Source: Tomocerus qinae (Eukaryota > Arthropoda > Collembola > Entomobryomorpha > Tomoceridae). From it: a stretch of 64,000 nucleotides of DNA. The DNA lies in NCBI GenBank assembly GCA_020055645.1, contig CM034547.1, forward strand, positions 7,177,280 to 7,241,279. The letters run 5' to 3'. Under the pieces are notes generated by a model. The model worked only from the letters and a program-made list of their open reading frames with translations, was not told where the DNA came from and did not search any database. Shown in pieces: positions 1 to 64,000 of the stretch. Position numbers and translations under genes: made by a program. The first letter of the stretch is position 1. Each line of letters begins with the position of its first letter.

Positions 1-3000
1 AGTGAATATATTATATTTATCATTCCAAGGCTACAGAATCTCAATTCCACTAACCAATCTTGAAATAACTAGATAAACCTGACGCTTTCATTTGAATTCC
101 TATTATATGCTTTTCATAGCGTGCATTATACAATGCCATTCCAATAACCACAAAATATTAAAATATAGTTGAAGTTGTACTGAATCTATACAATAGTGCG
201 ACAGAAATAGTCATGCACAAAACTATTACTTTTCTCATGGATCTTAACTACCTTAATCTTAATTCTAATTATTCTCAGTTCTAGGAACCCTAGAACTAGG
301 GAATATTATTACTATCATGTTAGGTAGTTCAGTTCTTAGGTTACAAGTCTTGATAAGGTTTAGAATTTGATATTTTTGTTGACTAAATTGCAACCAATTA
401 CAAAATATTATTTTCTTTCTTCGTTTATTTAACACCAGCATAGCATTCGAATGCCAAATGTATTGTACCATTCCATAATTCCGCATAATATTGATTACTG
501 ACCTGTCTATATCGTACATGTAACTTGATAATATAATTTACTTCCTATTGTTCATTCATGTTGCAATGTTCTTTACTCTTTAGTGAAGAGGAGAGTATGT
601 TTACCATGTTGTGAAACACACTTGAAGTATAATATGATGTGACAAATGAATATTATGATGTCATGCTGTACGCTTCTACCAATTACATTGATATTAAAAC
701 TCGGCTCGATTATATGTTTCCAATATCTCAATAAGGCCGACGAGATATAGTTAATTAACTGTTAATGTAACAATATTTTCAAAAACTGTCATTATCAGTT
801 GCTTAAATTAAAAATATTGTCGAGATATGCCTTTGGAAGTTGTAAAAAGGTGTAAAAGTTTAAGACTATTTATGATTATGAAAGTACTACAGATTTAGTG
901 CCTCAATAGTAAATGAGTTCTATCATTTGAATTTGTCTGGCTCGTCTGGCTGCACAACAATTTAACGTACAACATATATAAGTGAGTACAGTGAGTAGAA
1001 TCTCTGTTCTTCGCGAATAATATCTGTCTGTCTAATATATATCGAACACATTTCTTTTAAGTATAACATTTCAAATCATGAATGACATGAATCATACTAA
1101 ATATGTAGGAGATACTTAACTCATTACGTAAGATCGAAATGTGACCTTCACGTGAACTATTAATAAGTAAATGAAATTGTAGCTCTATGTTTGTACTTGA
1201 ATGAAGGAGGAGTATAATTATAGAGTCTCCGTGTATAGTATTACAGACATTCAAATAGAATGTAGTATAATTAAATATACGTGCTTACATACCTTGTACT
1301 GCATGAATGTAATGCTGGTATTATACATTGGCCGCTGCATAAGTAAATTGCTTTTCAATATGACATACATAACTATACAAGTACAACTACGAAGAGGTTG
1401 CAAAACATAATTATTTCGTTTAAAATTTAAAGTAGATTATCTACTAATACTTGCCTACATACGACATACGAGTTACTTGTTATTTAGGAGTAGGTGTAGC
1501 GACACTACCATATTAATATTATGTTCTTTTGTGATGGTGAATGAGTGTTTGACAAACAATCTAATAATACTGATGTATTATAAATGGCATTTATTTTATG
1601 TTAAAAGCTATTTTCATGTTCTAGACGATGTTGTCTTTAGTAAGGTAAATATTATGTACTGATTAGTGATTACTGATTTGATCTGCAACTTATTATACAT
1701 ATATAATTGTCAGGTATAGACTGGTTGTGTATTAATATGTGATTTTGGCACAATATATATAGGTAGCCATCAATGACATAGACTAGAGCAGAAATGCAAA
1801 ATTTATTTCTATTTACAGCCCGAATGACTAAAGTTTTGTGGAAGTATCAGTTTCCTAAATCCTTGAAAGTTGTCGTTAACTTTTTCCTAATATCTCTCTG
1901 CTGAGAACATCCTTAGCTTTTCGTTAAAAGTAAAATACTGAGCATAACGTATGAAATCATCAAAAGTTTTCAGTTCCAAGATCCGGGATGTCACATCAGG
2001 CAAAAAGATAATTAATGTTTTAAAACTTTAGCCTTGATGCTATGATAATTTGATACTTATGATTTACTTTTGTGATGAGATGAATGTTTCGAGTATTTGC
2101 AACTACGACATACTTTTGAAGGCCAATGGTTTCCTAAAATCTTAGGGAATGTATAGCAGCAAATAGCAAGCACTAAACTTTAGTCGTGTGTGAACGATAT
2201 CTGTAATTGGTTGTCATCAACAATTTTGCTCTCATTTTTGTGTAATATAATAAGTGCAATCGTACCGAAAGCGAGTAATATATGAATGTTTATAGCAGAC
2301 AAAGACAGAGAGAATGCTGTGGTCGTATGGTTAAGGCATTTTTAGCATTTAACAAGACTCAAGTGTGTCAAACACTCATTTTTATCACTTATGCTATTGG
2401 TTTGCTTGTTTTGTAAGTTTTACGTAGTAAGTTGAACCGTAAACCCTCGACTAAGCTTTAACGCATATGGAAGTATCAATTAAATGTCGCTGTTTGTTTA
2501 GAATAAAGACGTGAAGTGCTTTGTCGATTGAAGTTTTGGCGTCAGAATAAAGTAGACTTACATATAGCTAGATAGGCACGTAAACATTATTCGTGTGATG
2601 TGCTGCCAGTAGACCAAAGTGTAGGAACAAAGGTCGTTAGTGTGTTCGTTTAATTGTGCTATTAACTATTAAATAAATGTTATTAAGTAATACTACGTGA
2701 CAATAGCATTGAGTGTATTATGTCGGTGTCTTTTGTTCCAAGTTCCAATCCCAAAGTACCAAATACAGATTTAATACACCTACAATTACATATTTACTTA
2801 TTACAAACAATACATGAATATAATCCACAAATACGTACACATTCTCCCTAATCACATACATGTTTAAGTTTAAAATATTGTTCTAGACAATTTATGCGAA
2901 TGTATGAACTTATAGTCTAAGTAAACGAGTAATTTAATTACTAAATGATGATATTCACGTTAGAATTACTGGAATGAATGGTTAAATTGACGAGTATGAT

Positions 3001-6000
3001 GAGTGAGTGATATAAGGTTACGTACGATACTTACAATACAAAACTGTAGATAACAGAGATAATCAGTTGATATTATGTAGTTATCAAATGATTCGCACTA
3101 ACTAAACATACGGGGTAAAGAAATGGGTGGTTAACTAATTGTAAGTTAATGACTATATTATATAATTGCAAATAATATGTATGATAATGATAAGATGCTA
3201 AAAATGAGGGTGGATGGTGACTTGGTGAAGGGTTTGTCTCTAGTCCTTCAAGTTGATTGAATAGTTTACATAGCATTAGGTATTCTCATGGTAAAATTCT
3301 CTAAATTACACGCAGAAGCGTTCTGCTTGACAAATGTTCAATTTTTTTCGGTAAATGATAGTAATATAACAGTTCTGCATTATGGTGGAGTTAAACCACT
3401 ACATTTGTCCATTTGCTTCAGACTTTGTGACCTTTAAAATTAATGATCATGTGAAGCAGAACCAAAAGGACAAGTAAATAGTCTAAATGTACTATTCAAT
3501 TAATTCTTAATTGTCACATATATATTTGCTTAAAACTGTCCTTCTATCATCTACTAGAAGAAAATAGAGCATTATCCAAATCCAAATACTAATTTTTCTG
3601 CTTCTAATTACTCATTTCTGACTTACGAGACTCATTGTTAATTAAAATGCCCACAACATGCAACTATCTAACTCACCAGCTACGTAATTAGTGTAACAAC
3701 AGTACCTACGACTTCTACTCTAATATAAAAGACTATACTCAACACATTTTTCAAATATTATGTTAAATGAAACTAGTCAGAATTTTCTTATGTAAAATTT
3801 AAATGATCAGGTATAGTTGATATTGAACCGAATTGCAATTAATAATTATTACCGTTATCTCTTCTAATCAAAAATATTCCATATAATCACATCTATCCGG
3901 TTTAAATGCATGCATGCTGACATTTATAGAAGAATAACTTGGCTACTATATTGATGAAAATGAGATGAGGGCATTGTAGAACTAGATTAATAATATAAGC
4001 ATTAACAAAGACGAATTTATGGTCTTAATTAAAGGTGTGTGTATAATTTCCGAATTAAATGGGTACGTTATGTTCTGCGACTCCATACTAATTAAATTCG
4101 GGAGGGACTATCGGACTCGACCTCGACACACGAAAGCAATCCCCTATTCCCTTTTTGCATCTGCCTATTGGAGTGTATCTGTAGTTCAAGTATATCCGAA
4201 AAATTCTATTTTACTTCACGAAATTACATTAACATCAGGAATTCGTTCATTACTTTTAATGAACTTTAACTTAGGTAATCTAACGGTGTGTGATATACTT
4301 ATAATAAATGTCATGTTGTAAATTATAGAAAGTAATGATCCAAAGCAACTTTGCGAAATTATCTATATAATATACATTCCGTGCTGCTAATTGTTGTGCT
4401 TTGCATTTTTGACTTATTACTTACTATTAGTGTGTAAAATTAAAATAATTGGAGAACCATTTGCATTGTCAATCTCCACCTCCACCCTGTATTGGTGTCT
4501 AAAATCATCTTCAACTATTGTAACTGTTATTACAAGCAGGATGTAATAGGAATAGTACTACTACCTCACTTTGAAAACTTAGTGTCATAAATATATACAT
4601 GGTAGTAGAATTAAATCAAATCACAGCTATTGACAGATCCCAGTTTAAACTTATCGTAGCTCTTTAAAATATGTAGACGAACTAATATATTCCGGTATAT
4701 TAAGTGTACAAGAATATGTAACGGTAAACATGAATTATCTAAGTACTTTACTAATTAGATGGTACACAACACAAAGGCATACACAATACGTTTATGGAAA
4801 CAAAATGATATTGATGCTATTTACGGCAACTGACAAAAATCATGTACCTACTCTTTAATCGTATATCGTACTGTACTACAAAGCATATTATAAATTACCA
4901 TATAAATTATTACAGAGACTATCAAAAGTTTTATGAATAAAGAACTAACTGAGAATGCCTTTGATTCAATGTAATTGTAAGTAAAATGGGTGCCCGTTAA
5001 AACCATTATTGATAACTAATATAGGATTGCTAGATGCGAACAGAATTATTATTTAAAGAACTTATAAATATTACGTGTAGAATATTCAGGTTGATGTAAA
5101 GCCGTCTCAGAAATCCGTACTATTGAAAAGTTGTATAATTGCATTTAAGTCAGCTAAAACTTTAGAGCTATAAAAATAATCTTATCTATTGCATTGAAGG
5201 TATATCATAATTAAGTACAACTTTTGTATTTTTTGTTAAGCATTTTAATTCCACGTCATGAATATTGTCAAGTTGTGTCAATTTTGTGTTAAGGTTTTGA
5301 ATTTGAATGAAATTCAAGGAGTGTATGTTTATAGTAAGAGATTCTTAATAATCAACATATACTTGTTCCAATGACCGAAATATTCTGTTGACTATAATAT
5401 CTGTACATTACTATAAAAGGAGATGATGTACGTACTTCCAATGTTGTATTGTATTACATAAATATTACTTGTATGAGTGAGAATATGTTATTGGTGTGGT
5501 AAGATGTTAAAAATGTTACAAAGTTATGTTGTTGGGTCTATAGGGTGGTACTAATCATATAAAGGTAAATGTACCATAATTAAATAAGAGCAACTCGTGT
5601 GTAAGTAAAATATATTCTGTAGTAGCTAAGTACGAGCAATACCTACCTACGATGTTATAATTGTCACTTACAATTAGCCAAAGAGCAGCCTAAATGCTAT
5701 AAATGTAGTTAATTAATGTCATTACTTAAGTATGTGAAATACTACCGATTGTTTATAGTTTATGTTTTGTATTGAGTTAATAAGTTCGAATTTGGTTGTC
5801 GTCCGACGCGGTCTGACAGATACACAAAACTACACCTGCATTTTGAGAATTATTCTGTTTTGTTCTATAGTTCTCATGTACTCTATTTTTTCCATGTAAA
5901 TATGAATAATATACAAATAATAACATTTCGTCCGATACTTATTAAAATTGATTTATATTAATTACTGTTGTGAGCTTGACTCATTCCAGGACATGTTCGT

Positions 6001-7391
6001 TATCACGATTATCATTCTATCATTTAGACTATAATAATATTTTCCCAATTATTAAACAAGGGGTACTCACATCGGTCGGACTAATCCTAAGAATACAAAT
6101 ACAATCTCATTGACAATGTCAGTTCCACGCACTTATTTTAACCAAGTCTTATCAAAGCCATACATATGTTTTTAAAACTTTCGTTTCTGTTCATATATTG
6201 CAGTGTAATCTTATGTACAGTAATGTAGAAACTAAATGTTTTATACCTATACATTGATTTTATGTATTTTCGACCAATAAATTGGTTTTCAAATTTTAAC
6301 AAATTCATCATGTTAGGTCATTTTATTGCACTTTCATCTGTAGATTATGATCATAATAACAACATGCTTTATTTTTACACGAATCTTTTCACATCCCAAA
6401 AATGTATTTTAATAATTTAGGGTGGATAAATTACCTGTTTATCTGTTTACCAGTCTGTTTGTATGTAAAATACAACTACTTATTATGTTACGTATTTTTG
6501 AAAATCAAATGCGACCACAAGAAAGAATTTTGGAGGAAAAAGCCATGTAAATGCGTTTTCAATTGATGTTTCATATTAAACCTTCGCATGTGAAAGCATG
6601 GTGAAAGTTTTAATGCAGATTGTAGGGTACGTTGTATTATTACAAGGTGAAATTCCTATGAACGGTTTATATTATAGTTATTATAAAACATCATGAACTT
6701 TCACCCACATTTCACTTGGTAAAAAGACTACAATAGAACAGACATGCAATTCATAGTTCCGAAATATTGCAAAATAATGTTGATTTTAACTTTATCAAAA
6801 GAAACTTTAAATCATACATTGGTTAAAAAGAATAGAAAAATGTAACAGTTAGTGGTCTTCCTTTGTACACATTGAGTTTGTGTTGAAAAGATGGCGTTAC
6901 GGACAAGGGCAGGAGAAAGTTAACTTTCTTCTTTCTACCCACAGATTCCTATTTTCTCTGCTTTCTCCATATTTATCCTATAGTATCTCCGTACCAGGAG
7001 GAGAGAACTGTTATATGCACGCATGAAAGGAAAACATGATATCCTTGATATCCAGAGTCCAGTTCCAGTCCAGACCCACTACTAATGTATGAATATTAAT
7101 AATGTGCAAATAAAATTGGTAATTAATTTCACATTATTATTACTTTTGACTTTTAGACTTAGAGGTCATACTTTAATTCCACAAATTCGGTTTACAGTTT
7201 AGTTAAATAAGCGCAAATATTAATTTAATTTAATTAGTTTTACGATGTTGATGACCTATCATACCATCTTTGTCTACGTGGAACTCCTAACACATTTTTT
7301 GATGAAAATGTAATGTACAACGAAATATTTATTCGGGTATATAATTTGCTGTGTTTACATTTCTTACCAGATATTACAATAAGTCACTCCT
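1..7391. other. Left intergenic region, no gene recognised
   Basis: AT-rich sequence with stop codons in every frame. The longest open stretch is about 100 codons (4019-4321, +) and resembles no family I know. I see no splice-linked exons, tRNA-like fold or clear transposon. The right end includes the 3' flank of the Rieske gene, which is transcribed leftward. Confidence 0.6.
7328..7333 (-). terminator. Candidate poly(A) signal of the Rieske gene
   Basis: TTTATT on the plus strand reads AATAAA on the minus strand. It lies about 60 bases past the Rieske stop codon. In AT-rich DNA this hexamer is common, so only its position supports it. Confidence 0.5.
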
Positions 7392-8491
7392 TCAACCTAC
7401 TATTAAAGTATTATCATCCGGGAATTCATACTCTGGAACTTCTAAGTTCAAAGGAGCTGGTCCTTTACGAATCCGACCAGAGGCATCATAATGAGAACCA
7501 TGGCAAGGACAGTAATAACCGCCGTAGTCACCTAAATATCATACCAAATTAATATTGCGTCAAAAAAATTTATTTTTTTTGCTAGTTTGATTTCTTGTAA
7601 GCATTACATACCCGCATTAGCAACAGGGACGCAACCCAAATGAGTGCATACTCCCAAAATGACCAGCCATTCAGGATTTTTTACTCGCTCAGAATCAGCT
7701 TGAGGATCGCGAAGTGTGCTGACGTCAACTTTATTTTCTATATCTATTTCGTCTGCGGTTCTGTGAAAAACAATATTTTCAATTAATGTCGTAGTTTTCA
7801 TAATTTTCATTAACACTTAATTCTCCGACAATATTAGATTAGAAAATAATATATAATATTGTCACCTGTGCCGAATGAATAGAGGTTTTCCCCTCCACTT
7901 AAATGTGACATTCTTTCCTTCTGGAATATCGCCCAGCTTTATTTCAATTTTAGCCAAAGCTAAAACGTCGGCTGATGCACTTAAACTACTAATCAGCTGA
8001 GTCACAAGGGTCTTTGCTGAGTATGCTCCAGTGACTACTCCGCCTGAAATTTTAAAAATATTACATTCAGCGTTTTCAAGGGTTCAACTTTAAAACAATT
8101 ATAGTAACTTTCATTACAAGTGTAACTTACTTCCAACTATCATATACGTGAATGTTTGCCGAGCTGGAGCACTTTCTCTATTGTTGGATCTGTGATCTTG
8201 TGTGTCTGCTCTTCGGTAATCTGAGAAGTCCGGCACTCGGATATCCGTGTGAGCATATCGAACAGAAGTAGCTGATAAAATAGACGACGTAACTTTAAGA
8301 GCACCTGACTTTGGAGCAACCAGACGTATTCCTTCTCCAGTTACAGGTTCCTTAGGAAGGGGATGAACGGCTCCCGAAAGAGATGGAACAATTACAGCCG
8401 GACTTAAAACTGGTTTGGTACTAGCCACAACATAAGATGTAGCCTTCACAAACGGGGATAAAGTACTAGATTTTGCTACGAAACTCAACAT
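7392..8491 (-). CDS. UQCRFS1: Cytochrome b-c1 complex subunit Rieske, mitochondrial (complete, 4 exons)
   Basis: Iron-sulfur subunit of respiratory complex III in the inner mitochondrial membrane; it passes electrons from ubiquinol to cytochrome c1. Exons on the minus strand are 8491-8131, 8043-7866, 7760-7612 and 7531-7392. All introns are GT-AG and the phases match, giving 275 residues, close to the usual precursor length. The N-terminal third is poor in acidic residues and rich in Ser, Ala and Lys, as expected of a presequence. Exon 1 also holds the [18 protein letters not shown] segment typical of the mature N-terminus. A Gly/Ala/Ser-rich membrane helix spans exons 1-2 ([17 protein letters not shown]). 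Cluster-binding box 1, CTHLGC, is in exon 3, and box 2, [20 protein letters not shown], is in exon 4. These supply the two Cys and two His ligands plus the disulfide pair. The chain ends NTLIVG, a usual ending for the family. It is divergent with ATM. Confidence 0.96.
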
Positions 8492-9736
8492 TTTGAGCCT
8501 ATTTAAAAACTAAGCGAAATAAGAAGAGCACTGCAAAATCGCTAATTTCAACTATTGGATCGAATTCTGTAGATTTGGAAAATCTGCAAATGGACCAAAT
8601 AATGAGAAACCGAGGGCAACAGAGAGGAGCTGATTCTGCGCCACTCCGCTAGGAACGCATGCGAATCTTAAATTTTACTTTTGCTCTTTGGAAGACTTGG
8701 AGGATTTATTATTGTGCTGTTGCTCCTACCTATTACGCTAGCCTCGCTCCTACTGACTGCTATATTATGTTGCTGTCCTTGCTGTGGTAGTGTTTGTATG
8801 TGTGTACTGTGTAATGTCGATGAAGGTAAACTTCTTGGAGCCAAACTTTTAAGCGCTACACTTACATATTTACATACTGTTTCACTTGCTATGAAGAAAA
8901 CAATCTTTCTCTCCAATAATTAAAATTAGTCATTTGGTTGTAGAAAATCTCTCTTCTGTCATCTCGTACTTATACTTAAGGTAAGGTGTTTGCTTATCTT
9001 ATCTCTTACAAACTGAATTTGCATTTTGCATAGCTTTAACTGTAAATACTTCCATTGGCTATACGTCCATAAACTATTATGATTTATGTGCGTGATATTC
9101 ATAATAGGTATTTTTATGTAAGTTAGACAGAAGTTTCAACTTTAATTGGTGATACAATATTATTCTTTATGTTTGGTCTCCAACAGGTGACAGGGGGTGA
9201 AGGTGGCGTTCACGGTCACTGCCTAACAACAGTAGTAAACATTTCAAGAGAAGACGAAAAAATTATAGTGTGTTTGGTGTGTGTCTTAATTTCCCCAAAC
9301 CGAACCCCCGTTTGTAGGATTTTGTGCCACAAGCTTGACAGTAGTTCAATTTTTGTATTTATTTCATCTTTGGGTGATTGAAGATAGGGTAGGTAAAACC
9401 TATAAACTCTGCTTCTGGCTTCAAGTGATAAAAATTTCTTCTATATTGATGTTGAAAGGCAGATGACTTCTCTTTTTCTCTTTTGTCAACATGGGATTGA
9501 CCTGACCCACAAACAATTTTAGCAATGTGGTGATTGAATATATTGAAAGCACAAAGTTAAAGTGGTAAGTTGCATTTCCTTCTTCAGTAAAGATAGTGGA
9601 ACCTACCAATGGGTTTAATATACTTAACTTAACTAAGTTTCCATATAATATGCCATTGCATATATTGTATATAGTGAGTATATATTATAACTAACTACTT
9701 GTGAATTTGATTTTATTCAAACAGAATCGTTTAAAT
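8492..9736. promoter_or_regulatory. Divergent upstream region between the Rieske gene and ATM
   Basis: About 1.25 kb separates the two start codons. It must hold the promoters and 5' UTRs of both genes unless one has a distant first exon. An acceptor-like TTCAAACAG ends at 9724, 12 bases before the ATM start codon, so ATM may have a spliced 5' UTR exon here. I could not identify a TATA box or named factor sites with confidence. Open frames of 70-82 codons at 8668-9381 resemble nothing known. Confidence 0.5.
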
Positions 9737-12700
9737 ATGCAGCTTCATCATCTACAATCTATTTGTTTGACTTTAACATCAAATAAGGCAGCTGAGAGGA
9801 AGGTAAGTTCTTTTGATTTAATTTATATTTCTTGAATTTCAATAGTAAATGCAGTTAGTATTAACATAATATAAAAAAGCCTTTACCAGAAAATTATATT
9901 ATTATTTTCAATGATCATCAAAATGGGATACGATGATGGAATTAAATTGTAATATTAATGATTGACTTAATATGTTTATTCATTCCATCTGTATCCAGCG
10001 AGCCGCTGAGGACTTAACATGCCTTCTGGAGCAAGAACATGACGTCGTTAAAACTTTGGAAATCAATTCATTGGCAGCAAATTCCAGAAACTTATTTACA
10101 TGGACAGATGTATTTGCAGCAGAAGAAATATATTTCGAGAAGGTTAGCTCATAGTTGTCTTTTAATTGCATTAAATAATAGCAATTCAGAATTTCAGAGT
10201 CCATAGGATGAGTTATATAAGTGTTAACACCTTAAAACTTTTGCTTGGTTATTTTATGATGACTCTGTTGTAACTTGAAATATTATTATGAATATTTTAT
10301 TTGTTTTAGGAGACGGAAAAAATTCATCAAAACCCACAATCAGTGCCTCAATCTAAAGCACAAGTTTTGAATGTGATCGTCAAAACTGTAAGGAAATCAA
10401 CTGGAGGTATTATTTTTGTGTTTTTAAATCCATATTCGATAGCTACTTTATGTTTATTATGCATCGCTGAAAATCCCCATATTATTGCCATAATATTAGC
10501 CATAATTACTTCTTTACCCCAGAAAAGAAATGTCACATGTTTGTTATGCAAATTCCCTACAAATGACGAATATTAAATATTATCGAATAATGCGTTGAAA
10601 TAAGTCGTCAATGCGTTTCTGCAAGTCGTATTGTAAAACAAAGATGTAATAAATGATTTCTCCATGCAAATGTAATTTTACATGTTTTCACATGTGAGAA
10701 TCTCTTATAGCCTTTGACCTATAATAGACTTTATAATATTAACTCCTGTTTTGTTTTGGTACTCTGTAGAAGGAGAAAAACATTTTAGTAGTTTTTGGTT
10801 GATTTACAATAATAATTCTCACTTTAAATTACATTTTCAGATCAACCGTTTCTACCATGGTTTAGAATCTTCAATTTTATAACAAAATATTTGGAGCAAC
10901 CGGTATATGCGGATATATTTGGATATTCGCTGACAAGTATGATGATATCGTTTCTGAATCAACCATTGTACGTTACTCTAGTACAAGCTAGTTCTTGGTC
11001 AGGTAATTGAATAACGAAAGGCATTGATAGCTAAAGGAATACAACTTTTTTTAAATATAATTTTGGTGTTTAATTTCATAGAATTGATTCAATTACTATT
11101 GAACATGTATGGCAGGCAAAATATTCCTGTCACAACTATTTTAGACTGCTTGAATACCGCAATCAAACACGGCTCAGATCACCCATCTGTTTTATCGTTG
11201 CTTAGAACAGAGTAAGTTGTACTGAAAATATATTTGAACCATTAATTTAAATAGTTCGCAAAGTAAAAGGATTTATCAATGTTCCCGATTTAATAGGGTG
11301 ATACCATTTTATCAAAAAGCATTTGAAACTCCAGACAAGGTCAAACCACATTTGACTCAGTACTTGATTGGTCTAAACATCTTATGTCGAAAGGTATGTT
11401 TTATGGTTTATATAATATTTGTATTACTACGTCTAATACAATGTACGAATATTGTTTTCTGCAATTTAGAATGCTGTTGATTTTCGGGGCATGTTGTGCA
11501 AACTTGGAGAGTTTATTGTACCAATAGTAATACACAGTAGCTGTTTCAACCAGGATGAAGTTAATGTATGCCTTTATAGCAAGAGTATCCTTTTATCTAA
11601 ATATTGTTCAACTGTAATGCAATTTTTATCTACAATAATGATAATTGCTAATTAATGTAATGATAGGTTGTCACCGCCGAATTTCTAACAGTGCAACTTC
11701 AGTTGCATTCCCCATGTGATGTTAATTTGTCGTCTCCTGGTTTTTATGCTGCAGATTCAGCAAAGTGGTTTGAAATCGTGGAATATATTTACACGTTTTG
11801 TATAGACTCCATTGAAGACATCGCTAAAAAGAAAAACAGTATTTTTAACAAAGAACTATCGATACCTGCTAACTTATTACTACTAGCAGTGAAATGCACC
11901 AATCAAGTAAAACTTTTGAAATTATAATTTAACGCAACCCTGTAATTTATAAAATTGGCCGCCCATATTCAAAAATGCTAATAATTCGCTAATTTTTCAG
12001 ATTATTCAAGAGCCTGGTTATGAACACGATGCTGAAGGCGAACGGCCAAGTAAAAAGCCCATGACTCACAAGTCTTTTTATTCTATTTTAGAAGAAGTTA
12101 GCAAAATGCAACCTTCGCACGGTCAAATTATATGGTACTACTGAAATGTTTACGTTACTCTGCACGCTTATTTTGAAAGTTATATGTAATACTTAATTCA
12201 TCTTTGTTTTATTTAGGATAACTTATATAGCAGCAGTTCTAAGCGAATTTCCAAATTTAATCTTATCACCAATTAACTACAGCATGTTAGTCAGCGTTGG
12301 ATCAGGTTTACTGAATTCTGTTCACGGTGGCCAAGAAGAAGTTTCAACGTTTTACCGATCTTTATTTATTTGTGAAAAATATCTTATATGCCAGGGGTTA
12401 ATTTATAAACACAGTTTCGGTACTTGGGACGCAGTTTGGAATAGTTTATTAAAGTAAGCATAACATACTGTATAAACGATATCATGTTGAAATGGAAGTA
12501 ACTGTTTCAATTTTTGTTTCATGCAGACACTTAACCATAACTGTGCACAAACCGGAAACTGCTGAGTTGCTACGCTGTCTCCTAGTGGAAGTTCAACCCA
12601 CAAATATAAATTTATTACTGTTGGCTTTCGTCAACCGTTCTTTTCCAGTTACCAAATGGACATTACTTCTTCTAGCAGAGTATTTATCACGCTGTGCTTT

Positions 12701-15700
12701 GCCAATTGTGGTGTCTGTGTCTTCAGATGAAGGAGAAATGAAGACCGTCTGCCCAAGAATTGCTTTAACTCGGTGGCTTATAACTAAATTGGATGAGACG
12801 GAAAGTTCGCTTCTTCCATTAATCGGAAGTATTTTAGTGTCCCTTTTAGTCAAGCGATCACACGTCCTCCTTAGAGCTGAATACAACAAAAAGGAACTAT
12901 TTAACTTTTATAGACCATACATGATTACACCAGAAGATTTCGAGAAAAAGATATTAAAAGTTGCGTTCGTGGACCCTGCATCAAAAATTAAAATTAAAAC
13001 TGTTGACGATGCACCGACTAAATGGGGGACTTTCAAAATAGTAAATAATGTTGCATATCACCTAAACCAATCTTTACAAGAGGATTTCGAAACTTCTTTA
13101 ATCTTCCCCTCTCATTTTGACAAGAGCAGTAGCGATTTCTCTCGGAAGCTATTTCTTGTACAGAATCGATTAGTTTTGCAGCTCAATTTAGTTAATATGC
13201 TACAAAAATATGGAATTGGAATTAATCCGGACGATTTGCAGTTTTTCAAAAAGAACATGGAAACTTTATTTGGAAACTTCTTTAGTCGCTTCACAGTTGT
13301 GTTTTTAGAATTTTTTAATAGAGAAGGATTTAAAGAGGCTGACCAGTTATCTGCCATTCTGCAAAACATGAGAAAAGTTCTGCAAAGTTGTCATCTGTGT
13401 GAACAGACTAAAGAATTTTTTGCGCAGCAATTTCCCCATGAAGTCGAAGAAATTTTTAAACTCACCTTTAGGAATGGTCTTCATAAAGTGATGGAATGTA
13501 AAAGCCGTTTTTAGCTTTATAATTTTTTTTGTCAATGTACTTGTTTTTGAGTACTATAACATATGTTATGTTATTATGTTCTATTTTGTCCAACCGGCCA
13601 TTAAGATACTTTACCTTTCATTAAGAGATATTAAACAACAATTTTGAAATCAGGATTGTGACATGTAATTTAATAATCTTATATTTATTTTGTTATTTTT
13701 AGCTGCCGAAAATAGACGGAGAAATAGTACGTTTTTTGAAGATCCACAATTGCAATCTTTTAGTGTAAATGCAGACGTAGATGCAGACAGAACTTCCAAT
13801 GAAATCGCTCAGCATAAAAAGGCTTCAATGGAGGCTTTAAATTGTCTAATTGATTATGCCCTTATTTGTGGTAACGTAGCATTTAAAAACTTGAAAATTA
13901 TTCATGTAAAAATCAAATTTTGCGTTTTTTTGCCAAAAACTTTATTCACAAGTTTTATTTACTTGTATGTAGATCATCGTTCGACCATTTTAGCGGAAAT
14001 TTTTGTTGATTGCCTTGCTGAAGAATTTGAACTTGGGAATCAGTTTATTTTTGATTTGGTATATAAACATAAAAGCGTTACACCGCAGCTTATTTTTGAC
14101 TGAAACAATTTAGTGAACCTAAAAATGATTGCTTTTGTTTTTGTTGTCATAAGAGTTCGGAATTAATCGTAAGAATATCGCCAATACTTTCCCTACCTTC
14201 GATGTCAGATATAGTGGCACCTGTCATGAAAGTACTTCAAAACTTATGTCGCGGCTTTTACCTTCATCCTCGTTGCGTTTTACGTCTTTGGGAACTGTGT
14301 GCTGGTAATTTTAATTTTAAATTATGTTGTACAAACTGTTGATGGAAGAATAACAAATAATATGGTTCATTTCATTGTATTACATTATAATTAGCTGTAG
14401 CTGGACCAATCGCAAATGCGTCCGATGAAAATAAAAAACAATTAATGACACTCATTGGAGGTTTGAGTACATTCCTTAACGGAACTCTTCCCAATGGAAC
14501 TCATGTTAACATTCAAATAGCAGCATTTAAACTTTTCAATGAGCTTTTGAAGGTCTTTTTTCATTATAATTATACAAATAATATTTTTAAATGGGTGATC
14601 TTTATCCAATTAGTTTCATTGTATTTGTAGCATGATCGAGATCTGTCTTGGACGATTTATGTACCCAGAAATACTGAGCAGCCTATTTGGGTTCTCAAAG
14701 ACGCTTATCTTCACCTTAACAATCCTAGTCATCAAGTTCGAATTTGTGTGGCCGACACAATTTGCAACATTTTCCTTCTTGCTGCTCCATCCACAAATCT
14801 GAAACTTCTTACCGATTCTCAACTCAGTATAATATCTGAATGTAATCAGCCCGACGATCATTTAGGAGTTGAACGAAAAATTCTTTATGAAAAACTATTC
14901 CCGTACATAATGGAAACATTTTTCAACATTCCAGTATGTTCTTTTTTAATTGGCATTTGGTGCATAATATATGCGTTTTTTTATTAAAAATTAAATTTAA
15001 TCTGCTCTTTAAAATTACTAATCTTCATTTTCAGCTAACATTACGTCCTGACGAGCGAATTGAAGAAGGAGTTAACAGGACTTCGATTGCACTCTTCTGT
15101 CTTTCACGTCTCATTTTTGCTTACCCTCTAATTAAGAAAAAATCCCTAGCTTCTCTATTTGCGATGATTCATCGCAAAGGGATCAAAATCGACTTGGCAT
15201 GTCGAGCGTTGAAGCAAGCCAATCCAAATGCAACAAAAGCGTTATGTAGCCATTTTTCATACATCTTCAACAAATGGCTTGCTTTAGCAAATCCAGTGAA
15301 GGTCAGTCAGCTGTGATGCCTATCTCAACACTTTTCGTAGTCCATTTATAATTTTTCTAATACGAATCTTTATGTTATTTCGGATTTTGTCAACAACTTA
15401 AACACTGGTCATTCACTTAAGCATTTCTATGTCAAGATTAAAAGAACTTAATGTCTTTTGATACAGTGTTTAAAAATGCTCATAATCTTTCATTTACAGG
15501 ATTTTCCGCACCAGTTATTCGAGTACAACAATCAGACAGACTTTTATAGAAAATTCAAAAGGGAAATCTGTGTTCAATTATTTGAACACAATAATATGAG
15601 TAGTCTAATGGATTTGTCTAAACAAATTTGTGTTCCGCATATTGATATCATAACGGTAATTTCTGCACTAAAGCTTTAATTTTTGAAACATTTCTTTTTG

Positions 15701-18700
15701 ATATTAATTGCATAAAATTTATTTGATTGTTTAATTTTTAGGAATGTTATGGAATTTTAACTGCCCGGTTGACACCATCTCTTGCCTTAAATGGGTCAAA
15801 ACACGTAAAGCCAACTGGTGTGAATGATGTTCATGGAAGATTAATGACTATTTTGGGAGGAAAGACTGTAACAGATAAAATGATGTCAACTTATCTTGGA
15901 GATATTGTTCTTCATTTGGTTTCTCTATGTTTTAATGCAACTGTGACGAGTGGCTGGGGATGCCCGTCAATAAAGTTACCTGAGCCAGAAGTACCATATT
16001 GCTCTGAAGCGGAAGTCCTTGAATGTCTGGACTTTTTACGTGAAACCTGCACTGGACAAACCTCGTCGATAATTTCATATTTAGCATGCACAACTCCGAA
16101 ATCTATTTATAACATTCTTGTTAGTTTTGCTAGTCGTATTCACGAGGCTCACGACCTGCTAGAAAAATTTTGGCGACTTCATCATTTTTCTATGTTTATC
16201 AATCTCCTAAGACAAGAGCCAAGCCATATCTTCCAAGAAATGAAAGAATATGTTTGCCATTTCGTCATTCACGCTTATCTTCGCCTGCTCAAAGGAGAAG
16301 ACAACAAAAACTCTTATTTTGTTCGTTCTGTTCTTTACTTGCTTTCTGATTTTATTCAATTCCTCCTCCAGGATTGTATCACAGAAATGAAGATTTATAT
16401 GTACCACGTTGTCAGTTCTCTAGTGTCTCTGTCTACGAAGTATCCTCATCATCTGCCCATTGTTAAAAAACTACTAGATATGTTGATCTTAAGCCCAAAA
16501 TTAATCGATTGTATCGTCTCTCTGGATCCCTTCCCCGTCCAAATCCCAGAATTTTCAGATTATCGGGCCATTTATGTAGAAAAGAAATATGGGAACCGAC
16601 GAGATGAATGGACGTTGCAGAGAGAGCTTCAGAGTTGTCTGGACGAAGTGAATTCATCAAACGGTCGGTGCACGAAAGAAAGACTGGAGTTTATTAAAGA
16701 TCTGCTTGCCAACCGGAAAAGAGATTTTGAAAAGTTGTTGCGAGATATGGATGAAAAAAGACTTATAGAAAGCAATGCAACAGAAATGATCCACAGATTG
16801 ATTCAAATGCTGGTGGATGTCGTCCTCAAATCCGAAGATGAAACTTTAGTCCGAGAAGCTTGTCGGTGTTTAGGGGAAATCGGCCCCTTGGATTTAGGTG
16901 TCCTGGTACTTCCTCAATACACTAGTGCTACAAAAATATCCTCAATGATCAATGCCATTTCTGCCATTATTGAGATAGTTGCCGGTTATTTAACTAATGA
17001 CGACATCAGCTTAGTTGTGATTGCTGGTCAAGTCTTAACTTCTCTTTTAGAGGTCACTGAATGTGCCAATATACTTAGCGAAGACATAAAAACAAGTGAA
17101 GCCAAAACTAGATTAGGACTACTTTTAAAACCATTTTTATCGGAGAATCCAACTGCAAGAAGTCCTGGACAAGTTATCGATAGACTGTTAGAAGCAAACC
17201 TAAATCTCAATGAAATCAATGAGTTCGTTGATTACCCTGCTTGGATTAGAAAACTAACGTGTGGATTGATTGAGTGCGTTCGGCCGGAAGGCTCTCTCTC
17301 GGATCGACTAATGCCACTTTGTATACAAAAAATTGAGTTTTGTGAGGAGGTTTTACCCTTCATTGTATTCGTAGTTCTCTATGCTGGAAAAACGAACCCG
17401 AATATTCGACACCATTTATCAGCATATATCCGTAATTTCTTTACAAGAAGCATTCAACATTTATTCGGTGGTATGGATTTCACTCGCAGTGTCTCCCCCA
17501 ATCCTTCAGGTACATTTCCAAGTTTGGCAGGACTAAATACCTTTATTGGTACTATCAACGCGTGTTGGGTGCTATTTTACTTTCTAATTAAACTTACTAA
17601 TTTTTAAATCACTTGTGGTATTTAGGTGGAAGTAAGTTAGAGGTACCAATCTTCGTAAATAAACTCGCCCTGCGTAGTCTTTTAAAGTCTATCAATTTTC
17701 TTCGCCAACACACAGCCCCACTACAACCGAAAGATCAATTAAAGTAAGACAACATTTTTTAGCAAATCTTTAAAAATATCTTTATGTCGCATCTTTAATA
17801 TTTTAAATAATTATGTATGGGAATGACTGCTATAGACCTTCACCGTGGGAAAATAACTTTTGGCTAGATGTTGACTACTTGGAAATGGCGAAGATTGCGC
17901 AGTATTGTGGAGCCTATTTAACATCCATTTTGTATGTTGAAATTAGTGCCGTGGACTTGGAAATGTAAGTAAACATAACTAACCATATAATATATGATGA
18001 TTTATATGAAAAAATGGAAATTTTTAGTGCATAAATAAAGGATACGTAATTGCCGTATGCCATTTTAGTAAGTTTTACTTTATTTTTCTAGGAGAGGATC
18101 AAGCGCAGCTAATGATGGGGTCGCACACGAAGAGCAGTTTTACTCTCAAAACACTTCCATGTATCCCCGAAATAGGAATGACACTGCAGAAATGGAAAAG
18201 CTTTTACTGAAGGTAATTTTTACCATGAGAATTGCATTAACCTCAGAAATAATGAAATAAGTAAATATAAATTAAATAAGTTAATAAGTAAAAAAAATGT
18301 CATTCGTAATTGATGTTAGGGTTATACGAAAATTGGTGAAGAGGACGCTGTGTATGGCTGCGGAGGTGCCCTTTTCCTAGATTTCCAAAGTAGTATAAAG
18401 CATCTACAGCAGCGACAACAATGGAGTCGTGTTTTGGCTGCCCAAGATTCTGACTCTGGCGGAATTCCTAACGACGTTAGTATTTGTCGACCCTTAAAAG
18501 AACTAGGTCTTTACAATACTCTATGGACATATCTGGAAGGGGTACAAGCTCGTGAAAAAGTCAATCTGGGGATTCCGTTGTCTGAATTACAATACGAGTG
18601 TGGATGGCGCCTGTCTAAATGGACATTGAACTACGATAAGGCTTCATATATTAAGGATTCACCTCTTCTTGAGAAACGCAGTGCAGGAAGTCGTTTTCAC

Positions 18701-21700
18701 AAGTTTATTTATGATAGCGTTCAAGCGGGTCTTGCCTATGACAGCTTAAAGCATAATGAAAGTATTCAGAAAGGTTTGGAGAGTATTGTGATAGATCTGA
18801 AGCATGCCAGTTTGGAAAGCACAGAAAACCTTTACAGATATATGAGCCGTTTTCAGCTACTGAGAGCCGTCGAAGATTTCTTCACCAATGAAAATGATCA
18901 GTGGATTGATAAGCTTCAGTACAATTGGAAGATACAAGATAAAATTGGGTGCAGTAATTTCAAGTACCTGGAACCCTTTCTATACTTAAGGGCAGCACTA
19001 CTCAATTCACTAAATGCAAATCTTCACAAATCTAAATTGTCTAATGGTTACACGGAATGCATGTTGGAGCTCTTGTCAAAAGCAAGAGAAGCTGGTCGCC
19101 TAGAACTGGCGGAAAATTGTGCTGTGGCTTTGGGAAGTTGTGAAAAGTCAACACGAAAAGAATTAGAAGTCTCCAAAAATCACTGGGCAAGAGGAGAACA
19201 GAATACTGCTACCCATATGCTTCGAAAGTTAATCAGAAAAAATAATCCAGAGACTACAGATCTTTTCGCCAATATGATGCTTTTATATGGAGACTGGTTA
19301 TCCGAAACAATGTTGGAACGACCGCTCGTCATTTTGAAGAAATATTTCATACCAGGATGTAATGTGATGGAAAGCAACCCAGGAAGTTCCCCAAAAGAAA
19401 TTGCCAAGGCCCATTTTGTTGTAGCAAAGTAATATTTTTAAAGTAGAGCAAGTATTAAAAATAACAAGAGTAATAACTAACAAATTTTGTAATGTTATGT
19501 AGATATGCAGACAACCTGTATCAAAACGTTACCCGATATATGCGATCAGATCTTTTTCTAGAAAAACAACGGCAAGTTGAGGTGAAATTTTTTTTGTTTG
19601 ATTCTATTGTCCAATTTTTACAAGTATAGCTAATTAATTGAGATAATTTACAGGCCAGTGCATTCGTGAATACTAATACAAACAGTGCAGACCAAGAAGC
19701 TCGACGGTCTGCCTTAATCTTTCGCAAGCAAAATTCAATTGAACAAGATGAAATCCAGACTACCAAGGTGGAGAAGAAAAAGTTTCTTCTATTGGCTTTA
19801 CGCCATTATCTTCATGGACTTTCAATTTCAAACGACAATGACCTTCTTGTTTTTCGTGCTGTCGCTCTCTGGCTAGAAAATAGCATTCCTCTTCATCCCG
19901 ACGACAATGATCAACTTGACCCAGCTTCAGAAACAAATAAAGTGTTTGCGGAAGAGAATCTTCCTACATACAAATATATCGTAGTTCTCCATCAACTTAG
20001 TGCTCGCATGGGGCTTAGTGAAGCGCCAATCAATTGCTTATTGAATGAAATATTGAGTAAGTAAATATTGAGTATTGAACTTTTTTCGTTTAATATTATA
20101 TATAATGCTAAATAATTTGAACTGATGATCCTTAAATGTTTTTGTAGCAAAATGTGCCCAACAGCATCCTCTACATACAATCCCAATTCTACTTACACAG
20201 TCGTTACTACATAAAGATCAAGATCTACTTCAAAAGAACCACAAGAAACATTTAGAGGTATTTTACCAAAGAATGAATATGAGAAAAAATCTAAGAGAAT
20301 AACAAAATAATAAATTAGAATAGTCTTATAATTTAATCATGAGTGAGTGAGGGTTATTATTGAGTATTATTATTAAGTAATTACTTACTTTCAGGAGCGA
20401 GTTGTTGCGGCAGCAAAAATTGTGGAGTCATTAAAAAAAGACAGGAGTTTGAGTTCCTTAGTGATAAAAATGGAAAAATTATGGATTTCTTTGATTCATG
20501 TGGCCAATCAGAAGGATACCAATGACAGAAATGTTGACGGTCAACGAAGGCAGTTCGGTCCTAAAACAAATTTGACAGCAATAAAGGCGTTGGAGGCAGT
20601 AGCAGTACCTACAATTTATGTCCCGGTTTCACCCACTAGTGAATACGATAGTTTTGTGGGTAAGATTCAAATAGCATTATAATTTTGGCAGTACAAAGTT
20701 GCAGTAACTGTTATTTATTTTTATTTTACAGGAATTTCCGGATTTGATTCATTCTACAACTTGGTTGGAGGCATGAATTCTCCAAAACGAATTTCTTGTA
20801 CTGGAACAAACGGTATCAAGTATAATATGCTTCTAAAGGTAGATAAAATAAAATAATGTTTTTGTTTTCTTGTAGTTTTTTACTTATATCTATTTATATA
20901 TCTAAAATTCAATAGTTGTCACTTATGAATTTGGATGTCTTAATAGGGACAAGATGACCTTCGACAAGATGCGGTAATGCAGCAAGTTTTTGGTGTGATG
21001 AATAGACTACTTCTTGCCGACAGCAAAACCAAGACCAAAAGACTGACAGTGCGGACTTACAAAGTAGTTCCATTATCTCAACGCAGTGGTCTCATAGAAT
21101 GGTGCGAAAACACTCAAACTTTTGGCGACTATCTTGTTGGATCTGAAAATGAGCCTGGTGCTCACGCAATTTACAGGCCAAGTGATTATAGAGCCACCGA
21201 GTGTCGTAAAAAGATGAACGTGAGTTACAAGTTAAATGGACTATAATAATATGTGTATTATAATCCTTTACTGGAATGTCATTTTTATTGAAAAAATTTA
21301 ATTTTTGCACGTTCCGAAATGCAGGAAGTTAAAGACTGTCGAGACCATCTGAAGAAGTTGAGAGTCTATATTGATATAGCTGAAAAATTTAAGCCCGTTT
21401 TCAGGCATTTCTTTTTCGAAAAGTTTAAAGATGCTGGAACCTTTTTCGATAGACGACTTGCGTATACGCGGAGGTAATTTTAATATTTCACATTTAGTGC
21501 TGAATTGGTTTTTTTATTTGGGGACCGGGATTATTATGCTTATAATGGAAATATTTGTTTCCAATTTCAGTGTCGCCACTACATCAATGGTTGGATATGT
21601 ATTGGGGCTAGGAGATAGGTATGTTATTGTGTATCACTTATTGGCATAGCCTGATATTATAATCATGTATCTGAGCTCTAAAATACCGTTTTACAGGCAT

Positions 21701-22423
21701 GTTCTGAATATTCTCATCGACAAAACAACTGCAGAATTGATACATATTGATCTTGGAGTGGCTTTCGAACAAGGCAGAATTCTACCAACTCCAGAAACGA
21801 TTCCATTCAGACTAACTCGGGACATGGTTGATGGAATGGGGGTGTCTGGAATTGAAGGAGTTTTCCGAAAGTAATTGTTTTAGTACACGTCATTTAACTA
21901 ATATAAGATTGGTGATATACTATACTTGAATATTCATTTAATTAACCTTATTCACTTAGGTCGTGTGAACTGACGTTGGAAGTCTTACGGAATAACTCAG
22001 AAATTATTTTAACGATTTTAGAAGTATTGTTGTATGATCCGTTGTATATTTGGACACTGACAGCCGACAGAGTGCAGAAAGTCCAGCCAACAGATTCTCG
22101 TAGTTCTGAGAAGCCTCAGTTAATGTCGAGCACTACTGCTCCAGTCACAGATAGTAAGCAATAATAGTAATTATCAATATAAATGATACAGGTTGAGGTT
22201 TTCCAATGCTGTCTTTTTAACATAGAATTTTTAATTTTCAGTGAGAAACAACTCGGCTGTTAGAGTGTTGTTGCGGTTGAGGCAAAAACTTGCTGGAATT
22301 GAGGAAGGTTGTTCGTCCGGTTCGGCACTCAGTGTTCCAGGTCATGTGACATTATTAGTAGGGAGAGCCATGGATCCGGAAAGATTATGCCGTTTGTTCC
22401 CCGGCTGGCAACCGTATTTGTAG
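9737..22423 (+). CDS. ATM: ATM serine/threonine protein kinase (complete, 34 exons, 2976 aa)
   Basis: Apical PI3K-like kinase of the DNA double-strand-break response; it phosphorylates S/T-Q sites in checkpoint and repair proteins in the nucleus. Exons: 9737-9802, 9999-10142, 10310-10406, 10841-11002, 11082-11211, 11297-11393, 11470-11565, 11667-11906, 12001-12134, 12217-12453, 12527-13497, 13703-13870, 13973-14058, 14154-14304, 14395-14552, 14631-14933, 15035-15301, 15500-15655, 15742-17548, 17626-17743, 17836-17964, 18092-18212, 18320-19428, 19503-19581, 19654-20056, 20148-20257, 20395-20659, 20732-20838, 20947-21219, 21325-21473, 21571-21618, 21697-21870, 21960-22153, 22242-22423. All 33 introns are GT-AG and the summed length is an exact codon multiple. 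Human ATM is 3056 aa. Domains: TAN motif near residues 8-32 ([20 protein letters not shown]); helical repeats; FAT from about 1870 ([15 protein letters not shown]); kinase from about 2600 with P-K2620, GQDDLRQD, catalytic GLGDRHVLN (D2793, N2798) and HIDLG (D2812); regulatory [24 protein letters not shown] ending LFPGWQPYL. Exon borders at weak sites could shift slightly. Confidence 0.96.
20732..21870 (+). other. ATM: ATM kinase catalytic domain exons
   Basis: Five exons encode the catalytic core. SPKRIS carries the presumed ATP-contacting lysine (K2620). [15 protein letters not shown] is the family's conserved N-lobe motif, and [20 protein letters not shown] follows. The catalytic loop GLGDRH is split across the junction of the 48-base exon 21571-21618 and exon 21697-21870; it continues VLNILID. 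The metal-binding motif is [11 protein letters not shown], followed by the activation segment [14 protein letters not shown]. Every residue I know to be needed for catalysis is present, so the kinase should be active. Confidence 0.93.
22242..22423 (+). other. ATM: ATM FATC domain exon
   Basis: The last exon encodes 60 residues plus the stop. [11 protein letters not shown] matches the segment holding the lysine acetylated by TIP60 in human ATM (K3016); the equivalent here is K2932. The chain closes with [19 protein letters not shown], against a human ending with the same DP..L.RLFPGW core. The FATC domain is intact. Confidence 0.93.
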
Positions 22424-23716
22424 ATATATTAGATTATAGATTTGTAGATTATAAATTATATGCATGCATCGAAAATTATCCAAATCTGAAGTCTTTCAAT
22501 TTTATTATTGTCAATCTCGTTAAAAGTAAATGTAACACTAAGCTTAGTCGTATTCTTGTTTTAATTTAGTTATAAGTTTCAGAACTCTAAAACTTATAGT
22601 ACAAGGTAGTCAATATTCTACAGTAATTAGTTAACAGTGATAAAGTTATACAATTTAAATTGTATTTTTACAGAAACTTTTTACGTATTTTAATCCGTAA
22701 ATAAACTTTAATGTTGTAAGTATTCGTTAAATTTATTGCTAATTAAAAGTTTCACTTTTATTTGAAATGTTAAATGTGTGAATTGATTTTGTTTCCACTA
22801 TTAAGTTATTAAGTTTCCACTATTCCACTATAAGGCAATTAATTTATGCAGAGTGTAAAATCGTTATTTCAACATATTGGCTTACGGGTTTGTAATTTTA
22901 TTTGTTTAACAAGCATAACAATGCATAACTTTTCATATATATTTTCATGACTCAATGAAGGAAAGACTGATTATTCTAATCTTTCTTCGAAGACACTGCC
23001 ATTTGAATTTAAAAAAATTCAAATACTTTCTATTCCCAACTCTTATCATACAAGGATTGGATATTATTCAATAATTTAATATTTACTTCCCTGGAAAAAT
23101 TTATTTATTTTGTTGAAAAGATATTTCGCATAATTTTAATTCGCCTCCCGAAGTTGTACGAATTTTTGGGTTACAATAGTACATGATTTCTTTAATGATC
23201 TTTTTATTTTTTAATTTGGGGGATGTGGCTAATGTCCTTACTAAGGTATATATATTATTACCAAAGTCCCTTGAAAAGACAATTTATGCACAGAAAAGGT
23301 CAATAAGTAGGTAGTGTACAATAAATTGCAAAGTTGCAACGAAAGCCCGTAAAAAGTACGTAAATTTGCAGAATGCAGACGCAAAGACGGTTCAAGAAAT
23401 GTATCCGGTATGTTAGTGAAAGCAATATTGTAGTTTTCTGTTCAAAATAATCCGATTGCATTGCAACTCAAATATCGAGTCGATAATATACACGAAAATA
23501 TGTACCATCGAGTGTTCTCAATGACTAACGACACGGATTTTCCTTTGTGGAAACAAAGAGAATCGGAAAAGAGCATTTATATTTTATCAGATTGCATGTA
23601 GAAGAGAATAGAAAACCGGGGTAAAATAATAAATTCTGCATTGATAAGTTTTCACTACAACGATTTTGCACGAGAAAGTGATAAGCCCAAGCCCTATATA
23701 CATCCCTACGATTACG
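22424..23716. other. Intergenic region between ATM and the coiled-coil gene
   Basis: It holds the ATM 3' UTR and the promoter and 5' UTR of the next gene, which is on the same strand. No further exon or repeat was recognised. The 79-codon minus-strand frame at 23525-23764 overlaps the first exon of the next gene and looks like a shadow. Confidence 0.6.
22700..22705 (+). terminator. Candidate ATM poly(A) signal
   Basis: AATAAA about 280 bases past the ATM stop codon, in the right orientation. Position and hexamer are the only support. Confidence 0.5.
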
Positions 23717-25921
23717 ATGGATAACATCACGGATTTTAAAAACGATACATCGGACATGGTTCAACCAAATATTGATGACAGTAACCTAATATCCGAATCC
23801 AAGTAAGTTATTTCGTTGTTTTTTCTTCTGTGTTCTGTATACATAATATAAAAAGGAATATAAATTAATTCGTCTCAGTCGAACAAAGTTTGTTCTGACT
23901 TTTGGTTTTCTTTTCCTTCAGTGGGTCTCAAGAAATATTATTAGGACAACAAAAAATTGCAGGATCTTTGATTGCTGCCAACTTCGATTTACTACTTGTG
24001 CAAACTGACGATAGCGAAGTTAATCACCAGTTGGATGCCACTCTAAAGGATGAGATAGTAAGTTGTGCTTGTTTTCATGCAAATATAAATATTTTAACGA
24101 TGAGATGAGCAATCTTGGGTCATTTGTGTATTCCGTGTGCCAAATAGACATACCGTACAGAGTACTATACCTTTTATGCTGATCATTTTAGGTACCATTG
24201 ATGGATTGTTTATGCGAATCGGTCCAAAATAATTCTACTCTATTAAATTTTGCTGATGGTGCCTTAGATGACAATTTATTATACAAAGAGGGTGATGCCA
24301 TAATGTATCCTGCCATGTATGTTCATATCCATTATTATTGAAACTAAATATTATGACTAAAACTGATTAATATATGAATTGATTTCAGCGGCCAATCTTC
24401 AAACGACAAATGCCAGGTTTCTGAATTGGTTTTTGATGAATCTTCGAAAATAATTTTGAAGCCCCAAACTGAAGAGGATATTTCAACTAAGTGGCAAGCG
24501 GAGAAATCACTTTTGGAAAAAACAATTGTGAGTACGGTGGAGAGGATAATATATCATAGTAATAGAACATTGGGGGACTATTAACAACAATTTTGATCTT
24601 CATTTTCATTCAAATTTTTCGTAAAAAGTTTAAATAAGTTCCATATCGTATCTACTATTTTGTTTATATAGGCTATGAAGAATGCTGCGTTTGAAAAGTA
24701 TGAGTCAAAATCGATACAATTGGAAACAGAAATGGTAAGTGACAAATTAGGAAAAAGGTTTTAAGTTTGTCCTGTTTGTCAACATGGTATTTTATATACT
24801 AGATAAACTAGCTGAAACCTTGCATGTACAGGGTGCTAGAAAAATGTTGAAATATAATCAGTCGAAGCCGGAATTTCATTAACGGCTTTTATATAGAGGA
24901 TTCTCACTATTGTGCATGTGTTGACTATTTTGTTGGTGATTATAATGATCTTCAAAATGCCACGTTTAAATGGCATGAAAAAATATTGAAGAAGTTATAG
25001 TTACGTAGTGGTAGGAGTCACAGTTAGCATCCAGTCCTAATTCTTTCTTAAATATTTTGATTTTTCAGCAATTTCAATGTTTAATAATAAAAATATCACT
25101 TTTCTAACAGGAAAAATTATTGATGAAATTAATGGAGACAAACGAATTGTTGGCTGATAAAACTGAAGAAGTTAAAAATTTGAAATCGAAATTGGAAAGC
25201 AAAGAAACTGAAATTAAATCAATGAAATTTGACATCTCTCAAGCTTTGATAAAAATTGTAGAATTGAAGGAAAGATTGGAAGAGGAACAACTTGTCGTTG
25301 GAATTGTTCGTAATGAGAAAGAGAAGGCTTTAGATGAAGTTGCGAAACTTCATGATGAATTGAACAAACAGCTAGCCAAATGCAAGAAACTAGAAACGCA
25401 ATGTGCATTAACTTCTAATGAGCTGAATAAATTCCAGCAGGTGGAAGGGAACGAAGAATTGCCGTCCAAACGATCTAAAGTGGCTACTGTCAAGGATCAA
25501 GAAAATATTGCACCTACGATTAATTTCAGTGGTCTTAATGTGATGCACTCCTATCCACAAATGAATGGCACTGGGCCATTCTATAAATGTGATATAGATA
25601 GTGAAAATCAGCGGAATGTTTACCCTAGTCATCAAAGAAATTTTAACTTTTACAACGAGTCAACTATCACAATAGGTCAACGTAAACGAAATCAGCAAGA
25701 AAACAAAGGTAGAGAGTTTGAAGAATTGATTTTCAGTTTTATTGTATAAAATAAAATCATTCTAATCAAAGTTCTTTTGATTTTATTTTGTAGACAGTGA
25801 TAATGAAAATGATGGAAAATCTTCGACACAAGCAGTTCCAAAAAATGCTCCTTTTTTACGTGTCGGATTGTCAAGGAAGTCAAGAATCCTGCGTCCGCTT
25901 CACGATTCCACCAACAATTGA
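23717..25921 (+). CDS. Coiled-coil protein with a C-terminal RAD51AP1/RAD51AP2-like motif (7 exons, 424 aa)
   Basis: I do not recognise a named ortholog. Exons: 23717-23802, 23922-24057, 24192-24316, 24389-24527, 24672-24734, 25111-25708, 25794-25921. All introns are GT-AG, phases match and the total is an exact codon multiple. Residues 1-140 are acidic and look unstructured. Residues about 145-295 form a long Lys/Glu/Leu-rich coiled coil (for example DKTEEVKNLKSKLESKETEI). A basic patch PSKRSKV (about 301-307) could be a nuclear localisation signal, followed by DQENIAP, which resembles a KEN-box context without the Lys. Residues 320-395 are Asn/Gln-rich. The end, from F403, reads FLRVGLSRKSRILRPLH and then five more residues. 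From memory, RAD51AP1 and RAD51AP2 end in a GLSR...PLH or GLSR...LHP motif that binds RAD51. Known family: RAD51 accessory proteins. Inferred: RAD51 partner in recombination or meiosis. Alternative: an unrelated coiled-coil protein with a chance motif. Confidence 0.75.
25843..25921 (+). other. Putative RAD51-binding tail
   Basis: Bases 25843-25921 encode the final 25 residues, VPKNAPFLRVGLSRKSRILR followed by PLHDSTNN, minus the first few residues of the exon's acidic start. The GLSR core is followed, after a short basic-hydrophobic stretch, by PLH near the C-terminus, the same order and place as in RAD51AP1. The Leu-to-His spacing here is 11 residues; I recall 10 in human RAD51AP1 (L319 and H329 of the literature), so one residue appears inserted. 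Confidence 0.5.
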
Positions 25922-27444
25922 ATTACTTCTAGTCTTGGAATTTGTGTACCACTACTATCACTGTAGGGTGACTACAGTTGGATGGAATATATAATTTTAT
26001 GCAATCAATTTACCTCGTAATTGGAAATCGCAATAACAGAAATCGTTTGAATTATTTGTAGTCATTAGTTTTGAGTTGAGTATTACAATTACAACAATGG
26101 TTGTAGTCCTTATTCCTTTCGTGCGTTAAAAGGGATGTGTTCATTTGCTACTTAGTTCGCTAGGGCTTTTCACAAAAATAGTTTTTTCATATTTAAATAA
26201 TATGGAGACATTATTTCGTCTACATTTGTTTCACATATATTTACTCTATAATCCTATAAGTTTTTGTGCATGGTATATGCTCTGCCCTAAGTTTATTAGA
26301 TAGATTGTTCAAATTGTTCTTATAGTGTAGTGTTTTACTGTTTAATTATTGTTTGTTTATATACGCTTAACCTTGAGTTTTTGCTATATTTTGTTTAATG
26401 TTGAATTTGGTTCTTTGATACGTTTTTGTGTACTTTACTGTTAAAATTGAAAATTAAAATGCTTTGTTAAATGTAGCCTTTTGTGGTATGAAAGAATTAC
26501 TTAAAATACTCCAATGCAATGATGCCTCATCTTTATTATTTTCCAACATGATGTTTCGTTTAACCTACTATAGTTATAACTTATAAATGCTAAAAATGTG
26601 CATGAACTCTTTCATTCATTACGGTATTAGAACTTTATTACTATTTAATTTAGCTATTGTGGTTATTTAACCATAAAAGTGATTATAATGTACATTTACT
26701 GTACACATAAGACACCAACGTTTGGCTTGGGTGTAATTTACCGTCTATCTATAGCGGGCGTCCCGTTTACATCGTCATGTTGCTCTTGCGTATGAACATC
26801 CCTCTAATTCTAAATCAGTCAGTTTCTGTAGCCTTAGCACAAACATTTCTGAACTAAAAATCTCGTCGTACAATAAGATTTGATACGTTGTACGTGATGA
26901 CATAATAGTAATTTTTATTACGTTTTGTTATTAAACGTGCAACAGTTACGTGTGTACAGTATACAGACGAAAAGCACTGTGCATACATAGCCTTATATGT
27001 ATTATGTTTTTAACATAGATACCAATTAGTACGTGAAGTTATTGCACGTGAAATCAGAAATAGTAAAAGCTCAAAATTAAACTCAATTTATTTTTTACTT
27101 TATCAAATTTACTCTACAATTACTAATAGTATGGAGATCCTGGTCATTTATTGTGAGTAGCTTTACTAACAATCTAACTAAAACCAAAAGTTACGAAATG
27201 ATTTGTGAAACCTTGTTTATATCCATAATGATTAATTAAAGGGGAGGGCTTAAATGGAGAACTTTTTATTTAGGAGAAGAACATTATGTCGACATATGAA
27301 ATTAATTTATATTTTTAATTTTCCAAATTGTAATAATTAATTTGATTACAACGCATTAACGCATCAATACATTTATAAATATTCATATATAACTTATAAT
27401 TTCAGGAATTGTGCTTAAGAATTTGACCAGATTAAGGACGTAAA
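25922..27444. other. Intergenic region between the coiled-coil gene and the Neuralized-like gene
   Basis: AT-rich, without a supported gene. It includes the 3' UTR of the coiled-coil gene and the promoter of the next one. An acceptor-like ATAATTTCAG ends at 27406, upstream of the next start codon, so the next gene may have a spliced 5' UTR exon here. Confidence 0.55.
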
Positions 27445-29422
27445 ATGACCGCTATTGTTCCTGCAAGGTTTCATTTTCACCATGGCTCAAATATTGAATT
27501 ATATAACCAGCGAACAACAGCAACTCGGACAACTTCTTTTGCAAATGCCTTGACATTTAGTGAAAATCCTTTAGCTCCTGGAGAAATATTTCTTATTGAA
27601 ATTGAAGAAAATGAATCTGGTTGGAGTGGCTATATGAGAATCGGTTTAACACACATGAATCCTAATTCGGAGTTTCCACTTCCGCTCTACGCGCTGCCAG
27701 ATTTAGTGACTTTGGGTCCATCGTGGCTCTTTGCAATCACCAAAACTCACAACAATCTATACGAGCAAGGAAATCAGAGTTTAGGCATTAACAACATGGC
27801 AGAGCTTGGACTGGCTGTTGACATGGAACAATTGGGAGAACTAGGAGGTCCGATGTTACCTATGATTTACCCAATGCAAGAAAATATGTTTAACTATCGA
27901 AGAAAACCTTCAGTTCTGATAAGTAAATATTTTACACATACATTCTATCTTTCTTATACGCATTAAAATAATACAATTTAATGTTTCTGTAAATGCATCT
28001 GTAGAAGAAGGTTCTCTTATTCGCACACCCAGAGGATTCATCAGCCAAAAGGTTCTAATGCCAACTCTTAGTAAATCAGGGGAAAGTAATGGTTTACTAC
28101 CGACTGACGTTGGAAGTCGTATTGGAGTTATGTATGTTCCCACTGATGATGATAAGGCTGATATGCATTTTATCATCAATGGAGAAGATCAAGGTGCATG
28201 TGCCAGGGAAATTCCTTATAAAAACTCCCCTCTGTTTGCTGTTGTTGATGTGTATGGATCTACAAAACGAGTCAAAGTCATTCAGCTTTACGGAGGTATC
28301 TTTTAATCAATATATAAATATTACCATTTTATACATTCATATACCGAATTAATCGAATTATTTCTCCGGGTTGTTATTGTTTCATTGGACATTTTTTAGC
28401 TCCTGAAAACGATGAAAATCGAAATAGTTAACCTGGTGGTGAATTATTTCGATACGGAGAATTATTTTCCAAACAGTCAATTTTTATTAAATTATTGAAA
28501 ATTAAAAAATGAGAAAGTGTTTAAAAATTCAAATGTTGCAATAAATATTTTCCCTGAGAATGAAAATGTTTATGAAAATATTTATAAAAATCATTTAAAA
28601 TTTTGAAATGAAATACTGCGTTCTGATTGGTCAATATAAAATATCATCCACCAAAGAGAAGCGATTTTTATGCCCCCCTGGATTTGAAAATAGTCCTCGG
28701 AGTGACGGGAACAATACCTTCTTTATTGTTAAATTCTTCAATTACCGTCCTCTTTTTTTCCAATCTCATATTTTCCGTTCAACATTTAACTCCTTACTTG
28801 CACTGGTAATTGAAGTTTTATCACATAACATAGCTTTTAGCTTAAATTCCAAAGTTCGAGCAACTTAAATATTGGTTCGTTTTGGAGTAAGAATTTTTCT
28901 GTCTTCTTGGTCAGACATTTTCGAGTTACTAAACTCATATCTACCATGTTGTCGTACGCCGTAAGCTCATACATTCACTTTTTAAGTATATCTGCATTCA
29001 AATTTATCTTATCTATTTGTACTTATCTACCGGTTGTACCTACTGAAACTTATATAGATTGCAAAATTCATGCAGTATTAGTAAGACAGTGTGTGCGTAG
29101 TATGACTACAGCCAATCTTGTATAGATTGGGATGGTGAATTATTTCGATATGGAGGATTATATTTCAAAGACTATTATTTTGCTCTTGAAAACGAAAAAA
29201 ATCGAAATAGTTACCCGGTGTGAACTATTTCAGTATGGAGAATTAATTCGATTAATACGGTATGTAAGCATAAGATTGACATTTAAAATATTGAATTATT
29301 TGAATTTAGTGGATTCGCTGCAGTCTATTTGTCGGGATGTGATTCTACAGTCAATTCAGTTGAATGGAATTTCAAATCTACCTTTGCCGAAAATATTGAA
29401 AAACTACTTACTTTATATGTAG
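27445..29422 (+). CDS. NEURL2: Neuralized-like protein 2: NHR domain plus SOCS box (3 exons, 293 aa)
   Basis: Substrate-receptor type protein for a cullin-RING ubiquitin ligase; in mammals NEURL2 (Ozz) works in muscle. Exons: 27445-27922, 28005-28295, 29310-29422. Introns are GT-AG, phases 1 and 1, and the total is an exact codon multiple. Human NEURL2 is about 285 aa. Exon 1 opens the NHR domain: RFHFHHGSNIELYNQRTTAT, FSENPLAPGEIFLIEIEENE, GWSGYMRIGLTHMNP, LPDLVTLGPSWLFAITKTHN. Exon 2 closes it: SRIGVMYVPTDDDKADMHFI, INGEDQG, FAVVDVYGSTKRVKVIQLYG. Exon 3 is a SOCS box: SLQSICRDVI fits the elongin BC-box pattern SLxxxCxxxI, and LPLPKILKNYLLY fits the cullin-binding half. Residues about 104-158 are a Met/Leu/Gly/Glu-rich insert in the NHR domain. 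Exon 3 lies beyond a transposon-like insert, so a model built on open frames alone would miss it. The ortholog name rests on the NHR + SOCS layout and remembered similarity. Confidence 0.88.
28399..28465 (+). repeat. Diverged subrepeat, left copy
   Basis: GCTCCTGAAAACG ... AAAATCGAAATAGTTA ... GTGAATTATTTCGATACGG. It matches 29182-29247 in the same orientation along nearly its whole length with scattered substitutions. Its second half (28438-28465) also matches 29134-29160. It lies just inside the left terminal repeat of the element. Confidence 0.75.
28400..28431 (+). other. Possible alternative last exon of the Neuralized-like gene
   Basis: The acceptor ATTTTTTAG at 28391-28399 would join exon 2 in phase and add APENDENRNS and a TAA at 28429-28431. 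The product would have a complete NHR domain but no SOCS box. The sequence lies inside the inverted-repeat element. The SOCS-box exon is the better default model because of its clear family match. Confidence 0.35.
29134..29247 (+). repeat. Diverged subrepeats, right copies
   Basis: 29134-29160 (GGTGAATTATTTCGATATGG...) repeats the second half of the left copy. 29182-29247 (GCTCTTGAAAACG...) repeats the whole left copy. The order suggests one and a half tandem units next to the right terminal repeat. Confidence 0.75.
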
Positions 29423-32400
29423 TATATTTATTCTTATACTGAGGTAATTAATTTTCTTGTTTTTATAGTGTTTTTGTTACTTTTTTTTGTACTTTTTGAT
29501 TTTGGTTGCATTTTACAGTGTTCAAGAATTCGACAGGGTTTCTTTTTGTCTAACTGGTTTGCAAAATAAATGACATCCGTAAGCATTGTATTTATTGCCT
29601 TGGATCGACTGCGAACTGATATACTGCATCAAAGCCAATGCTGATGTCTTTGCAAATAATTTCTTCCAGCCTACGACCTCGCTTCATCTATTAACAAATA
29701 TCTTGTCCGTTCACCTTTCGAGCAGCTAATAAGTTGATGTGTTAGAATCTAAGGGTTTGTAAAGGTCGGAATATAAGTTTGAAATCTAAAGAATCTACTT
29801 TAAATGAGATGCATGCCTATATTATTATATCAGGTTCGACTTACTACATTTACTTTACAATTAGAAAAAAGTAAGTCAATGAATGTTCGTCTCGCGTAAT
29901 ATTTCTATAGTACGACTTTTTGACTGTATCCCCACCTGTGATGTCACACAATTTGTTCTTAGAACATGTATGTACCTACATCATAGATGTAACAAATACT
30001 GTTATCGCCATAAAATAGGAACAGCTGTATACTGCAAATACTGCATTTGTAAATAGCAATAATCAGTGTGATTAAAATGTGGCAGTCAATATTTTAATAT
30101 TTTATGTGAAGTTTATTAACATTATAGTTTGATGTGTAGCAGAACTGCTTACGATGTATATTCCACGTGTACTACGACTATCCATGCACATCTCTTAAAA
30201 TTTTACCAATGGAGCAAGTGAACTTAAAGTAGTCCACTACTAACGTTTTATTTCTTATCACTCATATGCGTATATTTATTGTAACCTAACTATCGTTATT
30301 ATGTAAGTTTATTATATAATCTCTATTTACTTTGGAAAAATTAATGCATGCAACATAAGTTAAGACAAAGACGGGCATTTGTTCACAGATAATATTTGTG
30401 CCGTACTAGGTTTGCAAAATTAACGACGAATCTCGTTTTGAATAACTACCCGAATTCTCGTCTAATTTGTCTAAAAGCAGTGCACCCCTTTAGTGATATT
30501 TTAAATGGGAATGTGTTTATAATAACTGTACCAACAATTCGAAATCAAATAGTATAGATTAAATGTGCGTTATCTACTTTAAATGAGTTCAAAATTTTAG
30601 CATTAATATTATACTTCCTATCATTTCCTATAGAAAAAGTTACGAATTCTTACACCGAAGTGTTTTGAACAATGTTGATTTAACATTTTAATTGTTTTGT
30701 GCTTTCCTCTAAGTTACGAGAACTTACCTTTAGTACAGCATTGCGTAGTATTTATTACGGTTGCAAATGTATCGTGTGTACCTGTATTGCTCCTAATCAT
30801 TGTTAATTTATGCATAGGTGGGTACTATTATTATTAAATGTATAACGCACTCGATATCCTAATTGTTGTTATTTGTAGCATTGACTATTAAATTTAATTG
30901 CATCTTAATCATAAATTAGCGAGACAATTTGTTGAATAAAACTACTAAAATCGTGTGATCTGCTCCAAGTGGGAAATAATTGCTCTTGATTCACAATATT
31001 CATTTACATGATATGAAGTAATTATATGGCTTAATGATACTAATTGTCTGTTCTACTGTAGTGAAAGTACATAGTAGATATCAAAATGCTGTTTAACGTA
31101 TATAGTATACCATAATAATTATAATACAACACGTTTTCTCGTCATTTTGGGTATATATCACCCTCTGTATACAAATGTATATATATGTATATATATCTCG
31201 TAATTAGATTCTGGGCAACTAAAAATCAATTCGTGATATGCTTATTAATGCCATTCATTTGGGTCGTTTAGAAATGGTAATCGAGACAGAATAAATACCT
31301 GAAGTGGGACAACCAAAGCGATTGGTGTATGTTATTCATGTCACTAGCAATTGAGATAAAAACTATGGTATGGTTGTTTTTGAGGTGAACGAAAGTGACA
31401 ATTTGTTTTCTTTGATAATCTTAGAATTACTTTATTTGCAGAATGAGAAGACACATTAAGCTGTCTTGGTGTAGCCTCTTTAATATTTAGCACAATTATT
31501 CACTTAGCATGCATGGCATTTCTTAAGAGTATTAGTTAAATTATTAGCATAAGATTACATCTGTACTTATATTCCCTAACCATACAGGGTATTAAAACAG
31601 ATAGTATACCATAATGAGTTTTGTTATAATAGAACAGTTAGTAAGTTAGTTAAGTCCATTACGACAGAATACAAGAATACACACAGAATATTTAGATCAT
31701 AATAGGATTAGTACACAAGTCAGAATTTCAACGGAAATGATTAGTTGAAAGAAACAAGACAAAAAGAGCAAACACTAATTTACACTTAAATGCTCTATGA
31801 AATTGTTTTAGGTATTTATTCGAATAATTGTCCCCTACGGAGATGGCATTAACGATTATTGTACTAAATAGATTTTGAAGACTAAGGAATCTCAAAGATG
31901 CAGGTGTTAAGGTAATTATTGTAATACTTGTGTGTATTGTATATAAGTTTCATTCATTTATTCATATGATAACATACTAATTAAAATTAATTGTAAGAAC
32001 GTAGTACTGGAGGCGATGTGACTCTGGATCAACATCACTAATTATTTACTTCAATCCACAATTACATAATAGCTAATGAGAACGAAGCAACACATTTACT
32101 ATTTAACTAAACCATTTCACTACGATAGTACATTATTTTCTATTCTTATTAAACAGAGCACTTTTTCTTGTATAATATATTACGTTATACAATAAAATAA
32201 TAATTGTAACATTCTATAGTATGTACTTGCTTAATTCACTTTATTACTCAAGTGATTTTTTCTGATCTGTTACATGTCAGTATTTACAAACAACACTGTA
32301 TATACTATTTACTTAATAACATTTAAACTACAACTATGTCCACTAAAAGTAAACCATTGGCTTATGTACAAAAGTAATATCATTGGGTAAAAGTATATTT

Positions 32401-35400
32401 AATGATGAGATGAAAAAGGATGGCCTGTTGACTTGAACTAACTTTTCAGATTTATAAACTGCACTCATCCCCTTACACGGCATCCTTCGGACTCGCATTT
32501 AATCCTCCGCACTTACAAGAGCAGAAAGTACAAGTCTAAATGAGCGATTCAGTTCTCTTGTGATCATTAAGGCTTTGCTTCGTTTGGCATGAGTTATAAA
32601 ATAATATTATAATAGAAATTGCATTGATTTTAAATTGTAGTTCTGCTTATTGTCATTAAAATGCCAAAACATCAAAACAAATAAAGAAAAGCTCAGTAGC
32701 AATATCTTTTAAATCCACAGATGTTTGCAGTTCATTTAAAAGTTTGTGCCGAAGTTCTTATAATATACACTAATGTGATGTAACAGTTAAGTTAAGTAGT
32801 TGGTGACTTGTCATGTCATGGGCCCTCTCATTTTCTAAGCATCATCAAATATGGTACTTAAATACTTACAACTTAGAACCTATCTTAATGTAACGTTTGA
32901 TAATCCGCTAGTATGTACCAATAATTAAACCAAAGCATTTAAATGGAATATCTATAACATTTAGAGAATACTTACACAAATGATTGGCTGACTATTACAT
33001 ATTTTAATAATAACTATGTCTTCTTAGCATTATTTTTTCTAACAAAGAGATTTGTATACAAATCGTATGTAATTATACATAATATAACTCATTAGAACTA
33101 AACATTGCCTAATACCAGCGCATGTAAGCACTAAATTATACATAACAAGACAAGGGCAGTACAGAATTCACTTACAGTTCTAGGATATCGACTAAAAATT
33201 ACATTTACACTTTTCACATTAAATATCTACCAACTAAGCAATGCATTTTCGTATTTTAATGTATTTTCGTCCTTACTAAATACGTATTCGGCATTATAAC
33301 GTAATTGTATTGTAAACGTAAATAATATTGTTTATATCTTGTATTGTAGTCCCGTGTGCTACATAATTTATGTCAATCATTCAATCTCTGTTCATTCAGA
33401 CATCACAACATCGACTGCACGTAAATACATTTCTAACATCCATAAGTATATAAGATTGCATGTTTATGTACACAACGGAACAATAGCACTACACACAACT
33501 ACATACACTCCCTACTCAAGTAAGTACATCTTTAATAGCATTAATCTCACGTTTGTCCCATTAAATATTTCTATTCACTTAGTTTGTACAATATAATATA
33601 GATACATTTGTTAACTTTACAAGAGAAACACAAAAGCTGCAAGTAGCATCAACTCTACCTATTGATATCAAGTCATGCCATAATCCTAGCCACGAATCCA
33701 GGACTAGCATTTTGACAAGAAAGTGACATTAATAGTAAGAGTAAGTTTGCAATTAGCAGCAATTGCTTCTCGTTGGTTGAGTATGTGTATGTCGGTGTGG
33801 TGTGTATATTCACTCTAAGCTAAAAAATAATAATACCCATATAATTTATATTACTATATCTTCAAGTTAAAAATAATATTACTGTAGTGTCCTACAATTA
33901 ACCAGAATTTATATAAAAAGAGAAAGGTTTGAGCTGGAGTTGGATGTTTATACACAAATATATTGATAAGTACACTAAATTAAGTTATATTTACATAAAA
34001 TATATTATGAAGCTTGATTTACTGAGACGAAGGGCTACTATATTTACATTATATATCCTTTTCATGTAATTTTGTCGGTGAGACTCAAAAGATAAACATT
34101 TCTGTTCACGAATACTAACATGTTGTAATTACGCCATAATGACATTAGAAATACTGTGCCGGAAGTTCAGTATTTTCATTTGGTCCCTTAAACAATGACA
34201 AAAATGTAAATTAACTCCTTTGCGTTGAAAGGCAAAAAAATGTACTGTTAGTCTAACGTTTCCTCACTATATTATTGCAATATTTGTTGGTTGTCAGTAC
34301 TAATGTAGAAAAATCAAAGAAGTTGTAATAGAATATATACATAGAGTTTGCGTTTTAGTGTTTGTTTCGTTTGCCAAAAGCTCGATATTACAAAATTGAC
34401 ATGAAATGTCTGTTTTATTCTTAGTAAAAAAATTTGAGAAAATTGAAAGACTTAATGAATTGAAATGAATTAATGTGAATTGTAAACTTACTGATGGTGA
34501 GTGTGATAGGCACTACCCACGCAACTTAACACACTCATTTGTAATTAAGTAGTTAATGTTTTTAGTTTACATGTAGTAGAGTATTTCATTTTAACTTCAA
34601 ACAAAAGTACAAGCTCATGATTCAGAGATATTTGGAATGTGTTCATTGGATCACAGAAAATTCTATCGCTAACTATCTAATATGATACAATAATAGCTGT
34701 CTTTCGATTCTGCCCAACTGCTTATTTAAGGTAAACATTATTTGTGATGATTATTGTTACACTATACTTGCAGTAAAATATTTACATAGCCTTTTCCTTA
34801 CAATTTAATTTACAAGAAAAGGTGAGGAAAATTTTTAATTCTCGATAGAACTGTACATGTTAATTGATATGTAGATTTCTTGGGGTGGGACTCATTTTCA
34901 TCACGAATAAATAGCACCAAATTGATGTATTTAAAGTGAATGCCATGAGTACAGATCATGAGATGAGCATTTTTCGTTACTTTCTATCATCGAGTTAGTA
35001 TAAACACCCTTTTGTTCTATGCAATGCAATTGCTTCCCTCACTAAACGTAAAATATACACAACGTAAGCTAAAAACCTATAACTCTACTAACTGTCAGTA
35101 TAACATAATTAAGCTACAATTACAAATGATACAAAAATTGGCACAGGTGGCTCCGTATGCTTTCCCACATACACACATTACAACAGTAAAGTCATAGAAT
35201 TCCTTATTACATAATCTACAGATTAACATAAAACACTTAGACATCTATTTATAATCCTAATTAAAAGTAAAACATAAAACAACAAATTATTTTACAGTTA
35301 CGATTTACATTACACTGATTTGATTGTTGGACACTAACGAACGAAGAACGGGAAGCACACATTCAGCGGAATTGGCTACTTTTTGTTTGGCTTGACTTGG

Positions 35401-35834
35401 CTGGACTTTTTCTACAATTTCAAAATAACCCTTCGTTGCAACAAATTATTTGGGTTGTCTGACTGGAGTAAGCTTCCACTCTTAAGAAACTAGTGGTCCA
35501 GTCCATGGTCCAGCCACGGTTGACCTTCATGATTTTTGGCTTGTACTTGTTTATTTTAAAATTGAAAATATGCACGAACGAAGTGAAGATGACTATTGTT
35601 GGAAATTTTTAGTTGGTTTGTTGAGTACTGCACCTGACACCGTCTTCTGCCTTGCCTCTTGCTCTTGCATTCAAATCCTCAATTTATTACTATTGCGTTG
35701 TACTCTATTGTATTAAAGAGTGTGACTCATACCGAAAGTACATCATTATTAGGTAGATAGAGCAGATTTCATACATAATTTAGTTTGGAATCAACAAGTT
35801 CCTAAGTATAACTTCCTCCTAGCATTAGCAAGAC
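29423..35834. other. Intergenic region between convergent NEURL2-like and grainyhead genes
   Basis: No gene seen in 6.4 kb. It holds the 3' UTRs of both convergent genes; the share belonging to a long grainyhead 3' UTR cannot be set. A short AT dinucleotide tract lies at 31177-31196. Open frames at 33339-33596 and 35012-35197 have no recognisable content. Confidence 0.55.
29565..29570 (+). terminator. Candidate poly(A) signal of the Neuralized-like gene
   Basis: AATAAA about 140 bases past the SOCS-box exon stop codon, in the right orientation. This also supports 29310-29422 as the true last coding exon. Confidence 0.5.
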
Positions 35835-38800
35835 TCATGTTTGGTGTAAATCGAGAAACTCTGCTAAGGTCACATCGTACGCGTCTTCATTCTCCGATGG
35901 CTTCAGTTCTAACAGAAAACTATCTTCGTGGCAGTAATGCTTTAGCATTTCATCGTCGATTTTCGCAACAAGACTGCAAAAATAAAACATATCTTATTAG
36001 CATTATATTTCATTAATTAATGTAGGTATTTATTAAATAGGATAATCAGATGGATGATTTAAATGCATTTTTAATTATAGAAAACGCAATCTAAACATTC
36101 AAAAACGCAATGCACTTTTGTATTCCATTAACAAAAGATTTTGCAAATAATTCCAGAGCAATGACCCAGGGAAATATGCGGCAACCACTTGCAAAGTGTA
36201 AACTAAAGACTCATCTCATAATCATGTCCAACAAAAAGACATGCAAAATTCTCATGCAGCTATTTGTGCATGCTAGATAACGTAAAACGCATTTGGGTAG
36301 ATTGTGATTCATATTATTTGCCTCTTTGTATGCCCGGTGCCTATCAACCAGTCAGTCTGCCACTTTTTAGATGAAAAATGCAAAGCAATGAAAACTGAAG
36401 TTGCCCCTAACCTAAACAGCCTACCTGCTATATCGCATATCACAGATAGAACCAAGCCCTCTTTATTTCATTTACAAGATCCTCTTCAATATATAATTCA
36501 ATTCAAACCATTGTCATGTAAGATGTGCAGAGATAAAAGATGAGTCCATCTACATCATCCATTCAGAGCCAACAAAATAACAACAATTGAACATTATTCT
36601 GATTTTGTTATTCGCATCATACAAAACACTCTTCTAGAATACACAAGGATGACTGACTGGTTCATTTCCAACATCCCTGTGCATTAAATAGCAATTGTGC
36701 TTTCAAGACTAATCTCTTTTCTTAATAAAAATCACAGAAACTGGCTCATTCACTTCTCGACTTACTCTTAATCGACTTAACTAACGTCTGCTATAAACAT
36801 GGAAAATGACTGACGAACGTAACGTAAAAGCTAACCACTGCCAATAAATACAACTCTAATAGAACAACTGATTGCCTATTTCATTGACTGTTTTTCTGAT
36901 TGCCCAATCAAATGTAAATTCACTCACCCCTAGTAATTCACAATATTTACATCGAATCATTTCAAGAATATCAAATTTTATAGACTACCAAGTGCTTATT
37001 AAACGGATTTCCCATTTGCATATATCTTTACAGTAACAGGCATTTATAATCTTTGCATATATTAAATGCTTAGTCACAGATGCTGCATATTCAGTCAAGA
37101 TTTCAGTTAGCAAAAGATTCAATCAACACAAAAACATGTAAATTCAAGTAAATGTCAAAATAAATAGGATTGCATTCACGAATTCCAGCTTAACAGAAAG
37201 CATCTGTTGCATGGACACTTATCCTCACTCATTGAATATTCTTTAGGGTCCTTGTACAAGTGTGAAATTGCTTTCTCTGCCTAGACAAATTATCAATCTA
37301 CCGAATTGATTGTTTTTAATTTTCAAAATGTACAGCTTAAAAAGAATTATCTCCCAAAGTACCTTAATTCAGCGAGAATTTGGAAGCGTACCTATTAAAA
37401 TTGAATATATAAAAATCTGCTGGCGTTAGTAATTGAGACAGAGATATGCAAAGAACCACGCGTTAATGTGGCTTAAATTCAATTACAACTGACTAATTGT
37501 TCTCCCAAACGAACGAACCTTTTCTGCTTCATACACATCTGGGTCTACAATTTTGTCTGACTTTTTGGCAGACTGAAATGTATCAGAGTATTCTTTGCAA
37601 CATTTGCAAATCGACGGTCAGACAGGTAGAATATTAAATGAAACTCCTACTGTCCACTGGCTAATAGCGATCCACCCACCCTTAAATGATTTTCCCTTAA
37701 GAATTAATTACAGGAGCCTAAATGCAATTAATATTGGCAATCTCGCCTCACTTGTCTGTTTTATGCCTGCACTTTATTCAAAGCTATGCATATGCATGTG
37801 TACTTCTCGGTTGATTACAATTCAAGAAGCCAATTGAATTGCAGTAGACAAGCCAAAACAGACAGAGCAGACCAAATAGAGTGATTTTACAATTCGTATC
37901 ATGACATGCCAGTAGTTGCTTTATTAACTTTTTGTTTGAGCATAATATTTTCCTGTTAATTAGCATACGATTGCATTTTTCATTTTTCTTGGGATTTCTT
38001 CCGATAATGAATGCAGTGCATGTTTTACACTCTCAAAATGTAAATGGAACATATACAGTGTTGCTCACATAGTGCATTGTTTGCTTACAATAACAGTCAA
38101 TGAATAAATAATATGCAAATGAATTCAAAATATGAATCCCCCATGCAATGAACATCCTTAAGAGCATCCTTACTCAACATGCATTGCATATAGGTAGGTA
38201 TACTATTATTTATACGATATACTTTTGCGAGACATGCTGATTATTTTGCAAGTGTTGGTTAGGAAAAGAGAAAATATTTTGAACTCACCCTTTGGAATTC
38301 CTTCTGTAGAGATTCTTGACAGAACCCATAGAAATCTTGTACTTATCTTCAAGCTGTAAAAATTGAACAAGGTTTAATTAACTTATCATTTTCAATAGAT
38401 TAGCCAAAAATAGTTGGGGGACAGCCAATTAAAAGAGACTTACAGCGGAGAGAAGTCCGAGGGTCGTTGGCGGGGCGAGATGTAAAGCCGTGAAAGCTTC
38501 TTCAGGCTCTTGTCTTACGAACAACATGAGACGTTCTGAAGCCGGAGGGATAAGTCTCATTCGTTTGATGGACGGAGAATTGAAAACGCTGTCGTTGGAC
38601 ACTCCGTTTGGCTCCAGAACCCCCACAACCGTACCGCCGTCCTTCTTCTCACTGCAAACAGACACAACAATAGAGAAACAATCATAAATCATGTTCTGCA
38701 TGACAATCTCATCACTAGCCATCCAATCCCCAGCCCATATTAAATATAACATCCATCCTATCCATTTTATCCTTCTCTCATCATAGACGTAGACGCTGCA

Positions 38801-41800
38801 GTATCGTACAAAATAAACACTAACCATAAGTGGGCACTATTTATTTCTAAACTAATCCCACTCTGTCCATACACACTTCATGACTATAGACTCCAGCAGA
38901 TAAGTCATTAATAACAGTCATAACAAACAATAGAAGTGTTTGCATCTGTTTGGCTCACTGCTCTATAGTTCGTCTGCCGACTCCTTCACTTTTTCTTAGT
39001 CTTCCTCTTTCTATTACCATGTACATCTGTTTCCCTATTGTTTGTTATTTTTCTTTGAACCGCCAATCAAATCGATACTACTCTCCAGATACACTCGTAA
39101 TTCATATTGCTATTATTCTCTCGTCCATTGCTCCTCCTTTTCGTCAAACCCTTACACCTCGACATGAGCAACGAACCCTACACTTTCAAATAGTCTATAC
39201 CATAATAGTACTTTCTTACGTAAGCTAATAAATATTCTGAAAAACTGAAGCAGCTAACTGCAGGAACGGAAAAAACTTTTTCTTAGCTCCTATCTCTCTA
39301 TTCTAGATATACCTAAGAATCTTATTGTAGGAATTCCTATTTTGTCTGGAAACATTGTACAAGTCAGTCGCACAGCGTACTAGAAATCTAAATCGGTTTA
39401 TTAATTGTCTTTATAATGTGAGACTAAAGCAAGTTCCTCCCGGCAGGTGGTCCGGCTTGGATTCATGGCCAACCGGAGCCGTCATTTCTTGACTAAATTT
39501 TATAATAACATTATTGTCTCATTACACTCTGGCTAACCACACATCACTACGGGTTAAATCTAATTTCCTAAATACCTACACCATTTGTTTAGATTAGGTA
39601 TAGAGTGATGTGATGATAGCTAACTTAAATTCGTTTGGCTTTGTTGACCACTAATGGAATAGCACCGTAGCAGGCTGACTTGTTGATCTTAATTAACTCG
39701 TCACGAGTCAATTATACAGACTGGCTGGATAGTGGTTGATATGATGGTTCACTTTAATTAGAATACCTGCACTCTCACAACACTAAATCCCTATAAAGTC
39801 TTACAAATTAACAATTACAGCTCAAGAAACTTGTCTACAGTTTGAAAAATTGAATTTTATACTGACTAGTAAGTGATTGACACCTTTTCTGACTATGAAT
39901 GAGATCGAGAGAAGGACGAATTTAAAAGACAATCAAACTTAATTATGTACCATAAGGAGATAGTACAAATTGGGTTGGGTAAGGGTGTAATTTTCTTAAA
40001 GAGCATTACAAGGAGTACTTAACGATTTAGCTACTATTGTTAGTAAGTGCAATGCAAATGACTCCAATTTTGTTTATTTTACACTTTCCGTTAAAGAAGC
40101 TGTACAAGAGAACGATGATACGGTGAAGAAGATAATTTTCTAGCGTCGTTTGGAAAGATAGAGCATGAAAGGAAGTGGAGAAAAAGACAGAGAAACGGAA
40201 GATGTAAATAGTAAACAAAAGAGTAGTGCTGGGTGGGGGGATGGATGACAAAGACAAAGAGAAGTTTGCTGGTTGACAGAAACAGATAAGGGCAAGAGAT
40301 CTTACTTGATGACAGTGACGGGCATCGCGGAAGAAGAATTCGAAGAACTGTGTGTTGGAGAAGGCGGGTGACATCCGTTGGATCGTGGATGGTGGTAGGG
40401 AGGAGATTCTGGCGGGAAAGTGTTATGGAACTTGAGGACGGCTGGAGGGTTGTGATGACTTGGTGGTGGGTGATGATGGTTGTTACTGTTAGTATTCGGA
40501 GGAGGATGATGAGGTTGTTGATGGTGAGGCGGGAGGGACAAGGAAGGCGTAGGCGTGTTCGATCCGTTGCTCGCAGAGCCACAACTCTGAGGAGAGGACT
40601 CAGAACCGGGCAACACATTATTCGAACTGGAGTTGTGCAGGTCCGCAGCTCTAAAATCAGTTCAGTCAGTTCCCAATTGATGCTTTTTTTCAATTTTTCC
40701 AATGCTTATTATTTTGTTCACATGCAGAAAAACTAAGCTAAATAGATGCTAATTTCTAGGTCGAAACTAAAGGATGCAATTTATTTGTATTGAGATTTTC
40801 TTTAGAAAAAGCTTGTCTTTAAAGATCTTACTGTACTTTTACACTAAATGGTGTTAATATAAAAGGAAAATAATTGTTTGAGAAAACATTCGCCATGCCA
40901 TGCAATGCTTTAGTTTCATTAATTTCTAGTACATTATCGTGTTTGTAAAGTCATAATTTGTATTTTGCAATGCATTGTTATGTTAATCTTGAATGCGGTA
41001 GGTAGCCAGTTAACTAACTGTGTTAAATATGTCTATAGTAGACTGCAAGTAAAGTAATCTTGTTTATCTGCCTTCTTTGGAAGAACCTCTTGTAGTAAAC
41101 CATATCGCAGAATTTCGCATAGCTTATGTGTACCTAGATCCAAGCAACCATGCTTTGCCAGGTAGGTACCTTTTTATCTATTCATTAGTATGTATGCCAA
41201 GTATTGTTTATTTTATTACAGATATCTTTTTACTGTCAACTGCTGACTTGACCGCAGACTGATTTGGCTGTACAATGACCTCTTCCTTTAGTTATGAGAA
41301 ACCATTTGAAATGACTAAAATTTTTAAATGCATGTAGACATCTAAGGTTTGCAAGATACAAAGAACTAAGTAACCTACATTATGCAATGCATAGCACGTA
41401 CTAGTGAACATCACAGAAAATACAGACTCAGACTGCGTGATTACAATTGTAAGAAAAAAAGAAGCCAGCCTCTCCTTATATTGAATCATCAGTTGTCTGT
41501 CATATTCAAAAAAGTAAGGATACAAAATCTTATTTTTTCAAAAAAAAATCTACATATGTTTAAGGCACGAGATGAAAAATATCTGTGAGCAGAATATTTT
41601 TGGGGAAAATGAGGTAATCGTTAAATCGTAGTAATTGTAGTCTTAATGAACATTCTTTGGATTAAAAAAAACAATTACAAATATCATGGGCAAAATATTA
41701 AAGTGGCAAGTCTCCATTAAAGATGAAGACATTTCCGTTACAATTGCTAACTAATTGCAATCAACTGCATTAGCCCGGTATCTCAATGGGGTTTTCTAAT

Positions 41801-44800
41801 GGTTAATGTTTTCTTTGTAGTATAGCCATGCATAGCTGACATCGTGATTTATAATGTGCTCTTCATATGGTACTTATAGCATCCTAGAGATAGAGAAGCT
41901 GGCGATAACAGTTTGTAATGACTATTCTTTATTTTACAGTATGGTCCATAATGACTTGAGTATGTTACGGCTCTATTACATTACATGCATCATATTTTAT
42001 TTACTGTTCTTTCATCTGTTCTTTCCTTGATTTGGCCAGGGCACAACATATCGGACAATGATTCCAAAGTCTAACTAATGTTCCTGCACGACTTGCCTTA
42101 GCTCAGTCTGAATCTGTACATGAACTGAACACCCGTGAATTATGTATGGATGAAGGATGATTTTCCATTATTTCTCCTCTGAGTTGGCCTCTCTCTCGTG
42201 TTATTTAGCAAGGCTTGGCTTACTTATGAAAAAAAGCTTTCTTAAAATTAACGGTTTAGGGAAAAAAAGCGTGCACTCGCATTAAGTTGGAAATTAAATG
42301 AAGCTGTAGATTATATTAACAGTAATTCTAATAGCTAAGGTAGGTAATAATAGTCTTAACACCTACTACTAATGCATTATTGTTGTTAGAATGTATAAAA
42401 CTACATACAGTAAGTTATGTGTTTGTATAGGCATGAAGTACTAATAATACGTAAAAAGCGTGTTGTAATGGATTGATTTTGGGTGTGTGTGTTTTAATAT
42501 AAAGTGACAGAATAAAGAAGAATTATTGAGATGCATAAATGAATTTTGGCTCACAGCTGAATTTAGAGAGAGAAAGTGATGTCAATTTCGAGATAGAGAT
42601 TTGAACTTCCAGTTGAATTTAAAAATTTGGAATTTTCGCTAAGGACATGATTAGGGTGTGAGGTGAAATCAGGTCGGGTCGGGTGAAGAAGGCGTTTGTA
42701 TGGCATGACATGGCAGGTCAGGTCAGTGTGATTTAAAATTGCATTTTAATTCATTCTTCTCTCGCGTCCCAATTTTTGTATGAGTAGGTAGTAGTAGTTA
42801 GCAGGTAGTGAGGCACAAGTGGTAGAAGTATATTTCAAGAAATTTGTATCTGTCTGTTTTGTTCTGTTCTGTGCATTAGCAGGAAGGCAAGGCAAGCTCA
42901 TCCCTCATCCTCATCCTCCCTCGTCCATCATGTCACTGATAGTTGGGAAAATAACTGCAAAACCCAATGTATATCGGATATTTCAATAGAAAAGTTTCCT
43001 TTCTTTTTTTATCTCTAACTTCAACATCAAGGCACTTCACATTTTTCTCTTCATTGACTTTCTTTCATCTTTTTCGGGGCCAGTTCAAAGGTCAAGGTCA
43101 CGCTTTAATTACTAACAGCAAGTATACGCGAACTCCCGTTTTTAAATATTCACTCAATCATTATTGGGAGATACTTATATTTATAATGTACAAAAAGAGC
43201 GATTTTTATGTATGTACACGGTGTAAATTAATAATATCAACAGAGGGACGAGTCAAGTGGGCCGTTTGAGATGAATGAGCTCATATCGCGTGTAAAATAC
43301 TTTTTTAATTAAAAAAATGCTAGTATTATTCGGACACGAATTTTTACTACTTTATGTGAATTAAGGGTTTCTTGCACTGGATCTGGACTGGAGTGGATTG
43401 GATTGTATGAGCAACTCCTCTCTAATTGTAGTTATTTTGTACTTTTAAATGAAATGTTCTGTTCTTTCTAAACACAACATGATGTCGATTTCGACTGACC
43501 ATTTAAAGTACTATACGCATGACTTTTTAGTACTTTTAGAACTTTTTAGTACATTAAAATAATTATTAGAGTTAGAAAAGGAGCTGTCCTCCAATGCACA
43601 GGCAGATCAGATAAGTTTTTATCTCAACTCAATCACATCACATCAAAAGCAACAGAACAGCTAATCTGCTCACTAAGCATGAGTCTCACTCAACCCTCAG
43701 CCAAAGACAGAAAGAAACTCAAGAAGCTAACAACAAACAACATATTAAACTAAAATTAATACCAAACTACAAAGGAAAACAAATACAATTAAACTAAGGT
43801 ATTACAATTAACTACAATTACATTACGGATCAACTACTAGTATAGTTAAAGAGGAGGAAGAAGTTTTCCAATTGGTCAAACGAGTACTAGCATCAAAGGA
43901 AATACCAATTCCAAAATAACCAACTTAAAATTCTAACGAAAATGCCTGGCCATGTAGAAGTCTCACTAATGATGCCATGTACTCGTTTTCCTTTTGGATT
44001 TAATTGGATTCAAGAGGACAACGGGAAGAGACAGTTAATTAGTCGCTGTGAAAACATTTTTTCTTACTTTTTTCAAAGCAAATTAATTTTTCATAATAAT
44101 CAACAGCGAGAAAATTCATTGTCCGAAGTAATAAAGGAAATGTGCATTAAAAATACCGATACTTAACTAAACTTAAAGACTATTGTTGATAAAAACTAGC
44201 GAAAAGTGTTAATTGAATTTAATATCTTACCCGGAATGTTCCGATCCTTCAGAGTTAGTATTGTAGAATCCCAATTCGAGGGAGGTCAACTGAAAATTAC
44301 AAAAAATTCAAATTAACATAAATTTACTCGCATCTATAGGCACACTAGAACATTATGATTCATCCAAGGTTCGTAAGGTAATCAGTACTTAATGATTACA
44401 TAATTATCACATCTACCCTGTTCCCTATGAACTTGCGTCATATACAACAATAATGTTTGCTTCTTGTGTAGACTAGTTGTAAACATGTATGTTTTACTGA
44501 AATTTTCAGCTACTGTATACCTTCTAGCTAACAAGGTATAAAAGCTATACCTTTCAATATTATACACCTTGCTTGATTTCAGTAATTTCTTCTATGATCA
44601 AAAAATTCTGAATTAAGTGCATGTAACGAATCTCTGTGAGAAAGATGATATGGACTGTGGACTATGAACAAACTTGAATTTCAATTAACTGACTTAACTC
44701 TGAAGCAGACTACAATCAGCTGCATGCAGTTATTACCATTGCACAACATCATTGTTTATCATAGAGTGCACTACTCCTACCTACTTTGCATGCGTAGTTA

Positions 44801-47800
44801 GTAGCATCTATGATTTCAAGAAAACTGGAGAATGCAGATCTGTGCCAAAATAAAGTTGGCTCTAGCATCCTTACAGAATAAGCGGGTGAATGCAACATAG
44901 TCCATTGTTTATTCGTAGAATTTTAATTGTAAAATCCATAAAGCTATCGTGAGTTAATTTTTGGCTAATTATGTGACGTAGTGTAGAGAAGTCAGAGAGC
45001 TGAACACTTAGTAAATCTAACACTAATTATCACTCACTTCTTTCTCCATAAAATTTCTCATCGTCCTAATGAAACCATTCCTATGCAACTCTGGTTTTAG
45101 TTATTTAGTTTGGAGGGTTCTAAATTGTCTTACATCAACGTAAAGAAATGCACTGCATATAAACAAAGTCAGCAAAAATCGACTATCGAAGTTTGAGTAA
45201 CAGGTTAGTAGTGAATTTCCCTACACTTACTTAGATACTTGTATGTAGTTAAATAATAGTGAAGAATTTAAGATGACTATCTATATGCAATTCTATTCCA
45301 AAAGTTTCATTAAAAAGATAGTGACTAATGCGGATTAGAAACATATTCTAAGGATTACAAGATCTTTTCTATTGTTCGTTACTTCTTATGAGTCAATTTA
45401 AAATTCAATGAAAATGAATTAGGCATTCTGTATTCAGCCTACATAGGTACTTGTGTAATAAAGGCGCTAGAGATTGCACTGAATTAAAAACGAAAAGTAC
45501 TGATGTGTAGTGTTATGCAAGATGAGAATAGATTCATCAAAATGATTAAAAGAATTAGAAAGAAATAAGCGAACCAAATTTAATCATATCCGAGTATTCT
45601 CGCCGAGAGTATAATAGTATATATGTAATATGCACAAATGCATGTAGAGTAGTGCATTGTTAAATAGAGTAATCTATAGATATAGTATGAAAGATACAAT
45701 TATTTTGGTTCTATATACCAGCCTACTATAATCGGACCCATTAGTTGACGACCATCAACCATGAAATCAGTCAGATTCATCAACAAAGTTACTCTCACAC
45801 ACTTAATTATTGACTTGATTCGAATGCATTTTACGCTACCTGAGAGCCATTACACCTCTAAATATTCCCATTTCTATTCTCATTCCGTTTTCACCTTGCT
45901 CATCCTCCCTTCCTTTTTGCTTGGATTGACTTTGCCTTTTCTACACAGGTCCACTGTTATTTCTATTCTATACTTACGGACTCAAGACCTATACTTATTA
46001 AAATTTTTGCGTCTGCCCTCTCTGCAAAGAACTTTTGGGTAAACATTTCTCACTACTATACCGATGTGGAAAGAGCGTACGTGTGTAGGGTTAAAGTTAA
46101 AACAATGCCACCTTTTTTATGTAGCTCTCATAAATATGATGTGTGTAAGTATACCTACGACTACTAAGCATAAAAAGATCCTATGGGAATTTGTCAAATA
46201 ATATGGTAGGGTTTTCTTATGAAAAGCTCATTAGTGGTTTGCTTTAGTTTAGCTTCAAATCTTAAATCAACTCGAGTGAAAAGCACGTACGATCTATTAT
46301 TTATATAGTTTTATATAAATTATATAAGTTATATAAACATTTCTTAAGTGAAGAGAAATGACGTAATGAAACGATAGCCGTTTCCCAATTCCCAACTAAT
46401 CTACATAGAAATCACATCAAATCAATTGAGTTGGTCGGACAGGCGAGCTAGACCATACTAATCAATAGTACATTGTAATAATGCAACATCTGGCTTATTG
46501 TTGTTTTGCTTCTACAAAAGTCTCACATCATCAGCAGCTCGATCACCGGCTGTCTCACTGCCTTTGCTCTGCTTTTGCCGTGCCTTTACTTCATCCCTTG
46601 CTTAATGTCCATTTTCTTATCTCCCATTACATTTTTGCGACAATGACAATATTTCAAGACTTTTTTATACACCTTTGGCATGGCATTTCACATTAGGGGC
46701 TGAATGAATGGATCTTGTTAACTATCTCATGTACACATGTAGTATCAGCAGCATTGCTAATGCTACATCCAAACTATACAAAAGTTGTTTTTTCCATCTA
46801 TTGATCCTTGCTTCAGTTTAGCTTTTCTCTGTAAGTAGTATAGCTCATTATTTTATATGCCAGTGGATTTTGATGCGACGTTGACAATATATCGAATCCA
46901 ATGCTCTTCACTTGACAGCTTCACTTGACTTGACTAACTGATAAGAACTCTGATACATATGATTATGCAAATTCAATGAATCCAGTGCATTAGGTAGTGT
47001 ATTATTACCACGATAAGATACAAACAGAATATACTTAAGTATGAGCTCAATGTTAAAATATCTCAGGATGTCATCTTGCCATTAATAATATAAAATGTAG
47101 CTACATCTGTAATATTGCAGTATATTCAGGCATGCATGTTAATAAAAACCCGCATTGTAAATCAATTTCAAATAGCATATTTAGTGAGCCTGTACAATGC
47201 TCTGTCCTCAATGCACAGCAAAATTTCTGTCTAATAAAAATTATGTTAAATCTCCATCTGTCTGTCACACAGGTGGTTGTCACATCACATCACAGGTCAC
47301 TTAAGGCATGTAATTAATGTTTACAACTCTCCTACCCATAAACATTACAACAATGCTAAAGTCAGTTGATCTCTTTCTTTAATCATCTAAGATAAACAAC
47401 AGAAAAATTATCCTGGCCATATTTAGTAGCAAACTTTACAAATCTAACCTTTCAATAATTTATTTCTTTTTCTAAATCTTTCGTAGCAACATTTATTTTA
47501 CTGTTGGCAAATCGCGAATCATATTACAATCTGACATTTACTAATCGACCAACATGACAGATTTGAGAAAGTCATATTTAAATACTACTGTATTACTTTA
47601 CTACTCTGTCTCTTAGTTTTGTCTTCTTCGTCCGTTCTCATTTTCTTGATTAATGGCAGTGAATAGTAATTTCATACAATAAAAAGAAAGTGAGAGCTAT
47701 TGAGAATTTGAGAACGGAATTTTTCATAAAAAGGTCATTGATTCATTGATCCTTTGCATTAATATTCCCATCGTGTAGTTCTATCCGCTACCCAAATACC

Positions 47801-50800
47801 TACTCCCTTTCTCCATGGAATATTAGTTTGCGTACCTAAATATACTTAGCGGTTGTTTATTGAGACAAATAAATATTTAGTACCTTATCGAGGTCTTCGG
47901 CGGGTGTAAATAGAACAGGTGGTTTTCCGAGGTCACTCATCGAGTAGAATTCGGATCGGTCGCATTGAGAATGGTACATTTCGTCGAGCTTCTTCCTTCC
48001 GGTGGCAGTGAGTTTCCGTTTGGCAGCCCGTCTCTCCTCATCTCGTGTTTTCCTCTCAGCACCCTTCAATTTATTCAAATAGTGTTTGGATTTAAACACA
48101 CATGCCACTTACTTAGTCAAGAGCATTTTTCTTATCCGTAAATTAACCAACACTTATCTTATTCCTTACATCAACGGTCATAAAAAATAATTCAGCTTTT
48201 GTACTTTGAACTGGAAAAGACTAAAACTAAAAATCTGACATTTAGTTCGTTCCATTTAGTAGATTCTAGCATTTCATCACATTATCTTTTGGAAAGAATA
48301 TCACATTACATGTTCTCTTCTACTACATGTGCATAGTACATGGATGTCGTGACCTCAAAATTACTTTTTCCATCTACCTATCTAATTTAATGTAGTGCAC
48401 TATCAAAATTATTATTTTTTGTGTAAATTCTACTGCCAACAAGCCTGAGACTGAGAATCTGTCCAATTCCGACATGGTTATTACATTACTCCATCTCATT
48501 GTCAGAGTAGCTACTTAGGATTCTACAATTCTTTAGCATTAAGGCCCACGACGGAAGTCACAATCATTTTCCCTTATCATAGCGTCCTCTCCTCCGTAAA
48601 TTAATCATTCGTTAATTATCTGCTATCTCTTAACTAGCCTCAACTTCTGTAAGATCTATGGCACTCTTCATGTTTCGCTGCGATACTGTTTCCCCACTAA
48701 AATCCTCAACGCACGTTATGGAGCAATTCATAAGTATTTCCACTGTGGTTACGACCAAACTAACAATCGTTCCGAGCATCCCAAACGAGGAGGAAAAAGC
48801 TTTTTCCCTAATCTTAAGCACCTTTGGAACTTTGACAGAAATCTTGGAAAGATAAAGATTGAGAAAAGAGATAGACTCTTGACATTTCGTTACATTATTC
48901 GTCTCTCTCATCTACCTATGTAAAATCCAGTGTCTACACACTTTGCTTTGTTCTTTATTTTTACTCTGTGAAGATATAATACCAACTACAAAGCTCAAGA
49001 CGAAACTTTATTGCATTTAAGTTGCTCTCACTACACTTTGAAACATACGCAACTATACCGAGCGGCTAGATTGTACACTCTGCACTAGAAAAATACATAG
49101 AACTACTAACACTACAATAATGTTAGCTTTTATTGCGTACCGTTTGGATTAATTCATGATGAGAAACGTCAATTTACCTTTAAAACTCTTCTACTACCAC
49201 GCTTCAAGAAAAGAACGTTCCTTTCTCAGTTTTTCAGATACTTATGTAGATAGAGAATTATCTCTGTTCATTTCTATCTTTCATAAAAGTACAGAGAATT
49301 AATGTACATATGTAACATCCTCACGTTGAATGCGTTTTGTCAGTTTCCTTCTCTTTCCTTGTCTTAATATTTTATATCTTTAGAATTCATCACATCACCT
49401 CGTCTATATGTACAATTATTAGGTTTTTGTGTATTTATGTATTCCTTTATTTCAAAGAGGGATGTGGGTAAGTAAGTGTTCTGTGTAATAAGTACGAACT
49501 ACATAGTACAGCTGCTGATCTACTAATATTTATAGGAGGTCGTACAAAGATTCTCATATAAAGTGAATACAAAGATCACGACTTTAGAGTCTAATTAATA
49601 GGGAAGGATGATTTGGATGTGAGCTCAGCCGTCGTTCACCTACCTTACGTAGTCATCTCGATAAGAATGACTGACTAGTTGAGACTCAACACTCTGACTC
49701 TAATTCAACTTACTGACGTATAAAGATTGGCTCCTACTACAGAGCGGACATGTATACACTTTATCTGTACACGAATGTATCTTAACAGGGAGATGTTTCC
49801 AACCTCTTTTTATTTTTTCTCAGGATTTTAAACGATATTCCTCTTGCATGTTTATTATCAAACATAAAATAATTTCCACCTTTGTATAACCCTATGCGTA
49901 TTTGCTATCGAAATAAAAACATGTGGACTCGGATACGAAATTTATTGTTTCTACTGATAAATGGCAATGCCAAATGCAACAGTCAAATCACCGCATGGAA
50001 TTACTTCTCATGGAGTCATTTTCAATCTCTAGCTTATCTCTGCTCCATTGTCAGTCAAATTCATATCTTAACTAGAATTGTTATTGCTTGAGGAGACCCT
50101 CACCTATCATAATAGTAAATACCCACTAGCTGCAATTAAATGGATACTTATATAACTGAACCCTAAATTGAAGGTCCTCTTCAGGAAATTACTATTAATC
50201 TGCTATAAAGTTCTCGCATACAACTTTTGTGCGTACAATGTTTATGTGTTCATGCAGTAGACAATAAAATGCACAGATGTGTACCAGTAGTAGTTAGTGG
50301 GAAGGTTCATACATAAAAAACATCATTAGAAAAGTTTCTATCTTATAGATAATAATTTAATCCCTCACTTGTTAAAAGAGCATAAGATAACACAGTTGTT
50401 AGTCTACAAATAAGAGCACATATCATTTGTATGTTGTTATGTGGCATGTACCGCCAGCCAGGTAAATAAGTGTAGTGTAGCAAGTAGTAAGGAAATCACC
50501 ACAGACGATTACACCAAACCTAGAAGACAATAATAACACGATGGTCGTTTTTTAGGCTATTCCAGTATACATATTGCATGTGTCTATGTGAGAATTACTA
50601 ACACACAATATCCAAGTAATTGCAGCTTGCTACAAAGCAATAGCTTTTCTCCCTCACCTACCAAATATAATGCATTCAAACACAAATACACACATAGTCC
50701 AACACCTAGTCCTATCACATTTACATCACTTCGTATCTCAGTGTAAGTATTACATATTTACATCCTAGACGGACAAGTACACTTTGCCTACATTATACTT

Positions 50801-53800
50801 ACATACAGTAAGAGTAAATGCTTATATTGATAGAGCTACTTGTCTATCTTACCTATCTTTACATGAGCATTGCAATTTAAAAGGCTGATACGACATGGCT
50901 TAGTTAGTCTTATTAATACATATCAGCTAGACTATTTCTTTAAAGCCTATCTTCTCTGACTTCTCATCTCTCGGTTCTCATATTTATTTTATCAGCTAGA
51001 CTCATCTTTATTTCGCTCCATAAAAATTTTTAATGCCACACACCAATGTACAACAAAAGAAGTACCCTAGAAATATCAATCTGCTGCAACAAAATTCAAA
51101 AACAATCTTTACTTTTATGAAGTACTTATATCTCAATTATATCCTGATGTATATTACATAACACATTCCTTGGTTATGTTCTGCTTTCTTTTCTTTCTTA
51201 TGCTATGCTAGTTTCCTTTATACTTAAGTATAAGCATGCTAATATTTTTCATTGTTAACTGCTTTGTTTGTGTGTAATAAAATATATTTTCATAAAGATC
51301 ATACAGATAAACAGTGCAATCATACAATTATAATCTTTATCAACCTGTCCTCTCTATCCTCCCTAAATTATTTACAGGTAATAAGCATCCATAGTAGCTA
51401 CATTGAAGTAGGAGATGAGATTCTAGTTTACGATGATGTGATATAAAAACTGAAGTAATGTTCCTCAACCACTATTAACTAAGTCATTACAGAAAGGGAT
51501 GAATTAAATAACGAATTAATTGCAACGGAAAAATTCTTGACTTGATTAGACTTATCAGTTGCTATCTCACAGTAATAACGAAAAAAAGGATATTAGGATT
51601 TAGATTGCAAGTTTCAGAAAGTCTCAGAGAAAAGACACAGACAGAAGACAGGGAGACGAGAGGAGACTACTAACTAATTGTAAGCTAAAACTAAAAGGAT
51701 GGAAGTAACGAGAAGAGAATGAGAATCGAAATGTATTAGAACTCTCTGAAATTAAGCTGCCAACTTTGATTGACATTTTACACGACGAGTATTTCCACAA
51801 TGAAAATTATCCAAGTTCTAAGGTAGGTAAACATTTTCTAAAAAACGCGTTGAGAATTCGTCTGGTCTCATTTTCGTCGGCCTTTGAGTGTAGGAACTCT
51901 TTATAGTAATTTCATTTAGTGTAGCAAGGCAGAGCAAGACAAACATTTGTAAGAATTACATTGGTGTTCCATGGTTTGGTTGTATGGGGATGGGAATGCA
52001 AGGAGATACTTATTATGAGTGAGTTAAGTTGATAGATTCTCTGTCTGTCAAAAATTGTTGAGAAAAGGACCCCCGGTGTGTCACATCAAATCTCTCACTT
52101 CACTCTGTAGTCCATAATAATAACTTCCCGTGTCTTGTGCTCTGTCTGTCATGTCATGTTACCCTGTCCTGTCCCGCTCGCTTCTCAATCCCATAAACTC
52201 TCATCTCATCTGCATTTCACAGCAATCATCAATGCACAGCAGTGCAGTACTTTAAGTAGTTAGTAGTTGAATTTTAATAAACAAAAATAATAAAACTATG
52301 AATTCAAAAAAACTACTAGAATCTTCTTGACTAGCCCTGTCATGTCTCTTCAAACTTTTCATTTGCTTCTGCGAATAATAGCGAAGGTTAACTTAACGTT
52401 GGTGGTAAAATATTTCCATTTAAACTTCCATCGCCTACAAACTACAGACCTTGTGTAAATGTAATTTGAATATCTAAGTCTGCACGGTTTGTTTAACTTA
52501 AGTTTTCTTTGATTTTGCCTCAGCGTGACTTTGCTCCATTGTCAGATTCGTCTTATCTACTACTCTGACGTGACTACGTGACCTGATAAGCCTCATCTTA
52601 TCATTTCCATTCATTGACGCAACTAAATTTCAGAATGTAATACAATAAAGTATGCAAATACAAACACTACAGGCAACAAGGTAATTATAATAATGTACCT
52701 ATCTATAGCAATTACTCCGCCTTCTTATAAAAGCTCACTCTAACGTGCATGTATGCTAAATGCAATGAATCACCTATCTTATGTATAACGATTTTTTGAT
52801 GAAATAAATGTATGTAAATAGGGAATTTATTATAATAGTAAATAGATAATTGAAACGAATGTGATAATTATCTAAAGACCTAAGCGAGCGCATGACTAGA
52901 AATATTATAGAACTAAGTGGACTGAAGAGCAATTAAATTGAAATATCACACCACACGACACAAGATTCAATTCACAGATAAAAAAGAGAAGGTCAGACTA
53001 AGAGGCGGACTATATAGTCTCGCACTATGTCTCATTGGCTAATTGCATTCGAGTTCGAGGTTGATGTTAGAGCTTGATGGACGTTTATGTCCACGGAAAA
53101 TTTGCATTCCAAAATCATAGACATCCCTTTATATATTTACATGCAACAAGTGTCTTTCTTAACATGTCACTGACGCACAGACACTCACATGAATGATGAG
53201 TTTGCTTTCCTCTCGATGGTGCTATACTCCTTTATTTCATAATTCATGCACTGTCGTATCTTTTTTCAGTGTCTTCTTTGAAATACTGTGACACATAAGG
53301 ATTCATACTTAGTACGTACAAAACTAACACTATTCATAAACCAATACATGACGCATCTAAAATATTCTGATAAATGTTATACGACAATATGGTTTGTGTG
53401 TGCCTGCGTACCTAATACCTACAGACGGGAGCAAAAAAATATTTATGCTGAGTCACAATATTTGTTTGCATTGTCAGTTAGGAGATGTGAAAAGAGGGAT
53501 GGATAATCTGTTCCGTGTTGTGTGAAGGGATAGGTTGCAGTGTAACTCGAGGCAGGCACTCGTAAATAAATGGCAACCCATTAAACTTCGAATTAGCTGA
53601 AGGGATAGATACACATGACTAAATACTATATTAAGTGTATAAGTACACACATGTAGTAAATATAAATGTAACGAAAGGATGTTACATATGAGATGAAATG
53701 AGATTCGTTTGTCGAATTACTTTTAGAGATTGAGTGAGTGTTGTCTGTGAGTGTAGAGTTATGTGTGATGTATGTAAAGTCAAGTCCAACTAAACTACGC

Positions 53801-56800
53801 ATTTCATTTTATCCTTCAGCAGCCAGTAGCAAGACACATACTAATGCGAAGGACGATACGAAACGAATCTTCAGCCACTATTTTTACACAGTCACGTTCA
53901 CGTCACATCAGACAAACACAATAGTGCTGAACGCAATTTATCACACAGACAGCACAATAGACTAAAGCCCATCCACTCACTCGCACCCTTGCACTGCTAA
54001 ACGTCAATCCTTCCTCCTCTTCACATCTTTAGTATTTCATTTACGTCTTCACGTCTCATCTTTGCTCTACTATGGTAGACATCTAATTTTAAGCATGATA
54101 ACTTAATACGGAAAGTTTAATTCTAAGTATTTCACCATTTTAGAAAACAGCGAAATAATGTGGATGGATTTGCATTAAATTAGCCACTGATTTTGTTAGT
54201 TGCAGGCCCTGAAAAAAATAGCGCCTATTTGCTAATTTTGATTACATGTTCAGTATAGGTTTTCATCGTTCTTTTTCTTATGGATTGAAAAAAATTCGCT
54301 TAAATGCTTTTACTGTGGGTTATTCCATTTGAGTGAGTTTCTTATTAAAGATGAAATACGGATGAGGAAAATTACATCACCGCGTCTGTCAATTTGACAT
54401 GACAGATCTTTAAAACAAAAGGTTAACTTATGTTTGATTAGATCTGTCATTTTGTGTCTGTAATTTGGGACGCACCGCCGTCAAAATATTTCTGTCAACA
54501 AAAGTCTCAATGATTAGACTTAGTAACAGTAAGTGGCAAGCACTTGTTCTGAAGGAAGGCAGAGAGATGATGAGTAACAATAAGGATGAGTCAGTGTAGA
54601 TGGTATAAGTACGCAGGGCAGGAAAAGAGAGCAAGTAATTTATTTATGGTAAGAGAGCACCTGTAAAAAATATTGATAAAAAATGGAGAAAATAGGAGAG
54701 AATAATAGAGACTGATTATAACAGTAAAATAGTGCGGACTATTAAAAAGAGATCATGAGAGGATGAGTATTTTGTACATAATGTACCATGTCAGTGCTAC
54801 AATAGAACGGAGGAATAGGTAGTAGGCATGTTATGAATTGTATTGTCGGCATCGGCACAGGCATCCAAAAGCTAAAGAAATGAAAAGACGAACTTGTTCT
54901 TCAGCTCCCTTTACTTCACTCAGTGTTTACTATCTTGTCTGTTGAGTTTTGTACGGAATAGGAAAACTAGGGAGATTACTGGAAGCAAACAAACGAGTTT
55001 CGTCTCTCTTTAGAGAAACACACACCAAAGAGATACATGAAGAACTTGATACGTAAAACATACACATTATACTAACATACCATAATAACTACAATAAAAG
55101 AGATAATAGGAAAGTGCAGTTGTTTTCTTTGTTCACATTTACTAGATACATTATGGTTTGTATGAGCCATACTTTACATGTGTGTATGTTTTACTACTGC
55201 AGTAGTGTAGTAGTGAAAGAAAACTAAAATACAAGATATTCTGCCATATGAAAAGTCAATAAACGCCTCTGGAGTTGAATTACATTATATTCAACATTAG
55301 GTGCATTAAATTAATTTATATCTACAGCTACGACTTTGCATATCACCGCCTGGCCTTCTTTATGTACTGTTACTCCTTGTAGTAGTAGCCTGGCATTAGT
55401 TAATCTATGGAAAACTACAATCCTAAGCATCCCGGTATTAATAAATATCATCAACCAACCAAGTAGGTAGGGATGGAAAATATGGAATTCATTTTCAGAA
55501 ACGTAAAGCAACATTATGCCAAATGTAAAGAACAAAGTTGTGAGATTTTTTCCGAAAAGCCCATTAGTTTTGATGAATAGATGCCATTGGGGTCATAGAG
55601 GGGGGTCTTTCTCATAAGCTCCGTCTACACAATAGATAATACCAACTTACCAACATGGAGATCAAGACTGCACACAACATGCACATTACAGAACATAAAA
55701 CACAGCCAATAGTAGGTTATCCCCACTACAGAAATTCGAGATCTCAGCTCCGCAGAACAAGCCTACTACTTCACACTCTGCTTTGTTAACGGACATGCAT
55801 TAGCATTTCAAACCTACAGTTTGTTTAGAGCACAAATAAAGTAAACAGCAGTCTGATTTCGTATTCATGTATCACATCCCATCTAATGTCTATGACTACT
55901 TCAATCTAAACTACATACATGACCAGACCACTTGGTGCACTTGAGTGAAATCTCTCCTATCTAGTACTTATGTATCACTGTTTACTTTGTATTACAATTA
56001 GGTAGGGCTGCAATAACATACGAACTATCTGTCTTCACAATTTAATCGGAATCCACACAGAGAAAATGAATTCACCTCCCTTTTCTCGCATTTACATTTC
56101 ATATAGAACTTCTTTCCAATCTTGCTGACTGAATTCAAGGTAATAAAACGAGAAATATCATAAATTACACTAAATTAAATCACAACTCATCACATAATAG
56201 CAACAAATGTTTAATACTGATTTCTCTAATATCTACTTTTCACATGTGTAATAATTTCTGTATAACGAAACAAAATATTTTCAACTTCCTAATAATTCTT
56301 TAATAAAAATGCGAAATTCCCCATTGCTTTGATGAGCAGATTTGAATTAGCCTATTAGATGGAGAAGGATTTCAAAATCCTTTTGCTCTATATCATTCAT
56401 ACTCATCAGTTTCCTGAAATGCTCGTTCTATAACACTTCATTATGAAACTTGATGCACTCATGTGCTTTTCCATTAACTCCACAACTCCGCCTCCAAGGG
56501 AATTTCTCCATGAATTCATTTACAGTGCGCAACGTTCTACTGCATGCAAGCAGACTGAGATTTAGATGAGATAACGGCAAACGAAATGTGCCAATGTAAT
56601 CATAAGTCAAATAAACTCTGAATTTTAAAGGTAATCAGCTACCTCTTACACAATTTTCCACAATCCATACTAAACCATCTCCTACTCAAGTTGTGTCTTC
56701 AGATAAGCAATAATTATACTTACTACAAATATTTCCACCGCAAAACAGACAAACCTTATATTTAAGGAACTACTGCACTGCACACAGTATTAATGATGAG

Positions 56801-59800
56801 TAAAATAACAAACCTGATATGGAAGGAACGTTCTTTCTAAGCTACTAGTAACCCAAGAGTTTCACAATTAAATCAGTCTCGTGTGCATTCTCATGATTTT
56901 CATTAAAACCTATCAAAGTGTTTATTATTCGGTAATTTCTACCATTTTCTTGTACGAATTTTACTTTTGAGTGTTTGACGAGGAATTTCCTTCATTTAAA
57001 TATGGTTGCTCTGGTCGTCCCTTCAATTAACATTTCGCTCTCTAGGTCTCTCTTGGATTTCGTTTGTTCTAATTAGCAACCGGTCAGCACCAGCGGCAGG
57101 TAATGCAGAGCTGAACTCAAAAGTAACACCTTAGCTATATGCCCCATGTAATGCTAAAACAGAAGCTTCTATCTTTCCTGTCCACCAAGTGTAAACGAAG
57201 CTTTGAAAAATGTCAGAAATAATAAGGTAGCCGAGAATTCGGACATTGATTGAATTACTTGCCGGCTAAAGTGGAGATTAGGGAATTTTAATGAAAAAGC
57301 CGCTCGTTCTCGCAGAAAAAAACCAACTTGCATTGCACTCGTGTCTACCATTCGATCAAATAACTGTTGTGTAAACAACTGTAACACAAAATTAACTGAC
57401 AGTCAGAATAATCTTTGATCGAATCGAGTCAGGTGTTTAGCTGTAATGTTTTCTACGAAATCTCATCGTCTTATCAGTTAATTACAAAGTGCAACGGAAG
57501 AATAAGATACACAACTTTGCCAGCACACCTTTGAACCTCAATCTTATTGATTCTCACGTAATCAGATTTTTGTATTTAAATTAATCCCTTAGGTTTAGGC
57601 TAAGAAAGAGACCATAATCTGTAGGTAAATAAGGTTCCTGCATATGTTGTCTTTCAAAAAGGTTTTCCCCTTTTCTTAGCTACTAAAACAAAAGTAAAAA
57701 ATATGTATGTAAACTTTTACGAGACAAAACAGCAAGAGGAAAGGGGCTAATATTAAGTAGCCTGCAGTCGAGACCAAATTCAATGTCATCATGGAAATAT
57801 AGCGATACTAAAAGTACAGAGAACAAAACGTTTTTAAGCGTGTCTGTCTGTCATATGGTCTGTTTTGTTTGACTTATGGACCTTAAGGTACGTCAAGCAA
57901 GGTAAATTTTTATGAGCAAAAATTTAGGGAAAAAGGTGAAAATATAATGAGACGAGGCAAAGGATCGGGAAACTGTCTAACATTAAAGCATAAGCATGTC
58001 ACACTCAAAACACAATGTAGGAGATACTTATTATTTGAAAGGAAGAAACTACGACGAGTGGGAGATGTTAATGGAACGTCATCTAAGGTCTGTTTATTGT
58101 TAGAGGAGTGTATACATAAATGTAGAGGAGTCGGGAAAGTATCACATGTAATATGCAATCTCACATGCACACATTAGACGGGTGTAGTATATAAATATAT
58201 CACTAACGCAGGTAAGTCGACAAAATTAAGATAATGGACGAGAAAGGAAGAAACAGAAATGCAAAAACACTGGAAAGAGATAAAAGTACATATCCGCCGA
58301 AAAGATTAGTCATATCAGTTCGGTACTGGACTCCACATAATAATAATAATAATAAGGAGGAAAAAGATGTGAAGAGGAAGATATGAGAATTACACAGAGA
58401 GTCTTAATACGAATGCAACTCCAGTCGAGTCCACAACAGTTTAGGTTATCATTTGTTGTAATGTATACAGATGTATGTATGTAGTGCTAGTTTAGAGCGA
58501 AATGCATAAAGAGTACAGAAGTCGTAAATAAAGTGTGGGTAAATGTCGACACGAAATTTCAGAGTTGTAATTTTTTGACATGCTTTACGATACGAGCGTA
58601 GCAGGGAGAAATGTGTCCACAAAGACGTCGAAATTTATGGAGCTGATACTTAACCCTTGCTGCTACATTCCTATATTTCTCATAATGTCTCTCGAAAACC
58701 AAGAAAGTCGCTTCGACTGACTTTTTAACTTTTCTTCACTATACAGTTAACAATCTCTACAGTCTTTACAGTTTTGCGTCTTACTACGTCTTTCTGTATA
58801 CCTGAACATCTCTTTTTAATAGTTTTCCTAAATGAGCTCAGCCCTCCCCCTCCTCACCTTAACAATCCAACTTGTGCAACAAACATCAACAGAATAAACT
58901 CATCACAAAATAAAAGCTAACAAAAACCAAGCACAAACTTCGACATCCATTGCCTTACATCGATATGAATTACGATTTTTCGTACATGTATAGCATACAC
59001 CTTATCCACTTACAATTAGAAGATTTTAGCTTAATGCATTTTGGCCATAAGGAAGATATCTCGAGATCTATTCCACGATAATTGCATCGCACATCGATAT
59101 CACCTTTTCCTTAACTCATTGACAATACTTATTTGTAATTCATTTCTATTTTATTTACTATGTTAATGTTACTATTCCATTAGAAATTACTTCATCTTTT
59201 CATCTCCATTGTTCTTTTGTAATTTTTTAAGAACTGTTTTTTTTACAAAACAATCCTATACAACTAGTCATTCAGGTAACATAGACATTTCAATGTAGAT
59301 CATTCGGAACATGGTTAAAGTAGAAGGGGTAAGTATGTTAAGTGATAAGATACCTGAGGTAATAAATACTTTTATTGAAATGGAGTCCTAATTGAGGTAC
59401 AATAACAAATGCGTCATTTATTTTACATAAGGCGACTTGAACAAAACTGAAAAGCAATCGTCAGCTACCTTAAGAAGGTGATTTATAAGAAAAATTCTTT
59501 GTTTATCAACCACACGTCACACTAAAACACATTAAAGCCATTATCACAAAGATCAACTTGGGAAGGTTAAAGTTAATACACTATGTTAGAATATACGTAG
59601 GAAATAATGTAATTAAAATTACTGAGAATAGAATGTGAATCACAAACTAATTTTTCAATCTTGTAATTTTCCTAACGAGTAGTAAGTTGAAAATTAACTT
59701 GTGTGTGTGTGTCTTTGCTACTCAATAGTATTGTACACACTCTCCCACTAACACACACAAGTTGAAAATTAAAAACATTTTACAACACAATTGACGTAAT

Positions 59801-61970
59801 GTATTTTTCTTACCCTGAGAAATCTTACTTTCCTTACGAAATGTTTAATGATACGTTTTGCTTTATTAATTGCCAGGGCATGTTGGATTTTTTAAATGTT
59901 GATAAGCGCATAAGGTAGGACACTTTAATCTTCTTCCTTTCAAGTCCAGACTTTAACTTAGACAATTCTGCAACCCACGTGGAAGCAGTACTAGAAACAC
60001 TGGCGCTATTTCATATTTTGCCAAATATGGAGAGAAAAGATTTCTAATTGAGTCAATAACTTAAACAGTTTGACAAAATCGTCAGATTTGGAAAAAGTCA
60101 ACCTTCTTCTGAGAATATATGGGATGTGGATTTAAATACATAGTGCTGATTTAACATTAGGATGAATGGTCTCATTTCTTTCATCAATTTAATTTCCATT
60201 AAAGAACAAAAGTCTGAGGATTAATTTTTGGTTGTAAGTACAGTGTCTCGTTTGGTATGACATTCTAAAGAGGATAATGGTAATGAAGGTAATAAATGAG
60301 AATTGCATAAATATAAATTTGTGAGAATCTCCACATCTTTCTTTTCCTCGTTATAAATTGTAGAAAAGAGACGGATTGAAAAGAGCAATATCTACTGGTA
60401 CTGCACTATTAAGTCGTTTAAATGAGTGAATAAATGGTCTAGCACAAGAACAACAGAGTTGGTAGTCAATCTAACTACTAATATGGAAAATAAATCCATT
60501 AGCCAAGAGAGTGATGATAAGAAAATGAACATGAATTTAACCTGCCAAAATATATAACATCCCACACAAAGAATAATGTAAGCCAACTAAATTGCTCTCG
60601 TACTACATTAATTCCCCTGTATCCTTTATTTCATCATTACATTGCGAGGACATAAGCTCAGACAAATGAACCATTGTCCTCTTCCTTTTGACTTCAACCA
60701 TTACGCGAATCTTCTGTGAAAGCATTTCTCTAATCTTAAGTATTTCACTAATGCATATTTCGTAATAAAAGATTTTAACGCATTCTCATATCAATTACAC
60801 CGCAGACTAAAATTGATTAGACAATTCTCCCATTAGGTAGATCCCTGAAAGACATTTATACCTTCCTTGCTGTAGCAGTGAAAAATAGCAAAAATAATAT
60901 AATTTTCTGAAAAATGTTTCTCACAGCAAATTCACAATGTTTTAAAAAAAAGAAGGGAGCAACACACGAAAGACACATAATAAGATTCATGATCATGACC
61001 TACGGACTATAACTGTGATGTGTATCCGAGAGAAACATGAAAACAAATGTATATCTGTGAATTTATGTGTAATGATGAGTGTATAGTTATTACACAGATG
61101 ACTATGATTTGTGAACTCGTTCAAATTAAAGAGGAACGAGAAATTATGACTCTTTTGCACCCTCGTCTCATGTTGCCCATTTATGGAGTTGGACTCGTTA
61201 CCGCTGGCTGGCTTGGCTGACCGCTACGCTAAACTAATCACAGTCCCTAAACACACCGACCAACCTGAACAAAAACCAAACTAGTATTACCTATCAACTA
61301 TGCAGTAGTAAGTATATCCTTCCTTGCGTTTATGCAATCTAATAAAATATAAAAATGATATACAAGAAATGTAGTACAATCTGCTCCGTTACTTCGTCTC
61401 CATACATTTACCTATTTGCTTTCCTTGGACTGCTTTGCAGTAATTTGATGATCACATTCTTTATGTTTTCTTCGTCCTTATTTTACTTTACCTAAGTAAT
61501 AAGTACTCTATTGGATTTCCTCCACTTACTTTGCTTCATGTCCATTAGCATCCATTTTACCGTTACTCTTTTTCTACCATTAATTATCTACAGTCGAAAT
61601 ATGGACAGACAATCTCTCTAGCTCATTGCAAATAAAACACTATCGACATCATCACGTAATAGAAATGTCCATAATTGGCACACACGCTATTTGTACGTAC
61701 GACACATCTTCTATCCTTCAAAAACTATTTCCAATTCATTGAAAGTTCAATGGCTCCATATAATTCAATACAGCGCCATTTTTATAATTCTAACATTACA
61801 ATACATTCCCGCTAGCTACTTTAGATATTCTGATCGAAAAAGACAATAAAGAGAAAAGTACTTACTTTATCACAGAAGACTTTAATTTGGCAATAGGCAC
61901 GGTGGAAGATGGGACAATTGGGATCCCGGGGGTCGTCGTACGTGTCAATCTGAAGATGAAGTGGCAATCC
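35835..61970 (-). CDS. grh: Grainyhead transcription factor, C-terminal seven exons (partial; 5' part outside the window)
   Basis: Epidermal and epithelial transcription factor that binds DNA as a dimer. Minus-strand exons: 61970-61866, 48063-47884, 44289-44231, 40650-40306, 38651-38444, 38353-38289, 35973-35835. All introns are GT-AG and every phase joins. The first exon encodes the end of the CP2/Grainyhead DNA-binding domain ([34 protein letters not shown]). The second encodes [27 protein letters not shown] and [14 protein letters not shown]. Exons three and four are a linker rich in Ser, Pro, His and Asn. The last three encode the ubiquitin-like dimerisation domain ([56 protein letters not shown]) ending AEFLDLHQT. 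The VRQEPEE and IDDEMLKHY motifs favour Grainyhead over its relatives TFCP2/LSF. The N-terminal activation region and most of the DNA-binding domain lie beyond base 64000. Confidence 0.93.
35974..38288 (-). other. grh: grainyhead last intron
   Basis: 2.3 kb, GT-AG. No exon, RNA gene or repeat recognised. Open frames at 36304-36543 (+) and 37595-37837 (+) carry no known motif. Confidence 0.6.
38444..38651 (-). other. grh: grainyhead exon opening the dimerisation domain
   Basis: Begins in the linker ([20 protein letters not shown]) and runs into [20 protein letters not shown], then [20 protein letters not shown] and GLLSA. The KR.RLIP...VRQE order is that of the Grainyhead C-terminal domain. 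It ends in phase 0 and joins 38353-38289. Confidence 0.9.
38652..40305 (-). other. grh: grainyhead intron between linker exon and dimerisation exon
   Basis: 1.65 kb, GT-AG. The open frame extending through the acceptor to 38827 is intronic. No other feature recognised. Confidence 0.6.
40306..40650 (-). other. grh: grainyhead Pro/His/Asn-rich linker exon (in-frame cassette)
   Basis: 345 bases, a multiple of three, with the same phase at both ends, so skipping it keeps the reading frame. It encodes 115 low-complexity residues with runs such as [34 protein letters not shown] and SSSNSSSAM. It joins the CP2 domain to the dimerisation domain. Long open frames on other frames here (40091-40702, 40350-40736) come from the CAC/CCA/AAT-rich composition. 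Confidence 0.85.
40651..44230 (-). other. grh: grainyhead intron upstream of the cassette exon
   Basis: 3.6 kb, GT-AG. AT-rich, with short pyrimidine-rich stretches (for example around 42900-42930). Open frames at 41077-41262, 42967-43269 and 43942-44166 do not resemble known proteins. Confidence 0.6.
44290..47883 (-). other. grh: grainyhead intron downstream of the CP2 exon
   Basis: 3.6 kb, GT-AG. A very AT-rich, partly palindromic tract lies near 46300-46340. Nothing else recognised. Confidence 0.6.
58337..58355. repeat. ATA trinucleotide microsatellite
   Basis: Six uninterrupted ATA units plus one base, in the large grainyhead intron. Likely polymorphic in length. Confidence 0.9.
59696..59763. 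repeat. Inverted repeat with GT/AC arms
   Basis: AACTTGTGTGTGT at 59696-59708 is the exact inverse of 59751-59763 (ACACACACAAGTT), with a 42-base loop. GTTGAAAATTAA also occurs directly at both sides (59686-59697 and 59761-59772). It could fold as a hairpin or be a tiny element footprint. Confidence 0.7.
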
Positions 61971-64000
61971 CTATAAAAAACAAAAAAAATGGTTAAATGA
62001 TTTCTCCAATTTACTCATACCTACGAATTTCAGCAGTTGCTAGCATTACCAATCAAGAAATGAGATTTTCTGTATAATGAGCATTTTTTGTATTTTATTA
62101 CGAGACTTATTAATTTAGTGTCGACAGTAGAAATGTACTTGTAGTGGATCTCAAAACTCAGAGTTATAAACATAAACCCGAATCCTTTGTATATTTTAAT
62201 CAATTCACCAACAACAGTGTCTGAAAGCCCTTCGCAGACAGACAGGTCCTTTTTAGATTCATTTGCATAATAAGAGGGACTTAAGTGAACACACTGAGTT
62301 GCATCATAGGATGTGCGTATGAATATTACAGGTAACTGGGTAGTGCTTAAAGTACCTAACGTGGCTTTGATCTCTTCCCCTCTCATTCATTTTCATGCTA
62401 GAGCTTTTGAAAGGGAAGGCATCGCAATGCTCATTTATTTCACATAGCTCATAATGTTTCTTGCGTATTGTCCAGGATCGAACAACCTCATTTGCATACT
62501 AGGATAAGATTTTTATAAAAATCTCCCAATTTTTACGTTTTCTTCGTGTGGGAACACATCTGTGTCCTTCTTTGCTCCTTTTTCTCACTCTCACCATTAC
62601 TAGCTCTTATTATTCCTAAGAATATTTTTATGAGTGATAGTTTTGTTTATTTGAAGCACAGTATTAACAAGTAAGTACCTTACACTCTAGTATATTATAG
62701 AGAATAATATTTCTATTCTTACACTACAGACATGTGAGAGAGTACAACATAACAAACTAAAATAAAAATAAAATAGCCATTAGTTAGTGACATAACATAC
62801 AAGTCCAAAGATTACACACTACGATGTGCATCTACTACGTATTACATATTATAATTGTATCAGGAATATTCACAGAGTGAACAAGAGCCATCATACTAAT
62901 AAGCATTGATATATTCATATAGAAAAACTCACAATTAGTGCCAGAGCACTTGACAACTGAACAGATATAATATATTATAGTAACATTACTCACAACTCTG
63001 TTTCCCTTTCCCACAACGATTAAAAAGCGAAACAAAAACGAAAACAGAAATAGGTGCATTCAATTGCCACATACATATTACGACTGCATTATCTAAGTAT
63101 TTATGAGGTAGATACAGACACTTTTAATTTTACTTGATATAATTTCATGTCGCATTTCATCAGGTGCCTCGTTACATGATCTCTAGATTCATTAGATCTT
63201 GAAATTAAAAACTGTCCACAAAGATCGTGTTACATAGTAATAAATACTATCCTGAGGTAGACTAAGGTACATTTCTATGTGATCAAAGCACATTTGGTTA
63301 ATTGTAAGTAGAGACGGGCATTCTATGCACAGGATGTAGGTAAACTTGTACCAATATTACGTCACATCTAATGAACCAAACCCAAACCAAAGGAATTTGA
63401 ATACCATATAAGAACAAATCATTTCAGAATCTCGCAAAACAAATAAATGTCAAATTTTTGTCATATTGAATAAATTATTCTTGCTCAATTGCACACGTTT
63501 TACTAGTCAATTGCTACCAATTTATTACGGAAATAAGTAGAGCACGGCAACCTTATGTTAGTTATTACAACATTACATGCTCAGTATTTATTGCCGATAG
63601 GAACGAACTTCCATTTAGTTCATTTAAATGAAAGCTTAATTAGTAAAAATGAAGGCAGTACAAATAATTTAACCTCAAACCACATAAAATCATCAATTAG
63701 GTCTTATCGAACATATTTTCCTAGTAAGAATTACTTATTGAAAGATTTTTATTAATTTGCCTGTCAGTTAGTCACATGTGTGCATGAACACAATACAAAT
63801 GAAACAATCAATTACATTGATTTATCTTGCTAATTACCGCTAATTAAGCAAAACAAGAAAAATGCTTTAAGGACATTCTACATGCATAATTAAACAGAAA
63901 ACGTACAACAATTTAAAAACACGTGTATACATCGTAATTGAATACTCCCAAGAAAAAGTACATACAAAGAACTAACAAAAGTAACCCCTTTGATTTGCTG
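61971..64000 (-). other. grh: grainyhead intron running off the right edge
   Basis: The exon at 61866-61970 starts in phase 0 after a TTTTTTATAG acceptor, so an upstream exon must follow further right. I looked for the preceding CP2 segment on the minus strand and did not find it before 64000. The 118-codon frame at 62030-62386 has no Grainyhead content. Confidence 0.6.

Follow-up and report, generated by a model that had tools for sequence, protein, structure and literature searches.

HOP2-MND1 and Swi5-Sfr1 are coiled-coil partners acting on RAD51/DMC1, and we know of no RAD51AP1-type tail in either of them. RAD51AP2 is reportedly vertebrate- and meiotic-specific, and its C-terminal RAD51-interacting domain is said, in the title of a 2006 paper, to be common to RAD51AP1. 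The closest described system is human RAD51AP1, for which excerpts of a 2025 cryo-EM and mutant study (PMC12704761) define a Site-M, 332-LRLGLSR-338, with L334 and L336 in a RAD51 pocket of F92, R95, I100 and T119 and with R333 making a charge contact with RAD51, and a Site-C, in which L345 and H346 lie in a RAD51 groove at D184/Q145. According to the same excerpts, L336Q severely disrupts binding and H346A severely impairs it, the WVPP Site-N is the DMC1 site, and the body of the protein is largely disordered and binds DNA/RNA (PMC12704761). Among the papers returned by searches of the open-licence PMC literature, no title or beginning of an abstract describes an invertebrate or coiled-coil RAD51AP1-like protein, and RAD51AP1 does not occur in PMC6316741.

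The window analyzed here (the whole stretch of 64,000 nucleotides from Tomocerus qinae) contains a spliced gene for a 424-aa protein which, judged from its sequence, is probably a RAD51-binding accessory protein, RAD51AP1-like at its tail and with a different, probably dimeric body. Its likeness to human RAD51AP1 (PDB 9qnc, 9qn8) lies in a C-terminal LR(L/V)GLSR...PLH tail, in which the contact residues are kept or conservatively replaced. It differs from the human protein in the Leu-to-His spacing (11 here, 10 in human) and in one Leu-to-Val change, in the absence of the WVPP Site-N, and probably in its body, an acidic coiled coil in place of a largely disordered, DNA/RNA-binding one. It can be likened to RAD51AP2 from the 2006 title alone, which names a C-terminal RAD51-interacting domain as in RAD51AP1, and it differs from HOP2-MND1 and Swi5-Sfr1 in that it has no Pfam match to their families.

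Gene structure, neighbors and protein body

The gene and the features to which the text refers are as follows.

18320..22423, + strand: ATM kinase gene, identified part (FAT, kinase and FATC), from matches to ATM chains and domain pieces
23717..25921, + strand: spliced gene of seven exons for the 424-aa protein, with GT-AG introns, the frame kept and an upstream in-frame stop
23717..23802, + strand: exon 1, with the start codon
23922..24057, + strand: exon 2, N-terminal acidic region
24192..24316, + strand: exon 3
24389..24527, + strand: exon 4, in which the coiled coil begins at about residue 148
24672..24734, + strand: exon 5, coiled coil
25111..25708, + strand: exon 6, coiled coil until about residue 291, then a linker, modelled mostly with low confidence (heptads, AlphaFold2)
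25709..25793, + strand: intron 6, with donor GTAGAG, an in-frame stop at 25747-25749 and AATAAA at 25750; a possible alternative end
25794..25921, + strand: exon 7, encoding the C-terminal tail, in which LRVGLSR (404-410) resembles Site-M and PLH (417-419) resembles Site-C, from the alignment with the human tail and a below-cut-off match to Pfam PF15696

All six introns have GT-AG borders, their phases are 2, 0, 2, 0, 0 and 1, the 424 codons run without a frame break, and an in-frame stop lies at 23645, 72 nt 5' of the ATG. When the exons were spliced in frame, the coordinates and the length of 424 residues given by a previous sequence-only reading proved to be correct; of the "seven in-phase exons" in that reading, the number of exons and the kept frame stand, but the phases differ. 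The reading had also placed the gene next to ATM, and this was borne out: a 370-aa FAT piece matched ATM chains at 8.4e-25 versus 2.8e-7 for ATR, and two kinase pieces followed by FATC (end at 22420) lie upstream on the same strand, so that the coiled-coil gene starts 1.3 kb 3' of the ATM FATC codons. Downstream, a gene with a Neuralized domain begins at 27436. Farther along the window, positions 38429-38833 (- strand) match a GRHL1-like C-terminal domain (31.0 bits, cut-off 27), which suggests an exon of a grainyhead gene.

The protein (48 kDa) is acidic, with a pI of 4.85. Its net charge per 40-residue block ranges from -7 to 0 and reaches +4 in the last 24 residues only; short basic clusters occur at 303, 374 and 410, and there is no strongly basic stretch outside the tail in the 424 residues. 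These charges and the long helix of the exon 6 model speak against a body like that of RAD51AP1. The long coiled coil claimed by the sequence-only reading is well founded, since a single best heptad register extends across 19 windows of 28 residues (starts 148 to 274), 74 of 10,000 shuffles attained the 3.5-residue periodicity seen in residues 143-292, and the first part of exon 6 is modelled as a helix. I, L, V or M occupies 23 of the 42 a/d positions in residues 148-291, and the heptads point to a coiled coil that would form a dimer. In the single-sequence AlphaFold2 model of exon 6 (overall pLDDT 68.7, pTM 0.29), the helix spans exon residues 2-112, with block pLDDT values of 79-95 up to residue 100 and 66 in the next block; past the helix the model is mostly of low confidence, with strands of middling confidence at 152-162 and 168-179.

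The C-terminal tail compared with RAD51AP1

The C-terminal tail of the 424-aa protein reads LRVGLSRKSRILRPLH, and L408 and H419 lie in FLRVGLSRKSRILRPLH. These letters and both positions, as well as the extra residue in the Leu-to-His spacing, had been given in the sequence-only reading and were confirmed by the spliced translation and by comparison with the human tail QSLRLGLSRLARVKPLHPNATST, which we took from PDB chains 9qnc_B and 9qn8_B. In the alignment from LRL to PLH, 10 of the 15 human residues are identical and one residue is inserted. Human R333, L334, L336, L345 and H346 correspond to R405, V406, L408, L418 and H419, the sole change being Leu to Val; thus the Site-M pattern LR.GLSR is found as LRVGLSR at 404-410, with L408 at the place of human L336, and the Leu-His pair of Site-C is found as L418 and H419. 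The extra residue falls between Site-M and Site-C, and R416 was the one left out in the scoring described below.

Pfam RAD51_interact (PF15696) matched residues 404-420, exactly on the tail, with 13.8 bits (E = 0.066) for the whole protein, 14.8 bits for 45 residues and 19.0 bits (E = 0.0017) for the last 25 residues. Even the isolated tail stays under the curated gathering cut-off, which is 25 bits, while the human tail used as a control scored 47.6 bits (23 residues) and 74.1 bits (49 residues). Leaving out R416 raised the score of the tail from 19.0 to 23.5 bits (+4.5), which is still under the cut-off of 25, so the low score is partly due to the spacing. Three exact scrambles of the last 25 residues gave no match to PF15696. 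Among the seven weak Pfam matches of the whole protein, RAD51_interact alone peaks outside the coiled-coil region. The other family matches (ATG16, LMBR1, SMC, Rad50 and more) were weak, and were rejected as generic or as lying over the coiled coil; none of the family matches listed has its best stretch in the acidic N-terminal region, which extends to about residue 132.

The match on the tail and the kept residues of Site-M and Site-C fit the "RAD51 accessory protein" of the sequence-only reading. Orthology to RAD51AP1 or RAD51AP2, however, is unsupported, because the protein lacks Site-N, has an acidic body and, over its whole length, matches no PDB chain at E <= 1. That it is a true RAD51AP1 or RAD51AP2 ortholog, so diverged that the tail alone is recognizable, is an unlikely explanation, in spite of the similarity of the tail to that of RAD51AP1 and of the fact that family and protein searches of the genome gave no other RAD51AP1-like tail. 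Neither W.PP, F.PP nor PP occurs anywhere in the 424 residues (the sole W is at 151), and the long coiled coil contrasts with the largely disordered, DNA/RNA-binding RAD51AP1 described in the excerpts of PMC12704761. In a phmmer search with the 424 residues against PDB chains, which included the full-length RAD51AP1 chain 9qn8, there were no matches at E <= 1, nor was RAD51AP1 recovered when the tail was searched against PDB.

The family search and the search with a human RAD51AP1 piece were insensitive enough to miss the present locus, and a separate RAD51AP1 may have been overlooked. The protein search of the genome with the tail gave this locus as the only match. The genome-wide PF15696 search gave no matches and thus cannot show the absence of others, since the present locus was likewise missed. 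Residues 306-354 of the 9qn8 RAD51AP1 chain gave one match in the genome (C3:6399840, E = 4.85), which we rejected as chance, its frame being without GLSR and without LH; as this search with the human piece also missed the present locus, the genome may hold a second RAD51AP1-like gene. Searches for relatives in two collections not built from animals yielded 17 pattern stretches in genome_contigs and 3 in viral_contigs, none of which was confirmed, and the BRCA2 helical domain had no match in a search without signal anywhere.

Chance expectation and a possible alternative 3' end

Another explanation is that the resemblance arose by chance and that the basic tail is a nuclear-localization or a cyclin or other docking peptide of an unrelated coiled-coil protein (e.g. 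structural or mitotic). The basic RKSR and RILRPL would suit short generic motifs, as we presume these to be defined, the Pfam score is under the cut-off, and the remaining family matches are generic coiled-coil noise. We estimated the chance expectation from the score of the alignment between the tail and the human tail, which was 50. Shuffling all 424 residues 20,000 times never gave this score (maximum 42), shuffling the 60 C-terminal residues 50,000 times gave it once (at 53), and a Gumbel fit gave 9e-6 per protein, or approximately 0.14 per 15,000 such proteins. The tail was at the top of 4,091 six-frame pieces in the window (runner-up 34), and among the 12,337 open pieces (at least 10 residues each, 324,574 residues in all) of a 200-kb sample from other parts of the genome the best score was 36; an exponential fit to the tail of the scores gave approximately 0.07 equal matches per 6.4 million residues.

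The chance expectation per proteome is thus approximately 0.07-0.14, with the C-terminal position not yet required, although the motif was picked out among many known motifs, which weakens these figures to some extent. Extrapolation over the whole genome in all six frames gave approximately 6 equally good matches, which favors a chance origin; given this expectation, it is the location of the match, C-terminal and within a real gene, that makes it meaningful. Together with the agreement of the binding-critical residues, the small expectation per proteome makes a chance resemblance improbable.

It is very improbable that the gene model itself is at fault, that is, that exon 7 lies outside the main transcript and that the protein normally ends within intron 6 (GREFEELIFSFIV), with polyadenylation at 25750: the donor GTAGAG does depart from the usual consensus, AATAAA stands immediately behind the in-frame stop, and 25921-27000 has no AATAAA, with ATTAAA at 26453 and 26930 only, but exon 7 stays open in the frame needed, its acceptor is ordinary by eye, the tail matches Pfam, and both ends may be in use. 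From a transcript ending in intron 6, a protein with the coiled coil but lacking the tail would be made, and such a tail-less isoform is possible.

RAD51-type proteins of the genome and the predicted mode of binding

A search of the genome with PF08423 gave 22 exon-level matches, which were joined into genes by eye. The canonical RAD51 is at C5:2986654-2987900 and scored 612 bits to the PDB entry "RAD51 homolog 1", the chain used for comparison, which we take to be human; 161 of the first 204 aligned columns are identical. Two divergent copies of RAD51 are at C1:106604563-106606347 (dupA) and C1:32514299-32515514 (dupB). The former scored 399 bits to RAD51 homolog 1 versus 297 bits to the best DMC1 chain, and, with the exons joined by eye, dupA and dupB are identical to the canonical RAD51 at 194 of 344 and 209 of 300 aligned residues, respectively. 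There is also a DMC1-like gene at C1:107760398-107761562, so named from what we take to be features of DMC1.

At the six RAD51 contact residues compared, the canonical protein of the genome is identical at F92, T119, Q145 and D184 and has conservative changes at two (R95K, I100V). Relative to PDB RAD51, the dupA protein is changed at two of these positions, to K95 and E184; dupB shows I92, K95, V100, S119 and T184, and the DMC1-like protein K95, F100, S119 and A184. Consequently D184, the partner of the tail His, is kept in one of the four, the canonical RAD51. This pattern agrees, as weak evidence, with a tail directed at RAD51; the contact residues are a weak test, since RAD51 is conserved anyway and the D-to-E change of dupA is mild. 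D50 is named as a further RAD51 contact in the excerpts of PMC12704761; by our own count, position 50 is E both in PDB RAD51 and in the RAD51 of the genome.

If the protein is a RAD51-binding accessory protein, L408 with V406 and R405 would enter the pocket between the N-terminal and ATPase domains of RAD51, and L418/H419 would dock at RAD51 Q145/D184. The coiled-coil dimer would display a pair of tails on a flexible linker, which would let one molecule hold two RAD51 protomers or filaments, and RAD51 would be recruited or stabilized. DNA bridging as by RAD51AP1 and DMC1 binding via Site-N would not be expected, because the body is acidic and there is no WVPP site. Going further, we tentatively suggest a lineage-specific dimeric (bivalent) RAD51 clamp, a reading that is possible rather than probable, in which an unrelated acidic coiled-coil scaffold carries a RAD51AP1-type tail that was independently acquired or alone kept. 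Such a clamp would recruit or cross-link RAD51 over DMC1 and the two divergent copies, and use of a different last exon, without the tail, may turn it off. Provided that the tail is real, Site-M and Site-C would form a portable RAD51-docking peptide module beyond the architecture of RAD51AP1/2, in this case alongside three RAD51-type genes, and both the module and recombinase selectivity via residue 184 would become directly testable.

We also considered whether the loss of Site-N is coupled to a loss of DMC1, which is absent from most Hymenoptera surveyed according to an excerpt of PMC10403939, and rejected this, the DMC1-like gene being present. A further RAD51-family match, at C1:102973108-102973827, is a single open frame of 299 aa and is apparently intronless.
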